A stretch of DNA of 64,000 nt, taken from positions 124,001-188,000 of the forward strand of contig NZ_KE384561.1 in NCBI RefSeq assembly GCF_000426725.1, read 5' to 3'. Below the pieces are notes generated by a model. It was not told where the DNA came from. It worked only from the letters and a program-made list of their open reading frames with translations, and did not search any database. Below are positions 1 through 64,000 of this stretch, in pieces. The stretch comes from Sporocytophaga myxococcoides DSM 11118 (GTDB lineage Bacteria > Bacteroidota > Bacteroidia > Cytophagales > Cytophagaceae). The position numbers and the translations under genes are program-made. Every line of letters starts with the position of its first letter. Within the stretch, counting starts at the first letter, position 1.

Positions 1-209
1 AAAAGAAACTGGGTATAAAAGTAGGTGAAACAACTACTGATAATAAGTTCTCTTTGAAAGCTGTTGAGTGTCTTGGCGCTTGCGGATACGCTCCCATGGC
101 TCAGATCGGTAAGTTCTATTATGAACATCTTACAGAAGAAAAGATGGACAAAATTATTGCAAGACTAGGACAAGAAGATTTTAATCCTGATAATAAATAC
201 GAGATCTAA
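1..209 (+). CDS. nuoE: NADH-quinone oxidoreductase subunit E (NuoE), 3' part only
   Basis: The gene enters from the left edge; the reading frame begins at base 3 and ends with TAA at 207-209. The remaining 68 codons carry the CLGACGYAP motif, which holds the second cysteine pair that binds the [2Fe-2S] cluster N1a in the thioredoxin-like NuoE fold. NuoE sits in the NADH-oxidising arm of complex I beside NuoF. Its stop overlaps the nuoF start by one base (TAATG), a sign of translational coupling. The identity is secure from the motif and position; the N-terminal half lies outside the window. Confidence 0.93.
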
Positions 210-1567
210 TGGCCAGGAAATTATTATTAGAAAACATAAACGTTCCGGGAGTTAAATCCTTTAACGTTTACAGAGCAAATGGCGGTTACCGTTCAGTTGA
301 AAAAGCTCTGAAAACCATGTCTCCTGACGACGTGATGGAAGAAGTGAAGAAATCAGGACTAAGAGGACGTGGTGGCGCCGGTTTCCCTACTGGTATGAAA
401 TGGAGTTTCCTGGACAGAAAATCTGATAAGCCTAGATACCTTGTGTGTAATGCTGACGAAAGCGAGCCAGGTACATTCAAGGATAGATTTTTAATGGAAT
501 ACATTCCTCACCTTCTTATTGAAGGCTTAATTGTTTCCAGTTATTCCTTAGGTTCAAATACCACTTATATATACATCCGCGGTGAATACAGATGGATTGT
601 GGATATTCTTGAGAATGCCATTGCAGAAGCTAAACACAATGGTTTCCTTGGAAAAAACATCCTTGGTTCAGGATACGATCTTGAAATTTATGTACAGCCA
701 GGTGGTGGTGCTTATATCTGCGGTGAAGAAACTGCTTTGATAGAGTCTCTGGAAGGAAAAAGAGGAAATCCGAGAATGAAACCTCCTTTCCCTGCTATAT
801 CAGGACTATACAACTGCCCTACAGTGGTAAACAATGTGGAAACACTGGCAACAGTTGTTCCTATCATTAATATGGGTGGTGATGAATATGCTAAAATTGG
901 CGTGGGCAGATCTACAGGAACAAAACTGATCTCTGCTTGCGGACATATGAATAAACCAGGAGTTTATGAAATCGAATTGGGGCTTCCAGTTGACGAATTC
1001 CTAAATTCTGACGAGTATTGTGGTGGAATAAGAGCAGGACATACACTTAAAGCTGTTGTGCCAGGTGGTTCTTCTGTACCAATTTTACCAGCAGAACTGT
1101 TCTATAAAACCAAAGAAGGTGTAGCTAGATTAATGAGTTACGAATCACTTTCTGAAGGAGGTTTTGCAAGCGGTTCCATGCTTGGTTCAGGTGGATTTAT
1201 CGCGATGGATGAAACCACTTGTATAGTTAGAAACCTTTGGAACTTTACAAGATTTTATCACCATGAGTCTTGTGGTCAGTGCAGCCCATGCAGAGAAGGT
1301 ACAGGCTGGATGGAAAAAGTGTTGCATAGGTTAGAACACGGACATGGATCAATGAGTGATATCGACCTTTTGGTTGACATTGCTAAAAAAATTGAAGGAA
1401 ATACCATTTGCCCACTTGGAGACGCTGCAGCATGGCCCGTAGCAAGTCACATCAGACACTTCAGAGAGGAGTTTGAATACCATGTTAAATTTCCTGAAAA
1501 AGTAGCACATAGTCCATTTGCACATAGTGTGGATTATAAAAGAGAATTAAATACTGTATTACAATGA
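209..1567 (+). CDS. nuoF: NADH-quinone oxidoreductase subunit F (NuoF), NADH- and FMN-binding
   Basis: Flavoprotein of the peripheral arm of complex I: it oxidises NADH, holds FMN and passes electrons to iron-sulfur cluster N3. The 452-residue length is normal. GRGGAGFPTG (about residues 52-61) is the glycine-rich nucleotide-binding loop, NADESEPGTFKDR follows, and SCGQCSPCREG near residue 353 plus a later cysteine (NTICPLGD) supply the four ligands of the [4Fe-4S] cluster. The ATG overlaps the nuoE stop and the 3' end overlaps nuoG by four bases, so translation is probably coupled through the operon. Confidence 0.97.
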   Translation: MARKLLLENINVPGVKSFNVYRANGGYRSVEKALKTMSPDDVMEEVKKSGLRGRGGAGFPTGMKWSFLDRKSDKPRYLVCNADESEPGTFKDRFLMEYIPHLLIEGLIVSSYSLGSNTTYIYIRGEYRWIVDILENAIAEAKHNGFLGKNILGSGYDLEIYVQPGGGAYICGEETALIESLEGKRGNPRMKPPFPAISGLYNCPTVVNNVETLATVVPIINMGGDEYAKIGVGRSTGTKLISACGHMNKPGVYEIELGLPVDEFLNSDEYCGGIRAGHTLKAVVPGGSSVPILPAELFYKTKEGVARLMSYESLSEGGFASGSMLGSGGFIAMDETTCIVRNLWNFTRFYHHESCGQCSPCREGTGWMEKVLHRLEHGHGSMSDIDLLVDIAKKIEGNTICPLGDAAAWPVASHIRHFREEFEYHVKFPEKVAHSPFAHSVDYKRELNTVLQ

Positions 1568-2532
1568 TTAAGGTAACTATAGATGGTGTTGAAACAGAGG
1601 TAGAACCAGGAACAACGATCCTGAATGCTGCCAGACAAATTGGAGGCGATCTTGTACCTCCTGCCATGTGTTATTACTCTAAACTTAAAGGTTCAGGAGG
1701 AAAATGCAGAACTTGTCTTGTAAAAGTATCTGCGGGTTCTGCTAAAGATCCAAGACCAATGCCGAAACTGGTTGCATCTTGCTCCACTCCTGTTCAGGAC
1801 GGTATGGTTGTACAAAACATCACTTCTCCTGAAGTTCTTGAAGCTAGAAAAGGTGTAGTAGAATTTTTATTAATAAACCACCCTCTTGATTGCCCAATTT
1901 GTGATCAGGCAGGTGAATGTCACTTACAGGATCTTGCATTTGAGCATGGTTCTGCGAAGACCAGATACGAAGAGGAAAGAAGATCTTTTGATAAAATAGA
2001 TATCGGTAGCAAGATACAATTGCACATGACAAGATGCATTCTTTGCTACAGATGTGTCTTCACTGCTAATCAAATCACTAATGAGCGTGTTCACGGTGTT
2101 CTTAACAGAGGAGATGCTGCCGAAATCGGTACTTACATTCAAAACGTAATCGAAAATGATTTTTCAGGTAACGTAATCGATGTTTGCCCGGTTGGAGCTC
2201 TTACAGATAAAACCTTCCGCTTCAAAAGCAGGGTTTGGTTTGTAAAACCAATGTACGCTCATCGTAATTGCGATAAATGCTGTGGAAAGACCACCGTCTG
2301 GATGAAAGGTGATGAAGTTTTCAGAGTAACAGGAAGAAAAGATCAGTACGGAGAAGTAGAAGATTTCATTTGCAACGATTGTAGATTTGATAAAAAATTA
2401 GCCAGCGACTGGACTGTAGAAGGACCTGCTCCTATTCAGAGAAATTCTGTTCAGGCTCAAAACAAATATTTACAGGGAATAAAAGTAGATGCACCGAAGA
2501 ACATAGGTTATGGAAATATTTCTGATAGATAA
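1564..2532 (+). CDS. nuoG: NADH-quinone oxidoreductase subunit G (NuoG), short form
   Basis: Iron-sulfur subunit of the complex I electron-input arm. In order: a ferredoxin-like [2Fe-2S] domain (cysteines around residues 36-70, with GKCRTC), a His-Cys3 site HPLDCPICDQAGECH near residue 105 (cluster N5), CILCYRC with a later DVCPVGAL (cluster N4), and a C-terminal block with NCDKCC and FICNDCRF that resembles the N7/molybdopterin-oxidoreductase entry motif. The protein then stops at 322 residues, whereas E. coli or Thermus NuoG runs to roughly 780-910 with a large catalytically inactive molybdopterin-like domain. No remnant of that domain follows, because nuoH begins inside the nuoG 3' end. 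This looks like a compact natural form, not a frameshift. Confidence 0.93.
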   Translation: MIKVTIDGVETEVEPGTTILNAARQIGGDLVPPAMCYYSKLKGSGGKCRTCLVKVSAGSAKDPRPMPKLVASCSTPVQDGMVVQNITSPEVLEARKGVVEFLLINHPLDCPICDQAGECHLQDLAFEHGSAKTRYEEERRSFDKIDIGSKIQLHMTRCILCYRCVFTANQITNERVHGVLNRGDAAEIGTYIQNVIENDFSGNVIDVCPVGALTDKTFRFKSRVWFVKPMYAHRNCDKCCGKTTVWMKGDEVFRVTGRKDQYGEVEDFICNDCRFDKKLASDWTVEGPAPIQRNSVQAQNKYLQGIKVDAPKNIGYGNISDR

Positions 2533-3553
2533 GATAGTATTAATTGTAGCCGTCTTCGGCATTACACTTTTATTTGCGCTATACAGCACATATGCTGAAA
2601 GAAAAGTAGCTGCATTTATTCAGGACAGACTAGGCCCCAACAGAGCCGGAATTTTTGGTATTCTTCAACCTCTTGCGGACGGAGTAAAATTCTTTTTAAA
2701 AGAAGAGTTTATACCTGCGCATGCAGATAAGGCCTTATTTATTTTAGGTCCATCAGTATCAATGACGACAGCATTAATGACAAGTGCTGTAATTCCTTGG
2801 GGTAATTCACTTGAACTATTTGACAGAGTCATTAGCCTGCAAATCACTGACCTTAACATCGGTATCCTTTATGTATTTGCAGTGGTTTCCATTGGAGTTT
2901 ATGGAATCATGATCGGAGGATGGGCTTCGAACAACAAATTCTCTCTTCTTGGAGCATTGAGAGCTAGCTCACAGATGATCAGTTATGAGATTGCAATGGG
3001 CTTATCTATCATAGCTCTTGTAATGACAACTGGGACATTAAGTCTTGGCGAAATCGTACAACAACAGAATGGTTCAATATTTGGTATTTCAGGAGCTTCC
3101 TGGAACATCATTTATCAGCCACTAGGCTTCTTAATCTTTATGATTTGTGCCTTTGCTGAGTGTAACAGAACTCCATTTGACCTTCCGGAATCTGAAAACG
3201 AGCTTGTCGGAGGTTATCACACAGAGTATAGCAGTATGAAACTTGGATTCTTCCTTTTCGCTGAGTATACCAATATGTTCATATCTTCTGCGATTATGAG
3301 CTCGCTTTATTTCGGAGGATATAACTTCCCGTTCATGGATCAGTTAGGGTTATCTCATAATCTGGTAACAATCCTAGGAACAACATTCCTTTTCGCGAAA
3401 ATAGTTATGTTCATATTCCTTTTCATGTGGGTAAGGTGGACACTTCCGAGATTCAGATACGATCAATTGATGAGAATGGGCTGGAAAATGCTTATACCAT
3501 TGGCATTGATCAACATAATTATTACAGGTCTTTTAATCGTTGTATTAAAATAA
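2510..3553 (+). CDS. nuoH: NADH-quinone oxidoreductase subunit H (NuoH), membrane subunit
   Basis: Membrane subunit at the junction of the peripheral and membrane arms; it forms part of the quinone-binding chamber. It has about eight hydrophobic segments. The conserved family stretch AERKVAAFIQDRLGPNRAG is near the N-terminus, and the quinone-loop motif FAECNRTPFDLPESENELVGG lies around residues 210-232. The chosen ATG overlaps the nuoG 3' end by 23 bases; it places the start just before the first membrane helix, as in other NuoH proteins. Length 347 is typical. Confidence 0.96.
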   Translation: MEIFLIDKIVLIVAVFGITLLFALYSTYAERKVAAFIQDRLGPNRAGIFGILQPLADGVKFFLKEEFIPAHADKALFILGPSVSMTTALMTSAVIPWGNSLELFDRVISLQITDLNIGILYVFAVVSIGVYGIMIGGWASNNKFSLLGALRASSQMISYEIAMGLSIIALVMTTGTLSLGEIVQQQNGSIFGISGASWNIIYQPLGFLIFMICAFAECNRTPFDLPESENELVGGYHTEYSSMKLGFFLFAEYTNMFISSAIMSSLYFGGYNFPFMDQLGLSHNLVTILGTTFLFAKIVMFIFLFMWVRWTLPRFRYDQLMRMGWKMLIPLALINIIITGLLIVVLK

Positions 3554-3560
3554 ATCAGTT

Positions 3561-4091
3561 ATGCACTCTTTATCTAACAGATCAAAGGTTGTAGTTAAGA
3601 AAGAAATGACATTGACGGAGAAAATGTATCTCCCGGCAATACTTGGTGGTATGTTGATCACCATCAAGCACTTCTTTAAAAGAAAACCAACCATTCAATA
3701 TCCTGAACAAAAAAGAGAGTTCAGTAAGGTTTACAGAGGCAAACACATTCTGAAAAGAGATGAGCAAGGCAGAGAAAACTGCACTGCTTGTGGTCTATGC
3801 GCCGTAGCATGTCCTGCTGAAGCTATTTCTATAGTTGCTGCTGAAAGAAAAAAAGGTGAGGAACATCTGTATCGTGAAGAAAAATATGCCAAGACATACG
3901 AAATAAATATGCTTAGATGTATTTTCTGCGGTCTTTGTGAAGAAGCTTGTCCTAAGGATGCTGTATATCTTACAGAAGAGCTTGCACCAGCAAACTTTGA
4001 CAGATCGAACTTTATTTTCGGAAAAGATAAACTTGTTCAACCAGTAGGAACAAGTGCACATCCTAAAACTTATAAACCTTACAAAAAGTAA
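3561..4091 (+). CDS. nuoI: NADH-quinone oxidoreductase subunit I (NuoI), 2x[4Fe-4S] protein
   Basis: Ferredoxin-like subunit carrying clusters N6a and N6b, which hand electrons toward NuoB and the quinone site. Two classical CxxCxxCxxxCP motifs are visible: CTACGLCAVACP (about residues 75-86) and CIFCGLCEEACP (about 117-128). At 176 residues the length fits. An alternative ATG at 3606 would give a protein starting MTLTEKMY; the upstream ATG at 3561 is kept because it follows nuoH by only seven bases. Confidence 0.95.
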   Translation: MHSLSNRSKVVVKKEMTLTEKMYLPAILGGMLITIKHFFKRKPTIQYPEQKREFSKVYRGKHILKRDEQGRENCTACGLCAVACPAEAISIVAAERKKGEEHLYREEKYAKTYEINMLRCIFCGLCEEACPKDAVYLTEELAPANFDRSNFIFGKDKLVQPVGTSAHPKTYKPYKK

Positions 4092-4093
4092 CA

Positions 4094-4597
4094 ATGGATC
4101 AGTTGGTATTTTTGATTTTGTCTATCATATCGATAGGTGCTGCATTGGCGGTCATATTTTCTAAAAACCCAGTGTATAGTGTATTATTTCTGATATTGAC
4201 TTTCTTTTCTATAGCAGGGCATTATGTTCTATTGAATGCACAATTTCTTTTCATTGTGCATATCATAGTTTATGCAGGAGCAATCATGGTATTGTTCCTC
4301 TTTGTAATCATGCTTTTAAACCTCAACAAGACTAGCGAAACCGGCAAAACTATGCTACCTAAAATAGCAGGTGCTATTTCCGGAGGACTATTACTGATTG
4401 TATTGTTGGGAGCTGTAAAAGGCCTTAATCAATCAGAAGCAAGTCAAGCAATAAATGCAGACATGGGTTCAGTTAAAAACCTGGGAAAAATCCTTTTCAG
4501 TGAATATTTGCTTCCATTTGAAGTTTCATCCGCACTATTCCTTTCTGCAATGATCGGAGCTGTGATGTTAGGAAAAAAGAATCTTAAAGATCATTAA
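4094..4597 (+). CDS. nuoJ: NADH-quinone oxidoreductase subunit J (NuoJ)
   Basis: Small membrane subunit of complex I with five predicted hydrophobic helices in 167 residues. The family-typical stretch with HIIVYAGAIMVLFLFVIMLL, around residues 56-75, includes the pi-bulge helix linked to coupling of quinone reduction to proton transfer. The ATG lies two bases after the nuoI stop. There is nothing unusual in length or composition. Confidence 0.94.
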   Translation: MDQLVFLILSIISIGAALAVIFSKNPVYSVLFLILTFFSIAGHYVLLNAQFLFIVHIIVYAGAIMVLFLFVIMLLNLNKTSETGKTMLPKIAGAISGGLLLIVLLGAVKGLNQSEASQAINADMGSVKNLGKILFSEYLLPFEVSSALFLSAMIGAVMLGKKNLKDH

Positions 4598-4615
4598 TAT
4601 TTGAAATAGCAGATC

Positions 4616-4930
4616 ATGCAAGTTTTATCAAACACAGTTAATAACTACCTTGTTCTTGCAAGCATCCTTTTTGCGATAGGCGTCATGGGTGTCCTTGTAA
4701 GAAGGAATATCATTATCATTTTTATGTCCATCGAGCTGATGCTGAATGCTATAAACCTTTTGCTTGTAGCATTTTCTGTATTTCATAATGATGCCTCAGG
4801 ACAGGTATTCGTTTTCTTTATCATGGCAGTTGCCGCGGCTGAAGTTACGGTCGGTCTGGCAATCCTTGTAATGATATACAGAAATACAGGATCGGTAGAT
4901 ATAAATTCTCTGAATAAATTAAAGTGGTAG
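4616..4930 (+). CDS. nuoK: NADH-quinone oxidoreductase subunit K (NuoK)
   Basis: Three-helix membrane subunit of 104 residues, a standard length for NuoK. Buried acidic residues on helices 2 and 3 ([13 protein letters not shown], and [13 protein letters not shown]) match the conserved glutamates that form part of the proton path. It sits 18 bases after nuoJ and 16 bases before nuoL in the same operon. Confidence 0.95.
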
Positions 4931-4946
4931 AATAAATAGATAAAAG

Positions 4947-6857
4947 ATGTTACAATTAGCCTGGTTAATACCTGTTTTACCTCTTATTGGATTTTTGATA
5001 ATTGGTTTAGCTAATAAAAAGTTAAACAAAGCCCTTGTAGGTATTATTGGTTGCGGAAGTATCCTTGGATCCTTCCTTATTGTGCTTTCCCTTTTGATCA
5101 ATGTATTAAATGGAAGCATTCAATCCGAAACCCTTACATATTTCAACTGGATTTCAGCAGGTTCGCTTGATATTAAGCTTTCATTTCTTATAGATCCTCT
5201 TTCTGTTACGATGATGACAATCATCACAGGAGTTGGTTTCTTAATTCATTTGTATTCTGCCGGATACATGTCTCATGACGAAGGTTTTGCAAGGTACTTC
5301 GCTTACCTGAATCTATTCGTTTTCTCCATGTTAATCCTTGTGATGGGCTCCAACTTCCTTGTTCTATTTGCAGGATGGGAAGGTGTAGGACTTTGCTCTT
5401 ATCTATTAATAGGATTCTGGTTTAAAAACAATGATTATAACAACGCTGCGAAAAAAGCATTCATTATGAACCGTATAGGTGACCTTGGCTTCCTTTTAGG
5501 AATGCTTTTGATCATCGTTACATTCGGAAGCCTTGAGTATAGTGTTGTTTTCGAGCAGGCCCAAACTATCTTCAAACCAGGTGTTGCTCAACCTGTACTG
5601 ATAGCAATTACATTGCTATTATTCCTCGGAGCAACCGGTAAAAGCGCACAAATTCCACTTTATACCTGGCTACCTGATGCGATGGCAGGTCCGACACCTG
5701 TTTCTGCACTTATTCACGCAGCAACCATGGTTACAGCAGGTATTTACATGATTGTAAGATCTAATGTACTTTTCTCTTTAGCGCCATTCACTTTAGAAGT
5801 AATTGAAATTATCGGACTTACAACTGCTCTTTTTGCAGCAACAATCGGTCTGGTTCAAAACGATATCAAAAAAGTACTTGCTTATTCTACAGTAAGTCAG
5901 TTAGGATATATGTTCTTCGCTCTTGGAATGGGAGCCTATTCAACAGCGATATTCCACGTAGCTACACATGCTTTCTTTAAGGCACTTCTTTTCCTTGGTG
6001 CTGGTAGTGTAATTCACGCAATGAGTGGCGAACAAGATATCAGAAGCATGGGTGGTCTTTGGAAAAAACTTCCGATTACCTTCGCTACGTTTATCATAGG
6101 AACAGTTGCTATTGCAGGTATCCCCCCATTTGCTGGTTTCTTCTCTAAAGATGAAATTCTGGCTCATGCTTACGAACACTCCCCTATTCTATGGGTGCTT
6201 GGAGTTTTAGGTGCATTGATGACTACATTCTATATGTTCCGTCTGGTTTTCTTGACCTTCTTCGGATCATTCAGAGGAACAGACCACCAGAAATCTCATT
6301 TACATGAATCTCCACTTATCATGACTATTCCATTGATGGTACTTGCAGTGCTTTCAGTAATTGGAGGTTTTGTAGGTGTTCCAGAAGTTCTTGGAGGTCA
6401 TAACTTCCTGAAATCTTTCTTAAGTCCAGTAATAGCTCCGATTAATCAACATACGGAACACGCATTAAGTCATTCGACAGAATTAATGCTAATGGGAATT
6501 TCAGTTGGAGCAGTTTTATTGGTAATTATAATTGCTGCAATAGTTTACATTTCTAAAAAAGCAGTTCCATCTCCAGAGGGATCAGATCTTTCCGCTCCTC
6601 ACAAAGTACTATACAACAAATACTATATTGACGAAATCTACAGAACCCTGGTAGTAAAACCACTTTACTGGCTTGGAGATATATTCTACAAAGTGTTTGA
6701 GATAAAAATTATTGACAACTTTGTAAATGCCTGGGGTAAGGGAATTGATAGAGGAAGCGCCGGCTTAAGATTTCTACAAAACGGTAGCATCAGTTTCTAC
6801 ATGTTTGCTATGGTTATTGGCATCATATTAATATTGTTCTTTAACACGATTATCTAG
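4947..6857 (+). CDS. nuoL: NADH-quinone oxidoreductase subunit L (NuoL), antiporter-like proton channel
   Basis: Distal membrane subunit of complex I, related to Mrp-type antiporters. The 636-residue protein has about 16 hydrophobic helices. Family motifs seen include GWEGVGLCSYLLIGFW (buried Glu, about residues 143-158), KSAQIPLYTWLPDAMAGPTPVSALIHAATMV (about 231-261) and HAFFKALLFLGAGSVIH. The C-terminal part, after a polar stretch near residue 545, fits the amphipathic lateral helix plus final anchor helix. Confidence 0.96.
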   Translation: MLQLAWLIPVLPLIGFLIIGLANKKLNKALVGIIGCGSILGSFLIVLSLLINVLNGSIQSETLTYFNWISAGSLDIKLSFLIDPLSVTMMTIITGVGFLIHLYSAGYMSHDEGFARYFAYLNLFVFSMLILVMGSNFLVLFAGWEGVGLCSYLLIGFWFKNNDYNNAAKKAFIMNRIGDLGFLLGMLLIIVTFGSLEYSVVFEQAQTIFKPGVAQPVLIAITLLLFLGATGKSAQIPLYTWLPDAMAGPTPVSALIHAATMVTAGIYMIVRSNVLFSLAPFTLEVIEIIGLTTALFAATIGLVQNDIKKVLAYSTVSQLGYMFFALGMGAYSTAIFHVATHAFFKALLFLGAGSVIHAMSGEQDIRSMGGLWKKLPITFATFIIGTVAIAGIPPFAGFFSKDEILAHAYEHSPILWVLGVLGALMTTFYMFRLVFLTFFGSFRGTDHQKSHLHESPLIMTIPLMVLAVLSVIGGFVGVPEVLGGHNFLKSFLSPVIAPINQHTEHALSHSTELMLMGISVGAVLLVIIIAAIVYISKKAVPSPEGSDLSAPHKVLYNKYYIDEIYRTLVVKPLYWLGDIFYKVFEIKIIDNFVNAWGKGIDRGSAGLRFLQNGSISFYMFAMVIGIILILFFNTII

Positions 6858-6862
6858 TTTTA

Positions 6863-8329
6863 ATGGAAACCAGTATATTAATTTTTCTTCCGTTAGTAGC
6901 AGGCTTAATTTCATTCCTGCTTCCTGACAACAGGGCAAAACAATTTGCATTTACAGCTGCACTAGCTGAATTTGCTTATTCTCTGGTTTTACTCTTACAA
7001 TTTAATCCTCAGGAAACTTTAGCTTATAGTACTTCAGTGCCATGGGTTAAATCAATGGGAATTTCATTCAGTGTAGGAATGGATGGAATCAGCATACTTC
7101 TTGTAATGCTTACCACCTTTCTTATTCCTTTAATTATCCTTTCTTCTTTCAGAAGAACATTTGCTAACAGCAACTACTTCTATGGACTTGTATTAATCAT
7201 GCAGTCAGCACTTGTAGGAGTATTTGTTGCCCGTGATGCGTTTTTGTTCTATGTGTTCTGGGAGTTGGCACTTATTCCAATCTATTTCATCGCATTGATC
7301 TGGGGAGGCGAAAACAGAAAAAAAATCACTTTCAAGTTCTTCGTTTATACTCTAGCAGGCAGTCTATTAATGCTTGTTGCGATCATTTATCTGTATCTTC
7401 AGACCCCAAACGGTTCGTTCGACATTAATCAATTCTACGCAGTTGGAAGCACATTAAGTTCAACAGACCAGGCGCTTGTGTTCTTTGCATTCTTCCTGGC
7501 ATTTGCTATCAAGATGCCGATCTTCCCTTTTCATACTTGGCAGCCTGACACCTATACTGTAACACCTGCTCAGGGTACTATGCTTCTTTCTGGAATCATG
7601 CTAAAGATGGGTATCTACGGAGTTATAAGATGGATACTTCCACTTGTACCAGAAGCAGCTCACACATATGGAATGCCGGCGATTATTCTTAGCGTGATTG
7701 GAATTATCTATGCTTCGATCATAGCAATTAAGCAAAAAGACTTCAAGAGACTGATTGCTTATGTTTCAATCGCACACGTTGGTTTAATTGCAGCAGGAAT
7801 ATTTACTCTTGGAGAAGAAAGTCTTCAGGGAGGTATCATTCAAATGCTTTCTCACGGTATCAATGTAGTGGGATTGTTCTTTGTAATTGATGTTCTATTT
7901 GACAGAACCAAAACGCTTGAACTATCTTCTTTAGGTGGAATAAGAAATGTTGCCCCCTTCTTTACTGTTACGTTTATCATTTTGCTTTTCAGCAGTATAG
8001 CACTGCCATTTACAGGAGGTTTTCCTGGTGAGTTCCTTCTATTCGTTGGAATATTCCAGTACAATCCGTGGATAGCTGCAGTGGCCGGAGTTTCTGTAAT
8101 TCTGGGTGCAGTTTATATGTTATCAAGCTTCCAGAAGATCATGTTGGGAGAAACCAACAACTTAACTTCAGGATTTGCTGATCTGTTTACAAGCGAAAAA
8201 CTGGTATTAATACCAATAATCATTTTAATATTCTGGATGGGGATTTACCCTGAAACATTCCTTGAAATTTCGGAACCAGCAGTTAAAGCATTAATCAAAG
8301 GAACAGGGGCATCTTTAAGTTTGAAATAA
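6863..8329 (+). CDS. nuoM: NADH-quinone oxidoreductase subunit M (NuoM), antiporter-like proton channel
   Basis: Second antiporter-like membrane subunit, 488 residues. FWELALIPIYFIALIWGG (about residues 130-147) carries the conserved buried glutamate, and KMPIFPFHTWQPDTYTVTPAQG (about 212-233) is the family signature with a channel lysine. It starts six bases after the nuoL stop and ends four bases before nuoN, which fits one transcript. Confidence 0.96.
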   Translation: METSILIFLPLVAGLISFLLPDNRAKQFAFTAALAEFAYSLVLLLQFNPQETLAYSTSVPWVKSMGISFSVGMDGISILLVMLTTFLIPLIILSSFRRTFANSNYFYGLVLIMQSALVGVFVARDAFLFYVFWELALIPIYFIALIWGGENRKKITFKFFVYTLAGSLLMLVAIIYLYLQTPNGSFDINQFYAVGSTLSSTDQALVFFAFFLAFAIKMPIFPFHTWQPDTYTVTPAQGTMLLSGIMLKMGIYGVIRWILPLVPEAAHTYGMPAIILSVIGIIYASIIAIKQKDFKRLIAYVSIAHVGLIAAGIFTLGEESLQGGIIQMLSHGINVVGLFFVIDVLFDRTKTLELSSLGGIRNVAPFFTVTFIILLFSSIALPFTGGFPGEFLLFVGIFQYNPWIAAVAGVSVILGAVYMLSSFQKIMLGETNNLTSGFADLFTSEKLVLIPIIILIFWMGIYPETFLEISEPAVKALIKGTGASLSLK

Positions 8330-8332
8330 CCG

Positions 8333-9721
8333 ATGAAAACATTAATTCTAACAGCATTACTTGGCATCGTTTCAATGTTATCCGAGATATTCGGATTCAG
8401 AAAATATCTTTGGACAATTTTAGTTCTTGGCCTTACAGGTGTATTTTGTGTAAACTTGTCTGAGCTAACTTCTGCATATCAGTATTTTCCGAATATGGTT
8501 GTATTTGATCATTATGCGGGAGTATTTTCCGGGCTAATTATACTGATGGCTCTTGTTTGGTTTTTTATCTCAAAAGATCAGTATGATTCAAATGAATTCA
8601 ATCAGGCAGATCATTACTCACTGATAATGTTTGCTCTAACCGGAACAATTGTACTCGTATCATTTACCCACCTTGCTATGCTTTTCCTTGGAATCGAAAT
8701 TCTTTCAATTCCAATGTTTATCTTGGCTGGTAGTAGAAAACATGAACTGTCTTCAAATGAAGCTTCTTTAAAGTACTTTATAATGGGTGCTTTTGCTTCA
8801 GGTATATTATTATTTGGAATTGCTCTTTTATATGGTGCAACTGGAACATTCAATATCCACGAAATTGCACTTATAGCTTCCAATAATTCAGATTCTGTAT
8901 CAATCTTATTTTATACAGGTATATTTATGGTGATGATTGGTCTTGCATTCAAGGTTTCTGCAGTTCCATTCCACTTCTGGACGCCAGATGTTTATGAAGG
9001 ATCACCACTTGTTATTACTGCTTTCATGGCAACTATTGTAAAAACTGCAGCATTTGCCGCTTTTTACAGATTATTCAATACATCATTTACCCCACTGCTT
9101 CCGCATTGGGGATCTACGCTTTCTGTGATTATTATCTTTACGATTTTAACAGGAAATATTCTTGCAGTGTATCAGATCAGCGTAAAAAGGATGCTTGCAT
9201 ACTCTGGTATTGCTCAGGCAGGTTACATGTTAATGACTATACTTCTTCAAAACTACGAAAGTCAGGACGCATTAGTACTTTATACGTCCTCATATGCACT
9301 ATCAACACTTTGTGCTTTTGCGGTTCTTCATTATGTAGTTAAATTAAAAGGCAATGATTCTTTCGAAGCATTCAGTGGTTTAGGCAAATCTCATCCATTA
9401 CTTGCTGTAATCATGGTAATTTCTATGCTTTCTTTAGCAGGTATTCCTCCTGCAATTGGATTCTTTGCTAAATTTTATCTGTTCTCAGCGGTTCTGCAAC
9501 AAGGATATTTAGGATTGGTAATTGTAGCTGTACTAGGCTCTTTAATAAGCGTTTACTATTACTTCAGAGTTATTATTTCAATGTATTCTGGAGAATCTGA
9601 AACAGAATCAATACAACTTTCTGTTATTAATAAAGCTGTATTAGTATTAATTGGCTGCTTAATAATTCTACTTGGAGTTACTCCTGGCCTGTTTATTGAT
9701 GCTATAAAGTCTTTAACCTAA
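8333..9721 (+). CDS. nuoN: NADH-quinone oxidoreductase subunit N (NuoN), antiporter-like proton channel
   Basis: Third antiporter-like membrane subunit and last complex I gene of the operon, 462 residues. FLGIEILSIPMFILAG (about residues 115-130), KVSAVPFHFWTPDVYEGSP (about 208-226) and the lysine-containing KRMLAYSGIAQAGYM segment are typical of NuoN. The order nuoE-F-G-H-I-J-K-L-M-N is the usual bacterial order; nuoA-D should lie to the left of the window. Confidence 0.95.
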   Translation: MKTLILTALLGIVSMLSEIFGFRKYLWTILVLGLTGVFCVNLSELTSAYQYFPNMVVFDHYAGVFSGLIILMALVWFFISKDQYDSNEFNQADHYSLIMFALTGTIVLVSFTHLAMLFLGIEILSIPMFILAGSRKHELSSNEASLKYFIMGAFASGILLFGIALLYGATGTFNIHEIALIASNNSDSVSILFYTGIFMVMIGLAFKVSAVPFHFWTPDVYEGSPLVITAFMATIVKTAAFAAFYRLFNTSFTPLLPHWGSTLSVIIIFTILTGNILAVYQISVKRMLAYSGIAQAGYMLMTILLQNYESQDALVLYTSSYALSTLCAFAVLHYVVKLKGNDSFEAFSGLGKSHPLLAVIMVISMLSLAGIPPAIGFFAKFYLFSAVLQQGYLGLVIVAVLGSLISVYYYFRVIISMYSGESETESIQLSVINKAVLVLIGCLIILLGVTPGLFIDAIKSLT

Positions 9722-9751
9722 AGACAGAAGTTTAATTAAATAGTTTTATAC

Positions 9752-10399
9752 ATGGATTCTATTGTACACCTCTTTCAGCAATTGATCGATCCCGAGAAAC
9801 TGATTCTGTTTGGAGGTGTAACTTTAATCCTGTTAGTTGTTTTTATAGAAAACGGGTTGTTTTTTGGTTTTTTTTTACCAGGTGACACACTTCTTTTTAC
9901 AACAGGAATATTCTGTGCCACAGGTATTTTGAACACCTCTATTCTCCTACTCTTAGGAACCATATCACTAGCTGCAGTACTTGGTAATCTGGCAGGATAT
10001 GCCTTTGGAAAAAAAATGGGAGAAGCACTACTTTCCAGAAAAGATACTCTCCTATTTAAAAAGAAATATGTAATGGCTGCCGAAGCCTTCTTTATTAAAT
10101 ATGGAGGATTGGCATTAGTAATGGGAAGATTTTTACCTATTATAAGAACTTTCGCACCCATTTTCGCAGGAGTTGTAAAATTTGACTTCAAAAAATTTCT
10201 CACCTATAATATTATAGGTGGAATACTTTGGGTCTTTTCAATGCTTTTATTAGGTTATTTTTTAGGTATAATGTTTCCTCAAATAAAAGAACATCTAGAA
10301 TTATTCATTGGAGGAATCGTAGTCATCACTTGGATTCCTGTTATAAAAACCTACCTTACAGAAAGAAGAAAAGTTAAGAAAGCAAACGAACAGGTCTGA
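9752..10399 (+). CDS. DedA/VTT-family membrane protein
   Basis: A 215-residue inner-membrane protein of the DedA (SNARE-associated/VTT) family, which includes polyprenyl-phosphate and phospholipid flippases and proteins needed for membrane homeostasis. The family signature is visible: ENGLFFGFFLPGDTLLF near residue 30, LGTISLAAVLGNLAGYAFGKKMG near 70, and GRFLPIIRTFAPIFAGV near 130 with the conserved arginines. The substrate cannot be told from sequence. It begins 30 bases after nuoN and could share the tail of that transcript, though no functional link is known. Confidence 0.88.
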   Translation: MDSIVHLFQQLIDPEKLILFGGVTLILLVVFIENGLFFGFFLPGDTLLFTTGIFCATGILNTSILLLLGTISLAAVLGNLAGYAFGKKMGEALLSRKDTLLFKKKYVMAAEAFFIKYGGLALVMGRFLPIIRTFAPIFAGVVKFDFKKFLTYNIIGGILWVFSMLLLGYFLGIMFPQIKEHLELFIGGIVVITWIPVIKTYLTERRKVKKANEQV

Positions 10400-10488
10400 A
10401 AAAATTTTTAATTATTTTACTTTCAATGTCTGTTCTTTTGGTTAATTTTATTGGATTTTATTAGGGTATTTGCTGACCAAACGACTTA

Positions 10489-11463
10489 ATGGAGAACATT
10501 TATTTTTGGATAATCTTTAATGTTTTTGTACTGGGCCTTCTGATTCTGGACCTTTTTGTTCTGAATAGAAAAACTGAGACTGTAACTGTTAAATCTGCTT
10601 TGTGGTGGTCTGCATTCTGGATTGGACTTGCAATTGCATTTAATATATTCGTTTATTTCTGGAAAGGTAAAAACGCAGCATTTGAATTTCTCACTGGCTA
10701 TTTACTAGAGGAATCTTTAAGTGTCGACAATCTCTTCGTATTTATGCTGATATTTAACTATTTCAGAGTTCCGTCTGAATATCAGAGAAAAGTTTTGTTT
10801 TGGGGAATCATTGGAGCGCTAGTACTTAGAGCATTTTTTATAGTTGTCGGAGTTTCTCTGATTAATCAGTTTCACTGGATGGGATTCATTCTTGGGGGAT
10901 TTTTAATTTTTACAGGTGCTAAAATGGCGCTTGAAAAAGATGAAGAGATCAATCCGGAAAAAAATCCTATTATACTTTTGGTTAACAAATTCTTGAGAGT
11001 TACCAAGAATTATCATGGAAGCGATTTCTTTACGAGAATAAACGGGCAATTATTTGCAACTCCTTTATTCATTGTAGTCCTTGTGGTAGAAACAACTGAT
11101 GTTGTATTTGCTGTTGATTCAATTCCTGCAATCCTTGCAGTAAGTAAAGATCCTTTCATTGTTTATACCTCTAACGTTTTTGCATTACTTGGATTAAGAT
11201 CCCTCTACTTCGCCCTTGCAGGAATAATGCAGCTTTTCCATTATATCAATTATGGACTGTCATTGATTTTAGTTTTTATAGGCATAAAGCTTGTCGGGGA
11301 TTCTGGTGGATGGTTTGAAATAGAAATGAAGTATGCCCTGATGATAGTTGCAGGAATACTGACTCTTTCAATTCTTTTTTCAATTTGGTTCCCCAAAAAA
11401 GATGAGGACCAGAATGATGAAGAACCTAAAGATGAATCTGTTGAAGCTAAAGAAAATAAGTAA
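10489..11463 (+). CDS. TerC/Alx-family integral membrane protein
   Basis: A 324-residue protein with about nine hydrophobic helices and an acidic, charged C-terminal tail (KKDEDQNDEEPKDE). The TerC family motif EESLSVDNLFVFMLIF is near residue 73, and VETTDVVFAVDSIPAILAVS is near 200; the acidic residues in both are conserved and thought to bind or move a metal. Characterised relatives (Alx, MeeF/MeeY) export manganese or help metallate secreted proteins. No yybP-ykoY-type manganese riboswitch could be recognised in the 89 bases before the ATG. TerC here is a family label and does not imply tellurite resistance. Confidence 0.88.
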   Translation: MENIYFWIIFNVFVLGLLILDLFVLNRKTETVTVKSALWWSAFWIGLAIAFNIFVYFWKGKNAAFEFLTGYLLEESLSVDNLFVFMLIFNYFRVPSEYQRKVLFWGIIGALVLRAFFIVVGVSLINQFHWMGFILGGFLIFTGAKMALEKDEEINPEKNPIILLVNKFLRVTKNYHGSDFFTRINGQLFATPLFIVVLVVETTDVVFAVDSIPAILAVSKDPFIVYTSNVFALLGLRSLYFALAGIMQLFHYINYGLSLILVFIGIKLVGDSGGWFEIEMKYALMIVAGILTLSILFSIWFPKKDEDQNDEEPKDESVEAKENK

Positions 11464-11661
11464 GCCACCAGTTTTATAGCTTTTAGTTTCTCAGAAGTTA
11501 TTTCACATTATATAGATATTAATTTAAGATCTGAATAATGTTTCTTGGCTTGGGTCTCTATCCTTATTCTTCTCTAATATTCCTTTATAAAAGTATATCC
11601 AAGAATCTTTTATTCTCATTAGTCTCTTTGAGATTATAGAATCATTCATTCCGTCTCAAGA

Positions 11662-13131
11662 TTAATTAAATTGCCCTGCCTGAAGCAATAAAAGAATTTT
11701 TTCAAGTTTGGGTATCAAAGCTGAGGCTGTGCATTCAAAATTATTGACCATCACCGAAAATGAATATTCCTTTCCGGTTTCAGGATTTTTGATATAACCT
11801 GAATAACAAAGTACCCTTTTCATACTACCACTTTTGGCCCGCATATTATTTTCCAACTTAGTACCTTTTCCTACTTTTTTTAAAGTACCGCTCCCACCAG
11901 AAACAGGAAGTGAGTTATAAAAATCAGCATAATACTTTTCTTTGCTCATTTGCAAAAGTGCCTGACTGAATGCTTCAGAACATACCCAATTGAATGTAGA
12001 AAGTCCGCTCCCATCGATAACAACAATTGAAGACGGATCTAATCCCTTTGAATTCCAAAACTCCTGCAATGCCTTTATTCCAGCCTTAGTAGAACCTTCA
12101 TTATATAACTTTTTACCGATCATCTTTAATAGTGATTCAGCATAAAGATTCAGACTATTAACATTGGTTTCCTTTATGATATCTCGCAAAGGAGAAGAGG
12201 TAAATGTGTGTACAACCTTTCGTTCTGCTATTGCCTGGCCATTAAAAGTATATATAGATCTGGCAGGTTGAGTTACTTCAATATTATTTTTAAATAAAGC
12301 TTCCTTAATTCCAGAAGCCACAAAATACGCTGGATCGGGCATTGATCCTTTAATTGAAAAATTTCCCCCTTTGGGTATTGTCCCCGATACTGTCCTAAGA
12401 CTGGTAAAGGGTGCTCCATAAATGTAACCGTTATCGCCGGTACCTTCTGCGGCTGTTTTAAGAGAATTGAGAAATTGAATGTTAGGAATAACCGGATCCG
12501 TTCCCAAAACTTCAACAGAATCACCAATTGCTTTTCCTGGTTTTAGAATAAGCTTATAAGTATTCTCATTTACATTTACCCCATAGGCACCTGTACCATA
12601 ATAATTGCCAATATCTGTCCATATCCAATAATCAGGAATAGAATTATATTCAAACCAGGATGCATCACCAATTATACCACCATTGATCTGTTTGATACCT
12701 GCCTCAGATAATATTTTACAAATTTTATTCAGAACTTCACTCCATGCTTCTGATGCAGAAATCCTACCACTACCAAATGTTGGATCACCTTCTCCTCTAA
12801 TATAAATGTTGCCATCAAGGACTCCTTTATTACTAATATGGCCATCGTATTCAAGATAAGTTTTAAATGTATAGTCAGGTCCAAGGAGACTTAATGCAGC
12901 AGCTGTCGTTAGCAATTTTTGATTAGATGCGGGTATCAAGAGTTTAGTACCATTGTAATTGAGAATCGTTTTTGATGTAGATAATTCATGAGCATAAAAA
13001 GAAATACTCCCCCTCTTCAAATCCTTTGTCTCAGATAGTTTCTTCAACTCGGTCAATGCGCCCTGACCTGATGCGTGGTTTAAAATTAAAAACAAACCAA
13101 TTGTTAATACTGGAAATATTCTGGCAATCAT
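11662..13131 (-). CDS. dacB: D-alanyl-D-alanine carboxypeptidase/endopeptidase, PBP4 (S13) family
   Basis: Secreted penicillin-binding protein that trims or cleaves peptidoglycan peptides in the periplasm. It has a signal peptide ending near ASGQG (residues 20-24). IPASNQKLLTTAA near residue 67 holds the SxxK catalytic serine and lysine. VIDGSGLSTFN near residue 371 is the second-motif region, and AKSGSM near 432 is a KSG version of the third (KTG) motif. Length 489 suits the family. It is divergent from the histidine kinase gene at 13211, with 79 bases between them. No terminator is obvious in the 198 bases between its stop and terC. Confidence 0.92.
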   Translation of the reverse strand: MIARIFPVLTIGLFLILNHASGQGALTELKKLSETKDLKRGSISFYAHELSTSKTILNYNGTKLLIPASNQKLLTTAAALSLLGPDYTFKTYLEYDGHISNKGVLDGNIYIRGEGDPTFGSGRISASEAWSEVLNKICKILSEAGIKQINGGIIGDASWFEYNSIPDYWIWTDIGNYYGTGAYGVNVNENTYKLILKPGKAIGDSVEVLGTDPVIPNIQFLNSLKTAAEGTGDNGYIYGAPFTSLRTVSGTIPKGGNFSIKGSMPDPAYFVASGIKEALFKNNIEVTQPARSIYTFNGQAIAERKVVHTFTSSPLRDIIKETNVNSLNLYAESLLKMIGKKLYNEGSTKAGIKALQEFWNSKGLDPSSIVVIDGSGLSTFNWVCSEAFSQALLQMSKEKYYADFYNSLPVSGGSGTLKKVGKGTKLENNMRAKSGSMKRVLCYSGYIKNPETGKEYSFSVMVNNFECTASALIPKLEKILLLLQAGQFN

Positions 13132-13210
13132 TTATCTTAACGATTAATTGAGTTAATTCAAATATTTACTAAACAAGTTAAAGACTGAAGAGTTTCCCTT
13201 TTTACTGCAT

Positions 13211-14554
13211 ATGGAAAAATCTTACGGACATATAGAACAGACTAGGCTCTCTTGCCTGATAGACATCAACGGAACATTTCTAAAGGTTGATGAAGCATGC
13301 AGAACTATATTGTTGGAAGACGAGACCCAATCATCTTCAAACTTCTTTAGTTCATGTCTGGATAAATATGCTAAACTTTTTACTTCCTTTCTATCTATAG
13401 TTGAAAAAAATGATCCTTCTGTTATAATCCTCAAACATAAAAATAACAAAGGCATACTTGAGATTGAATGGACAGTCACCTCAAACGATAATGAAAAATC
13501 CTTTTCACTTAGTGGTCTGATAAGACAAGATTTTACCACTACAGAGCTTCAGAATAAAATTCAGGAATACATTTATCCTACCATCATAACTGATCCATCT
13601 CTTAAGATTACCTCATACAACAAAGCATTTGATAAGGTAAATCCTGCATTGTCCGGAACAATAATAGGAATGGACTTAAAAGAAGTATTAATAGATAAAG
13701 ATGGTAATTTTATCCATGAAGCTATCTTTTCCGCTGGGAATTGTTTTCCAATTCCACTTCAACTAAAGCTCAATGGACAGGACAATGATTATATAGTATC
13801 CATGCTTTCTCTATCTGATTATAATATTATCACGCTATTGCCTCAAGCAAATAGTTCTTTAAAGGAGAACGAGCTAAAGAAGAAAGAAGAGGATATAAAT
13901 AACTTCATATATAAAGTCTCACATGACTTCAAAGGACCTCTTACAAGTTTGAATGGTGTACTTGATATCGCTGCAGATGAGTTGAAAGACAGTGCATTCA
14001 TTCCTTTTTTAAACATGATCCGCACATGTTCTGATAAGCTAGAAGCATTAATTACTACTCTTCTTGAGTTATCAAGGGTTCAGGCTACCCCAATAATTAA
14101 GGAAGCGACAGACCTTCACCTGCTTATTTCCGAATTAAAAAATGAAATCAGGAAACAAGTACCTGTATTGTATGACAATGTTCAACTATCAGTTCCCGAT
14201 ACACTTCCAAACTTTATTACCGATGTTCGAGTGTTCAGAATCGCATTAAAGCATTTGTTGCTGAATGCATTTGTATTTCAAAAGAAGACCAGACAACAAC
14301 CAATAGTTGAGCTTAAGATAAGTAAAGACATCTCTGCTATTGAATTTGAAGTAATAGACAATGGACTTGGAATTGCTGAAAATAAAATGGAAAGAGCATT
14401 CGAAATGTTTTATAAAGGATCAGACTACTCTGTTGGAACTGGTATGGGTTTATACCTTGCAAAAGTAGCTATTCAGAGATTGTCTGGTGAATTGATTCTG
14501 ACAAGTAAACTAGATGAAGGAACAAGAGCCATCATAAAATTACCTCAGAGTTGA
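13211..14554 (+). CDS. Cytoplasmic sensor histidine kinase, orphan
   Basis: A 447-residue HisKA/HATPase_c kinase. There is no signal peptide or membrane helix, so it is probably soluble. Residues 1 to about 220 look like one or two degenerate PAS-type sensing regions. A short coiled-coil-like linker (about 218-230) precedes the H-box SHDFKGPLTSLNG with His238. The ATPase domain has the N-box LLLNAFVFQ, G1 box DNGLGI and G2 box GTGMGLYL. No response regulator lies next to it, so the partner is unknown. Kinases of this layout are common in Bacteroidota. Confidence 0.88.
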   Translation: MEKSYGHIEQTRLSCLIDINGTFLKVDEACRTILLEDETQSSSNFFSSCLDKYAKLFTSFLSIVEKNDPSVIILKHKNNKGILEIEWTVTSNDNEKSFSLSGLIRQDFTTTELQNKIQEYIYPTIITDPSLKITSYNKAFDKVNPALSGTIIGMDLKEVLIDKDGNFIHEAIFSAGNCFPIPLQLKLNGQDNDYIVSMLSLSDYNIITLLPQANSSLKENELKKKEEDINNFIYKVSHDFKGPLTSLNGVLDIAADELKDSAFIPFLNMIRTCSDKLEALITTLLELSRVQATPIIKEATDLHLLISELKNEIRKQVPVLYDNVQLSVPDTLPNFITDVRVFRIALKHLLLNAFVFQKKTRQQPIVELKISKDISAIEFEVIDNGLGIAENKMERAFEMFYKGSDYSVGTGMGLYLAKVAIQRLSGELILTSKLDEGTRAIIKLPQS

Positions 14555-14900
14555 TATTACTACACATTTTTTTTTCAAGCTTTAACTTTTTTTTATTTGA
14601 TAGATATAGAGGTTATGATGAGATAAACTCTATGATTACACTCAAACATTAGATACTCTGAAGACATTGATATCAAAGGAACACAGAAGGGCAACAAAAA
14701 AAATATTTAAAAAAATATTTAAGTATTCAAGTCAAAAATTTTCACTTGATGAGTAATCTTATAGATAGAAAAATTATTTTTTTTAAAAAGTATCTTGCTA
14801 TATATTTGTAAAAAAAAAAACTTTTTTATTATTTTTAAGTATAAATACAATAAAGTAATAAGAAACTGTTATTTTATTTTTTACTTAGACTATATAACTA
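14555..14900 (+). other. AT-rich intergenic region before the histone-like gene
   Basis: About 345 bases without a gene, very AT-rich, with repeated A and T runs (for example near 14700-14720, 14770-14790 and 14808-14830) likely to give bent DNA. A TAnnTTTG element (TATATTTG, 14802-14809) could be the -7 box of a promoter for the gene at 14901, but no good TTTG box was found at the right distance. No terminator hairpin for the kinase gene was recognised. Confidence 0.45.
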
Positions 14901-15278
14901 ATGTCAAAATATAGTAACAAAGAACTTTTCAAGATCATAGAGGACGGGTTCCTCAAATCACTTGAAGAAGTTTTAAAATCAGTAGACACCAAAACCCTAA
15001 AAAAAGTGAAAAAAGTAGTTAAAGCCGCTGCTAAAAAAGTAGCAAAGAAAGCCGCTTCTAAGAAAGCCGCTTCTAAAAAAGCAGCTTCTAAGAAAGCAGC
15101 TTCTAAAAAAGTAGCATCTAAGAAAGCAGCATCTAAGAAAGTAGCATCTAAGAAAGCAGCTTCTAAGAAAGTAGCTTCTAAAAAAGCAGCTTCTAAGAAA
15201 GTAGCTTCTAAAAAAACAGCTTCTAAGAAAGCAGCTTCTAAGAAGACTGCAGCTAAGAAAGCAGCTGCAAAACAATAA
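14901..15278 (+). CDS. Histone H1-like lysine/alanine-rich DNA-binding protein
   Basis: A 125-residue, extremely basic protein. Residues 1-33 form a short amphipathic region with leucines and acidic residues (ELFKIIEDGFLKSLEEVLKS); residues 34-48 are lysine-rich, and residues 49-123 are fifteen units of KK[AVT]A[SA]. This resembles eukaryotic H1 tails and bacterial H1-like proteins such as Chlamydia Hc1/Hc2 and AlgP-type tails, which bind and condense DNA without sequence specificity. Binding is inferred from composition only. The gene is monocistronic with a strong hairpin terminator after it. The tail length is likely to vary between strains because the repeat is nearly perfect at DNA level. 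Confidence 0.8.
   Translation: MSKYSNKELFKIIEDGFLKSLEEVLKSVDTKTLKKVKKVVKAAAKKVAKKAASKKAASKKAASKKAASKKVASKKAASKKVASKKAASKKVASKKAASKKVASKKTASKKAASKKTAAKKAAAKQ
15045..15269 (+). repeat. Tandem repeat, 15 units of 15 nt, coding for KK[AVT]A[SA]
   Basis: Fifteen consecutive in-frame 15-base units of the form AAGAAAGCAGCTTCT. Units 4-11 alternate between alanine and valine versions (KKAAS/KKVAS), giving a 30-base higher-order period; the last units drift to KKTAA and KKAAA. The multiple of three keeps any copy-number change in frame. The reverse strand is also open across the repeat, a by-product of the codons used. Confidence 0.93.
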
Positions 15279-15300
15279 GGAGCTTAATCTTTAAGAAATA

Positions 15301-15328
15301 AAAAGACATCAGAAATGATGTCTTTTTT
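15301..15328 (+). terminator. Bidirectional intrinsic terminator
   Basis: Perfect 11-base stem AAAAGACATCA / TGATGTCTTTT with a GAAA loop and T-runs on both strands. It lies 22 bases after the histone-like gene and also downstream of the minus-strand hmu operon, so it probably serves both. Confidence 0.85.
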
Positions 15329-15410
15329 ATTTTATCCCTGTATACATTTACTAAATACACTTTTACTTTTAATATCTCACCTGAAGAGATCTTAAATTAA
15401 CTTCTCCTTA

Positions 15411-16190
15411 TTAAGTAAAAATTAACTGCATTGGAGCGTCATCCTGATGTTTAACTCTTACCTTCACCCTATACAGGTCAAACAGAGTTTCACTCGTAAC
15501 TGCAACTTCCGGTGGCCCCTGCATTACTATCTTTCCATTCTTCAATAATATCAGATTGTCGGCGAACTGAGCTGCTAAGTTTAGATCGTGTACTACTCCT
15601 ACAATTACTAGATTCGGTCTCAATATCTCACGGAGCTTTGTCATAAAATGCCATTGATAATAAATGTCGAGATAGGTAAGTGGCTCATCCAGAATAAGGT
15701 ATTTTACTGAAGAATCTTCAGACAATAAGTCGATCTGAGACATTACCCGTGCAAACTGTACTCTCTGTTTTTCACCCCCACTTAAGGTATGATAGTCTCT
15801 TCCTACCAATTCATAAACCTCAAAGAACTTCATAAGCTCTTCGCAAACTTGAAAGTCCTTCTTTGTAGCTTTGCTATGAAAATGTGGATACCTTCCCATC
15901 AATACCACTTCCTCTACTTTTAAAGAAAAAGGCAACTCTGTTTGCTGAGACAAAACTGCTCTTACTTTTGCAAGATCATTGTTGCTATAAGTCTTCACTG
16001 CTTGATTTCCAATACTTACTTCTCCTGTTGTTGGCTTGATAAGTCCTGAAAATATCTTAACTAAAGTAGACTTACCTGCACCATTAGGACCTAATATCAA
16101 GTTCAGTTTTCCCGATTCCAGACTTAAAGAAACATCCTGTAAAATTTTTTTACCTCCTGCTTCGTAGCTTACATTATGGACTTTCAACAT
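15411..16190 (-). CDS. hmuV: Haem ABC transporter ATP-binding protein (HmuV-like)
   Basis: ATPase that powers import of haem (or a related iron complex) across the inner membrane with the permease encoded just upstream. It has Walker A GPNGAGKST (about residues 34-42), Q-loop LSQQTELPF, ABC signature LSGGEKQRVQFARVM (about 138-152), Walker B LILDEP and switch histidine in VGVVHDLNLAAQFAD. The 259-residue length matches HmuV/FecE. The longer-than-usual spacer between signature and Walker B (QIDLLSEDSSVKY) is typical of HmuV-type proteins. It is the last gene of a four-gene minus-strand operon, two bases after hmuU. Confidence 0.88.
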   Translation of the reverse strand: MLKVHNVSYEAGGKKILQDVSLSLESGKLNLILGPNGAGKSTLVKIFSGLIKPTTGEVSIGNQAVKTYSNNDLAKVRAVLSQQTELPFSLKVEEVVLMGRYPHFHSKATKKDFQVCEELMKFFEVYELVGRDYHTLSGGEKQRVQFARVMSQIDLLSEDSSVKYLILDEPLTYLDIYYQWHFMTKLREILRPNLVIVGVVHDLNLAAQFADNLILLKNGKIVMQGPPEVAVTSETLFDLYRVKVRVKHQDDAPMQLIFT

Positions 16191-16192
16191 AA

Positions 16193-17233
16193 TCAGAAGA
16201 AGTATTGATTTCTCTTTTTTAACAGATATAAAAAAATAGGAACTCCAACAAATGAAGTAACTACCCCTATTGGCAGTTCGGCCGGGGCAAGTAAAAGTCT
16301 GGAAATAAGGTCTGCACTTGTAAGTAAAATTGCCCCCATCATTGCACTGCCAATTATGAGATACCTGTTATCTGACCCTATCAGAATTCTGATAAGATGA
16401 GGAGCAATTAATCCGACAAAACCGATGACTCCGACAAAGGCAGTAGTTACTGCTACCAGCAGGACATTCAAGGCCATTACATTTTTCTTCAGGATCGTGA
16501 TGTTTGCGCCCAGCATTGAGGCATCTTCTTCACCTAACATTAGAGCATTCAATGCTTTTGAATAGCGAAGAGCTATAAAAAAACATAATCCACTAATAGT
16601 ACTAACAACCCAAACTGCACTCCAACTCGCACCCGATAGAGTTCCCAGATTCCAAAATGTAACAGACCTTGCCTGTGGATCCCTTGCTATATATGATAAA
16701 AAACCGACTCCACTCATAAACAAAGAGTTAATTGCGATACCGGTTAGTAATAAAACGATTACAGATGATTTAGCTGTTTCATTCGAATTGGAAAACATCA
16801 TTACCAAAAGTGTTGCGATGATGCCTCCTATACAAGCTGCTATGGACAAGGTCCATTCTCCGGCATTGATTTCCATTGATGATCCAAGTACTAAATATAA
16901 TGCTGCACCAAAAGCGGCACCGCTTGAAGTACCAATAAGTCCTGGTTCAACAATAGGATTACGAAATAACGCCTGCATCAATACTCCGGCAATCGCCAGA
17001 GATGCCCCTGTAACAACACAGAGAATTGCCCTTGGAAATCTTATATGAAGAAATATATTTTCCCTCAAACTAAGTGTTGCTTCTTCTGATCTGATCCACT
17101 TTTGAATTGAACTTAAGATTTCTATCCATGAGATATTCACTGCTCCAAACCTTACAGAGGTCATTGCAAGCATGAATAGAATTAAAAGCAGAAATAAAAA
17201 TACAGGTCTGTGTTGCTGATCAAATCTATTCAT
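16193..17233 (-). CDS. hmuU: Haem ABC transporter permease (FecCD family, HmuU-like)
   Basis: Inner-membrane permease of the FecCD/BtuC class, 346 residues with about ten hydrophobic helices. Family segments are visible: RFPRAILCVVTGASLAIAGVLMQALFRNPIVEPGLIG (about residues 68-104) and GVIGFVGLIAPHLIRILIGSDNR (about 262-284), the latter being the coupling region that contacts the ATPase. It overlaps hmuT by eight bases and lies two bases before hmuV. FecCD permeases carry siderophores, B12 or haem; haem is favoured from the HmuT neighbour. Confidence 0.88.
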   Translation of the reverse strand: MNRFDQQHRPVFLFLLLILFMLAMTSVRFGAVNISWIEILSSIQKWIRSEEATLSLRENIFLHIRFPRAILCVVTGASLAIAGVLMQALFRNPIVEPGLIGTSSGAAFGAALYLVLGSSMEINAGEWTLSIAACIGGIIATLLVMMFSNSNETAKSSVIVLLLTGIAINSLFMSGVGFLSYIARDPQARSVTFWNLGTLSGASWSAVWVVSTISGLCFFIALRYSKALNALMLGEEDASMLGANITILKKNVMALNVLLVAVTTAFVGVIGFVGLIAPHLIRILIGSDNRYLIIGSAMMGAILLTSADLISRLLLAPAELPIGVVTSFVGVPIFLYLLKKRNQYFF

Positions 17234-18092
17234 CAGATTGAATTAACTTTTTCATTTTTAGAACATTTTCACCAGTTCGAGGACCAAAATAAACTAAATC
17301 ATGCTCTTCAAATCTATATATTTTATTGTTTTTTGCAGCCTTAGTAGTTGCAATACCTGGAAGTTCTTTGATCTTCTCGGGAGTACCTAGACGGTCGTAT
17401 CCGAAGTCAGTAAGCAGAATAATATCAGGATTTGCATCAGCTATAATTTCCGCCGAAATATTCTGCATACCTTTTTCTCCTGTTATAGGTATTCTTCCCC
17501 CAGCCCAAGTAACCAATTGAGCAGCGTTGCTTAGTTTGGTCATTACTAGGTAAACATTCGAAGCTCTTCCATAGTGAATAATAACAACATTGGGGGTATC
17601 CACAACAGGTTTTTCATTCTTCAGAGCAGCTTTCAAGTCGCTGTCAATTTTTCTACAGAGGGAATCAGCCTGAATTTCCTTATGAAAGTAAGTGCCTATC
17701 TCTTTTATCAAAGTTTTTGTTTCATCAATATCTTTGGCTTTTGAAAAAGTTTTCATGGGAATCTGAAGTTTTTCCATCTGAGACATCACATGATCCGGAC
17801 CAACATTATTATCATGAATAATTAATGTTGGCTGAGCTGCAATCATTCCTTCCGCACTTAATGCACGGTGGTATCCTACAGTTGGAAGGCCTTTTATTTC
17901 AGAAGGAAATGTACTTGAAACATCCACAGCTACGAGGTTATCCTGAGCTCCCAATGCATAAATTATCTCATTATATTGTTTAGCAATGCAAACAATACGC
18001 TCTTGTTTACCTTCTGTTTTTGCTTCATTACCAAAACGGCCACAGGAACAAAAACTTAACAAAACTATAACTGGTAAAATCAGTTGCTTCAT
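17226..18092 (-). CDS. hmuT: Haem ABC transporter substrate-binding lipoprotein (HmuT-like)
   Basis: Periplasmic-binding lipoprotein that would receive haem from the outer-membrane receptor and deliver it to HmuU. The start at 18092 (MKQLILPVIVLLSFCSCG) gives a clean lipoprotein signal; in-frame ATGs at 18104 and 18116 also exist. The mature part has two lobes typical of class III binding proteins. The motif VGYHRALSAEG near residue 80 closely matches the conserved VGYxRxLSAEG of HmuT/ShuT proteins, where the tyrosine lies in the haem-binding cleft. This motif is the main reason for calling haem instead of a siderophore. Confidence 0.85.
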   Translation of the reverse strand: MKQLILPVIVLLSFCSCGRFGNEAKTEGKQERIVCIAKQYNEIIYALGAQDNLVAVDVSSTFPSEIKGLPTVGYHRALSAEGMIAAQPTLIIHDNNVGPDHVMSQMEKLQIPMKTFSKAKDIDETKTLIKEIGTYFHKEIQADSLCRKIDSDLKAALKNEKPVVDTPNVVIIHYGRASNVYLVMTKLSNAAQLVTWAGGRIPITGEKGMQNISAEIIADANPDIILLTDFGYDRLGTPEKIKELPGIATTKAAKNNKIYRFEEHDLVYFGPRTGENVLKMKKLIQSDE

Positions 18093-18146
18093 ATTCTTTA
18101 TCATTAATAGAGGCATTCCTAAATAGAATGCCTCGTCTTGTGTTTA

Positions 18147-20561
18147 TCAGAATGAATAATTAAGGTTCAGTCCTCCAAAGTAATTGATTTTATATGGGGC
18201 TGGAAGATAAGCGTCAGGTAATTGATTGAGAAAAACCATATAATAATACTGAGTACTTGTAATATTATTAGCTCCAAAATAGACTCCAACATTCAGATGG
18301 TCGAAAAACTTATGTTGATATCCTACTTTAGCATTAAGCAGGCTATAGCCGGAAGTTTTATTTTTTCCATCCGAAGTAAAAGGCATCTGATCTCTGTATG
18401 AATAATTTATATTCCCATAAACTCCATATTTTGTAAGAAAATCTATTCCAGCATTTAAAGTAACAGGAGGAACTCCAGCCACTGCATTTCCGCTATAGTC
18501 AACAGTTACCAGGCTATCCTTATTAGCTTTGTTTTTTGCAACAGATTGATATTTTATATTATCATATCTGAAATGAGAATAAGTAAAATTAGCAAACGGC
18601 CGGATTGAAGTAAAGGTATTATTCTTTGACCTATATACAGTGTACATAAGCGCAACTTCAAGTCCTTTGTTGTTAAGACTTCCGCTATTTACAAGATAAG
18701 TGTATAGAGTAGCTGTGTTTGCCGGGTTTTGAACAGCAACAGTTGTCATTTTATTGGAAAATACAGTGTTAAAAGCAGCTACTTGGAACTGTAATCTTTC
18801 TTCAAGTAAATTTCCTTTAGAACCAATTTCATATTGGGTTCCTATTTCAGGTTTCAATCCAAGATTTAACTCTCCAGTTGTTGGTATGTAAAAATAAGAA
18901 CTAACAGGAGCCTTATACCCTTTACTAAAGGATGCATAAACAGAAAGTTGTTTGCTAAAGACTTTATTAACAGCAAACCTTGGAGAAACCATGTCTGTAT
19001 ATGAAGTTTTGTATCTGGTCGGAACATGTTTCACTTTTGTATTTGACGGATTATTATTTGAAGCAAGATAATTTCTGTCATCCAGTCCTATATTCATGGA
19101 GCTCCAGCCAAGGCCCGCGGTGAATGATACATCATGTGGTAAAGTCAATGTCCATTCTGAAAATATGGATGAATTAGAAGTTACTGTTGACTGATTGCTT
19201 CTTTGCGCTCCTATAATGTTATACCCCTTCAGATTAAAACTATCTGCAACCATTCCATAACCGATGGTCTGAGCTTGCTGGCTTTGAAATTCAATTCCGG
19301 TAATTCCTGATAAACTGAATTTACTTCCAAGAGAAAATCTGGTATCAAATGTAGAACGGAGACCATAATTAACCGGCCTTTTATCTGTCCAGCCTCCAGC
19401 TGAACTCGCATTGCTATTTAGCCCCGAGCCAAATACTGCTGTATTATTTGTGATATTTCTGTTTATCTTATAGGTATGTCCGATGCCAGCTCGGAAGCTT
19501 ATTATTTCGGAATGAGCATTGTTTTTAATATAAGCCGGATTACCGGAATAATCTTTGTTTCTATATTGAGCGATAGTAAGCTCTCCTCCTCTTTCATCAT
19601 AACTATTGCTATATCCGAAGTACGTGGTTATTGCCTGTCTTGCATTTAGATTAAAATCTCCCATTACATTAACAAAATCCTTATGAGAAGCAGAGTGCGC
19701 CATGAAGCCATCCGATTTTTGCTTGCCATAATTGATCAATAAAGAAGATTTTTCCCCTCCAATTTCCAAAGAAGTAGTATACCGCTGCAACCCATAGCTT
19801 CCCAACATAGCATTCTGACTGACAGATGTTTTTCCTTTCTCCGCCTTTCTGGTTTGAAGGTTTACCACTCCTGCAATCGCTAATCCATATATAGACCCGG
19901 AAGGTCCTTTTATAACTTCCACATTGCTCACTGATCCAAAGTCAATATCATCCATAAGGGTAATCCCTTCTGCATCTGTTATGGGAATATTATTAAGATA
20001 TACTTTGGAACCCTGAGTATCAAAATTACTATTGATTCCATTAGTACCCCTTGCTCCGTTGCCATATCCACGTATATTGAATTGTTGACCTGCAGATACT
20101 GTTCTTCGTTCCATATATACTCCCGGAACATTTGTGTTTATAGCATCATCCAGGAATAGACCTGTTCCCCTTTTCAACTCTGTTTCATTTAATTTAACTA
20201 TAGATTGAGGTTGATTCAGAATGGCTTTATTAGCATTAGAAGTTGCTGAAATTTCAATTTCTTCCAAATGTGAAGCTGACTGAACCAGCTCAATAAGGAC
20301 TTCTCGGCAACTAACTACATATAAATGATAGTCTTCATAACCTATATATGAAGCAGTAATTTTAAGAGAATCCATACAAGTAATTTCAAATTGCCCCTGC
20401 TCATCTGTCATAGTTGCAGTTTGACCTTTAACAAAAATATTTGCTCCGGATAAAGGAGACTTAGTTTGTTTGTCTATTACTTTTCCTTTTAACATCTCTT
20501 GTCCTAAAGACATAGAAATAGTAGCCCAAAGGAAAAGATTTATGAGTAGAAATCTTTTCAT
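18147..20561 (-). CDS. TonB-dependent outer-membrane receptor, probably for haem or iron complexes
   Basis: An 804-residue outer-membrane transporter. It has a signal peptide to about residue 20 (SLGQE), a carboxypeptidase-regulatory-like domain (about 24-90, GKVIDKQTKSPLSGANIFV) typical of Bacteroidota receptors, a plug domain (about 105-225) with LQTRKAEKGKTSV at its end, and then a 22-strand barrel closing with a terminal aromatic (NLNYSF). First gene of the operon, 54 bases before the hmuT ATG used here. The haem assignment rests on hmuTUV; no histidine-based haem motif was firmly identified in the receptor. No clear Fur box was recognised upstream. Confidence 0.86.
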   Translation of the reverse strand: MKRFLLINLFLWATISMSLGQEMLKGKVIDKQTKSPLSGANIFVKGQTATMTDEQGQFEITCMDSLKITASYIGYEDYHLYVVSCREVLIELVQSASHLEEIEISATSNANKAILNQPQSIVKLNETELKRGTGLFLDDAINTNVPGVYMERRTVSAGQQFNIRGYGNGARGTNGINSNFDTQGSKVYLNNIPITDAEGITLMDDIDFGSVSNVEVIKGPSGSIYGLAIAGVVNLQTRKAEKGKTSVSQNAMLGSYGLQRYTTSLEIGGEKSSLLINYGKQKSDGFMAHSASHKDFVNVMGDFNLNARQAITTYFGYSNSYDERGGELTIAQYRNKDYSGNPAYIKNNAHSEIISFRAGIGHTYKINRNITNNTAVFGSGLNSNASSAGGWTDKRPVNYGLRSTFDTRFSLGSKFSLSGITGIEFQSQQAQTIGYGMVADSFNLKGYNIIGAQRSNQSTVTSNSSIFSEWTLTLPHDVSFTAGLGWSSMNIGLDDRNYLASNNNPSNTKVKHVPTRYKTSYTDMVSPRFAVNKVFSKQLSVYASFSKGYKAPVSSYFYIPTTGELNLGLKPEIGTQYEIGSKGNLLEERLQFQVAAFNTVFSNKMTTVAVQNPANTATLYTYLVNSGSLNNKGLEVALMYTVYRSKNNTFTSIRPFANFTYSHFRYDNIKYQSVAKNKANKDSLVTVDYSGNAVAGVPPVTLNAGIDFLTKYGVYGNINYSYRDQMPFTSDGKNKTSGYSLLNAKVGYQHKFFDHLNVGVYFGANNITSTQYYYMVFLNQLPDAYLPAPYKINYFGGLNLNYSF

Positions 20562-20648
20562 TATTGAGTAATGTTTAATTTTTAAGAAAATGATTGATGT
20601 TACAAATAATATCTTTTATAGAGGTACATATAAATAAAAGATACATTA

Positions 20649-21173
20649 TTAGGATTTTAACTCCGGGGGAACGAATGGAGCATTCATAATCATCATCTGA
20701 TAATGAAAGATATAGTCAATATTAAACTTATAGTGTTTTAAAAAAAATCTATCCTCCAATTCAATATCAAAAAGCTGTATAAACTTTTTAGCACCATATT
20801 TACCATTAAAATTATGCTTTTTCTTATGCCCTGACTTTCCAAAGAAGTTATTAATATACTTTTCAACTTCTCTTTCAATCCAGGTTTCATTTGTATCCTG
20901 AAAACACAAAAACATAATACTGTCATTACTAACCTTTGATGAGACAACATCATACAGCATTCCATTATGTAAAAATTCTTTTGACTTATTCCAGTCTAAG
21001 GTAAGATCATTTTTTTCTATAGCAATGCTTACCAATGATTCAGCATTACTTTGAACTATAGCGAATGCGGCTTCTTTGGCTTCAAATCTTCTGTTTTCCC
21101 AATACAGATATCCGACTAATTCGGCAAACGAAAAAGAAAATAGAATAACGGATATGAAAAGAGCTCTCACCAT
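20649..21173 (-). CDS. Small membrane-anchored protein of unknown function
   Basis: I do not recognise this 174-residue protein. Residues 1-22 form one hydrophobic helix (LFISVILFSFSFAELVGYLYW) that could be an uncleaved anchor or signal; the rest is soluble and mixed alpha/beta with a basic stretch (FGKSGHKKKHNFNGKYG). A decayed second copy lies directly upstream at 21285-21542, with shared 5' flank. It sits between the T9SS-secreted protein gene and the haem receptor gene on the same strand, but no functional link can be shown. The duplicated flank suggests the gene pair arose by local tandem duplication. Confidence 0.7.
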   Translation of the reverse strand: MVRALFISVILFSFSFAELVGYLYWENRRFEAKEAAFAIVQSNAESLVSIAIEKNDLTLDWNKSKEFLHNGMLYDVVSSKVSNDSIMFLCFQDTNETWIEREVEKYINNFFGKSGHKKKHNFNGKYGAKKFIQLFDIELEDRFFLKHYKFNIDYIFHYQMMIMNAPFVPPELKS

Positions 21174-21220
21174 TGAGTTTTGAAAAACTGTTTTAAAACA
21201 AAATCCCCTAATTACCTATT
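21174..21220 (-). repeat. 5' flank repeat, copy A (intact gene)
   Basis: This 47-base stretch (TGAGTTTTGAAAAACT ... CCCCTAATTACCTATT) is nearly identical, apart from a few substitutions and one indel, to 21543-21590 before the decayed copy. It marks one edge of a local tandem duplication. Confidence 0.85.
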
Positions 21221-21284
21221 GGTTCTAATCACAGTATCCCAAAGTAAAAGATTTTATAAAATTAGAATGGTAACAAAAGTTACA

Positions 21285-21542
21285 TTAGGATTTATACTCC
21301 TGTGGAACAAATGAAGAGTTCAAAGACATCAGCTGATAATGAAAGATATAGTCAACATTGAAAATTATAACATTTCAAAAAAAAATTATTCTCTAAGCCA
21401 ATATTCAAACTGGCAGTCTAAAGTAAGGTTTTCTATTTTTCATGTGATGCTTACTAATTGGGCACCAACTCCAGCTTCAAATCTTCTATTTTTTTCAAAT
21501 AATAATATCCGAGCAATTCTGAAAACGAAGAGTTCTCACCTT
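21285..21542 (-). pseudogene. Decayed second copy of the 20649-21173 gene
   Basis: On the minus strand this matches the intact neighbour at both ends. The 5' part keeps FSELLGYYYLKKIEDLK-like sequence against the intact SFAELVGYLYWENRRFE, and the 3' part reads FHYQLMSLNSSFVPQEYKS and a stop against FHYQMMIMNAPFVPPELKS. The start codon is changed (ATG to AAG), there are in-frame stops after the first third, and a large central section is missing (about 260 versus 525 bases). It should be non-functional. An ORF on the opposite strand here is an artefact of the remnant. Confidence 0.85.
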
Positions 21543-21590
21543 TGAGTTTTGAAAAACTCTTCTTAAAATAAAATCCCCTAATCACTTATT
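21543..21590 (-). repeat. 5' flank repeat, copy B (decayed gene)
   Basis: This 48-base counterpart of 21174-21220 includes one arm of the terminator hairpin of the upstream secreted-protein gene. The duplicated unit therefore began inside that terminator. Confidence 0.85.
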
Positions 21591-21612
21591 AAGTCTTATA
21601 AGTAATTAGGGG
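21575..21612 (-). terminator. Intrinsic terminator of the T9SS protein gene
   Basis: A 15-base stem (CCCCTAATCACTTAT / ATAAGTAATTAGGGG, one G-T/mismatch position) with an 8-base loop. On the minus strand it is followed by the T-rich ATTTTATTTT. It lies seven bases after the stop of the gene ending at 21620. Confidence 0.8.
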
Positions 21613-21619
21613 AGCATCA

Positions 21620-24600
21620 TTATTTTTTCAGAACTTTAATTGTATTCAGCTCTTCATTCGTTTCAACCTCAACAAAATAAACTCCGGATGGAAGTTCTTC
21701 TGGGACAGAAATTGAATATTGAAATGGAGAAGAAATCACAGTAGCATCTTCAACAGTTTTACCATCATTACTTATAAGCTTTACAGATTGAATCTGGTTT
21801 TGTGATTTTACATTCAGCTTGTCAGTAAACGGACTGGGGAATACTTCAACATTTCCTTTTTTGTTTAGTTTTGCTAATGAAGTTATAATAACATCTGCAT
21901 ATAATGCTGAAGGAGGTATTACTGTTTTAGTTATTTTCGATGACTCATAACTCACTGTGATTATCTGACCATTGTCATATTCAAAATACTCTACAGTAAA
22001 TTCGTGAACGCCTTTTTTTAATCCAATATAACCACTTTGCTCTGTGGCCACATGCAAACCATCATTATTGGCAACCATTGTATTACCGATAAAAAATCTA
22101 CTCCCATCATCACTGCTTATATAGAATGTATATTCTCCATCTTCTGGAACTTCTATAAATCCAGTATATCTTATTGCATAATGATCCGCTGGTAAGCCAC
22201 TTATGTTCAGATTAATTTGATTTATATGGTCTGTTTGAGATGGATTTCCTAGTGTTGTAAAATCCGGAATTACGTTTCCTCCATAGTCAGGATAAAGATT
22301 ATAGTTCACTCCATTCATCACAGAGACCGGATTTTCTGGGGTTCTAAGAGGCACAATTCTATATAATGCTGATGCAGGAATTATTCTCTTTGTCAGCATA
22401 GGGCCTGAACAACTCACTTCAAGTCCAATACCACCTGTCCCCTGGAAATACTCTAAAGCAATAGCATGCTTTCCTTTTTTAAGACCTATGCTTCCCTGAA
22501 CTTCAATCATACCGTGGATTCCATCATTGGTAATGACAGAGGTACTTCCTATATACAATTTTGATCCGTCATCAGAACTTAAATAAAATGTATAAATGCC
22601 ATCTATAGGAATATCAATATATCCCACATATTTGACTGCTAAATTGGATGTTGCTCTTTGTGGTATGCTTATATCAAACTGATTGATACAGCCAGATTTA
22701 TTTACAACGAGGGAATTAAAATCAGGCAAAGTAGTGTAAGAGCCTATATAATATTTGTAATCTAATCCATTAACTGCAAAGCCTGCTGGATTTTCAGGAT
22801 CACGCAGCGAAGGCATGTAAAGAGCACTAGATGGAATGATCTGCTTTGATATTCCAGGACCACTATAACTTACTTCAAGCCCATCCCCATTATTTCTCTC
22901 AAAATATTCAAGTGACATAGCATGCTTGCCTTTTTTAAGGAGAATACTTCCTGATTGCTCAGTCATACCATGCATACCATCATTTACAACAATCAGTTGA
23001 TTTCCTATGTACAGTTTTGTTCCATCATCTGAATTTGTATAGAATGTATATTCTCCATCTGCGGGTACATCAATATAACCATAGTATTTTACTGCAAAAC
23101 TATCCGGAGTATGCGTAAAGGATGTATTAAAAGCTCCTATTACTCCCCCCTTCCAAAGAGGTGTTTCCTGAGAAAAATCCGGAAGCATATCATAACCTTT
23201 CTGATAATAATCAAAGTTTAGCCCACTTACTACATTAAGCGGGTTTTCAGGTTCGCGGTACACCTTTACATCTGAATAAAGATCACACTCCCATACTCCT
23301 CTTCCCCATGTTCCTGCTCTTACTTTCTTTGCTCCATATGCAATACTGATATCATTGACCTCTGTATTAGGAAGCCCTTGTCCATGATAGATCCACTGAC
23401 TTAATGATGCATTTTTATAAAATACCCCAATTGGTGAACCTACATATAATCCTTCATTTGTACCTTTTTCATAGGCAATACAAATTGCATTTACATCATT
23501 AGGAAAATTGAGGGTAATATTTGTCCAGCTGTCCCCACCATTGATTGACTTGAAAACGCGTTTACCATTCCCTCCATTAGTAGTAATATAAACAGTCTTA
23601 GCATCAGTTGGACTCACGGTGATTCTTGTTATATCTCCGGCAGGACTAGCTTTTTTTGTCCAGTTAGCTCCTGTATCAAAGGTTCTATAAAAATTATTTC
23701 CGTTAGAGGTATATATTGTTTTACCATCATTGGGAGCGATTGTAATGTGTTGCAAGTTTGCTCCCCCCGTGAGGTTATTACTTATTTTAGTCCAGGAATC
23801 ACCGCGATTAGTACTTCGTAGAACATCCTGATAACCTGCAACAAGATTAAGAGGATTGGTAAGATCAATTGCAAATGGTGTAGCCCAATCCCCACCAACA
23901 GCCCCGGCCTTTCTTAGAGCATCAGCCAGTGCAACGGTATTATTCCATGCATTAGTAGTTTTCACAATACCATCACCATTGATATAGGATGAATATTGAA
24001 TATTTTCATTGGTTGGATCAATAATACACATGGTAGCATCACCTCCTGAAGTATTTCTCCAATTTCCATTTGCAAGTCTGGCATTTCCACCATTGTCTTG
24101 CGTGGCACCGGAGACCATTAAATTATTGGTTTGAGCTGAAGAGATACGATAGTACATCGTTATAACCAAACCATTGGAGAGGTCCGTCCATTTCTTAGTT
24201 GATTCATTAAATTTATATACACCTCCATCATTACAAAAAAATAATTCAGCAAGATTCGAAGGATTATGGGTGGCACCATGAAAATCTGCATGCACTTCCG
24301 TTCTTACCGCATCATTACCACAGCACCAGTTAGTAATTTCGGTCCAGGTATTTCCACCATCCTTGGATTGTTTCATAGTTACCGCTGCACCATACATTAT
24401 ATTTTTATTTAACTGGGAGACATAAAAGATATCTGCATCTGGCATTGTATTCGATTTGTAAGTAAAAGAATTACCTCTGTCATTTGAAACATACAAGTCT
24501 TTTGTAGAGCCTTCTGTCTTAAAAACAGCAGCTACAAATTCCTTGTCAGAAGCGGAAACTCCGATCCAAATTCTTGTTTTGGTTTTCCCCAAACTGGTTA

Positions 24601-25585
24601 CCTTTGTCCATGTAGCACCACCGTCAACAGAACGGAAGATATCACTGCCATTATAATAATCATCAGATGCTGCATATATCGTATTTCCATCACCTGGGCG
24701 AAATACAACATCTCCATGTTCTCCTGTCCTGACAGCAGTCCAGGTAGCACCGCCATTGGTTGTTCTGTGAAGACCTTTATTTGTTGCTGCTAAAATTACT
24801 TGCGAATTGGAAGGGCTTATTGCCATTTTCTTTACATTAATGCCATTTGCCCTCGTGCCTGTCAGACCAGTAGCAGCCCATGTAAGACCGCCATCTATAG
24901 ATTTATAAACACCCAACCCTGGAAGCCACCACTCTCCTGTTCCACCAATATTTACATAGACTATATTGGCATCTTGATTATCGACAAGCACAGTTCCACA
25001 AAATAGTTGAGGTAAACCATCACCTACCGGAGTATAGGATATGCCACCATTCGTAGTTTTCCATATACCACCACCAACAGTCGTGAGGTAGTATATACTT
25101 GGATTACCGGGAAACACAGCTACAGACCTTGCCTGTCCTAAGCCCCAGTAGCCTCCGCTATTAGTTTTCATACCAATGCTTGTCCACTGGGCGGTCGCAT
25201 TCTTTGAACGCTTATGAATTTGCATCTGTTTGTATACTTCAAATGCTTTTAAAGGATCAGGAAAACTGCCATCCGGATTAACTCTATCTCTCCAAAACCA
25301 TTCCCATCTTTTATATCTATGGTATTCGTTGTCTTCTTCCCTTCCTCCCACTACATTTTCGGAAGCAAATGAATCTCTGGAAAATTCATCATCTATTTCT
25401 CTGAGCTTCTTGCGTCTGAAATATCGATTAGCTCTTTTTTGTATTTTATGGAAATTAGGTTTTCGCATTTCCATATATTCAGGCATTTCTTCATTTTCCT
25501 CTTCTTTATGTTGAGAAAAACAATAATTGGAAGACAACACAACAAGGAAAAAGATAAGCAGAAGTTTTTGTAGAGTTGATTTCAT
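21620..25585 (-). CDS. Secreted BNR-repeat / triple PA14 protein with T9SS sorting domain
   Basis: Very large exported protein, about 1,321 residues from ATG 25585; ATG 25597 is also possible, and a TTG at 25612 would give 1,330. A signal peptide (LLLIFFLVVLSSNYCFSQ) is followed by a charged, Arg/Glu-rich pro-region (to about 85). A long beta-propeller region to about residue 770 has repeated sialidase/Vps10-type Asp-box motifs such as TTNGGATW, SVDGGATW, KDGGNTW and SINGGDSW. Three PA14-type carbohydrate-binding domains (about 785-928, 935-1080, 1090-1237) share the GEYTFY.SSDDG.KLYIG pattern. The last ~75 residues form a Por-type sorting domain (VEVFPSPFTDKLNVKS ... SGVYFVEVETNE). It is likely surface-attached or released and glycan-binding; no enzymatic residues were identified. 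Confidence 0.88.
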   Translation of the reverse strand: MKSTLQKLLLIFFLVVLSSNYCFSQHKEEENEEMPEYMEMRKPNFHKIQKRANRYFRRKKLREIDDEFSRDSFASENVVGGREEDNEYHRYKRWEWFWRDRVNPDGSFPDPLKAFEVYKQMQIHKRSKNATAQWTSIGMKTNSGGYWGLGQARSVAVFPGNPSIYYLTTVGGGIWKTTNGGISYTPVGDGLPQLFCGTVLVDNQDANIVYVNIGGTGEWWLPGLGVYKSIDGGLTWAATGLTGTRANGINVKKMAISPSNSQVILAATNKGLHRTTNGGATWTAVRTGEHGDVVFRPGDGNTIYAASDDYYNGSDIFRSVDGGATWTKVTSLGKTKTRIWIGVSASDKEFVAAVFKTEGSTKDLYVSNDRGNSFTYKSNTMPDADIFYVSQLNKNIMYGAAVTMKQSKDGGNTWTEITNWCCGNDAVRTEVHADFHGATHNPSNLAELFFCNDGGVYKFNESTKKWTDLSNGLVITMYYRISSAQTNNLMVSGATQDNGGNARLANGNWRNTSGGDATMCIIDPTNENIQYSSYINGDGIVKTTNAWNNTVALADALRKAGAVGGDWATPFAIDLTNPLNLVAGYQDVLRSTNRGDSWTKISNNLTGGANLQHITIAPNDGKTIYTSNGNNFYRTFDTGANWTKKASPAGDITRITVSPTDAKTVYITTNGGNGKRVFKSINGGDSWTNITLNFPNDVNAICIAYEKGTNEGLYVGSPIGVFYKNASLSQWIYHGQGLPNTEVNDISIAYGAKKVRAGTWGRGVWECDLYSDVKVYREPENPLNVVSGLNFDYYQKGYDMLPDFSQETPLWKGGVIGAFNTSFTHTPDSFAVKYYGYIDVPADGEYTFYTNSDDGTKLYIGNQLIVVNDGMHGMTEQSGSILLKKGKHAMSLEYFERNNGDGLEVSYSGPGISKQIIPSSALYMPSLRDPENPAGFAVNGLDYKYYIGSYTTLPDFNSLVVNKSGCINQFDISIPQRATSNLAVKYVGYIDIPIDGIYTFYLSSDDGSKLYIGSTSVITNDGIHGMIEVQGSIGLKKGKHAIALEYFQGTGGIGLEVSCSGPMLTKRIIPASALYRIVPLRTPENPVSVMNGVNYNLYPDYGGNVIPDFTTLGNPSQTDHINQINLNISGLPADHYAIRYTGFIEVPEDGEYTFYISSDDGSRFFIGNTMVANNDGLHVATEQSGYIGLKKGVHEFTVEYFEYDNGQIITVSYESSKITKTVIPPSALYADVIITSLAKLNKKGNVEVFPSPFTDKLNVKSQNQIQSVKLISNDGKTVEDATVISSPFQYSISVPEELPSGVYFVEVETNEELNTIKVLKK

Positions 25586-25612
25586 ATTATCTATCATGTT
25601 TAATACTACCAA

Positions 25613-25931
25613 ATTGAATAGTGGAAAGTAAACAATTTATAATTATACAAAGATATATTAGGATATTTTACTGAGATCTAAAATTTAGATCAAAGGGGCT
25701 AAAATCGAATCAAGTTACCCACAACTTTCATTAGCTGTTTATTAAAACAAGAAGCTATAATCTAAAAAATGATTTAAAGTTAAATTGAAGGTCCTTTGTC
25801 GTAAGGGAAGTGATATTACAAAATCAAGCAGAGGACTTCCTCTAAGAAAAATTAGGATTAAAAAATAAGGCTAGTATTAAGGCCTAATATGATATGAAAA
25901 TTTTAATGATATCGAACATTTAAAAATAAAA
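25613..25931. other. Intergenic region between divergently spaced minus-strand genes
   Basis: About 320 bases without a gene. On the minus strand a TATCTTTG element (25648-25655 as CAAAGATA) fits the Bacteroidota -7 box and lies 63 bases before the ATG at 25585; a matching TTTG box at the normal distance was not found. The rest holds no recognised gene, RNA or repeat. Confidence 0.45.
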
Positions 25932-25960
25932 AACCGGAGGGCTTCTCCGGTTCTTGTTAA
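25932..25960 (-). terminator. Intrinsic terminator of the etf-nuclease operon
   Basis: Stem AACCGGAG / CTCCGGTT (25932-25939 with 25945-25952) and a 5-base loop. On the minus strand it is followed by a T-rich run. It starts immediately after the stop codon of the gene ending at 25957. Confidence 0.85.
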
Positions 25961-26565
25961 TTTCTTTTATTTAACTCGTCTCGAATGCGAGCTGCTTTTT
26001 CGTAATCTTCTTTCATTAAAGCCTCGTCAAGCATAACCTTTAGTTGATCAGATGAGGTATCTTTGATTTGATCAGAAAGGTTTTTCGGTTCTGCTTTTTT
26101 GGTTTCTTCCTTCTTTTCTTTTTCAGGTTTTACACCAGCTTCTTCTTCGCTAAGATCGCTTAGCACGATACCAGCTTCCGAAAGAATATTTTCATAAGTA
26201 TAGATAGGAACTTCGAATCGTAAGCCTATGGCAATAGCATCAGAAGGTCTGGCATCTATCTCAATTGATTTAATACCATCCGTACAAACTATTTTAGCAA
26301 AGAAAACCCCTTCTTTTAAATCTGAGATTACAATTTCATCAACTGTGAAATTGAATCCGAGCGCAAACGATTTAAAGAGATCATGCGTCATTGGTCTGTT
26401 GGGCACAATTTTTTCGATTTCTATGGCGATCGCTTGTGCTTCAAACATACCGATTATAATAGGTAACCGTCTGTTACCACTTTCTTCACCTAATACTAAT
26501 GCAAAAGAGCCAGATTGAGACTGGCTCGAAGAGAGACCTAATATTTCTAACTTGATCTTATCCAC
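25957..26565 (-). CDS. Bifunctional nuclease (DUF151) domain protein with UVR domain
   Basis: A 202-residue protein. Residues 1 to about 135 are the BFN/DUF151 domain (MDKIKLEILGLSSSQSQ, VLGEESGNRRLPIIIGMFEAQAIAIE, RPSDAIAIGLR), reported to have RNase and DNase activity in plant relatives. A charged linker (about 136-165) follows, and then a UVR motif (about 165-202: DQLKVMLDEALMKEDYEKAARIRDEL), a UvrB/UvrC-type interaction helix pair. This BFN+UVR pairing is common in Bacteroidota. It lies six bases after etfA, so it probably shares that operon; the reason for the link is unknown. Confidence 0.88.
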   Translation of the reverse strand: MDKIKLEILGLSSSQSQSGSFALVLGEESGNRRLPIIIGMFEAQAIAIEIEKIVPNRPMTHDLFKSFALGFNFTVDEIVISDLKEGVFFAKIVCTDGIKSIEIDARPSDAIAIGLRFEVPIYTYENILSEAGIVLSDLSEEEAGVKPEKEKKEETKKAEPKNLSDQIKDTSSDQLKVMLDEALMKEDYEKAARIRDELNKRN

Positions 26566-26571
26566 TTTTTT

Positions 26572-27537
26572 TTATTTTAATGCCTTGGCAGCTTCAATTA
26601 ATTTAGGCACTACCTCGAAAACATCGCCAACAATACCATAATCTGCTGCTTTAAAAAACGGCGCTTCAGGATCTTTGTTAACCACGACGATCACTTTTGA
26701 GGAATTCACACCTGCAAGATGCTGAATTGCTCCCGAGATTCCTAATGCAATATACAAATTTGGACTTACCTTTACACCTGTTTGACCAACATGTTCATGG
26801 TGAGGTCTCCAATCAAGATCAGATACTGGTTTAGAACAGCCTGTTGCCGCTCCCAAAGCTTTTGCAAGGTCTATTACCAGATTCCAGTTTTCAGGACCTT
26901 TCAAGCCTCTGCCACCGGATACAACTATATCAGCTTCAGTTAATAAAACATCACCGGTTGCCTTTTGAGTTTCCTTAATCTGTACTTTATAATCGCTATC
27001 AGATAATTGAGGATCAAAAGCCTCAACTGTAGCAGAGCCATTGCCCTCTACTGCTGAAAATGCGTTTTTCGATATGGTTATTACTTTCTTAGGTGATGTT
27101 AAATCATAGAAAGCAAATGCTTTACCTGTATAAATAGATTTTTTAACTTTAAATCCGGAAGAAAGGTCAGGAAGATCAACTACATTAGTTACAATCCCTG
27201 CTCCAAGCTTGAGCGCTAACCTCGAAGCAATAGCATCTACTACAGAAGATCTTGAAAGGATGATCGTATCAGCATTTTCCTTTTTTGCTGCTTCAGCTAT
27301 GACAGAAGCATAAGGCATTGGTAAGGGCTGAGAAAGCTTATCGTTTTTACAAGATAATACCTTTGATGCACCGTATTTACCCAGAGAATTTATTTGATCA
27401 TCGGAATATTTTCCAATGACTAATGCAACAGCCTGAGTATTGATTTTTTTGGCAAGCGCCGAAGCGTAACCTACAGCCTCAAGAGAAGATTTTTTTATCT
27501 CTCCACCAGCACCTTCTACAAAAACTAAAACTGACAT
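26572..27537 (-). CDS. etfA: Electron transfer flavoprotein, alpha subunit
   Basis: FAD-binding subunit of the ETF heterodimer, which takes electrons from acyl-CoA and similar dehydrogenases in the cytoplasm and passes them to ETF:quinone oxidoreductase. The N-terminal adenine-nucleotide alpha-hydrolase-like fold (1-190) is followed by the FAD domain with VVSGGRGLKGPENW (about 205-218) and GQTGVKVSPNLYIALGISGAIQHLAG (about 251-276), the standard EtfA signature. Length 321 is typical. It lies about 40 bases after etfB. Confidence 0.95.
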   Translation of the reverse strand: MSVLVFVEGAGGEIKKSSLEAVGYASALAKKINTQAVALVIGKYSDDQINSLGKYGASKVLSCKNDKLSQPLPMPYASVIAEAAKKENADTIILSRSSVVDAIASRLALKLGAGIVTNVVDLPDLSSGFKVKKSIYTGKAFAFYDLTSPKKVITISKNAFSAVEGNGSATVEAFDPQLSDSDYKVQIKETQKATGDVLLTEADIVVSGGRGLKGPENWNLVIDLAKALGAATGCSKPVSDLDWRPHHEHVGQTGVKVSPNLYIALGISGAIQHLAGVNSSKVIVVVNKDPEAPFFKAADYGIVGDVFEVVPKLIEAAKALK

Positions 27538-27577
27538 ATATAAATTTAGTTAATGATTTAAAAATTAGATTAATTAA

Positions 27578-28315
27578 TTAAAGAACTTTCGCTTCGTTTT
27601 TTAGCAAATCAAAAAGCTTTTCAGGAGTTGATGCATCAATCATTTTGCAAGCACCTTTAGGAGCGGGCAATTCATAATTCAGCAACTTTATGTTATCAGT
27701 TATATCAGCAGGTTCAACAACTTTCAATGGTTTCGTTCTTGCAGACATAATACCTCTCATATTTGGAATTTTCCATTCTGCGATAGGCTCCTGGCAACCA
27801 GCAACCAAAGGAAGAGAGGCTTCAACAATTTCTTTTCCCCCTTCAATTTCCCTGGACATTACAGCCTTTCCACCTTCTATGTCCAGCTTCATAACTGGAG
27901 ATACAGAAGGAATTCCAAGCAACTCTCCTACGATACCGTGAACAAGACCACTGTTATAATCAATAGATTCTCTGCCCATCAGTATTAAATCGTAATTTTC
28001 AGATTTAGCAACTGCAGCTATCTGACTTGCAACATAGAATGCATCTTTAGGAAATGCATTAATCCTGATGGCATCGTCTGCTCCTATTGCCAAAGCTTTT
28101 CTTATAGTAGGCTCTGTATCGGCTTCACCAACATTCAATACTGTAACAGTTCCTCCGGCAGCTTCCTTCAGCTCAATAGCTCTTGAAAGCGCATATTCAT
28201 CATATGGTCCAATTATAAATTGGATACCGGAAGTATTTAATTTTGTATTGTTATCTGTGAATGAGATTTTGGAGGTGGTGTCCGGAACGTTACTGATACA
28301 AACTAATATCTTCAT
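27578..28315 (-). CDS. etfB: Electron transfer flavoprotein, beta subunit
   Basis: AMP-binding partner of EtfA. The ATG at 28315 (MKILVCISNVPDTTSKISF) is preferred to the longer frame reaching 28375, because EtfB proteins begin with this strand and the extra 20 residues show no conservation I recognise. Motifs: YDEYALSRAIELKE (about 39-52), LILMGRESIDYNSGLVHGIVGELLGIPSV (about 112-140) and ARTKPLKVVEPAD near the C-terminus. The gene is first in the etfB-etfA-BFN operon. Confidence 0.95.
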   Translation of the reverse strand: MKILVCISNVPDTTSKISFTDNNTKLNTSGIQFIIGPYDEYALSRAIELKEAAGGTVTVLNVGEADTEPTIRKALAIGADDAIRINAFPKDAFYVASQIAAVAKSENYDLILMGRESIDYNSGLVHGIVGELLGIPSVSPVMKLDIEGGKAVMSREIEGGKEIVEASLPLVAGCQEPIAEWKIPNMRGIMSARTKPLKVVEPADITDNIKLLNYELPAPKGACKMIDASTPEKLFDLLKNEAKVL

Positions 28316-28393
28316 AAAAATATGTTTAATTCCTTCTAATAAACTATAAATTTGCGATGAAGTTACATATTTCACTAATAAAAATAAAAATTA

Positions 28394-28723
28394 ATGAATA
28401 ATTCAAGACTTGAATTACTCTTGCAATATTATAAGGAAGACCCAAACGATCCATTTACCATATATGCATTAGCGACAGAGTACCTCAAAAGTGATGTTCA
28501 AAAATCAGTGGATTATTTTTCCATTCTTCTGAATAATTATGAAGATTACACAGGCACTTATTATCATGCGGCAAACCTATTCTTTAAATTAGGACAACTT
28601 GAAAAGGCTGAAGAGGTTTATAAAAAAGGTTTGGAAATTACCCTCAAAGCAAAAGATATGAAAGCTAATCAGGAATTGAGATCTGCGTACAATCAGTTTC
28701 TGGATGAAATTTCAGAAGATTAA
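28394..28723 (+). CDS. Small tetratricopeptide-repeat protein
   Basis: A 109-residue, soluble, mostly helical protein with about two TPR units: PNDPFTIYALATEYLKSDVQKSVDYFSILL and TGTYYHAANLFFKLGQLEKAEEVYKKGLEIT. It has no signal peptide. TPRs mediate protein-protein contacts; the partner is unknown. The gene is divergent from etfB with 78 bases between the starts. A weak TAAATTTG (-7-like) element is at 28348-28355. Confidence 0.8.
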   Translation: MNNSRLELLLQYYKEDPNDPFTIYALATEYLKSDVQKSVDYFSILLNNYEDYTGTYYHAANLFFKLGQLEKAEEVYKKGLEITLKAKDMKANQELRSAYNQFLDEISED

Positions 28724-28724
28724 A

Positions 28725-28751
28725 AAAATAGCCGGACTAAAATGACCGGCT
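28725..28751 (-). terminator. Probable terminator (minus strand)
   Basis: Stem AGCCGG / CCGGCT (28730-28735 with 28746-28751). Read on the minus strand it is followed by ATTTTTTTA, so it would end the lipoprotein transcript arriving from 29387. It may also help to end the TPR gene from the other side, but the T-run is missing there. Confidence 0.65.
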
Positions 28752-28809
28752 CACCTCAATAATATTCGTGTCGGGAGAAATTTGATTCGGTGAAAATATT
28801 GTTTTTTTT

Positions 28810-28925
28810 TTATTCTTTCTTTTCAAACGTAATTTCTACCAAAGTCTGATCCACATAATAAGAAAATATCAATTCAGAATCAGTAAATTTTATTAATTAT
28901 AACTATAAGAATAATTTTCTGTGAT
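28810..28925 (-). pseudogene. C-terminal fragment of a paralogue of the 28932-29387 lipoprotein
   Basis: The minus strand reads KFTDSELIFSYYVDQTLVEI, then TFEKKE and a stop, which aligns with the C-terminus of the adjacent intact gene (KLTDSELIVSYYDDDKHLIEF, then TLNKIE). Nucleotide similarity extends upstream into SYSY codons, where a stop (AAT TAA) interrupts. Only the last ~35 codons survive, with no start, so this is a remnant of a tandem copy. Confidence 0.82.
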
Positions 28926-28931
28926 TATATA

Positions 28932-29387
28932 TTAATTACTTTGTGATTCAATCTTGTTTAATGTAAATTCTATCAAGTGCTTGTCGTCGTCATAATAAGA
29001 AACTATCAATTCCGAATCAGTTAACTTTATTAATTTGTAACTATAACTCCAATTATCTTCTGTTACATTAAGAACTTTTTTATCAGAACTAAAATTCCAT
29101 GCCCCTCTATAGCTAGGAAGTTCGAGAGATTCACATTTAAGGCCTATACACAGTTCCAAAAACTCCGCATTTCTATTGAATACCCAAACATTGTCTTTCA
29201 TACATGCCCAGTTAACATCATCTTCTTGACCATCCACAGTTATTTTTGAAATATCCCAATAATTATGGACTTTGCCAGCAAGAAGTTCTTCATAGGTAAC
29301 TTGAGGTTGAGGTACAGAATCAGACTTATCCTTTTTGCATGAGGTGAAACTTAAAGACAATACGAGTAATACAAGGAAGTTTTTCAT
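28932..29387 (-). CDS. Lipocalin-like lipoprotein of unknown function
   Basis: A 151-residue exported lipoprotein: the signal peptide ends in the lipobox SFTSCKK, so Cys17 would be lipidated. The mature part is beta-strand-rich, with WDISKITVDGQEDDV, VWVFNRNAEFLELC, SYRGAWNFSSDKKVLNV and SELIVSYYDDDKHLIEFTL, the pattern of the lipocalin-like domains common in Bacteroidota surface lipoproteins. The function is unknown. A decayed partial copy follows directly downstream. Confidence 0.75.
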   Translation of the reverse strand: MKNFLVLLVLSLSFTSCKKDKSDSVPQPQVTYEELLAGKVHNYWDISKITVDGQEDDVNWACMKDNVWVFNRNAEFLELCIGLKCESLELPSYRGAWNFSSDKKVLNVTEDNWSYSYKLIKLTDSELIVSYYDDDKHLIEFTLNKIESQSN

Positions 29388-29543
29388 GTTTTTTTAATAT
29401 AAAGGTTTCATTAAAGTATATATAACAATTATGATTTCTTCATTTTTGAAGCATTTCTTAACATTGAAAAATCAAGTCCTCCCAGTCCATTAAAATATTT
29501 CCAATTGGGCAGACACACCTCCCTAATTTCTATAAAAAAAGTA

Positions 29544-29564
29544 AACCACCTTATTCAGGTGGTT
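29544..29564 (-). terminator. Terminator of the tRNA-Pro gene
   Basis: Stem AACCACC / GGTGGTT with a 7-base loop. On the minus strand it is followed by TACTTTTTTTAT. It is five bases downstream of the tRNA 3' end. Confidence 0.8.
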
Positions 29565-29569
29565 ATTCG

Positions 29570-29643
29570 TCGGGGTGGCGGGATTTGAACCCACGACCCC
29601 TTGCACCCCATACAAGTACGCTACCAGGCTGCGCTACACCCCG
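29570..29643 (-). tRNA. tRNA-Pro (anticodon GGG)
   Basis: The minus strand folds as a full cloverleaf: acceptor CGGGGTG / CACCCCG with discriminator A at 29570; D-arm GCGC-AGCCTGGTA-GCGT; anticodon arm CTTGT-ATGGGGT-GCAAG, giving loop positions 32-38 with T33, anticodon GGG and G37 as expected for proline; and T-arm GTGGG-TTCGAAT-CCCGC. CCA is not encoded. A at position 32 is a little unusual. A promoter and a terminator frame the gene, so it is a single-gene transcript. Confidence 0.95.
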
Positions 29644-29652
29644 AATATTCTG

Positions 29653-29683
29653 CAAAGATAGATAAAAATATCACCGAACAAAA
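29653..29683 (-). promoter_or_regulatory. Bacteroidota-type promoter of tRNA-Pro
   Basis: On the minus strand TTTTG (29679-29683) and TATCTTTG (29653-29660) are separated by 18 bases. This matches the -33 TTTG / -7 TAnnTTTG consensus of the Bacteroidota primary sigma factor. The tRNA begins ten bases after the -7 box. Confidence 0.8.
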
Positions 29684-29786
29684 GAGTAACCTGCCAACAG
29701 AAATTTCAGAGATGAACTATTTTTTTTGATTGCCGGTTTAGTCTAGTATCCAACAATTAATGATTATTCATCAAAAATTAAAAGCT

Positions 29787-30026
29787 ATGAAAAAACTGTT
29801 TGTAATGGCGGCAGCTGCAATGATTTCTCTATCTTCTGCATCTTCACTTATGGCTGCTGACAATCACATCAGCCTTGCTGGTCCTGGAAAAGAAGTTAAG
29901 AAACTGAAAAGAGAGCGTAAAAAACTAAGAAACCAGGATGAAATGTATAGCGAACAAATAAAGCTTGAAAAGAAAAAAAGTAAGCTCGCTAAACAAGAAA
30001 AGCAATTCAAGAAAAAATATAAGTAA
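29787..30026 (+). CDS. Small exported lysine-rich protein of unknown function
   Basis: 79 residues from ATG 29787, preferred because it gives a clean signal peptide (MKKLFVMAAAAMISLSSASSLMAAD); an upstream in-frame ATG at 29760 would add nine residues. The mature part is about 54 residues, highly charged and probably one long helix or coiled coil (KKLKRERKKLRNQDEMYSEQ, then KSKLAKQEKQFKKKYK). No family is recognised. It is followed at once by a terminator, so it is its own transcript. Confidence 0.72.
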   Translation: MKKLFVMAAAAMISLSSASSLMAADNHISLAGPGKEVKKLKRERKKLRNQDEMYSEQIKLEKKKSKLAKQEKQFKKKYK

Positions 30027-30030
30027 TTTT

Positions 30031-30060
30031 AATGCCTGTTTAATCAGGCATTTTTTATTT
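30031..30060 (+). terminator. Intrinsic terminator
   Basis: Stem AATGCCTG / CAGGCATT with a 6-base loop, followed by TTTTATTTTT. It lies four bases after the small lysine-rich gene. Confidence 0.88.
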
Positions 30061-30100
30061 TTAACCAGAATTTTAAATTTTTAAAAATCGATTGTTAGTT

Positions 30101-30535
30101 ATGACATTTACCAGAATTATAATTTCCTCGCTTTTACTTTGCTCATTTGCCTGTTCAGGTTCAAAAAAGCTAATGTATAACTCAGTGGAATTTGGCAGTG
30201 GCGGCGGATTTACTGGTATGGAAAAAACTTATGGCTTTACTGAAGATGGTGAAATCTACTCCACAGAAGGCTTTCATGAGAGTAAGTCTCAGGAAAAAAT
30301 CGGGACACTGAATAAAAATGATATTAAGAGTATTAATAAAGAGCTTAAAAAAGTAAAGGTTGAATCATTAAAATATAATAAACCTGGAAATCTTTTTCAT
30401 TTTGTAGAAATTGAGAAAGATGGCAAAACATACAGATATGTATGGGGAAGCGGCAGCAAGGATGCACCTTCAGAAATAAAGGAACTCTATTCTTATCTTA
30501 TGCAACAGATTTCTTCTTATACAAAGAAGGAGTAG
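30101..30535 (+). CDS. Small lipoprotein of unknown function
   Basis: The ATG at 30101 gives a 144-residue lipoprotein: the signal peptide ends in SFACSGS, with the cysteine as lipidation site. A TTG at 30092 is possible but less likely. The mature part begins with a glycine-rich strand (VEFGSGGGFTGMEKTYGFTEDG) and continues with alternating strands, ending in a helix (APSEIKELYSYLMQQISSY). Similar small lipoproteins are frequent in Bacteroidota, but I recognise no named domain. Confidence 0.72.
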   Translation: MTFTRIIISSLLLCSFACSGSKKLMYNSVEFGSGGGFTGMEKTYGFTEDGEIYSTEGFHESKSQEKIGTLNKNDIKSINKELKKVKVESLKYNKPGNLFHFVEIEKDGKTYRYVWGSGSKDAPSEIKELYSYLMQQISSYTKKE

Positions 30536-30570
30536 CAATGCCTTAAATTGAAATCTTATAAAGAAACGGT

Positions 30571-31212
30571 TTATTTTTCGGAAATGATTAAATAGTGAGG
30601 ATACCACAATGTTCTAATATATTTCGAGCTTTTGATTTTAAATCCATTAGTTTCAAGAAGGCTTTTGGCTTCAGCAGCTCCTATCTCATTTCCAATTTCC
30701 TTTGAAAGAACCAGATCATGAAGTTTATTAAACAAAACCAGAACTTTTTTTGAAGCATCAATATCTTTGAAAATAAGTTTAGCTCCTGGCTTCATCATAT
30801 TATAAATCCTTTTCACAAACTCCCTCTGGTTTGCCTTTGGTACATGATGAAATACATCAATCAAAAATATATAATCATACTCCCTAATCTCTTCCGGTAA
30901 GTTTATTCCATCGAATTTACTTATAAAGAATGGCACTTTATAGGGCTTTAAAAGATCAATAGCGTTTTTGACTAACCCTTCAGCAATTTCGATTCCCCCA
31001 ATTTTTGAAGGACTATTATATTCAGCTACAAGGGTCAAAAACATTCCTGATCCACATCCTATATCAAAGACTTTCTTATCTTTTTCAATTAACATTAATA
31101 ATTCATCGAAAGGACAGATGTATGGCCTATAGGCAATCTTCAATGTGTCAATAAAATTCGTCCGAGGAAGATTGGCTTTAAGTTTTTGTGAAAGTTCCTT
31201 GTTTGAGTACAT
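30571..31212 (-). CDS. Class I SAM-dependent methyltransferase
   Basis: 213 residues with the Rossmann-type SAM fold: motif I VFDIGCGSGMFLTLVAE (about residues 48-64), acidic end of strand 2 in IGGIEIAEGLV, motif II-like YDYIFLIDVFHHVPK (about 112-126) and motif III region MKPGAKLIFKDID. HHVP after an aspartate is typical of small-molecule methyltransferases of the UbiE/BioC class. The substrate cannot be determined; no pathway genes are adjacent. Confidence 0.82.
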   Translation of the reverse strand: MYSNKELSQKLKANLPRTNFIDTLKIAYRPYICPFDELLMLIEKDKKVFDIGCGSGMFLTLVAEYNSPSKIGGIEIAEGLVKNAIDLLKPYKVPFFISKFDGINLPEEIREYDYIFLIDVFHHVPKANQREFVKRIYNMMKPGAKLIFKDIDASKKVLVLFNKLHDLVLSKEIGNEIGAAEAKSLLETNGFKIKSSKYIRTLWYPHYLIISEK

Positions 31213-31306
31213 GATTCAGAAAATGAAAAATATTAAATTTATAATATTGGCTAAGATAACCAAATTCTAAAGTAAATTAATGAAGGCTATTGTAAGTATC
31301 GTAAAT

Positions 31307-31846
31307 TCAAATTCCTATTAATTGATGGATATCAGGAAGAGCATATTCCTTTTTATAATTGATCATCAAACTTTCGCCACCCGAGCCTTTAATGCAAAGA
31401 TAATTCATAAAGTTAAAAGCAAACATTTTTCTACCTTCAGGATCTGATTCAAATAAATTGCAGTCATAAGAGGAAAATGTATTCCAATCCAGATCTGGCA
31501 ATGGATTAAAAAAACGAAGTGATTTAAAAAATGACCAAAGCGCAAAAATTAAACGATGCCTTTCTTTTTCATAAGGAATCCTGCACAAACAAGCTATATC
31601 GTCCACCCTTTCCAGCTCCACTTCTTTAATATCTCCAAATTCGTAGAATTGCTCCCGAATTAAATCAAAGTCAAAATCCTTATTTTCTCTTCCATATGCG
31701 ATGAAATAAATTTCATCGCCCGGCTTGAAGAGACATTTAATAATTTTAACAAACAACTCTTTATCTTTTGGAATTTGAAGGTCCAACGGGTGAATGTAAT
31801 ATCCACAAATGACGGGGTTTATTTCCTGATGGGATATAAATTTCAT
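31307..31846 (-). CDS. Protein of unknown function downstream of dnaB
   Basis: I do not recognise this 179-residue protein. It has no signal peptide or membrane helix and is rich in aromatic residues, especially Phe and Tyr (SSYDCNLFESDPEGRKMFAF). A DFDFDLIREQFYEFGDIKEVEL segment near residue 56 looks like an alpha/beta unit. It starts 17 bases after the dnaB stop on the same strand and so is probably co-transcribed with it. Confidence 0.65.
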   Translation of the reverse strand: MKFISHQEINPVICGYYIHPLDLQIPKDKELFVKIIKCLFKPGDEIYFIAYGRENKDFDFDLIREQFYEFGDIKEVELERVDDIACLCRIPYEKERHRLIFALWSFFKSLRFFNPLPDLDWNTFSSYDCNLFESDPEGRKMFAFNFMNYLCIKGSGGESLMINYKKEYALPDIHQLIGI

Positions 31847-31863
31847 GGACCTTGTATTATTAT

Positions 31864-33441
31864 TTAAAAAGGAACCGAATCATCGTCATTACCACCTTCC
31901 TGGCTGTTTTGTTTTCCGAAGTCATTAATTTTACTACTGAAAGTCTTCGCTCCTCCGGCATCAAAGTTATTAGGATTGTAATTATCTTCAATAGGACTGG
32001 AACCTCCGCCACCTCCGCCTCCGAATGACGATTTTTCAAGATCGGCAAATTTGGTGTATTTCCCAATAAACTTAAGAAAAACACTATCAAGACTACCGTT
32101 TCTGTGCTTGGCGATAATTACCTCTCCCATACCTTTTAATGAATTACCCATCTCATCCTCATCAATCTTATAGTATTCAGGACGATAAAGGAATACCACC
32201 ATATCAGCATCCTGCTCAATAGCTCCGGATTCCCTTAAGTCTGATAGCTGAGGCTTCTTATCTCCCCCTCTGGTTTCCACGGCCCGGCTTAGCTGAGAAA
32301 GTGCAATTACAGGTACACTTATTTCTTTTGCAAGGTTTTTCAAAGCCCTAGATATCTGCGAAATTTCCTGCTCCCTGTTTCCCGGCCCGCCTTTTCCGCC
32401 CTCAGCGGTCATAAGCTGAAGGTAGTCTATGATAACCATTTGGATATCGTTCTTTGCTTTCAACCTTCGACATTTAGTACGAAGCTCTCTGATTGAAAGA
32501 CCTGGAGTATCATCTATAAATATAGGGGCAGAATCCAATTTTCTGATTTTATGATGCAACTGCTGCCACTCATATTCTTCCAGATTTCCCTTTTTAATTT
32601 TTTCGCTATCTAGCTCTGCTTCAGCAGAAATCAACCTATTAACCAACTGAACAGCAGACATCTCAAGAGAAAAAATTGCAACCCCCTTCTTAAAATCAAC
32701 TGCAGCATTTCTCATTGCTGATACTACGAATGCCGTTTTACCCATACCAGGACGGGCAGCCAGGATGATAAGGTCACTTTTTTGCCAACCTGATGTAATT
32801 CTGTCAAGATCTGTAAATCCACTTGGTACTCCGGTAAGTGCATTTTCCTGATTTCTTCTTGAAACAAGCTCATCTAGGGCTTCTCTCAAAATAGCCCTCA
32901 TTTCAGCATAGTTTTTCCTGATATTAGCTTCAGAAACCTGATAAAGAGCCTGTTCTGTTCTATTCAGTAATTCAAAAACGTCTGTAGTATCTTCAAAAGC
33001 TTCTCTTTGTATTTCAGAAGCTATGGAAATAAGCTCTCTTTTTATAGCCTGTTCAGAAATGATACGGGCATGGGTTTCAATATTGGCAGCAGAACTGACC
33101 CGCGTAGTTAGTTCAGTTACATAATATGCTCCACCTGCAAATTCCAGTTCCCCCTTGGTTCTAAGCTTTTGGGTAACTGTTAAAATATCAACCGGTTCAG
33201 ATTCATCAAAAAGTTCCAATATACAGGCATATATTTTCTGATGTTTTTCGTGGTAAAAGCTTTCTGGCTTTAAAATATCTATTACAATGGTTAAGGCTTC
33301 CTTTTCAATCATTAACGCCCCTAAAACAGCCTGTTCGAGTTCTGATGCCTGAGGAGGCATCTTCCCTAATGACTGAATAAGACCAGTTTGTGTTAATTTA
33401 CTCTTACCTGAAGGTTTTCTTACCGATTTTTCTGAATCCAT
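31864..33441 (-). CDS. dnaB: Replicative DNA helicase DnaB
   Basis: Hexameric 5'-3' helicase that unwinds DNA at the replication fork. The N-terminal DnaB domain is at about 28-130 (PPQASELEQAVLGALMIE). The RecA-like motor is at about 195-465, with Walker A LAARPGMGKTAFV near 229, IFSLEMSAVQLVNRLI, Walker B MVIIDYLQLM and the DnaB4-like LSQLSRAVETRGGDKKPQLSDLRESGAIEQDADMV. The C-terminus has a glycine run (FGGGGGGGSS) and an acidic end (GGNDDDSVPF) that recalls SSB-type protein-interaction tails. Length 525 is normal for the group. Divergent from mpl. Confidence 0.96.
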   Translation of the reverse strand: MDSEKSVRKPSGKSKLTQTGLIQSLGKMPPQASELEQAVLGALMIEKEALTIVIDILKPESFYHEKHQKIYACILELFDESEPVDILTVTQKLRTKGELEFAGGAYYVTELTTRVSSAANIETHARIISEQAIKRELISIASEIQREAFEDTTDVFELLNRTEQALYQVSEANIRKNYAEMRAILREALDELVSRRNQENALTGVPSGFTDLDRITSGWQKSDLIILAARPGMGKTAFVVSAMRNAAVDFKKGVAIFSLEMSAVQLVNRLISAEAELDSEKIKKGNLEEYEWQQLHHKIRKLDSAPIFIDDTPGLSIRELRTKCRRLKAKNDIQMVIIDYLQLMTAEGGKGGPGNREQEISQISRALKNLAKEISVPVIALSQLSRAVETRGGDKKPQLSDLRESGAIEQDADMVVFLYRPEYYKIDEDEMGNSLKGMGEVIIAKHRNGSLDSVFLKFIGKYTKFADLEKSSFGGGGGGGSSPIEDNYNPNNFDAGGAKTFSSKINDFGKQNSQEGGNDDDSVPF

Positions 33442-33553
33442 ATTGTCAACAAAAATATAATAAGTCAGTAAAACTTCAGGGCTAGAGCAATTTTATTTTC
33501 CATTAAATTATCCTCATAGTTATTCACAGGAAAAGTCATATTCCGTAGAACAG

Positions 33554-33584
33554 TTTGTTGCTCTCTTAATTTATTTTAATTTTG
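33554..33584 (+). promoter_or_regulatory. Bacteroidota-type promoter of mpl
   Basis: TTTG (33554-33557), 19-base spacer, TAATTTTG (33577-33584). It is an exact fit to the TTTG-N19-TAnnTTTG pattern, 20 bases before the ATG at 33605. Confidence 0.82.
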
Positions 33585-33604
33585 CAGTCCCAAAACAGGA
33601 ATTG

Positions 33605-34981
33605 ATGAACCCCAAAAGGCAAAAAGTCCATTTTATTGCAATCGGAGGCAGCGCAATGCATAATCTCGCCCTCGCTTTGCATCAAAAAGGTTTAATAGTA
33701 ACAGGATCAGATGATGAAATTTTTGAACCTTCCAGAACCAGACTTGAAAAAGCAGGAATACTTCCTGAAAAAATTGGCTGGTTTCCTGAAAAAATTTCTA
33801 CTGAATTAGATGCTGTCATTCTTGGCATGCATGCAAGCAAGGACAATCCCGAATTAATAAAAGCTCAGGAACTTGGATTAAAAATCTATTCCTATCCTGA
33901 ATATGTTTACCAGCAGTCGATAGACAAACAGAGAATAGTGATAGCAGGAAGCCATGGTAAAACCACCATTACTTCCATAATTCTTCACGTTCTGAAACAC
34001 TTCAACAGGAAGTTCGACTATCTGGTTGGAGCTCAGATTGAAGGATTTGATCTGATGGTAAAATTAACTGATGACGCTCCTATTATTATTATTGAAGGTG
34101 ACGAGTATTTATCTTCATCAATTGATAAAACTCCTAAATTCCTTCATTACCATCATCATATAGGCTTAATGAGCGGAATAGCGTGGGACCACATTAACGT
34201 ATATCCTACATATGATGAATATGTTAAGCAGTTTGATCTTTTTGCTAATTCATCTCCTAAAGGGGCTACATTGATTTTCTGTGAGAATGACGATCTTGTT
34301 TCTGTAATCTGCAGAAAAGAAAGAGAAGACGTTCAAGGAATAGCATATACTGCTCATAAGCATGATATTATCAATGGTCAGACTTATTTGCTGGATCATA
34401 ATAAAAAAATTCCGGTGCAGGTTTTCGGAAAGCATAACATGCGCAATCTAAGTGGAGCGAAAACAGTGCTTTCTAAACTTGGAATAACAGACGATATGTT
34501 CTATGAAGCTATTCAAAGTTTTAAAGGGGCAGCAGACAGATTGGAAGTGCTTGAAAAAACAAATGATACTACTGTATTTAAAGACTTTGCTCATGCACCG
34601 TCCAAGCTAAAGGCTTCAACTGCAGCTGTGAAAAAGCAATTCCCTGATAACGAACTGGTAGCTATTCTAGAATTGCATACTTTCAGTTCCTTAAACAAGG
34701 AGTTTTTAGGACAATACAAAGACACATTTAAGTCGGCGGACTTACCTGTTGTATACTTTAATCCTCAAACACTTGAACATAAAAAGCTTGATCCAATTTC
34801 ACCTGAAGATGTAATTAAAGCTTTTAATAATGAAAAGTTAAAAGTATTCACTGAAAATCAATCATTAAAGGAATTTATCTTAAACACCAATTGGAAAGGT
34901 AAAAACCTCTTACTAATGAGCTCAGGAAACTTTGGAGGCTTTGATCTGAAGAAACTAGCCAAAGAGATAGTAAAGCAATAA
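33605..34981 (+). CDS. mpl: UDP-N-acetylmuramate:tripeptide ligase (Mpl), murein recycling
   Basis: Mur-ligase family enzyme that joins recycled L-Ala-gamma-D-Glu-meso-DAP to UDP-MurNAc in the cytoplasm. The N-terminal nucleotide-binding domain begins KVHFIAIGGSAMHNLALAL, with GSAMHNLA typical of Mpl (MurC has GIGGxGM). The ATP loop is GSHGKTTITS near residue 119, with IEGDEYLSS, HINVYPTYDEY and the C-terminal FKDFAHAPSKLKAS (HAPSK is another Mpl hallmark). A TTG at 33602 precedes the ATG; ATG 33605 is used. It has its own promoter and a strong terminator. Confidence 0.9.
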   Translation: MNPKRQKVHFIAIGGSAMHNLALALHQKGLIVTGSDDEIFEPSRTRLEKAGILPEKIGWFPEKISTELDAVILGMHASKDNPELIKAQELGLKIYSYPEYVYQQSIDKQRIVIAGSHGKTTITSIILHVLKHFNRKFDYLVGAQIEGFDLMVKLTDDAPIIIIEGDEYLSSSIDKTPKFLHYHHHIGLMSGIAWDHINVYPTYDEYVKQFDLFANSSPKGATLIFCENDDLVSVICRKEREDVQGIAYTAHKHDIINGQTYLLDHNKKIPVQVFGKHNMRNLSGAKTVLSKLGITDDMFYEAIQSFKGAADRLEVLEKTNDTTVFKDFAHAPSKLKASTAAVKKQFPDNELVAILELHTFSSLNKEFLGQYKDTFKSADLPVVYFNPQTLEHKKLDPISPEDVIKAFNNEKLKVFTENQSLKEFILNTNWKGKNLLLMSSGNFGGFDLKKLAKEIVKQ

Positions 34982-34985
34982 TTTT

Positions 34986-35028
34986 AATAATAAAGCAATT
35001 GGAAACTTTCAATTGCTTTATTATTTTA
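34986..35028 (+). terminator. Intrinsic terminator of mpl
   Basis: Perfect 16-base stem AATAATAAAGCAATTG / CAATTGCTTTATTATT with loop GAAACTTT, followed by TTAG. Starts four bases after the mpl stop. Confidence 0.85.
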
Positions 35029-35086
35029 GTCAAATATTTAACATGGTTATTTACTGAAAGAGGAATCATTAACTTCAGTTTTCACT

Positions 35087-35938
35087 GTGGAAAATCAGAA
35101 CCAGTTATCAATTTTCAGTAAAACATCAATGGGGCTAAATCTAAAAAAACCTCTCGCTTTTTTTGACCTTGAAACAACAGGTACAAACATTACCAACGAC
35201 AGAATAGTCGAAATATCAGTACTAAAGGTAATGCCTAATAATGAGCAGATCATTAAAACCACCAGAATAAACCCCACAATACCTATACCTCTGGAATCCA
35301 GCCTCATTCATGGTATATATGATGAAGATGTAAAAGATAAACCTACCTTTAAAAGTGTAGCGGCTCAGTTTGCCTCAATGCTTCAGGGCTGTGACCTTGC
35401 CGGGTTTAATATCCTTCGTTTTGATGTTCCTGTTCTTGTAGAGGAGTTTTTAAGAGCTGGGGTTGATTTCGATATTACCAATAGAAAGATGGTAGATGCA
35501 CAAAGAATCTATCATTTAATGGAACCACGTAACCTTTCTGCCGCATATAAGTACTATTGCAATAAAGATCTTGAAGGTGCTCATAGTGCTGAAGCCGATA
35601 CAATTGCCACTTTCGAAGTACTTAAAGCTCAGATTTTAAAATATGAAGGCTGCACAATTAAAGATGGTGATGGCAAAGAATTCATTCCTGTTAAAAACGA
35701 CATGAATGCACTGCATGACCTGACAGCTTCTCAATTTGTAGATCTTGCCGGTCGAATGGTTCTTAATGACAAAGGTGAGGAAGTATTTAACTTTGGGAAA
35801 TATAAGAACATGAAGGTTACAGATGTCTTGCAAAAAGACCCTTCATACTATGATTGGATGATGAAAGGCGACTTTGCTTTAAGCACCAAGAAGAAACTTA
35901 CAGAAATAAAACTTAGAAAATTTAATCACAAAGTTTAG
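35087..35938 (+). CDS. DnaQ-type 3'-5' exonuclease with C-terminal extension
   Basis: DEDDh-family exonuclease, like the proofreading epsilon subunit of DNA polymerase III. FFDLETTG (Exo I, Asp and Glu) lies near residue 22, NILRFDVPVLVEEF is Exo II, and HSAEADTIATFEVL is Exo III with His and Asp. The extension after about residue 205 (LAGRMVLNDKGEEVFNFGKY, KDPSYYDWMMKGDFAL) resembles the small DUF3820 module, whose role is poorly known. The GTG at 35087 gives 283 residues; an in-frame ATG at 35129 would remove 14 non-conserved residues. It could be proofreading or an RNase T-like activity. Confidence 0.85.
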   Translation: MENQNQLSIFSKTSMGLNLKKPLAFFDLETTGTNITNDRIVEISVLKVMPNNEQIIKTTRINPTIPIPLESSLIHGIYDEDVKDKPTFKSVAAQFASMLQGCDLAGFNILRFDVPVLVEEFLRAGVDFDITNRKMVDAQRIYHLMEPRNLSAAYKYYCNKDLEGAHSAEADTIATFEVLKAQILKYEGCTIKDGDGKEFIPVKNDMNALHDLTASQFVDLAGRMVLNDKGEEVFNFGKYKNMKVTDVLQKDPSYYDWMMKGDFALSTKKKLTEIKLRKFNHKV

Positions 35939-35966
35939 TAAAAGCATATAAGGTTTGAGGTAAAAT

Positions 35967-38372
35967 ATGAGACTGATCACTTTTTCATTTTTAATATTAT
36001 TACTTTCTTTCAGAGGACTATTTGCTCAAACACCGATTGATTTTAATAATTTTGACGATAAACTTCTTACCCAGAAAATCTACCTTAAACTCAATGAGGT
36101 ACGTGATTCTCTTGGCCTCTCCCCTTTTGTCAAAGACTCGATATTAACAGCTGCTGCCATTAATCAGGCGAAATACATCAAAAAAGTAGACAACCTTGTT
36201 CATAATCAGGACAATCCTGCTATGGCAACAGTAGAACAAAGGGTTGAAAGTTATAAAGGCACTCATGAGAAAGTAGCTGAAAACGTTGATGTCATTTACA
36301 CAGACCGGCCTTTTACTGTTTATAAAGAAAAGGAACCGATGAAAATAAACACCTACGAAAGCGCTGCATTTGCCTTTGTACGGTCTAGTCTGAATACATC
36401 CAGTAATTCGGTGAACGTTTTAAACCGTGAATTTTCTGCCACAGGAATAGGAATAGGAATTATTCCTGAAAAGAAATGTATTTATATAGCTCAGGTCTTT
36501 GGACCTATGGCATATAATTTTCCATCGTCAATAAAGACCAAAGACAAAAAGATCTTTTATCCTTCTAAAAAAATAAATATTGAAAATGCTTTCGGCATAG
36601 AGCCTTCTAATGAAGTTGTATGCGGAAAATGTGTAGGAGATTTTAATAAAATTCCGGATTACATAGAGAATAAGATAATCGTAGAAAATGGAAAGGTTTA
36701 TTATTCCTTTAGTGATCTGGGGCTTTTCAACAAAACATTTCCTGAAACGGAAGGTGAATTTTCCTTTTCTGTAGATATAGTTCTCAGAAGCCAATTCCCT
36801 TGCTCAAGCGGAAATATTGTACACAGATCCTTTGCTTTCGATGGCATCATGCTTGTTCCGGTTACGTTAAAAGAACTTTTAAAATCCAACTCTAAAGCTT
36901 CCTCAAATGCCTTGTATGCATACCTTGGTGATATTCCAGGGGAACTAAAGAACGATGAATATGTGTGCAACCTGATAGTCATTAAAGACAATCACCTGTG
37001 TACTTATTACGTGGATTATCCCAAGCTTCCTTCCAGCAGATCTATTATTTCTACCGAGGTTTTTGTTGATACCCTTTTAAAATCAGAGATCACCAAAAAG
37101 AAGAATTTAAAATTTACTATACCATTTGAGAAAGACAAGTCTGTTTATTCAGAAAATGATATCCGACCATTTTATGACTCTCTCAATTTAAATAAATATA
37201 ATATAACTGAGGTTGTTGTTCTTGCCTATTCATCTATTGAAGGTAGCACTGAAAGAAATCAGGAATTACAGAAAAGCAGGGCTGAAAGCATCATCCAGGT
37301 ATTGCAGTCCTTTCAGCTCAATGATACCATAAAAAAAGTCATAAAAGCTCAGGAAAACTGGGACCAGTTTTACCGTGATGTTAAAAATACCCCGTTCAAT
37401 TACCTTACTACATTAAGTAAAGAAAAGATAAAAGAAGCACTTCAGAAAGATAGTCTTTCCAAAGCTATGGAATTTCTTCTTGCAAGAGAACGCAAGGCTA
37501 TTCTGTTTCTTAAAATCGTTGAACGGATAGATCTGACAAGAAATAAAGATTCCCTGGCTATTCATTACCAGAATGCATTAGCTAAAAAAGATGTTGCAGT
37601 AGCCACAACACTCCAGACAGCTATATTTGATGCTATTAGTAATAAAGAGCTTTCAGCAGATTTATTAACTTCATTAAATCCTCCTAAGACAAAAGAATTT
37701 GCCCAATTGATCAACAACCAGATTCTATTCAGGCAGGAACTTGGTCAAAAATTTGATTATATAGGTGAGTTAAATCAGACTTCTGCATTGGACCCTACTA
37801 ATGTATTTATCAAATACAATATCTGCGATCTCTCTTTAAAAGCCTGGGCTGCAGATTCAGCTTATCTTCAGTCACCTGAAGGCTTTATGAAAAATATAAA
37901 AGCCCTCTACAATACTAAAATTGATAAGAAGTTGGTCAATAAATTATACCTCAACTTTCAAATTCTTATTTCTCCTTATTTTCTTACCAATAAGAAATTC
38001 AAATATAGAGACGACGCCATTAACCTGGTTAAAAAATACTATAAAACAACTGAGTTAAGTTCTGATGATTTGCTTACTGTAGCAAAGTTTTTTGCAGAAA
38101 ACGGCCGTGCAGCCTGGGCACTTGAAATTTTATTCCCAATTATGCAAAAAGGTGAATATTCAGAAGATATGCTATTTAACTTTCTGGCTATATCAATTAC
38201 AAGACCTGATCTTTTTGAAAAAAAGGAATTTGAATCTTACTTTCTTAAAGCAAAAGACATGAACTCACAAAGGTTCTGCAGCCTTTTCGGTTATGACAAA
38301 GTTAACTTTATGCTTTTTAAAGAAGAAGAACTAAAAGTATATTTTTGCAAGGCTTGTAACCTAAAACAATAA
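35967..38372 (+). CDS. Exported CAP-domain protein with OmpA-like region
   Basis: 801 residues with a signal peptide ending GLFAQT (about residue 20). Residues ~30-180 form a CAP (SCP/PR-1-like) domain: KLNEVRDSLGLSPFVKDSILTAAAINQAKYI, HNQDNPAMATVEQRVESY, and ATGIGIGIIPEKKCIYIAQVFG. About 375-480 resembles an OmpA C-terminal peptidoglycan-binding domain (FTIPFEKDKSVYSENDIRPF, VVVLAYSSIEGSTERNQELQKSRAESIIQVL). The C-terminal ~320 residues are helical, repeat-like and end in CKACNLKQ. Probably periplasmic or attached to the cell wall. No enzyme function is assigned; the layout is unusual. Confidence 0.75.
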   Translation: MRLITFSFLILLLSFRGLFAQTPIDFNNFDDKLLTQKIYLKLNEVRDSLGLSPFVKDSILTAAAINQAKYIKKVDNLVHNQDNPAMATVEQRVESYKGTHEKVAENVDVIYTDRPFTVYKEKEPMKINTYESAAFAFVRSSLNTSSNSVNVLNREFSATGIGIGIIPEKKCIYIAQVFGPMAYNFPSSIKTKDKKIFYPSKKINIENAFGIEPSNEVVCGKCVGDFNKIPDYIENKIIVENGKVYYSFSDLGLFNKTFPETEGEFSFSVDIVLRSQFPCSSGNIVHRSFAFDGIMLVPVTLKELLKSNSKASSNALYAYLGDIPGELKNDEYVCNLIVIKDNHLCTYYVDYPKLPSSRSIISTEVFVDTLLKSEITKKKNLKFTIPFEKDKSVYSENDIRPFYDSLNLNKYNITEVVVLAYSSIEGSTERNQELQKSRAESIIQVLQSFQLNDTIKKVIKAQENWDQFYRDVKNTPFNYLTTLSKEKIKEALQKDSLSKAMEFLLARERKAILFLKIVERIDLTRNKDSLAIHYQNALAKKDVAVATTLQTAIFDAISNKELSADLLTSLNPPKTKEFAQLINNQILFRQELGQKFDYIGELNQTSALDPTNVFIKYNICDLSLKAWAADSAYLQSPEGFMKNIKALYNTKIDKKLVNKLYLNFQILISPYFLTNKKFKYRDDAINLVKKYYKTTELSSDDLLTVAKFFAENGRAAWALEILFPIMQKGEYSEDMLFNFLAISITRPDLFEKKEFESYFLKAKDMNSQRFCSLFGYDKVNFMLFKEEELKVYFCKACNLKQ

Positions 38373-38390
38373 AATATTTAATCTAAAATT

Positions 38391-38425
38391 AATGCCAAAG
38401 CTTCCATACGGAAGCTTTTGGCATT
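38391..38425. terminator. Bidirectional terminator between convergent genes
   Basis: Long stem AATGCCAAAGCTTCC / GGAAGCTTTTGGCATT with an ATAC loop and one extra base in one arm. It lies between the ends of the CAP-domain gene and the M48 peptidase gene. The T-run is short on both sides. Confidence 0.75.
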
Positions 38426-38433
38426 AATTCAGT

Positions 38434-39267
38434 CTATCTTTTACTAACTGCTTGGTTATAATATTTAAGCGCTTCAGGAAGTTGTTTTTTCAGTTCTTCA
38501 ATTCTGGTCTTATGACTTGGGTGAGTAGAAAGAAATTCCGGTGGTTCCCCTCCCTGACTAGCTTTTTCCATCCTTTCCCAAAAGTTTATAGCTTCTGCTG
38601 GATCATATCCAGCCATTGACATAAATATCAATCCTATACGGTCAGCTTCTGATTCCTGCAATCGGCTGTAGGGAAGTAAGATTCCTACATTCGCTCCAAC
38701 TCCATAAGCTGCCATAAACAAATTCCTGGTTTGATCTGGCTTACTACTCAAAGCAACATCCAATGCAACACCTCCAAGTTGAGCAGTTAACCCTTGGCTC
38801 ATCCTTTCATTACCATGCCTTGCAACAGCGTGTGCGATCTCATGCCCCATAACTGTCGCAAGTCCGGCTTCAGATTGAGTGATGGGCATAATACCAGTAA
38901 AAACTACAACCTTACCTCCAGGCATACACCAGGCGTTGATTTGTGGATCTTCCACCAAATTAAACTGCCAATTATAACCTTCAAGCAGTTTTGTCTGCTT
39001 TTCTTTCTTCAGATAAGCCTCTACAGCATTCGCAATATTCCGTCCTACCTTTTCTACCTCCTCTGCCTGAGAGGTATTATTAACGACCTTATTAGTTTTT
39101 AAAAACTCATTGTACTCAGACTTTGCAAGGGCGAGCACTTGCGAATTAGGAACAATATCCAATTGTTTCCTTCCTGTCACAGGAACCTTGCTGCAGCCTA
39201 TGGCAATGGCCAATGACAATAGTATCAACTTCCCTTTGTTCAACATCTTCATCAATCTCATCTTCAT
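38434..39267 (-). CDS. M48-family zinc metalloprotease, lipoprotein
   Basis: 277-residue periplasmic metalloprotease of the LoiP/BepA type, which acts in outer-membrane protein quality control. The signal peptide ends in a lipobox (LAIAIGCSKVP). Zinc site: MGHEIAHAVARHG (HExxH near residue 140) and the third ligand in ESEADRIGL. CMPGGKVVVFTGIMP upstream and STHPSHKTRIEEL near the C-terminus are also family-typical. There are several ATGs near the start (39267, 39252, 39246); all leave the lipoprotein signal. There are no TPRs, unlike BepA. Confidence 0.9.
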   Translation of the reverse strand: MKMRLMKMLNKGKLILLSLAIAIGCSKVPVTGRKQLDIVPNSQVLALAKSEYNEFLKTNKVVNNTSQAEEVEKVGRNIANAVEAYLKKEKQTKLLEGYNWQFNLVEDPQINAWCMPGGKVVVFTGIMPITQSEAGLATVMGHEIAHAVARHGNERMSQGLTAQLGGVALDVALSSKPDQTRNLFMAAYGVGANVGILLPYSRLQESEADRIGLIFMSMAGYDPAEAINFWERMEKASQGGEPPEFLSTHPSHKTRIEELKKQLPEALKYYNQAVSKR

Positions 39268-39337
39268 TTTGGTCCTATATTAGAAACCATTTAGGGAAAA
39301 GTATTGTTTTCAACACACTTGCATTGAGATTTTATGC

Positions 39338-39345
39338 TATTTTTG
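39338..39345 (+). promoter_or_regulatory. Candidate -7 box for the FAH-family gene
   Basis: TATTTTTG fits TAnnTTTG and lies 14 bases before the ATG at 39360. The upstream TTG (39320-39322) is at a shorter spacing than ideal. Confidence 0.5.
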
Positions 39346-39359
39346 CGCCAAAATTTTAT

Positions 39360-39971
39360 ATGAAAATTCTTGCAATAGGGAGAAACTATGCAGATCATAT
39401 TAAGGAACTAAAAAATGAGCAGCCTGAAGCGCCTGTAATATTTTTAAAGCCCGATACTGCATTACTCCGAAATAATTCGCCATTCTATTATCCTGACTTC
39501 AGCAATAACATCCATTTTGAAGTTGAGTTAGTAATTAAGATTTCAAAAGAAGGAAAGAATATTGAAGAGAAGTTTGCTCACAAGTATTATCAGGAAATTG
39601 GTCTTGGCATTGACTTTACAGCCAGAGATATTCAGGATAAAGCTAAGGCTGGAGGCCTTCCATGGACTCTTGCCAAAGGTTTTAATGGAAGCGCTCCCAT
39701 CTCTGAATTTGTTCAGAAAACAAATTTTAAAGATCTGAATAATCTCAGCTTTTCATTAGTACAAAATGGAGAACTAAAACAGTCTGGAAATTCCGGACAA
39801 ATGATACATAATTTTGATGCAATCATCAGTTATATATCAAAATTCATAACTTTAAAACAGGGAGATATTATCTATACCGGTACTCCTGCAGGAGTTGGTC
39901 CTGTTAAGATTGGCGACAGATTAGAAGGCTTTATTGAAAATGAAAAATTTATTGATTTCGAAGTTAAATAA
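39360..39971 (+). CDS. Fumarylacetoacetate hydrolase (FAH) family protein
   Basis: 203-residue short FAH-family enzyme; relatives hydrolyse acylpyruvates or decarboxylate oxaloacetate. ATG 39360 (MKILAIGRNYADHIKEL) is chosen because it is the normal family start; the longer open frame to 39213 runs into the opposite M48 gene. Metal ligands are visible in HFEVELVIKI (E-x-E) and GLGIDFTARDIQ (Asp), with the active-site segment KGFNGSAPISEF and the end motif GDIIYTGTPAGVGPV. The substrate is unknown. Confidence 0.86.
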   Translation: MKILAIGRNYADHIKELKNEQPEAPVIFLKPDTALLRNNSPFYYPDFSNNIHFEVELVIKISKEGKNIEEKFAHKYYQEIGLGIDFTARDIQDKAKAGGLPWTLAKGFNGSAPISEFVQKTNFKDLNNLSFSLVQNGELKQSGNSGQMIHNFDAIISYISKFITLKQGDIIYTGTPAGVGPVKIGDRLEGFIENEKFIDFEVK

Positions 39972-41853
39972 GCTGATAAAATACTTATTGGTTATTTTAC
40001 CTCTTACCTCTTTTTCCCAAACCCAAGTTCCTGTCGGCTACTTTCTGTTTCCGATAAAACCCGGCCAACAAAATTTTCTTGCCGGAAATATGGGGGAATT
40101 ACGTCCTAACCACTTTCATGGTGGACTTGATGTAAAGACTGATATGAGAATCGGGCTTCCTGTTTATGCATCTGCCGATGGATATGTGTCCAGATTAAAA
40201 GTCTCTTCTTTCGGATATGGAAATACCGTCTATATCACTCACCCTAATGGTCTGGTTACTGTTTATGCACATTTGGATAAGTTTAATAAGGAAATCGGAG
40301 ACTTTGTGCGCCAGTATCAATATGAGAATCAGCAATTTGAAGTAGACTTTAATCCGACAGAAGGTAAACTTCCTATTAAAAAGGGGGAAATCATTGCTTT
40401 ATCAGGAAATTCAGGTAGTTCAGGAGGTCCTCATCTCCACTATGAAATCAGAGATGTTAAGGAAAATCTTCTCAACCCTTTAGATTTTAAGTTCACAGAA
40501 TTGAAAGACAACATAGCTCCTTCTTTTGATAAAATAGCGCTCGTTGCCACTGATGACAAATCAAGAGTAAACCAGGAATTCGGGAGGTTTGAATTTAAAG
40601 CGACAAAAGTTGGGACTAATTATACAATTCCTTCAAAAATAAACGCCTGGGGCAATGTGGGTCTTCAGGTTAAAGTATTTGACAAAATGAATGGAACAGC
40701 GAACTCCTATGGTGTTAAATACATCAGAGTATACGCTGACGGTAAAATAATATTTGACCATGATCTGTCTACTTTCGGTTTTCATGAAAACAGATATATC
40801 AATGTTCACATGGACTATGAAGCTCTTCTTGAAAGAGGTGTTAAATTTCAGAAATGTTATATCAGCGATGGCGATAAGCTTAGTACTTACAACAGAAGTC
40901 TTGGTAAAGGTCTTCTCAATCTTTCAGATGGTCAGAACCATAAAATAGAAATTGAAATTGAAGACAGTTATGATAACATTTCAAAACTTGCATTCAATAT
41001 TCAATCAGCTGAGCCTACCAAAGGAACAATTGTTCCAAATTCAAAAGCAACCTGTGATTTTGAAGTTTCGGAAAATGTCTTAAAAATAAGAGGTAAAGCA
41101 AGCAATAATGCATCTGCTAAGCTTTATACCTCAAAGGGATTATTCACCCTTACTCCGGATTACTTTAAAAGCGGACAGGCTATTTATCTGTATGATTTAA
41201 GAAAAGGTCTGCCTGATTCAGTAATTTTAGATAATAAAAATCTCAATTTTAATTTTATTGCTTGCATTCCACCAGGACAGGAAAAGACTATCAGAAAAGG
41301 TAATATGACTGTAAAAATTCCTGCTGATGCCATTTTCGACACACTTTATCTGCAAACTAATATTGATACAACTTTTGAGGGTAAAGAATCATTTATACTC
41401 GGACATTATTCTACACCTCTTTTCAACGGTATAGATGTTGCATATGAAGCAGCCCACCCAGAAGCAATAGACAGAGGGTGTTCTTATGTAAATATAAAAA
41501 ACAAGATGCGCGGCCAACAGCATGAAAAAGGATGCTGGAATGAAAACACTATTGCTTTTAAAACCAAAAGCTTTGGAAAGTTTGTAATTGTAGAAGATTC
41601 AATCAAGCCAACTATTAAAAGTTTGGGGGTATCAGGGAATTGTATAAAGTTTTCAATCGGGGATTATAAATCGGGAATCGAATCGTTTAGGGCTACATTA
41701 AACGGAGAATGGATTCTGATGAACTATGATCACAAGAGAAATTTATTGTGGTCTGAACGATATGATAAAACCGTTCCGCTCAAAGGGGCATTTAAATTAG
41801 AAGTAAAAGATCAGGCAGGAAACATCAGTACATTTTCGACCAATATTCCTTGA
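39940..41853 (+). CDS. M23 (LytM)-family murein endopeptidase, exported
   Basis: About 637 residues from ATG 39940 (MKNLLISKLN); a TTG at 39934 is also possible. The signal peptide ends near TSFSQT. The M23 domain is at about 25-185: HFHGGLDVKTD (HxxxD), with GPHLHYEIRD (HxH) completing the Zn site and NTVYITHPNGLVTVYAHL between, so it should be active. The C-terminal ~450 residues are beta-rich, probably Ig-like surface or cell-wall-binding domains, and end IPWL-free at STFSTNIP. It overlaps the FAH gene by 32 bases, so the two are probably co-transcribed, though no functional link is known. Confidence 0.87.
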   Translation: MKNLLISKLNKLIKYLLVILPLTSFSQTQVPVGYFLFPIKPGQQNFLAGNMGELRPNHFHGGLDVKTDMRIGLPVYASADGYVSRLKVSSFGYGNTVYITHPNGLVTVYAHLDKFNKEIGDFVRQYQYENQQFEVDFNPTEGKLPIKKGEIIALSGNSGSSGGPHLHYEIRDVKENLLNPLDFKFTELKDNIAPSFDKIALVATDDKSRVNQEFGRFEFKATKVGTNYTIPSKINAWGNVGLQVKVFDKMNGTANSYGVKYIRVYADGKIIFDHDLSTFGFHENRYINVHMDYEALLERGVKFQKCYISDGDKLSTYNRSLGKGLLNLSDGQNHKIEIEIEDSYDNISKLAFNIQSAEPTKGTIVPNSKATCDFEVSENVLKIRGKASNNASAKLYTSKGLFTLTPDYFKSGQAIYLYDLRKGLPDSVILDNKNLNFNFIACIPPGQEKTIRKGNMTVKIPADAIFDTLYLQTNIDTTFEGKESFILGHYSTPLFNGIDVAYEAAHPEAIDRGCSYVNIKNKMRGQQHEKGCWNENTIAFKTKSFGKFVIVEDSIKPTIKSLGVSGNCIKFSIGDYKSGIESFRATLNGEWILMNYDHKRNLLWSERYDKTVPLKGAFKLEVKDQAGNISTFSTNIP

Positions 41854-41905
41854 TTTAGGGTATTAGTTTTAAGATATTGATGCTTCAAAAACTTATCAAA
41901 CTTTT

Positions 41906-42355
41906 ATGACATTAAATACTGGAGACAAAGCTCCCCTATTCGAAGGCAAAGATCAGGATGGAAAAGTAGTGAAGCTATCTGATTATAAAGGGAAGAAAGT
42001 TGTTCTTTATTTTTACCCTAAGGATGATACGCCTGGTTGCACAGCTCAGGCTTGCAACCTGAGAGATAATTATGAAGCGCTGCTGAAAGCCAATTACGTG
42101 GTACTAGGTGTAAGCAGTGATGATGAAAAATCGCATCAGAAGTTTATTAAGAAATACAATTTGCCATTTACATTGATTGCGGATCCGGATAAAATCATCA
42201 ATGAACAATATGGAGTATGGCAAGAAAAAACCAATTTTGGTAAAACTTATATGGGCACTGTCAGGACTACTTTTATAATAGACGAAAATGGTGTAATTGA
42301 AGAAATTATCACCAAGGTGACGACAGAAAACCATACTGAACAGATATTAAAATAA
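41906..42355 (+). CDS. bcp: Thioredoxin-dependent thiol peroxidase (Bcp/PrxQ)
   Basis: 149-residue peroxiredoxin that reduces hydrogen peroxide and organic peroxides using thioredoxin. YFYPKDDTPGCTAQACNLRDNY (about residues 36-57) contains the peroxidatic Cys and, five residues later, the resolving Cys of the PrxQ subgroup. The N-terminus TLNTGDKAPLFEGKDQDGKVVKLSDYKGK is typical. A thioredoxin gene (45135) lies 2.8 kb downstream, not in the same transcript. A terminator follows. Confidence 0.94.
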   Translation: MTLNTGDKAPLFEGKDQDGKVVKLSDYKGKKVVLYFYPKDDTPGCTAQACNLRDNYEALLKANYVVLGVSSDDEKSHQKFIKKYNLPFTLIADPDKIINEQYGVWQEKTNFGKTYMGTVRTTFIIDENGVIEEIITKVTTENHTEQILK

Positions 42356-42383
42356 ACAATGAGCCTTTTATAGGGTTTTTAAG

Positions 42384-42411
42384 AAAGGAGTAGAAAACTG
42401 CTCCTTTTTTA
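42384..42411 (+). terminator. Intrinsic terminator of bcp
   Basis: Stem AAAGGAGTAG / CTGCTCCTTT (one G-T pair) with an AAAA loop, followed by a T-run to 42411. It lies 28 bases after the stop codon. Confidence 0.88.
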
Positions 42412-42423
42412 TTTAGATAAAAG

Positions 42424-43815
42424 GTGAAGTATAAAAATTACATCTATTCGCTAGTCGTATTTCTACTTTACGTTCAGCAAACTTTTTGTCAGACCAAAGT
42501 AGAAAAAACTCCCCCTGTTACCCGTATACTATTCATACTGGACGCATCTGGCAGTATGTCTGACAAATGGGAACGCAGCACCAGGATGACAGTTGCTAAA
42601 AAAACGCTTTGTGAACTGGTAGACTCCCTTAAAAATATTCCCTATCTCGAAATTGGTCTTAGAGTGTATGGCCATGAATGGGATAAAAGGTATAACAACT
42701 GCAAGGACACTAAACTCGAAGTTCCGTTCCGCCCTGGAAATCATGAAGCAATAAAGTTGAGAATTAAAAACATAGAGCCTAAAGGAACTACACTTATTGC
42801 TCACAGTCTTAAAGAAGCAGCTTCTGATTTTCCCATAGATAAAAATTCCAGAAACGTTATCATACTTCTTACAGACGGCATTGAATCGTGCGGAGGCGAC
42901 CCCTGCGACCTTTCCAGAGAACTACAAAAAAGAAAGATCTTTCTTAAACCATTTATTATAGGGATAGGAAACGATGTAAGCTGGGATAAGGCATTTGAAT
43001 GTATGGGCCAATACTTTAATGCTATTAATGAAAATAAATTCAAAAACATGATGAATCTGATTCTTCATCAGACATTATCAGAAACATCTGTGCGAGTAAA
43101 AATTCTGGATAGCGATAATAAACCAACAGAGACTAATGTTAATATTACCTTTTTTAATTCCGTAACTCAAGAACCCGTTTATGATTTCGTACATTATCTT
43201 GACGCCAAAGGAGAACCGGATAAACTTAAAGTAGATGCTATTCTTACTTATGATCTCGTTGTGAACACCATTCCTAAGGTTGAGAAAAAAAATATCGGCC
43301 TCGTAGGAGGTAAAGAAAATATTATTACGATTAAAGCACCTCAGGGCTCCTTATATATAAGGGAAAATTCAAGAGAATACAAACCACTGAAAGCTGTTGT
43401 AAGAGAAAGCAAAAAATCCGAAACATTAAACATTCAGAATGCGGGCATTAAAGAAAAGTACCTGGTAGGAACCTATGATATTGAAGTGCTTACATTGCCA
43501 AGAACTATTTTTAACGATGTTAAGATCAAACAAAGCGAAACAACAGTGTTGGATATTGTCCAACCTGGTTCACTAAACATCATCGACCAGTTGGTTGGCT
43601 ATGGCAGTATTTATGAGATAAAACCTAATGGAGAACAGGTGCTTATTCATAATCTGGAAAATGAAACCAGCAGAACCATGCTTACAATGCAACCTGGCAA
43701 TTATAAACTTATCTTCAGAACGAAGAAAAGTAATGGGGCAAACTTTACTGATGTTCAAAACTTTTCCATACGCTCCGGAGCTACTACCACTCTGAGATTG
43801 TACAACAACAAATAG
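42424..43815 (+). CDS. Exported von Willebrand factor A-domain protein
   Basis: 463 residues; GTG start at 42424, no nearby ATG. The signal peptide (SLVVFLLYVQQTFCQTK) is followed at residues ~33-215 by a VWA domain with an intact MIDAS: LDASGSMSDKW (DxSxS), a threonine in KGTTLIAHSL, and ILLTDGIESCGGD (Asp). The C-terminal half contains repeated beta-sandwich segments of about 80 residues. VWA domains bind metal-dependent ligands; the YfbK-like layout suggests an envelope or extracellular role. No peptidase or T9SS sorting domain was recognised. Confidence 0.82.
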   Translation: MKYKNYIYSLVVFLLYVQQTFCQTKVEKTPPVTRILFILDASGSMSDKWERSTRMTVAKKTLCELVDSLKNIPYLEIGLRVYGHEWDKRYNNCKDTKLEVPFRPGNHEAIKLRIKNIEPKGTTLIAHSLKEAASDFPIDKNSRNVIILLTDGIESCGGDPCDLSRELQKRKIFLKPFIIGIGNDVSWDKAFECMGQYFNAINENKFKNMMNLILHQTLSETSVRVKILDSDNKPTETNVNITFFNSVTQEPVYDFVHYLDAKGEPDKLKVDAILTYDLVVNTIPKVEKKNIGLVGGKENIITIKAPQGSLYIRENSREYKPLKAVVRESKKSETLNIQNAGIKEKYLVGTYDIEVLTLPRTIFNDVKIKQSETTVLDIVQPGSLNIIDQLVGYGSIYEIKPNGEQVLIHNLENETSRTMLTMQPGNYKLIFRTKKSNGANFTDVQNFSIRSGATTTLRLYNNK

Positions 43816-43869
43816 TATTCCCTACTCAAGCTTATTATTATTTTAGCCTTATGCTTAGTAAATTTAAGC

Positions 43870-45063
43870 ATGATTTCTCAAAGGCATTTATTTCTTCAAT
43901 ACCTTGCTCAGACCTCTGATGCCCCTTTGATGCTGGAAATAGAAAAAGCGGAAGGTGTAAATATGTTTGATAAAAATGGAAAAGCATATATCGACCTGAT
44001 CTCTGGGATCGGTGTAAGCAATGTTGGTCACAGACATCCAAAAGTCATTCAGGCTATTAAAGATCAGCTCGACAAATACCTTCATCTTATGGTTTATGGA
44101 GAATTTATTCAATCTCCCCAGGTAAAACTTGCCGAAGCTTTGGTCCAAACCCTTCCTCCCGGACTAGACAATGTCTATCTTGTAAACTCCGGTAGTGAAG
44201 CTGTTGAAGGTGCCGTTAAACTAGCAAAAAGAGTTACAGGGAGATATGAAATTATCTCTTTTAAAAATGCTTATCATGGAAGTACTACTGGTTCACTTGC
44301 ATTAAATGGTAATGAATATTTTAAACAAGCATTTCGACCTTTGATGCCAGGAATAAGACACCTTAATTTTAATAAAGAAGAAGATCTTGAATTCATCTCC
44401 ACCAATACCGCTGCTGTGATAGTAGAAAGTATTCAAGGGGAAGCAGGTGTCAGAATCCCTGAAAATAACTTTCTTAAAAAACTTCGGCATCGATGTAGTG
44501 AAACAGGAACCCTTCTTATTGCTGATGAAATACAAGCAGGCTTTGGTCGAACAGGTACCTTTTGGGGATTTGAAAATTTTGAGGTAGTTCCGGACATTTT
44601 GGTATGTGCTAAAGGCATGGGAGGAGGTATGCCTATTGGGGCCTTTATAGCTCCTAAAGAACTAATGAAAGTACTGTCTTTAAATCCAGTGCTGGGTCAT
44701 ATTACTACTTTCGGAGGCCACCCAGTATCTTGTGCTGCTGCCCTGGCAACAATAAATGTAATACACGAAGAAAAGCTAGCAGAACAGGTACCAGAAAAAG
44801 AAAAACTCTTTACTAAACTACTGCAACATCCTTTGATCCACTCTGTGAGACATAAAGGACTAATGATGGCCGTTGAGATGGAATCTTTTGAAATTCTTAA
44901 AAAGACCATTGATAAAGCAATCATGAAGGGAGTACTCACTGACTGGTTCCTTTTTTGTGATAATGCAATGAGAATAGCACCGCCATTGGTAATAAGTGAA
45001 GAAGAAATAAAAGTTTCCTGTTCCCTTATACTGGAATCAATGGATGAGATTCAAAATCGCTAA
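43870..45063 (+). CDS. Class III aminotransferase (acetylornithine/ornithine/GABA type)
   Basis: PLP-dependent aminotransferase, 397 residues. YLVNSGSEAVEGAVKLAKR (about 101-119) binds the PLP phosphate, YHGSTTGSLALNG follows, VIVESIQGEAGV and LIADEIQAGFGRTGTFWGFE hold the cofactor aspartate, and CAKGMGGGMPIGAFIA carries the Schiff-base lysine near residue 248. The family includes ArgD, RocD and GabT; no arginine-pathway genes are adjacent, so the substrate is left open. Confidence 0.88.
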   Translation: MISQRHLFLQYLAQTSDAPLMLEIEKAEGVNMFDKNGKAYIDLISGIGVSNVGHRHPKVIQAIKDQLDKYLHLMVYGEFIQSPQVKLAEALVQTLPPGLDNVYLVNSGSEAVEGAVKLAKRVTGRYEIISFKNAYHGSTTGSLALNGNEYFKQAFRPLMPGIRHLNFNKEEDLEFISTNTAAVIVESIQGEAGVRIPENNFLKKLRHRCSETGTLLIADEIQAGFGRTGTFWGFENFEVVPDILVCAKGMGGGMPIGAFIAPKELMKVLSLNPVLGHITTFGGHPVSCAAALATINVIHEEKLAEQVPEKEKLFTKLLQHPLIHSVRHKGLMMAVEMESFEILKKTIDKAIMKGVLTDWFLFCDNAMRIAPPLVISEEEIKVSCSLILESMDEIQNR

Positions 45064-45134
45064 CGAATGCCAGGGCCACTGGAAACAAATCATATTTGAT
45101 ACTGTTGAATTAATAAGAGGAAACAAAAAGATTT

Positions 45135-45449
45135 ATGGAAACAAAGACTAAACTTAATTTTGCAGATCTAATAAGCAATTCAGACAAACCGGTATTAGTT
45201 GACTTCTATGCAGACTGGTGCGGACCATGTCAGGCAATGGCACCTATGATTGCAGAGGTTGCTGATGAAATGTCTGAAAAAATTAAGGTTATTAAAGTAG
45301 ATGTTGAAAAGAATCCTGCAGTTTCCACAGCTTATAAAATTTCAGGGATTCCAACATTAATATTATTTCATAAAGGACAGATAAAATGGAGACAGTCCGG
45401 ACTTATACCAAAACCTGAACTATTAAGGATGCTCACTATAAATCTTTAA
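45135..45449 (+). CDS. trxA: Thioredoxin
   Basis: 104-residue disulfide reductase with the classical active site WCGPC (Cys29 and Cys32), the cis-proline motif SGIPTLILFHKG and the standard length. Its likely reductant is a thioredoxin reductase; a related flavoprotein gene lies nearby at 46639. There is a 71-base gap after the aminotransferase. A short inverted repeat (CCATCG / CGATGG, 45481-45493) followed by ATCTTTTCTT could be a weak terminator. Confidence 0.95.
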   Translation: METKTKLNFADLISNSDKPVLVDFYADWCGPCQAMAPMIAEVADEMSEKIKVIKVDVEKNPAVSTAYKISGIPTLILFHKGQIKWRQSGLIPKPELLRMLTINL

Positions 45450-45633
45450 AGATTTAAAAGATCTATTGGACAAAGTGAACCCATCGTCGATGGATCTTTT
45501 CTTGATACAATAAGCATATCTCTTTCTGTGTAAAAACCGGTTTTTCTTTATAACTCAAATTAAATTTTCATTATCAAAACAATGCTGCATGTCAGCGGGT
45601 TTTAACTGTAATGGTTGAGTAAAGAAAAAAACG

Positions 45634-45891
45634 ATGGAGATAGAATTAGTGAATGAAATAAATAACACGGAGCTCGCTCTAGCATTGACCCAATTTTACA
45701 AAGTTTTATACATTGACTTTGGGATTAGTAAATTCAATGAAAGAATAAGTGGTTGGTACAACCTGAGCTGGGAGGAATTTAGAAGTGAGTTAGAAAACCA
45801 TAGTATAAATTTTAACCAATGTCTACTCAGCGACTGGGAATCTTTTTTTAATATTCATAAAAGAAAGGTGCTTTCTTTGATGAATAGCTAA
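45634..45891 (+). CDS. Small protein of unknown function
   Basis: I do not recognise this 85-residue soluble protein. It is mostly helical and rich in aromatic residues (FYKVLYIDFGISKFNERISG, WYNLSWEEFRSELENHS), with two Cys/Trp-containing segments (NQCLLSDWESFF). It has no signal peptide or membrane segment. It is preceded by a 184-base gap without a clear promoter and followed by a strong terminator, which supports it being a real gene. Confidence 0.6.
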   Translation: MEIELVNEINNTELALALTQFYKVLYIDFGISKFNERISGWYNLSWEEFRSELENHSINFNQCLLSDWESFFNIHKRKVLSLMNS

Positions 45892-45912
45892 AATAAGATG
45901 CTAGCAAAGTAC

Positions 45913-45940
45913 AAAGCGAAGAAGATCTTCGCTTTTTTTA
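45913..45940 (+). terminator. Intrinsic terminator
   Basis: Stem AAAGCGAAGA / TCTTCGCTTT with a 3-base loop, followed by TTTTATG. It lies 22 bases after the 85-residue gene. Confidence 0.88.
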
Positions 45941-46126
45941 TGAATATCCATACAGGGCTTCACCCTGATTCCTTCTCTATTGAAAATGGTTATCTTAGTA
46001 ATATTTAAGAGAGGAAATAATCGGATATTCAGGAGTGATATAATATTCAAGTTTCTAGCATAGATTCCACGCTCTGGCTCTCTTTTTTCTCTTTAGTTAT
46101 GAAATTTGTAATATGAAAGATGATAA

Positions 46127-46162
46127 AAAAGCCAGAGATTAAATTTTTAACCTCTGGCTTTT
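46127..46162 (-). terminator. Intrinsic terminator of the membrane protein gene (minus strand)
   Basis: Stem AAAAGCCAGAG / CTCTGGCTTTT with a 14-base AT-rich loop; on the minus strand it ends CTTTTTTATC. Between 45936 and 46126 I see no other gene or motif. Confidence 0.85.
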
Positions 46163-46188
46163 ATAATTATATATTTTGGTGAATGTTA

Positions 46189-46581
46189 TTATTTTCCCAT
46201 AACAAACAAAACCAGTAAAATAACAGCAACAATTTGAATTCCCGCATGTACTAATGGTAAGAATTTTGGTATTCCCCCTTTCCCAGCAGGAAATCCTGCT
46301 AGCCAGGTAGGAATACCCTTAGTAAACAGCTTATCTTTCATGAGCATGAACACCCCCAAAATGCCACCAATCCAGAACAGCATATATGAAAAATTAAATA
46401 ATACATTGCCTTGACCGATATAGTCTGCCCCTACATAAGTAAGGGTGCACAACGTTATTCCGGCAAAAATGCCATGAAGGGCAACCACAAAGTTTTGCCT
46501 GGGTTTATTTGCTCTGACATTGGCATATAAAATAATTCCCAGTATTATGGTGAATGCGAGAAATACAAACAATACAGTCAT
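46189..46581 (-). CDS. Four-helix membrane protein of unknown function
   Basis: 130 residues with four hydrophobic helices at about 1-20, 30-52, 62-82 and 105-128, and a polar loop (KDKLFTKGIPTWLAGFPAGKG) between helices 3 and 4. Its pattern HGIFAGITLCTLTYVGADYI suggests a small conserved inner-membrane family, but I cannot name it. It starts 58 bases after the flavoprotein gene stop on the same strand and may share a transcript with it. Confidence 0.7.
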   Translation of the reverse strand: MTVLFVFLAFTIILGIILYANVRANKPRQNFVVALHGIFAGITLCTLTYVGADYIGQGNVLFNFSYMLFWIGGILGVFMLMKDKLFTKGIPTWLAGFPAGKGGIPKFLPLVHAGIQIVAVILLVLFVMGK

Positions 46582-46638
46582 AATAGAATATTTATAAAAA
46601 TTTATTAAGTTAACCCGTCTTGGAAAAAATTGTTTCCT

Positions 46639-47586
46639 CTACATTGGTCTTAACAATTTGGCTCTGTGAAATTTCTTTTCTTCTTTCTGCAATAGTTTAT
46701 TAATCACCAAAGCAGCTTTTGCACCTTCGGCAGCTGCTATAACTGCAAGCTGCATGTCTTTAGCAGCATCACCTGCTGCGAATATTCCTTTAACAGAAGT
46801 TTGAAGATATTTATCAGTATAAATAAGTCCGTTATCAGTAAACCTGCATCCCAGTTGCTCAGCCAGATCTGACCGTTGGAATTTATCACTGCTGAAGAAC
46901 AAAGCAAAACGTTCCAAAGAGTCTCCATCTTCGAAAATAATTTTTTCCAGTTGCCCGGCTCTGCCTTCAAGTCTTGCGATTTTTCTGGTTTCCACTCTGA
47001 TTTCCTTCATATCCATCCATTCCATTTCTTCTCTGCTTACAGACTTTCCATTTGTACAAAGGACAATATCGTCCGACCAATTAGTTAATGATGCTGCTAG
47101 CCCTAAACCTGATTTGCCATTACCTCCCACCACCGCAATCGGTTTCAACCTCACTTCCCAACCATCGCAATATGGACAATGATGGACACTTCTTCCATAC
47201 AAGCGATCAATGCCAGCTATAGGTGGCAGCTGATCTACAATGCCTGTTGCAAGTAGAATTTTTCTGGAATAGAATTTCTTTCCTTCCTCATCAGTGACTT
47301 CAAATGCATCGTTTTCAAAAAAATCAGCTTTCACTATTCTACCCTCTTCAAAAGCTACATCATAGTTACTCAGCTCTTCCTTTGCAATTCGAAGCAATTC
47401 CAAAGGATTTATTCCATCTCTGGAGATAAATCCATGCAGGGCCTGGCTTTTATAATTCCTTGGTTTTCCGGAATCGAATAGAAGTACCTTTCTTAAACAT
47501 CTGGCCAATAACAATGCAGCATTTAAGCCTGCTGGCCCTCCTCCTACAATTATAATATCATACAATTTTGAACTTGGTACTTTCAT
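46639..47586 (-). CDS. Thioredoxin reductase-like NAD(P)/FAD oxidoreductase
   Basis: 315-residue flavoprotein of the thioredoxin-reductase fold. It has an FAD dinucleotide motif VGGGPAGLNAALLLAR (about residues 13-28), a redox pair in HHCPYCDGWEVR (near 139), a second nucleotide motif AVVGGNGKSGLGLA (near 153) and the C-terminal FAD contact GIFAAGDAA. The CPYC-DGWE form, and GGNGKSG where classical TrxB has GGGDSA, place it with the TrxR-like disulfide oxidoreductases and dithiol oxidases. It may oxidise or reduce a small dithiol, not thioredoxin. Confidence 0.83.
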   Translation of the reverse strand: MKVPSSKLYDIIIVGGGPAGLNAALLLARCLRKVLLFDSGKPRNYKSQALHGFISRDGINPLELLRIAKEELSNYDVAFEEGRIVKADFFENDAFEVTDEEGKKFYSRKILLATGIVDQLPPIAGIDRLYGRSVHHCPYCDGWEVRLKPIAVVGGNGKSGLGLAASLTNWSDDIVLCTNGKSVSREEMEWMDMKEIRVETRKIARLEGRAGQLEKIIFEDGDSLERFALFFSSDKFQRSDLAEQLGCRFTDNGLIYTDKYLQTSVKGIFAAGDAAKDMQLAVIAAAEGAKAALVINKLLQKEEKKFHRAKLLRPM

Positions 47587-47954
47587 GTCTGCGCGCTTAT
47601 TACAATCTACTATTACAACAAGTACTTTTCTTTTAATGTTATTGAGAATTCAAAAACACCTTAACCATAGGTCAATCATTGTAAAATTATGATTTAAGAA
47701 CTTGAAGAATGTTCAATTAAAAGCGATCAGCTATGATAAACATCAAAGCAAAACTGAAATAACTGGGGAGAAAGATTTAAAAAAAGGAATCCGGAATTTC
47801 TAAACTTTAAAGTTCTTCAATACTCAAAAATTAAGACTGACCAGCACTCATACCGGTAAAAGATATTGATCTGAACAGAACGTCAAAAATATAAAAAGGC
47901 CCAGAACAATTTTAATAAACTAATTGTCTGGCCTTTTATTAATATAAAGTTTTA
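47587..47954. other. Intergenic region with yajQ terminator
   Basis: 368 bases without a gene. The stem at 47894-47937 (AAAAGGCCCAGA-ACAATT / AATTGT-CTGGCCTTTT, one bulge) serves as terminator for the minus-strand yajQ gene. The rest (47587-47893) shows no gene, repeat or recognised regulatory motif. Confidence 0.6.
47894..47937 (-). terminator. Intrinsic terminator of yajQ
   Basis: Imperfect 16-base stem around GGCC arms with a 10-base loop; the minus strand ends GGCCTTTTTATATTTTT. It lies 18 bases after the yajQ stop. Confidence 0.82.
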
Positions 47955-48446
47955 TTAAGACTTCATGTTGGTAAATTGCAGCGGGATCCCCAGATCTTCT
48001 TTTCTTAGCAGCCCTATTATTTCCTGCAAATCATCTATTTTTTTACCTGTTACCCTTACCATATCATCCATAATGGCAGGAGTTACTTTTGCTTTTGAGT
48101 CTTTGATTAGCTTAACCACCTTTTTAGACACCTCTTTGTCAAGACCGGTTCTTACTTTAAGGTTCTTTTTGACCATGCTTCCTGAAGCATACTCTTCCTC
48201 ACTCATATCTAAGGATTTACCATCAATACCCTGCTTTACCATACGAGTCAGTATAGCATCAATCATAGCATTGATACGCATAGAGTTTTCACTTACCAGA
48301 TTAATAACATTTTCTTTTTTATCAAGCTCAATGGTACTTTTGGAGTCTCTGAAATCATATCTGTTCAGAATTTCTTTTTTTGCAACATTGATAGCATTGT
48401 CCAATGTTTGCGGATCAACTTTACTTACGATATCGAAAGATGGCAT
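47955..48446 (-). CDS. YajQ-family (DUF520) nucleotide-binding protein
   Basis: 163 residues from the ATG at 48446 (MPSFDIVSKVDPQTLDNAI). The open frame extends to 48488, but the MPSFDIVSKVD start is the standard one. Double ferredoxin-like fold; relatives bind cyclic di-GMP in Xanthomonas and Pseudomonas, and others bind tRNA or phage-related ligands. Motifs NRYDFRDSKSTIELD and TPAIMDDMVRVTGKKIDDLQEII are typical. Length 163 fits the family. The substrate is not established here. Confidence 0.92.
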   Translation of the reverse strand: MPSFDIVSKVDPQTLDNAINVAKKEILNRYDFRDSKSTIELDKKENVINLVSENSMRINAMIDAILTRMVKQGIDGKSLDMSEEEYASGSMVKKNLKVRTGLDKEVSKKVVKLIKDSKAKVTPAIMDDMVRVTGKKIDDLQEIIGLLRKEDLGIPLQFTNMKS

Positions 48447-48495
48447 AGAAATAAAATTAAAATGTAAATTTAATCGGGTTTTGGTCAAATTAAAA

Positions 48496-49149
48496 TTGGA
48501 AAGACAAAGAAAAGGTTTTAACCGACTTGCTGCAATTTATGATTATCTGCTATTAATTCCTCCAGGAAAAGGTTTTATAAAAAGTCAGGAGGGATTGATT
48601 CCTCTCCTACCAGTGAAAAAAAGCTGTTTGATTATTGGAGGTGGTACCGGAACTTTTTTGAAATCTCTTCTCTTAGCCGGCAAGGTTAAACGTATTGTGT
48701 ATCTTGATATCTCCGAGCACATGCTTGATCAGGCCTCAGCCAAAATCAAAGATTTAAATCACGAATGTCTCGTAGAATTCAGAAGAGGCAGCTTTGATAA
48801 AATTACTGAAGACGAAAAATTTGATCTTATTGTAACTAATTTTTTTCTGGATCTTTTTAGTCTCACTGAATTAAAAATCTGGATCAGATTTATAGGTGAC
48901 AAGCTATCTGATGAAGGCTTGTTTTATTTTACCGATCTGCAGATTGTCAGAGGTAAAACCTTCAGAACCTTCATGAATAACATGTATATTAAAGTGTTAT
49001 ACTTCTTCTTCAGAAACACAACCGCTATCAGCGGCAAAACTCTCATAGACCTGCGAACAGAAATACTTCAATCTGGTTTTACAGTAGTACATGAAAAAGG
49101 CTATATGAAAGAGCTTTTTTATTCAGCCATTTTTAAAAAAAGGTCGTAA
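48496..49149 (+). CDS. SAM-dependent methyltransferase, class I
   Basis: About 217 residues, divergent from yajQ. The start is uncertain: TTG at 48496 or 48481; the open frame extends upstream through yajQ, which cannot be part of the gene. SAM motif I is CLIIGGGTGTFLKSLLLAG (GxGTG); YLDISEHMLDQASAKI is motif II, FDLIVTNFFLDLFSLTELKIW is the motif III/IV region, and LSDEGLFYFTDLQI follows. It looks like the UbiE/COQ5 fold. Substrate unknown; no pathway neighbours. Confidence 0.75.
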   Translation: MERQRKGFNRLAAIYDYLLLIPPGKGFIKSQEGLIPLLPVKKSCLIIGGGTGTFLKSLLLAGKVKRIVYLDISEHMLDQASAKIKDLNHECLVEFRRGSFDKITEDEKFDLIVTNFFLDLFSLTELKIWIRFIGDKLSDEGLFYFTDLQIVRGKTFRTFMNNMYIKVLYFFFRNTTAISGKTLIDLRTEILQSGFTVVHEKGYMKELFYSAIFKKRS

Positions 49150-49248
49150 ACATATTTTAAATAATAATAGGAATAATATAAAGTTTTATATCTATATCTC
49201 TTATATTTCAGAGGTGCATTTAATATTCATTTTTAATCGTCTTCTAAA

Positions 49249-50589
49249 ATGGCTAAAGCGAAAAAAGATAAAAAAATTTTTGTGCTGGATACTTCAGTCA
49301 TACTTTATGACCACAATGCAGTCAAAAATTTTCAGGAACATGATATAGCGATTCCCATAACTGTTTTGGAGGAGCTTGACAATTTCAAGAAAGGCAACGA
49401 CATCATCAACTTTGAAGCCAGAGAATTTATCAGATTCCTGGATGACCTTTCCGGAACTTATATGTTGCAGGACTGGATACAGCTTCCAGGGAACAATAAA
49501 GGCCGGTTTAAAGTAGTGATGAACACATCAAGCAAAGCTACACTTGACGCCGAAAGGGTTTTTAATGATAACAAAGCCGATCACAGAATACTGAATGCGG
49601 CGCTGAATTTACAGCATGAGGCTAAAGACGCAAAAGTTGTTCTTGTTACAAAAGACATAAACCTGCGGTTGAAAGCCAAGTCACTGAATTTGCCTGCAGA
49701 AGATTATTCAACAGGAAAGATCAAAGATGTTGACAGCCTCTATACTGGAAGAACTTATATTGAAAACGTTCCTTATGAGGATATCAATCAGATTTATGAA
49801 AAAGGATCAATCCCAAGTTCTATAATTCCTAAGCAACAGCTGATTCAAAATCACTATTACATATTAAAAAGTGAGAAAAACTCAGTTCTGGGTTATTACA
49901 ATGCATCAGAAGATCGCATTGAGCATGTGGAGAAAAAGACTGTTTACGGCATAAAGCCTCGAAATGCAGAACAGACTTTTGCCATTCATGCTATTATGAA
50001 TCCTGATATTAAGCTTGTCTCTATGCAAGGAGTAGCAGGAACAGGAAAGACTCTTCTAGCACTAGCTGCAACACTTGAACAAAGGAAAAACTTCAAACAG
50101 ATTTACCTTGCAAGACCGATTGTACCGCTAAGCAACAAAGATATCGGATACCTTCCGGGAGATATTAAGAGCAAACTGAATCCTTATATGGAGCCTTTGT
50201 TTGACAACCTGAAGTTTATTCAAAATCAGTTCAACGAGACAGACAGTGATTATCAGAGAATTACCGAAATGGTAAATAAAGAAAAGCTGGTTATTACACC
50301 TTTGGCATATATCAGAGGAAGAAGTCTTTCGAATATATGCTTTATTGTGGACGAAGCTCAGAACCTGACTCCACATGAAGTAAAAACTATTATTTCGAGA
50401 GCTGGAGAAAACACGAAGATTATTTTCACAGGTGATATTTATCAGATTGACACTCCTTATCTGGACTCCCAAAGTAATGGTTTGTCATTCCTGATTGACA
50501 GGTTGAGAAATCATAAATTATATGCCCACGTAACACTGGAAAAAGGCGAGCGTTCTGAGTTGGCAAATCTTGCAAATGAGATGTTATAA
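49249..50589 (+). CDS. PIN domain / PhoH-like ATPase fusion (YlaK type)
   Basis: 446 residues. The N-terminal PIN nuclease-like domain (about 8-150) has its acidic residues in FVLDTSVILYDH, EELDNFK and NDNKADHRILNAAL, so the nuclease site may be intact. The C-terminal PhoH-type P-loop ATPase (about 235-446) has Walker A GVAGTGKTLLALAA near residue 262, LARPIVPLSNKDIGYLPGDIKSKLNPYMEPLFDNL, CFIVDEAQNLTPHEVKTIISRAGENTKIIFTGD. This fusion is widespread and probably acts in RNA processing or stress. It is single-gene here. Confidence 0.9.
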   Translation: MAKAKKDKKIFVLDTSVILYDHNAVKNFQEHDIAIPITVLEELDNFKKGNDIINFEAREFIRFLDDLSGTYMLQDWIQLPGNNKGRFKVVMNTSSKATLDAERVFNDNKADHRILNAALNLQHEAKDAKVVLVTKDINLRLKAKSLNLPAEDYSTGKIKDVDSLYTGRTYIENVPYEDINQIYEKGSIPSSIIPKQQLIQNHYYILKSEKNSVLGYYNASEDRIEHVEKKTVYGIKPRNAEQTFAIHAIMNPDIKLVSMQGVAGTGKTLLALAATLEQRKNFKQIYLARPIVPLSNKDIGYLPGDIKSKLNPYMEPLFDNLKFIQNQFNETDSDYQRITEMVNKEKLVITPLAYIRGRSLSNICFIVDEAQNLTPHEVKTIISRAGENTKIIFTGDIYQIDTPYLDSQSNGLSFLIDRLRNHKLYAHVTLEKGERSELANLANEML

Positions 50590-50681
50590 TCCTCATTAAA
50601 AGCAATAACCTGTTGGTCACCCAATAGCATCGATTATTCAGCAACTTTACAAATTGATTTTCATAACCATTCATTAAAATT

Positions 50682-50990
50682 TTAATGAATGGTTATTTTT
50701 TCCCCGGTAGTTTCACCTATTCTTGCCTCCACTTCAAACCTATTATTATAATACCCCTTTCTCATGCTTTCTATTGCATAGATGGTCAAAAAAGTAAAAA
50801 AACCATAGCGCTGAAACTGTCTCACATGTACGAGTTCATGGTTCACCCATTGCTCCACTGACATAAACTCTTTTCTGTTAACACCATGCAAATGAATAGT
50901 TTTACCGAATACAATAGCTATATTTTTGGACCCCATGTACCATGCAGCCATTTTCGCTATTAATGATTTTTCTTTGATTTTAACTTTCAT
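50682..50990 (-). CDS. Small HExxH protein, possible metallopeptidase
   Basis: 102 residues from ATG 50990 (MKVKIKEKSLIAKM); a TTG at 51005 is an alternative. It carries the zinc-peptidase motif NHELVHVRQFQRYG (HExxH near residue 56) and a downstream acidic segment RFEVEARIGE, which could hold a third ligand as in gluzincins. A hydrophobic stretch (FFTFLTIYAI) lies between. At this size it is a minimal domain like those in DUF4157-type proteins. The start lies inside the end of the upstream rhomboid gene (11-base overlap), so translation is coupled. Enzyme activity is inferred, not shown. Confidence 0.72.
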   Translation of the reverse strand: MKVKIKEKSLIAKMAAWYMGSKNIAIVFGKTIHLHGVNRKEFMSVEQWVNHELVHVRQFQRYGFFTFLTIYAIESMRKGYYNNRFEVEARIGETTGEKITIH

Positions 50991-51621
50991 TGTGCTCCCC
51001 CCCAATTAAAGAATCATTACCGGGGGCTTCTGGTTCCTTCTCCTTACTTTTCAAGTATTCCTCTCCTGTTTTTCTGTAAAAATAGGCTGCCAGTCCACCT
51101 GATAAGCTACCGAAAAAGTGAGTTTCCCAGGAAACACCTCTCGTAAAGGGAAAAATTCCCCAAACTAAACTACCATAGATGAATATAATAATCAAGGCAA
51201 GAATCATCGATTTTTGATTTTTACGAAAAATTCCACTGAAGAAAAGGAAGCTGACCGCACCATAAATGATACCACTGGATCCGATATGATACCCTTGACC
51301 TACTGCAGAAATCCATACCCAGATATTTGGAAGGAAATAAATCCAGAGGAAAATTTCAAAAGCAATAGTCCGGTAAAAGAAGAACATCGCCATTCCCAAA
51401 ATGAGCAAGGGGAACGAATTTGATATTAAATGATTAAAATCCCCATGTATCAAAGGTGCAAACGCGACCCCAGTCAACCCCATAAACGTTCTTGGAAAAA
51501 TACCAAATTTACTCAGATCATAACCATACCTGAGTTCAAACACCTTTACTCCCCAAAGTACCATTAAGTAAATAAAAGGAAACAGAAAACTCTGATAAAA
51601 ACTTCTTCTTTCAACTTCCAT
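50980..51621 (-). CDS. Rhomboid-family intramembrane serine protease
   Basis: 213 residues with six hydrophobic helices. The catalytic serine is in HIGSSGIIYGAVSFL (G-S-S-G, near residue 117), and the catalytic histidine in THFFGSLSGGLAAYFYR (near 167), so it is likely active. HGDFNHLISNSFPLLILG near residue 60 is the first-loop motif of rhomboids. The C-terminus is charged (SKEKEPEAPGND). It stands between a small four-helix membrane gene and the HExxH gene, three bases after the former's stop. Confidence 0.92.
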   Translation of the reverse strand: MEVERRSFYQSFLFPFIYLMVLWGVKVFELRYGYDLSKFGIFPRTFMGLTGVAFAPLIHGDFNHLISNSFPLLILGMAMFFFYRTIAFEIFLWIYFLPNIWVWISAVGQGYHIGSSGIIYGAVSFLFFSGIFRKNQKSMILALIIIFIYGSLVWGIFPFTRGVSWETHFFGSLSGGLAAYFYRKTGEEYLKSKEKEPEAPGNDSLIGGEHNES

Positions 51622-51624
51622 GAA

Positions 51625-51963
51625 TTAATCCCCGATTATGAGGTCCGCTATATAATTGACCAACGACACTATCAAACTAAATAAAAGCGCCCACCAGAAA
51701 TTCCTGACCTCGAACCCATCAATCATCCAATCTGTCAATAGAATTATCACGGCATTAATTACCAGCAAAAATAGACCTAAAGTAAGGATGGTAACCGGTA
51801 TTGTTAATAGGATTAAAACGGGACGAAGGATCACATTTAAGATAGACAGAACAAACATTACCAACAATGCAACTCCAAAACTCTTAATCAAAATTCCTGG
51901 TAACAGAAATGCGGCACCAAGAATGATAGCTGCTGAAATTAAAAGTTTGAATATATACTTCAT
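51625..51963 (-). CDS. Small four-helix membrane protein, phage-holin/Gp46-like family
   Basis: 112 residues with four hydrophobic helices: IFKLLISAAIILGAAFLLPG, SFGVALLVMFVLSILNVI, VLILLTIPVTILTLGLFLLVINAVIILL and FWWALLFSLIVSLVNYIADLIIG. The central pattern PVTILTLGLFLLVINAVIILLTDW is typical of the family annotated as phage holin (D29 Gp46-like), which in most chromosomes is a conserved membrane protein without phage context. First gene of a three-gene minus-strand operon. Confidence 0.85.
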   Translation of the reverse strand: MKYIFKLLISAAIILGAAFLLPGILIKSFGVALLVMFVLSILNVILRPVLILLTIPVTILTLGLFLLVINAVIILLTDWMIDGFEVRNFWWALLFSLIVSLVNYIADLIIGD

Positions 51964-52717
51964 CTCTGGTTCTTTTTGATTGTAGGCAATATCGTACTTA
52001 TTCTATGAACACTTTCAAATTCCTCATTGTTAAACTTCACAAAAAGTACTTCAATTAACAATTGTATTTTTTCATCAAATTAATAGTAACTCCAACCAAT
52101 TTACAATTATAAATTCCTGAATAAAACAAATGTAAACCAGCTCAATTTACATTTATAACTATATAATTTTTCTAATAAAATAAACCAAGCGAGACTAAAT
52201 GAATTCTTTTTTATTGCTTATATAAGTAAAAATTAAATTTCATACCAGTACAATTTTAAATTCCATTTACATTTAAAGTAAAAGTTCAAAATAATAACAT
52301 ATGTAAACTGATTATAAAAGTATTAATAATTAAAATTATCAAAATGCTAAAATTATTAGTAATTGATTAAGTGTAAATTTTGAGTGGTTTATAATTGTAA
52401 ATTGCTTATTTAATAACTTACCTACATATCTAATTTACAAAAATAAACTATCCAAAAAATATAAATAAAACAGTATCATATTGTCATTTTACAATTGTAA
52501 CAAAACATATTTATCTTACATTTTTACTGTATTTACAAAATTAAACAGCAAAAGAATTTTTAAAAGAAAAGCTAGATTTGGAAATAGGAAGAGAACAGCT
52601 GATCCTGAACAAAAAAATAACTTATCTATTAAAGAGAAGGGAAGCCTAAAAATCCTAATTGGAATTAATATCTGCATTCATTAATTTCAGTAATCAATTC
52701 TTATAAATTTATTATCT
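51964..52717 (+). promoter_or_regulatory. AT-rich leader upstream of pstS with TTTACA/TGTAAA motif array
   Basis: 750 bases without a gene. The hexamer TTTACA or its reverse complement TGTAAA occurs repeatedly between 52100 and 52537: 52100, 52131, 52146, 52266, 52302, 52372, 52396, 52434, 52488 and 52532, with near matches at 52495 and 52515. TTTACATTT occurs twice exactly (52146, 52266) and the palindrome TTACAATTGTAA once (52489-52500). A regulator-binding role for phosphate control is inferred from the position before pstS; the hexamer resembles the Bacillus PhoP repeat TT[ATC]ACA, but no regular 11-base spacing is seen. An open frame at 52481-52684 has no coding character. Confidence 0.55.
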
Positions 52718-53641
52718 ATGAAGAGGGTAGTTTTATTTTTTCTCATTGTTGCACTTTTTTCGTCTTGTGGAGACGATGAAAATAATATAACTATTTCTGG
52801 AGCCTTTGCCTTGTACCCTCTGGCTATAAAATGGGCTGAAGAATATAATAAAATACATCCTGAAGTTAAAATTGACATCACCGCCGGAGGAGCAGGAAAG
52901 GGTATGGCAGACGTCATTTCAGGGAATGTAGATTTAGGAATGGTCTCCAGAGAAATTAATCCAGTGGAACTTGAACGAGGGGCTTTTGGAATTGCAGTAA
53001 CTATCGATGCTGTAATTCCAACCATCAATGACAAAAATCCCAATATTGCCGAAGTACAAAAAAAAGGACTAACGAAAGAAAACTTTCAAGATATCTGGAT
53101 CACGGAAAAATTAAAAACATGGGGGGATGCTGTAGGGACAACATCCAAGGATCCTATCAAAGTTTATACCCGTTCGGATGCTGCAGGTGCACCTGAAACA
53201 TGGGCTAAATATCTTGGAAAAAAACAGGAAGATTTAAAAGGTGTCGGAGTATTTGGAGACCCAGGTCTTGCTCAAGTTGTGAAACAAGACAAGTTTGCAA
53301 TTGGATTTAACAACATCGCTTATGTATATGATCTAAAAACAAGCAAACCATTTCCTGGTATCCAGGTCATCCCGATCGACATTGATGGAAATGGCAGAAT
53401 TAGTCCGGAAGAAAACTTTTACGGTACATTAGGCGAACTTATGGAAGGAATAGCCAAAGGAGTTTTTCCTCACCCTCCTGCCCGTCCATTATATTTTGTA
53501 ACTAAAGGAGAACCTACTTCAAAAACAATAAAAGCGTTTTTAAACTGGGTACTGACCGACGGACAGAAATTTGTGAAAGAAGCAGGGTATGTAAATCTAT
53601 CCAAAGATCAACTTGAAACGGAAATTAAAAAACTAAAGTAA
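52718..53641 (+). CDS. pstS: Phosphate-binding lipoprotein PstS
   Basis: 307-residue periplasmic phosphate receptor for the Pst ABC transporter. Signal peptide with lipobox (LFSSCGDDE). Phosphate-site segments are visible: ITISGAFALYPLAIKWAEEY (about 24-43), DITAGGAGKGMADVISGNVDLGMVSREI (about 52-79), and VYTRSDAAGAPETWAKYLG (near 149). The SGAFALYP wording differs from the common SGSSTVYP, and is the branch seen in several PstS-like substrate-binding proteins. It is followed by a 440-base gap before pstC, an arrangement that allows pstS to be made in excess. Confidence 0.9.
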   Translation: MKRVVLFFLIVALFSSCGDDENNITISGAFALYPLAIKWAEEYNKIHPEVKIDITAGGAGKGMADVISGNVDLGMVSREINPVELERGAFGIAVTIDAVIPTINDKNPNIAEVQKKGLTKENFQDIWITEKLKTWGDAVGTTSKDPIKVYTRSDAAGAPETWAKYLGKKQEDLKGVGVFGDPGLAQVVKQDKFAIGFNNIAYVYDLKTSKPFPGIQVIPIDIDGNGRISPEENFYGTLGELMEGIAKGVFPHPPARPLYFVTKGEPTSKTIKAFLNWVLTDGQKFVKEAGYVNLSKDQLETEIKKLK

Positions 53642-54082
53642 GCTAGAAAAATGTTTTTATTGCCTGACTTTTACCTTGACGAGTCAGGCACCAAGTAAAA
53701 TTGAATTTTTTATTGTCTATTCAGACCGGCTGCAAGCTCATTTCTTATCCTTCGGAACTTTTCAATATTTATTTTACATTTTGGATTGCCTTTAAACTGC
53801 TTGATTGTTGTTCATTATAAAATCTTTCAGAAGATTTGTTAAAGAATTTTCAATAAGAAAAAAATACTGCTGTCCTTCCATGTCATATAAGCATTTCCAA
53901 AGATGAGTTTTTCAATCGGGAAAAACATTAACTGAAGTTAATAGGAGAAGCCTTAGATCTGGAAATTTATCAAAATGAATTTATTTAAAATTCTTATGTA
54001 CTGACAAACTTTATCTCCACTGAAAGGTAAATAAGATTAAATCATCAGATTATACTAGACCACATTACCAAAGGGGGATATC
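53642..54082 (+). other. Intergenic region between pstS and pstC
   Basis: 440 bases without a gene. The hairpin TGCCTGACT / AGTCAGGCA (53661-53669 with 53682-53690) is followed by an A/T-rich stretch and may attenuate or stabilise the pstS transcript. One TTTACA occurs at 53773. The region 53800-54060 shows no gene. AAGGGGGAT just before the pstC start is an unusually strong Shine-Dalgarno-like sequence for this window. Confidence 0.5.
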
Positions 54083-54991
54083 TTGGGAAAAATAGATTTT
54101 TATCATAGGCGACTCTGGATAGAGAAACTTAGCTTCTGGGCAATGAAAGGCCTTACCTACTTTTCAATCACACTCCTTTTTTTGATATTAATCGGACTAA
54201 TATATAAGTCTTTGCCTATTTTACAAGAAACTTCATTAGGACATCTATTCTTTTCCATAGAATGGCAGCCATTGAAAATGAAATTTGGTCTGCTTCCGTT
54301 TATTATTAGCACACTCTATGTAACTACAGTTGCTATTATCATTTCAGTACCACTTTGTCTTCTCTGCGCTATATACCTTTCAGAATATGCCGATAAAAGA
54401 ATTATAGCCTTTGTTAACCCATTGATAGATATTCTTGCAGGCATCCCCTCAGTTATTTTCGGTATCTGGGGGATTATTGAAGTAGTGCCCCTGGTTAGAG
54501 ATTTTATTGCTCCGGCATTCGGGACTACTTCTTCAGGCTATACCATACTTACTGGAGGCATTGTCCTTTCTATTATGATCTTTCCGATCATCATACACGT
54601 TCTGCTGGAAGTATTTGAAACAATACCAACAGATCTAAAAAATGCTTCGCTTTCTGTTGGAGCCACAAAATGGCAAACTGTAAAATTTGTAATCCTTAGA
54701 AAAGCTGCACCAGGAGTTATTTCGGCTGTTGTTCTGGGACTTTCCAGAGCGTTTGGAGAAACACTAGCGCTATTAATGGTAGTGGGAAATGTCATTATGA
54801 TTCCTATCAGTCCTTTAGATCCAGGATATCCTCTTACCGCTTTAATAGCTAATAACTATGGTGAAATGATGTCTATTCCTCTTTACGATTCTGCCTTAAT
54901 GCTTGCATCCCTGATCCTTTTTGTAATAGTACTGATCTTCAACTTTATATCCAGAAGAATTCTTAAAAATATAGAAAGAAAAATTGCATAA
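54083..54991 (+). CDS. pstC: Phosphate ABC transporter permease PstC
   Basis: 302-residue inner-membrane permease with six hydrophobic helices. The EAA-like coupling motif is LKNASLSVGATKWQTVKFVILRKAAPGVISAVVLGLSRAFGETLALLMV (about 190-240). The start is TTG 54083, chosen because it is preceded by AAGGGGGAT with a good spacing; the next ATG would remove the cytoplasmic N-terminus. It overlaps the frame of pstA slightly and forms the heterodimeric channel with it. Confidence 0.92.
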   Translation: MGKIDFYHRRLWIEKLSFWAMKGLTYFSITLLFLILIGLIYKSLPILQETSLGHLFFSIEWQPLKMKFGLLPFIISTLYVTTVAIIISVPLCLLCAIYLSEYADKRIIAFVNPLIDILAGIPSVIFGIWGIIEVVPLVRDFIAPAFGTTSSGYTILTGGIVLSIMIFPIIIHVLLEVFETIPTDLKNASLSVGATKWQTVKFVILRKAAPGVISAVVLGLSRAFGETLALLMVVGNVIMIPISPLDPGYPLTALIANNYGEMMSIPLYDSALMLASLILFVIVLIFNFISRRILKNIERKIA

Positions 54992-54995
54992 GACT

Positions 54996-55844
54996 ATGAA
55001 CATTAATAAAGTGGAAGAAGGGATTTTTAAAGTATTGATGAAGGCATCTACTTTACTCGTATTGGTCAGTCTGTTTTTAATCATTTACAGCATACTTCGA
55101 AAGGGTTTACCATCCTTGTCCTGGGCTATGATTACTCAAACACCAAAAGGAGGATTCTTCCTTGGGAAAGGTGGAGGAATTTTGAATGCAATTGTCGGAT
55201 CTTTATACCTAGCCGGAGGTTCAACAATTCTAGGATTATTCATAAGTCTTCCTGTTGCCCTTTACTTGAATATATACAGAACAAAAACCTCCCGATTTGC
55301 AGATTTTACACGTCTCTGTCTGGATGTTTTGTGGGGAATCCCTTCGATTGTTTATGGTGCATTCGGATTTGCAATCATGTTATTAATTGGACTAAAAGCT
55401 TCTTTACTTGCAGGAATTTTTACCCTTACTTTAATGGTTATACCTATAATGGTAAGAGCTATGGATGAAGTTATAATGACGGTGCCGAAGGGTTTGATAG
55501 ATGCCTCTTATTCACTTGGTGCAACCAGGTTTGAAACATCTCTGAAGGTGGTAAGTAAACAGGTTTTACCAGGAATTCTCACTGCTGTTTTAATTTCCTT
55601 TGGAAGAAGTATCGGGGACGCCGCTTCTGTGCTATTTACTTCTGGATTTACAGATAGAATTCCAACTTCGTTGATGCAACCCGCCGCAAATTTGCCCCTG
55701 GCCATCTTCTTTCAGTTGAGTACTCCTATCCCTGAAGTTCAAGACAGAGCCTATGCATCTGCATTGGTGCTAACCTTAATCATTCTTATAATAAGTATCT
55801 TATCCCGAATAGCTACCAAAAAATTCACTAAACATAAAGTTTAG
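54996..55844 (+). CDS. pstA: Phosphate ABC transporter permease PstA
   Basis: Second Pst permease. ATG 54996 (MNINKVEEGIFKVLMK) is preferred to the TTG at 54984; it lies four bases after the pstC stop. About six hydrophobic helices; the EAA motif is LIDASYSLGATRFETSLKVVSKQVLPGILTAVLISFGRSIGDAASVLF (about 169-216). 282 residues. Confidence 0.92.
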   Translation: MNINKVEEGIFKVLMKASTLLVLVSLFLIIYSILRKGLPSLSWAMITQTPKGGFFLGKGGGILNAIVGSLYLAGGSTILGLFISLPVALYLNIYRTKTSRFADFTRLCLDVLWGIPSIVYGAFGFAIMLLIGLKASLLAGIFTLTLMVIPIMVRAMDEVIMTVPKGLIDASYSLGATRFETSLKVVSKQVLPGILTAVLISFGRSIGDAASVLFTSGFTDRIPTSLMQPAANLPLAIFFQLSTPIPEVQDRAYASALVLTLIILIISILSRIATKKFTKHKV

Positions 55845-55860
55845 TTTAAATAGGAGACAG

Positions 55861-56664
55861 ATGAAAAAGGCAACTGAAATATTCATTCCGCTAATGACTG
55901 ACATTTGTGCCGAAGGTAATATTTGTGTCGAGGGATTAAATGTTCACTATGGAGACAGACATGCCCTCAAGGATATTAACATTACCTTACCAGCAAAAAA
56001 AATCACGGCTATCATCGGTCCATCAGGTTGCGGAAAAACAACTTTACTTAAATGCTTTAACCGTTTGATAGATTCCATTGACGGAACTAAAGTTACAGGT
56101 AAGGTAATGTTAAATGGAGAAGATATATTTGACCCTCACGCTGATGTGATTAACATCAGGAAAAAAATGGGACTTTTGTCTCAAAGACCCTACCCTTTAC
56201 CAATGTCAATCTTTGACAACGTAGCATACGGCCCAAGAATACATGGCACAAGGAAAAAGTCAGAACTTAATCAGATCGTCGAATATTACCTAAAGGAAGC
56301 TAGTCTATGGGACGAAGTCAGAGATAGGCTCCATACTCCCGCATCAGGACTGTCTATAGGACAACAACAAAGGCTTTGTCTTGCAAGAGGTCTTGCCGTG
56401 AAACCGGAAATTATTCTGGGAGATGAACCAACATCTGCATTAGATCCCATTTCTAGTGCTCACATTGAAGAGAAATTTGTAGAGTTTAAGAATAGATATA
56501 CCATCGTAATGGTAACCCACATACTCAGACAGGCTATCCGTATAGCTGACTACATTATATTTATGTATCTGGGAGAAATTATTGAACATGGTCCGGCAGA
56601 GCAATTGCTGGAAAATCCGAAAGACAAAAGGACTTCAGATTATATTAAAGGTATAATAAGCTAA
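55861..56664 (+). CDS. pstB: Phosphate ABC transporter ATP-binding protein PstB
   Basis: 267-residue ATPase of the Pst importer. Walker A is GPSGCGKTTLLKCFNRL (about 54-70), the Q-loop GLLSQRPYPLPMSIFDNVAYGPRIHG is the PstB-typical sequence, the signature is LSIGQQQRLCLARGLAV (LSxGQQQR), Walker B is IILGDEPTSALDP and the switch His lies in VMVTHILRQAIRIAD. No phoU follows; a terminator ends the operon 0-40 bases later. Confidence 0.94.
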   Translation: MKKATEIFIPLMTDICAEGNICVEGLNVHYGDRHALKDINITLPAKKITAIIGPSGCGKTTLLKCFNRLIDSIDGTKVTGKVMLNGEDIFDPHADVINIRKKMGLLSQRPYPLPMSIFDNVAYGPRIHGTRKKSELNQIVEYYLKEASLWDEVRDRLHTPASGLSIGQQQRLCLARGLAVKPEIILGDEPTSALDPISSAHIEEKFVEFKNRYTIVMVTHILRQAIRIADYIIFMYLGEIIEHGPAEQLLENPKDKRTSDYIKGIIS

Positions 56665-56703
56665 AAAGTCCCGACGAAGTTTTCATGCTTTGTCGGGACT
56701 TTT
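56664..56703. terminator. Bidirectional terminator between pstB and hisIE
   Basis: AAAAGTCCCGAC(GAAG) / (CTTT)GTCGGGACTTTT stem with an 8-base loop and T/A runs on both sides, between convergent pst and his operons. Confidence 0.9.
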
Positions 56704-56737
56704 CCACTTATTAATATTCGTTCTGATTATATCGATT

Positions 56738-57349
56738 TTATTTATGTCTTTTAATTAGGACATCCAGCACTTCATCCAATCCGATATTCTTTTGTTCAAG
56801 AAGCACCAGGAGGTGAAACATAAGATCTGCGGCTTCGTTTTTAAATAGCTCGTCGTTATTATCCATAGCTTCTATCACTAACTCAACTGCTTCTTCTCCA
56901 ACTTTCTGTGCTACTTTATTGGTGCCTTTAGCAAATAATGAGCTTGTATATGATTTTCCATCAGGATTGTTTTTCCTGCTTTTGATAACCTCACTCAGTT
57001 GCTGAAGAAAATAGATCTTACCATGATTTTCTTCCTTCCAGCATGTATCTGCTCCGGTATGACAAGTAGGTCCGTCAGGAGTGACTTTAATCAACAATGC
57101 ATCCTGATCGCAATCAAGAGCAATACTTTTCAGATACAAAAAATGGCCAGAGGTCTCCCCTTTTGTCCAAAGTCTGTTTTTCGTCCTGCTGAAAAAAGTA
57201 ACTTTCTTTTCTTTTAATGTTTTATCAAGTGCTTCCTGGTTCATATAGCCAAGCATAAGCACTTTCTGTGTAACCTCGTCCTGAATAATAGCTGGTACCA
57301 GCCCGTTATTCTTTCCAAAATCTACATTCTTTAACTCAAATTCTGACAT
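56738..57349 (-). CDS. hisI: Bifunctional phosphoribosyl-AMP cyclohydrolase / phosphoribosyl-ATP diphosphatase (HisIE)
   Basis: 203-residue fused enzyme for steps 2 and 3 of histidine synthesis. N-terminal HisI domain: [20 protein letters not shown], the metal site [12 protein letters not shown], and [12 protein letters not shown] with the zinc cysteines. C-terminal HisE helical domain: [30 protein letters not shown] with EE and E of the Mg site. Last gene of the operon; it overlaps hisF by 14 bases. Confidence 0.95.
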
Positions 57350-58091
57350 TGATTTTGTGTTCTTTTAGGTATTGTTTCAACTCAGGTACAGATATTTCCT
57401 TAAAGTGGAAAATACTTGCAGCCAGTGCTGCATCCGCCTTCCCTTCTGTGAATATATTTACAAAGTCTTTCATTGAACCTGCTCCCCCGGAAGCAATAAC
57501 CGGAATAGAAAGTGAAGATGAAAGCTTTGCTGTTAGCTCGTCTGCAAAACCAGCTTTGGTGCCATCATGATCCATTGAAGTCAGAAGAATTTCCCCCGCT
57601 CCTCTGTTTTCTGCTTCTTTAGCCCAAAGAAAGGTATCAATTTCTGTAGGCTTCTTCCCACCATGTGTATGCACCCTTGACTGATTTTCATATAATTTCG
57701 TGTCAATCGCAACAACTACAGCCTGACTGCCAAACTCCAGTGCAAGCCTGTCTATAAGATCAGGATCCTTTACTGCTGAAGAATTGATAGAAACTTTCTC
57801 CGCTCCTGCATTCAATATTGCAGACACATCTTCAATACTTGATATACCACCACCTACGGTAAAAGGTATGTTCACATTCTGTGCTACACGCCTAACAAGC
57901 TCAACAAGTGTTTTTCTTTTTTCAAGAGTAGCCGTAATATCCAGAAATACCAATTCATCTGCGCCCTGCTCAGCATAAAGTTGTCCCAGTTCAACAGGAT
58001 CTCCGGCATCTCTGAGGTTTTCGAAATTTACACCTTTAACTGTTTTCCCGTCTTTTACATCAAGACAAGGGATAATTCTTTTTGTAAGCAT
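57336..58091 (-). CDS. hisF: Imidazole glycerol phosphate synthase, cyclase subunit HisF
   Basis: 251-residue TIM barrel that, with HisH, makes IGP and AICAR from PRFAR and ammonia. [20 protein letters not shown] holds catalytic Asp11, VVVAIDTKL holds the second catalytic Asp (near 130), and the phosphate loops are FTVGGGISS and VIASGGAGS. It lies one base after hisA. Confidence 0.96.
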
Positions 58092-58092
58092 C

Positions 58093-58812
58093 TTATAAAA
58101 ACCTCTTTAGGTCTTCAAGTTTTATTCTTCCTTCGTAATAAGCTTTTCCAATGATTGCTGCATAAACACCCATTTCATTCAGTTTTGTAATGTCATCAAT
58201 GGTCGTTACTCCGCCGCTGGCAATCAGCCTTAGTTTAGGAAATTTATTTCTGATCTCATTATATAACTCAAATGACGGACCAGCAAGCAATCCATCTTTG
58301 GACACATCGGTGCAGAACAAATATTTTGCACCTAAATCAGCATATTCCTCTGTGAAGTCAAATAAAGAAGTTGCTGTAACTTCCTGCCATCCGCTCACAG
58401 CAATCATCTTATTCTTTACATCTGCGCCGAGAATAATCTTCTCTCCGCCATAGTTTTTCAACCAGCTTTTAAAAAGTTCTGGATTCTTAATTGCAATACT
58501 TCCTCCGGTAACCTGCTTGACACCAGCGTTGAAAGCTATCTTTATATCTTCTTCAGACTGAATTCCTCCGCCAAAATCAACATGCAATGAAGTATTAGAA
58601 CAAATATCTTCAAGTACTTTATGGTTAACCACCTTTTTCTGGCGAGCGCCATCAAGGTCAACCACGTGAAGCCTCTTTATTCCGGCATCTTCAAATCTTT
58701 TAGCTACTTCCAGCGGATTGCTATGGTATTCCGTTTTTTTATCAAAATCGCCTTGAACCAGTCTTACACACTTTCCATCTATCAGGTCAATGGCCGGTAT
58801 TATTTCAATCAT
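58093..58812 (-). CDS. hisA: ProFAR isomerase HisA
   Basis: 239-residue TIM barrel that converts ProFAR to PRFAR. Catalytic Asp8 is in [19 protein letters not shown], and the second is in [18 protein letters not shown]; the phosphate loops are VDFGGGIQS and LIASGGVTT. It overlaps hisH by four bases (ATGA), which indicates translational coupling. Confidence 0.96.
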
Positions 58813-59390
58813 AATGAAAGGAAGTTTTTAAGTATTTTTTCTCCTGTATTTCCGCTTTTCTCAGTGTGAAACTGAACAGCATAGAAGTTATCTTTGCGGA
58901 TAGATGCACTGAATGGCAATATATAATCGGATTGAGCTATAGTATATTCCGACAGCTCTGCATAGTAGCTGTGAACAAAGTAAACAAACTCTCCTTCATT
59001 CACACCTTTGAACAAAGAGTCTTTCAGATTTGTAATAGAGTTCCATCCCATGTGAGGTACTTTGTCTTTGGGTGGAAACCTCTTAACGCTCATTGGAAAT
59101 ATTTTCAGACATTCAACATCATTCTCTTCACTATGCTGGCACATCAACTGAAGTCCAAGACATATTCCAAGAAATGGTTGCTTAAACTCAGGAATAAGCT
59201 TATCAAGATTTCTTTGTTTCAGATAAGCCATAGCAGTACTTGCTTCTCCAACTCCCGGAAAAATGACTTTATCCGCAGTTTTCAGCAATTCCGGCTCATC
59301 TGTGATAATAGGATCTACCCCTAGCCTATTCAGCGCATAGCTTACAGACTGAGTATTTCCAGCATTGTATTTTATAATAGCAACTTTCAC
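58809..59390 (-). CDS. hisH: Imidazole glycerol phosphate synthase, glutaminase subunit HisH
   Basis: 193-residue class I glutamine amidotransferase that supplies ammonia to HisF. Nucleophile Cys is in FLGICLGLQLMC near residue 77; the His-Glu of the triad is in AVQFHTEKSG near 173. A 59-base gap separates it from hisB, holding a short perfect hairpin (ATCCTC / GAGGAT, 59418-59433). Confidence 0.95.
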   Translation of the reverse strand: MKVAIIKYNAGNTQSVSYALNRLGVDPIITDEPELLKTADKVIFPGVGEASTAMAYLKQRNLDKLIPEFKQPFLGICLGLQLMCQHSEENDVECLKIFPMSVKRFPPKDKVPHMGWNSITNLKDSLFKGVNEGEFVYFVHSYYAELSEYTIAQSDYILPFSASIRKDNFYAVQFHTEKSGNTGEKILKNFLSL

Positions 59391-59417
59391 TTTTTTAATT
59401 TTGAGTTTACTATTCCG

Positions 59418-59433
59418 ATCCTCTTCAGAGGAT
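59418..59433 (-). other. Short hairpin between hisB and hisH
   Basis: Perfect 6-base stem with TTCA/TGAA loop inside the his operon, without a T-run. It may be an RNA-processing or stability element; function not shown. Confidence 0.35.
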
Positions 59434-59449
59434 TTCCGAAACCGAAGCT

Positions 59450-60550
59450 CTAAAGTATCCCCTTGGTACTAGGTATTTGATTATTGTTAAAATCTCTGCG
59501 TACTGCCATTTTAATGGACTTTGCGAAGGCTTTAAATATAGCTTCTATTTTATGATGCTCGTTATCTCCTTCAACTTTAATATTAATGTTGGCCTTAGAA
59601 GTATCAGAAAACGATTTAAAGAAATGATAAAACATTTCAGTTGGCATATCTCCGATTTTTTCTCTTTTAAATGAAGCCTCCCACACCAGCCAGTTCCTTC
59701 CTGAAAAATCAATTGCAACCTGAGCCAGTACATCATCCATAGGTAATAAAAAGCCATAACGTTCTATACCTCTTTTATCTCCCAATGCTTTAAGGTAAGC
59801 TTCACCTAAAGCAAGAGCAGTATCTTCGATGGTATGATGCTCGTCAATATGCAGATCACCGGCAACTTTTACCTTAAGGTCTGCTCCGGAATGTTTGCCT
59901 AGCTGATCCAGCATATGGTCAAAGAAACCAAGCCCTGTATGAATTTCTGTTTTTCCTGTTCCGTCAAGGTTCAGAAGTATTTCTATATCTGTCTCCTTAG
60001 TTGTTCTTCTGATGCTGGCTGTTCTGCTATTCTGTTTTTTCAGAAACCAATAAATTTCATCCCAGTTATCAGTACTTAAAACAGCCTCATCATTTGTATT
60101 AGATGAAAAATAAATAGCCTTTGTACCCAGATTTTTCGCAAGCTGAATATCTGTCTGTCTGTCTCCTATTACAAAAGATTCGGAAAGATCATAACCTTCT
60201 CCGAAATACTCTGTAAGCATGGCAGTGCCAGGCTTCCTTGTCGGAAGGTTTTCATGGTCAAAAGACTTGTCTATATGAACTGCATAAAATGCAACGCCTT
60301 CTCCCTCCAGTGTTTTAACCATTTTATCCTGAGCAGGCCAAAAGGTGTTCTCAGGAAAAGATGATGTACCTAAACCATCCTGATTAGTAACCATGACAAG
60401 TAGATAGTCCATCTCGTTGGCAATTCTGGAAAGACTTGTAATCGCCTTTGGCAAGAACTCAAGCTTTTCAAGAGAATCAACCTGCTTGTCTACTGGCGGC
60501 TCAACGATAATAGTTCCGTCCCTATCTATGAATAAAATCTTTTTCTTCAT
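59450..60550 (-). CDS. hisB: Bifunctional histidinol-phosphatase / imidazoleglycerol-phosphate dehydratase (HisB)
   Basis: 366-residue fused enzyme. N-terminal HAD phosphatase (about 1-165): [13 protein letters not shown] with the nucleophile Asp, [10 protein letters not shown], and [19 protein letters not shown]-terminal IGP dehydratase (about 175-366): [33 protein letters not shown] and [16 protein letters not shown], which hold the metal-binding histidines. The fusion order is that of enteric HisB. 24 bases after hisC. Confidence 0.96.
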
Positions 60551-60574
60551 TTTAAACTAATGCTCTCTCTTTAA

Positions 60575-61624
60575 TTATCCCTTCCACTCTGAAAGCTTCT
60601 TCATTAAAGCTTCATTTTCCTTTTCCGTACCTACAGAAATTCTGATACTGTCTTCACACAACCTAACTTTGGATCTGTCTCTTGTAATGATTTTATTACC
60701 GATCAAAAATTCAAATATCTTTGGAGCTTTATCCATTTTAACCAACAAGAAGTTAGCGTCTGAAGGATACACTTTTGAAACAAAAGAGAGTTTCTTCAAT
60801 TCTTCACCAAGTTTCTCGCGTTGTTCAAGGATCTGCGCTACCATTTTCTCCTTGTTCAGAATATTCATTAATCCCTCTTTCACAAATTGCTGGGTAGCGA
60901 TGTTGATGTTGTAAGGATATTTGATTTTATTATATACACTGATGATCTCTTTTGAGGCAAATGCCATACCTAATCTTAGGCCAGCCATTCCCCATGCTTT
61001 GGAAAGCGTCTGAAGAACTATAAGATTTGGATACTGATCAAGTCCGCTGAGGAAAGATGTTGAAGGGGCAAAATCAATATATGCTTCATCTACAACTACA
61101 ATTCCATTAAACCCTTTCAGAATTTTCTCCACATCCTTTTTATTCATGATGTTTCCGGTCGGATTATTTGGAGAGCAAATGAAGATAATTTTGGTATTCT
61201 CATCTACTGCCTTAAGAATTTCATCTGGTTTCAACTGATAGTCTTCAGTAAGAGGCACCTGCCTGATTTCAACATCAGAAATTGCAGCAGATACTTCATA
61301 CATACCATAAGTCGGAGGTAATATGATGATATTGTCTTTCCCAGGGCGGCAAACCATCCTGATAATGAGATCAATTGGTTCATCGCTGCCATTTCCCAGG
61401 AAAATCTTTTCAGGCTCTACCCTTTTTATATTAGAGAGAATCTCTTTTATTTCCCACTGGAGTGGGTCTGGATATCTGTTGAAATCGCCTGTAGCAGCAG
61501 ATCCGTAAGGATTTTCGTTTGCATCAAGGAATATACCCTCTTTTCCTTTGTATTCGTCTCTGGCAGAGGAATATGGTTTGGCGTTCTTTATGTTCTCCCT
61601 AAGGAGCTTATCTAAGCTGAACAA
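60575..61624 (-). CDS. hisC: Histidinol-phosphate aminotransferase HisC
   Basis: 349-residue PLP enzyme that converts imidazole-acetol phosphate to histidinol phosphate. ANENPYGS near residue 36, NGSDEPIDLIIRM, SPNNPTGNIM, VVVDEAYIDF and the lysine in TLSKAWGMAGLRLGMAFA are family markers. First gene of this his operon on the minus strand. hisG and hisD, which often precede hisC in Bacteroidota, are absent; upstream is a divergent intergenic region. Confidence 0.95.
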   Translation of the reverse strand: MFSLDKLLRENIKNAKPYSSARDEYKGKEGIFLDANENPYGSAATGDFNRYPDPLQWEIKEILSNIKRVEPEKIFLGNGSDEPIDLIIRMVCRPGKDNIIILPPTYGMYEVSAAISDVEIRQVPLTEDYQLKPDEILKAVDENTKIIFICSPNNPTGNIMNKKDVEKILKGFNGIVVVDEAYIDFAPSTSFLSGLDQYPNLIVLQTLSKAWGMAGLRLGMAFASKEIISVYNKIKYPYNINIATQQFVKEGLMNILNKEKMVAQILEQREKLGEELKKLSFVSKVYPSDANFLLVKMDKAPKIFEFLIGNKIITRDRSKVRLCEDSIRISVGTEKENEALMKKLSEWKG

Positions 61625-61918
61625 TGTAGTACTAAATTTATTAAGAGTTGCAAATTAGCTTTTTTATGCTAAAATTATGAATGTTTTTCACTAAAACATT
61701 TACGAATTTCGCTCCTTTATACTTAAAATTATGAACATTCGAATTTTCTGTAAGACTTTCCCTCCCTTGAAAACATTATCTTCATCCCAAAATTGTACTT
61801 TCATCTGGCTATAATTTGTTGCTGATCGGATTACTTAATATCTTTACTTCTTAATAAAAAATGTGATTTAGGAACTTTTGAGGCCTAATCAGAATTATAC
61901 AAACCTAACACACAACTC
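61625..61918. other. Divergent promoter region between hisC and the ACT-domain gene
   Basis: About 294 bases without a gene. The 12-base sequence TAAAATTATGAA occurs twice in the same orientation (61670-61681 and 61734-61745), with a small inverted repeat TTAGC / GCTAA at 61655-61672. No his leader peptide with a histidine run was found on the minus strand, and no complete TTTG/TAnnTTTG promoter was recognised. Confidence 0.45.
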
Positions 61919-62152
61919 ATGAAAGAAACATTCTGCTGGCAAATCGAGTGCAAACATACACCAGAAACAATTGACAGGATTTTATTGCCAATCCGTAAAA
62001 GAGGAATGATGGTGAATAGTCTGAACTATAGGGTTCAGGAAGCAGGATTAGCTATTTGCCTGATTGAAGTTGACATTGACCCTGCTGAATCTGAAAGAAT
62101 CCATAAGAATATGCTGAGAATTCAGGATATCAATAACATAGTGAAGCTTTAA
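61919..62152 (+). CDS. Small ACT-domain protein
   Basis: 77 residues forming a single beta-alpha-beta-beta-alpha-beta ACT-type unit: TFCWQIECKHTPETIDRILLPIRKRGMMVNSLNYRV, then LAICLIEVDIDPAESERIHKNMLRIQDINNIVKL. It resembles the small regulatory subunit of acetolactate synthase (IlvM-like), but no ilv genes are near. ACT domains bind amino acids and control enzymes; a role in amino-acid feedback is inferred. Divergent from hisC, 135 bases before the AraC-type regulator start. Confidence 0.75.
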   Translation: MKETFCWQIECKHTPETIDRILLPIRKRGMMVNSLNYRVQEAGLAICLIEVDIDPAESERIHKNMLRIQDINNIVKL

Positions 62153-62258
62153 TCAGCATTCTCAGAGGTTCTAAAGGAATAATCCTTATACTGATTTCGA
62201 CTTTCCTGAAGTACTTCACCATGAGGTTTTCAGTTAAGTCTAGAACTATGACCAAGAA

Positions 62259-63143
62259 ATGCATTCATCCGGAAATAATATACCCGTTTATAGTATTGAC
62301 CGCTTTAAAAGAAGCGGTCATCACACATATTTCCAGATAGAAATTTTTGACAAAAACAGAGATTTCAAAGTACAATATCCACACAGACATGACTTTTATG
62401 AAATCCTTTTTATCACAAAAGGATCAGGAAAACACACTATTGATTTCTTTGAGTACGAAATAAAGCCCGGATGTATCTTCTTCCTTTCCCCTGGTCAAAT
62501 TCACGACCTCGACCTTTCTGAAGATATTTCGGGGTATATATTTCTTTTCACATCTGAGTTTTATCTCATCAACAAAAACGATCAGAATAAACTTCTTGAA
62601 TTACCCTTCTTCTACCCACTGATTCCTGGGTCTCCCCCTTTGTACCTAAATAAAACTGAGGAAGTAAAAACATTCAGTGATATTTTCGTGCAAGCTATTG
62701 CAGAAAGAGAAAAAAACTTTGAAGACTCTCCTGATCTTATTGGAGCATTGCTCGATATACTTCTGATTCATTGCAAAAGACTTTATCCTCTGAGTGCAGG
62801 AGATAAAATGAATAAGGGAAGACTCCTTGTAAAAAAATTCAAGCAGCTGATTGAAGAGAAATATCAATACAATCTTTCTGTAAAAGATTATGCTGAACAT
62901 CTTGCTGTAACCCCTAATCATTTAAGCGAAACTGTAAAGCAGTTAACTGGAAGAACCTCTACAGATCTTATAAATGAAAAATTACTGGTAGAAATAAAGC
63001 GTCTTCTTATTTACTCAGAATTGACTGTTTCTGAAATTGCTTTTCAACTTAACTTTTCCGATCAATCTTATTTCTCAAAGTATGTTAGAAAGCTTACAGG
63101 ACAAAGCCCTGCGGAGTTCAGAAATATTTCAGGTAAAAAATAA
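62259..63143 (+). CDS. AraC-family transcriptional regulator
   Basis: 294 residues. The N-terminal cupin-like sensing domain (about 15-170) has PHRHDFYEILFITKGSGKHTIDFFEYEIKPGCIFFLSPGQIHDL. The C-terminal double helix-turn-helix is at about 195-290: YNLSVKDYAEHLAVTPNHLSETVKQLTGRTSTDLI and LTVSEIAFQLNFSDQSYFSKYVRKLTGQSPAEFR, a full AraC signature. The ligand is unknown. The next gene starts 13 bases after its stop and may be a co-transcribed target. Confidence 0.9.
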   Translation: MHSSGNNIPVYSIDRFKRSGHHTYFQIEIFDKNRDFKVQYPHRHDFYEILFITKGSGKHTIDFFEYEIKPGCIFFLSPGQIHDLDLSEDISGYIFLFTSEFYLINKNDQNKLLELPFFYPLIPGSPPLYLNKTEEVKTFSDIFVQAIAEREKNFEDSPDLIGALLDILLIHCKRLYPLSAGDKMNKGRLLVKKFKQLIEEKYQYNLSVKDYAEHLAVTPNHLSETVKQLTGRTSTDLINEKLLVEIKRLLIYSELTVSEIAFQLNFSDQSYFSKYVRKLTGQSPAEFRNISGKK

Positions 63144-63155
63144 CTTTTTCTCTAA

Positions 63156-63800
63156 ATGGAAATAAATGCAATCGCCAAAAAACTGGGAATAAAAAAAGAT
63201 TTTAAAGTATTAGTCATCAATCAACCTATTAACCTCAAAGATTTTTTACTTCCGCTTCCTGAAAACGTTGAGCAACTGAAAAAAGCAGGAAAACAAACTG
63301 CAGATGTTGTACTTCTATTTGCTTCTAATAGCTCCGATTTAAATACACATTTTGAAAGTCTTAAAAATGCTATAAAACCAAAGGGCTTGGTTTGGATCGC
63401 TTATCTAAAGGGAACATCTAAAATTAAAACTGATATCTCACGTGATAAAGGATGGGATGTGGTAAATAAGTCTGGGTATACAGGAGTAAGCCTCATTTCT
63501 ATAGATGATATGTGGTCAGCAATGCGATTTAAATCTTTTGAAGAAATAAAAAATAAAGCAAATCACTCTAATTCAGAAGAAGACCAATACATAGATCTTG
63601 AAGAAAGAGTTGTTACAGTGCCCGACGATTTACAACAGGTATTGAATATGAATAAAGTGGCTAAGGCCACATTTGAAAATCTTTCTTTTACTCATAAAAA
63701 AGAATTCGTCCTTTGGATTATCAATGCTAAAAAGGAAGAAACAAGAACTAAGAGACTTGAACAGGCTACAGAAAAACTCCTTAAGATCTCTTCCCAATAG
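63156..63800 (+). CDS. YdeI/OmpD-associated-type protein with N-terminal domain of unknown function
   Basis: 214 residues. The C-terminal part (about 150-212: DLQQVLNMNKVAKATFENLSFTHKKEFVLWIINAKKEETRTKRLEQATEKLL) fits the YdeI/OmpD-associated family, in which similar helices follow a conserved Phe/Trp pattern; the N-terminal alpha/beta part (about 1-130, AIAKKLGIKKDFKVLVINQP ... ADVVLLFASNSSDL) resembles a small DUF3052-type domain. No signal peptide. Relatives are linked to bacteriocin or heme-like stress in some reports, not established here. Confidence 0.7.
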   Translation: MEINAIAKKLGIKKDFKVLVINQPINLKDFLLPLPENVEQLKKAGKQTADVVLLFASNSSDLNTHFESLKNAIKPKGLVWIAYLKGTSKIKTDISRDKGWDVVNKSGYTGVSLISIDDMWSAMRFKSFEEIKNKANHSNSEEDQYIDLEERVVTVPDDLQQVLNMNKVAKATFENLSFTHKKEFVLWIINAKKEETRTKRLEQATEKLLKISSQ

Positions 63801-63802
63801 AG

Positions 63803-64000
63803 ATGAGCACAGCAAATCTTAACAAGTTCCACATTCTCGCTTTCAGGGCATCCATAATCCTGTTCTTTCTCCTTACTGGTTTATTAATCACGATAATTAC
63901 TTTTACAGATTATCAAACAATGGCCTCCTGGTTAAAGCCTGATGCATTTAAATTCTCATTTGAAGACAAAGAATACAGTTCGATATATTTTACGCCCAAA
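63803..64000 (+). CDS. Membrane protein, 5' part only (runs off the right edge)
   Basis: The frame starts at ATG 63803, two bases after the preceding stop, and is open to the end of the window (66 codons). It begins MSTANLNKFHILAFRASI, followed by one hydrophobic helix (IILFFLLTGLLITIITF) and a polar segment (DYQTMASWLKPDAFKFSFEDK). Too little is present to name it. Confidence 0.6.
   Translation, partial: MSTANLNKFHILAFRASIILFFLLTGLLITIITFTDYQTMASWLKPDAFKFSFEDKEYSSIYFTPK

Follow-up and report, generated by a model that had tools for sequence, protein, structure and literature searches.

In Sporocytophaga myxococcoides DSM 11118, the spacer in front of a second, phoU-less pst-like operon carries about nine copies of the palindrome RTTTACAwwTGTAAAY over 493 bases. 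These copies are likely to be operators for a putatively auto-regulated HTH/XRE-type regulator encoded elsewhere in the genome (C1:419549-420622), situated to act on the operon or on the gene divergent from it. The palindrome is conserved in four species of the genus, and it also stands in front of the regulator's own gene. A second phosphate-type transporter is probably controlled by a previously unrecognised regulator in this bacterium.

The hexamer array and the adjoining pst-like operon

The window, which is the whole stretch of 64,000 nucleotides that was analysed, contains a spacer of 754 bp (51964-52717, A+T 78.5%) that separates a divergent gene from a pstS-like gene. The genes concerned are as follows.

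51625..51963, minus strand: divergent small membrane protein (Phage_holin_4_2 / PF04020 family; Pfam E 2.7e-30)
52718..53641, plus strand: pstS-like substrate-binding protein of the SGAFALYPL type (Pfam PBP_like_2, E 8e-31; TIGR02136 125.7 bits, below the cut-off of 206.6)
54083..54991, plus strand: pstC-like permease (TIGR02138 267.6 bits, above the cut-off of 196.45)
54984..55844, plus strand: pstA-like permease (TIGR00974 200.4 bits, above the cut-off of 193.45)
55861..56664, plus strand: pstB-like ATPase with no phoU after it (TIGR00972 345.2 bits, above the cut-off of 343.2)

A sequence-only reading of this DNA had spoken of the pst operon. That name holds insofar as the PstC, PstA and PstB homologues pass their family cut-offs, but the genes, in the order pstS-pstC-pstA-pstB, form a second set without phoU, while the canonical operon lies on contig C2. 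The only PhoU found in the genome belongs to that canonical operon, which is preceded by a Porin_O_P protein and has a PhoB-like response regulator encoded within a few kb. Judged by its genes, the array-linked operon is a second phosphate-type system with a putative substrate. Its PstS reads SGAFALYPL where canonical PstS has DGSSTVYPI, and the gene shares 96% and 90% identity with its counterparts in two Sporocytophaga metagenome-assembled genomes. More distant relatives of this PstS type (∼51-57% identity) occur in Methanoperedens-type archaea and in scattered Bacteroidota, a distribution that suggests lateral transfer; the substrate is perhaps another oxyanion. Between pstS and pstC lies an unusual gap of 440 bp (53642-54082) with no listed open reading frame of at least 80 amino acids, and a short inverted repeat can be seen by eye directly 3' of pstS. 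The divergent gene is a possible further target of the array.

The hexamer TTTACA/TGTAAA occurs exactly ten times at 52100-52537 (438 bases), in agreement with the ten copies in about 440 bases first reported. Dinucleotide shuffling predicts 1.78 copies (sd 1.28) for the whole spacer and 1.60 for positions 52095-52540, and ten were reached in 0 of 5000 shuffles of either stretch (maxima 9 and 7, respectively). Two identical copies of TTTACATTT on the plus strand and the palindrome TTACAATTGTAA (52489-52500) had also been described and are present; a third copy of TTTACATTT lies on the minus strand. The sequence-only reading had further proposed counting the motif elsewhere, and no similar density was met. 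None of the other 441-base windows of the 64 kb holds more than three hexamers, nor do any of 13 windows of 446 bp with A+T of at least 0.76 outside the array hold more than two, though so few windows make a weak control. Across 1.52 Mb scanned (24% of the Sporocytophaga genome) the pst array is the densest hexamer cluster; the runner-up among independent clusters has six (C10:43134) and the rest have five at most.

The palindromic unit and its conservation

Flanking bases first pointed to TTTACAwTTrTAAAC. Spacing tests were made in the own genome and in three other Sporocytophaga species (G017, G016 and G018, the order in which four values are given here). Inverted TTTACA-N2-TGTAAA pairs with up to three mismatches number 12, 10, 10 and 11 against ∼3.1 expected, counts that were reached by 0, 1, 0 and 0 of 300 shuffles. 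The unit was taken as a dyad because this gap-2 palindrome alone is strongly enriched in all four species; since it was picked after the arrays had been inspected, the independent part of this evidence is the enrichment tests. At the other inverted gaps most species do not rise above background; the scattered exceptions are gap 5 (own genome), gaps 1 and 4 (G017), gap 4 (G016) and gap 0 (own genome and G018). All four species show a mild excess of direct repeats at period 9 (10, 14, 10 and 12 against ∼6; reached by 42, 3, 24 and 16 of 300 shuffles), which the palindrome model leaves unexplained, and G017 also shows one at period 10 (12; 7 of 300 shuffles). An extended direct repeat, TTTACA-N4-TAAAC, was considered and dropped, as the regulator promoters show its C to correspond to the outer Y of the palindrome. 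No clear helical phasing was detected at periods of 10-12 (best values 0.75, 0.70, 0.85 and 0.61 against random means of 0.60, 0.74, 0.74 and 0.61), so that a simple filament stacked on one face is not supported.

The sites were scored with a 16-bp matrix built from 73 sites in 21 promoters of regulator homologues outside Sporocytophaga; the four Sporocytophaga promoters and that of one homologue without operators (G090b) were left out. Its consensus is RTTTACAwwTGTAAAY. Applied to the pst spacer, it returns nine sites of 9.8-18.4 bits.

52054..52069, operator site 1, ATTAACAATTGTATTT: 11.2 bits; no exact hexamer; kept in G017 and G018, weaker in G016
52099..52114, operator site 2, ATTTACAATTATAAAT: 15.6 bits; 6, 6, 6 and 5 of 6 hexamer bases in the four species
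52122..52137, operator site 3, TAAAACAAATGTAAAC: 9.8 bits; 6, 5, 6 and 6 of 6 hexamer bases
52145..52160, operator site 4, ATTTACATTTATAACT: 13.2 bits; TTTACA identical in all four
52293..52308, operator site 5, AATAACATATGTAAAC: 13.9 bits; 6, 6, 5 and 6 of 6 hexamer bases
52387..52402, operator site 6, GTTTATAATTGTAAAT: 16.1 bits; 6, 6, 5 and 6 of 6 hexamer bases
52433..52448, operator site 7, ATTTACAAAAATAAAC: 10.9 bits; TTTACA identical in all four, right half variable
52487..52502, operator site 8, TTTTACAATTGTAACA, the palindrome of the sequence-only reading: 18.4 bits; 6, 6, 6 and 5 of 6 hexamer bases
52531..52546, operator site 9, ATTTACAAAATTAAAC: 10.3 bits; TTTACA and TAAAC identical in all four

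In several of these sites TATAAA or TTAAAC replaces a clean TGTAAA half, and the scores of four are just 9.8-11.2 bits. Summed over the spacer the score is 124.8, where shuffles average 8.4 and peak at 46.9 (0 of 1000 shuffles reach it; the maximum was 53.2 in a second set of 300). In G017, G016 and G018 the sums are 120.7, 108.6 and 133.9, against shuffle maxima of 38.9, 38.7 and 52.6.

The array is conserved within the genus. The three other species have 9, 7 and 10 hexamers in the 750 bp before pstS (∼1.7-2.0 expected; observed counts reached by 0 of 500 shuffles each). In the four-species alignment, five or six of the six bases are retained throughout in 8 of the 10 hexamers; the other two, at 52266 and 52372, depart from the extended motif and are not preserved in every relative. 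Within the operator cores 85 of 108 columns are invariant, and outside the cores 137 of 393 array columns are. None of 520 circular shifts of the site set reached 85 (maximum 82), a somewhat generous test in that the alignment program itself favours matched sites. Sites of at least 9.5 bits number 9, 6, 6 and 9, the spacings of shared sites agree within ∼3 bp (one G018 site is ∼8 bp off), and the distance from array to pstS is kept. The expected conservation before pstS thus stood within the genus and failed outside it, with no operator cluster in 44 pstS-type loci of other genera scanned. Isolated matches of at least 10 bits occur in 6 of these 44, one of them (L019) ∼130 bp before pstS. As for hexamers, the count is 0-2 in each of 25 further pstS-type loci examined in the family, and 20 of 21 named loci from other groups have 0-1; the remaining one, from Ignavibacteria (L006), has three (0.93 expected; 32 of 500 shuffles reach three). 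The pst link of the array rests on one genus, Sporocytophaga.

Further observations concern the leader. Between array and pstS, positions 52608-52635 read GAACAAAAAAATAACTTAT[CT]TATTAAAGA, almost unchanged in the four species while the surroundings diverge; the element could be a candidate leader or RNA element, and inspection by eye showed no start codon there that would suit a leader peptide well. The conserved promoter element of Bacteroidota, the -7 box, is TAnnTTTG. It was looked for in the pst leader and found not to be conserved, and no conserved promoter was identified in this leader. In G018 an extra T in a T-run near the start of pstS (L032, minus strand) gives an apparent frameshift, possibly an assembly error.

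The sequence-only reading had proposed that the array is a binding platform for a phosphate-response regulator or a nucleoid protein. A multi-site platform for a protein is well supported by the four-species footprint together with the matching operator elsewhere, from which we infer binding. A nucleoid protein is an unlikely occupant, given the specific unit and the few clusters in the 1.52 Mb scanned. The analysis does not support a phosphate-response regulator. In PhoB/PhoP sites the half-site recurs as a direct repeat with a spacing of about 11 bp, and TTTACA resembles the Bacillus PhoP half-site; a regulator of this type would bind the TTTACA half-sites and induce pst in phosphate starvation. 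The operon does code for PstC, PstA and PstB homologues, and the genome encodes a PhoB-like response regulator (L086:14551-15243; TIGR02154 221 bits, below the cut-off of 296). However, direct repeats 11 bp apart are not enriched consistently across the four species (11, 6, 6 and 9 against ∼6 expected; reached by 19, 163, 154 and 59 of 300 shuffles), and the gap-2 palindrome is found instead. The reading had also proposed a search for the same motif at other phosphate genes: the canonical pst-phoU operon has neither hexamers nor matrix matches within 600 bp upstream of its porin gene, and TTTACA is lacking in the gap between porin and pstS and at a pstS-like gene on C3. Upstream of the PhoB-like gene there is one TTTACA and no matrix match of at least 8 bits. 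Moreover, in other genera and families it is an unrelated regulator gene that the palindrome precedes. A Pho-box array is accordingly very improbable, even though both settings lie upstream of pst genes in Bacteroidota: PhoB of Bacteroides fragilis binds the pst promoter, for which the portion of the text consulted gives no site sequence (PMC3547664), and the consulted main text of a study on phosphate in F. johnsoniae contains neither 'Pho box' nor 'binding site' (PMC8115612).

A probable HTH regulator with the palindrome at its own promoter

Whole-genome pattern searches led to two further places in the genome, the promoter of an HTH gene at C1:419549 and an array on C10. The protein encoded by this gene (C1:419549-420622, L078) starts with a probable HTH of the XRE kind, continues with a long acidic linker and ends in an IVIFYxDGTF tail; the gene is preceded by the sites TACATTTGTGAATTACAATTGTAAAC, GTTTACAAAATACAA and TACATTTGTGAAG. 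These palindromes are kept in the four Sporocytophaga species, in a spacer that is 92% identical overall and so gives a weak footprint. The HTH matches HTH_19 (24.1 bits, cut-off 30.2; E 3e-5) and HTH_3 (21 bits, cut-off 23; E 3e-4) in Pfam, its alignment is conserved across the homologues, and the protein scores 29.3 bits against the RstR family NF041951 (below the cut-off of 80). Its nearest solved-structure match is a 'C protein' (2l49/2xcj, E 0.0065, residues 1-66), which we take to be that of phage P2. The similarity to this small XRE/Cro-CI repressor is very weak and limited to the HTH, and P2 C binds direct repeats.

Among 148 genomes sampled from the phylum, 18 encode homologues of the regulator (E <= 1e-9), the regulator's own genome included; the matches listed all fall in one class, under five family labels (f1, f3, f6, f7 and f10). 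Another search found them in 8 of 9 genomes, and the own genome has a single homologue at E <= 0.001. The motif accompanies these genes closely. Among 26 homologue upstream regions, 25 have at least one TTACAnnTGTAA at no more than one mismatch within 300 bp, and 23 have at least two; in all, the 26 upstream windows contain 78 sites, and 221 other windows of 300 bp from these loci contain 18. The 26 regions comprise 19 places from the 148-genome search plus the best place in seven further genomes. Some belong to close relatives and are therefore not independent, and the three weakest of the 11 matches from the nine-genome search (the second and third in G003 and the second in G001; 29-31% identity) were left out of the count. 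The lone miss, G090b (37% identity), lacks both the operators and the C-terminal tail, and G063 (36% identity) has both. All 25 operator-bearing proteins end in the tail [IV][IVL][ILVF][FL]Yx[DN]x[TSKH]F, a pattern composed after the tails had been inspected.

Neighbours of the regulator gene vary by clade. By Pfam, they include a Peptidase_M14 gene in three genomes (G047, G113 and G121) and a ClpX-like AAA gene in G003; in G015 they are a receiver/histidine-kinase gene and a thioredoxin-reductase-like oxidoreductase, with lookalikes in G014. It is the HTH gene that the motif follows. Sites at the regulator promoter are 12-13 bp apart in the own genome, G001 and G003, and ∼33-36 bp apart in several f7 genomes; at pst the spacings are ∼23, 45 and 54 bp, plus two longer gaps. 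In G015 (L161) and G014 (L162/L163), the two g10 genomes, the regulator gene lies ∼7.5 and 22 kb from a pst-like operon on the same contig, but the pst genes of these genomes gave no operator match.

Within the 1.52 Mb scanned (24% of the genome), five clusters hold at least three sites of at least 8 bits per 450 bp. The top three are the pst array (8 sites), the C10 array (5) and the regulator promoter (3); the other two are weak three-site clusters at C19:66903 and C20:337997, and in the latter (C20:337997-338236) two sites out of three fall within a gene that has no Pfam match. Among the matches listed, many isolated strict matches elsewhere are intragenic and look like chance. The C10 array (C10:43125-43362, L074:7126-7363) comprises ATTTACGATTGTAAAT, GTTTAAAATTGTAAAT and the double site TTTGTAAATCTTTACAATTGTAAAT, starts just after an SDR gene, and has versions in all four Sporocytophaga species. 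Between it and the downstream ispG gene, L074:7630-7978 carries a perfect 21-bp tandem repeat of 8.3 copies, GAAAATTGGAGTTCTGAACTC, followed by a degenerate 21-bp array; this stretch varies in length and sequence between species.

Two known repressor systems resemble this arrangement. The operator of CopR-CopY, BlaI and MecI is given in the part of the source consulted as the 16-bp palindrome RNYKACANNYGTMRNY, with more than one operator per promoter (PMC7253601). Compared by eye, this near-identical consensus is essentially the same string pattern as RTTTACAwwTGTAAAY, and multiple operators are a shared feature. The systems differ in that the site-bearing gene here codes for a probable XRE-type HTH protein and that sites number up to about nine. 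Operators for a BlaI/MecI/CopY-family repressor are nonetheless exceedingly improbable. A search for PF03965 proteins found none at E <= 0.001 in the Sporocytophaga genome, which is 99.96% complete, whereas the same search was positive in 7 of 14 control genomes; no BlaI/CopY gene was recognised by eye among the open reading frames around 15 of 24 own-genome TTACAnnTGTAA places. Known PF03965 members are thereby ruled out.

The second resemblance is to the non-canonical LexA-type repressors of Bacteroidota, S24-family proteins with a CI-like HTH, for which the consulted part of the source gives the sites GGA-N5-TCC, CTAA-N5-TTAG and TTAC-AAATT-GTAA (PMC8565304). According to the same text, they share with the present case the phylum, a phage-repressor-like HTH, palindromic operators of the TTAC...GTAA form (TTAC-N5-GTAA) and the targeting of their own promoter, with two or more sites in some promoters. 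Their spacer is 5 bases, however, and at this spacing (gap-3 inverted hexamers) the arrays show no enrichment (3, 4, 4 and 4 against ∼3), in contrast to the 4-base spacing. In Pfam the regulator whose promoters bear the motif matches HTH_19 and HTH_3 only and has no S24 peptidase domain; it carries the IVIFYxDGTF tail, and it is not known to have SOS targets. That the array consists of LexA operators is thus highly unlikely. For the regulator family or its operator, no description, function or site was found in literature searched mostly outside subscription papers, and the literature on Bacteroidota phosphate regulation and on Sporocytophaga does not describe the family either.

Proposed control and its implications

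In the favoured reading, the regulator would control its own gene through the repeated operator, a wiring apparently kept across several families of the class. In Sporocytophaga it would have taken over the spacer between the phoU-less pst-like operon and the divergent membrane-protein gene. Regulator dimers would occupy the palindromes and fill the array, and the site spacings at the regulator promoters and at pst would permit cooperative filling. By analogy with CI-type repressors, occupancy would repress the regulator itself along with one or both of the genes flanking the pst array; the direction of control at pst, like the binding there, is what we infer. The regulator promoters could in principle be bound instead by another protein that controls the regulator.

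The array might alternatively serve as a decoy (sponge) or nucleoprotein-assembly site that sets the free level of the XRE regulator. About nine sites are more than simple repression needs, the second array stops ∼800 bp before the next start codon, that of ispG, and long arrays also surround the regulator's own gene, as in G001 (8 matches of at least 15 bits over ∼820 bp, two of them inside the gene). Yet the pst array sits between divergent genes and keeps its distance to pstS in four species, as expected of local control, and a decoy role is on balance unlikely. Returning to operators for local control by the HTH regulator, a more general and tentative proposal is that its unnamed family (HTH, variable linker and IVIFYxDGTF tail) builds long multi-operator nucleoprotein arrays at its own promoters across several families, and that in Sporocytophaga it may have captured the phoU-less transporter, so that phosphate-type uptake would gain a switch independent of PhoB.

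An unexplained A+T-rich spacer thereby becomes a testable regulon, and a regulator family with members in 18 of the 148 genomes sampled from the phylum gains a candidate operator. Specialists could make immediate use of the association of tail and HTH with the operator (25 of 26). Two cautions follow for the annotation of such genomes: a BlaI/CopY site should not be assumed from a TACAnnTGTA palindrome here, nor a Pho box from a TTTACA array before pst. For Sporocytophaga itself, the array suggests that a pst-like transporter is under non-PhoB control.
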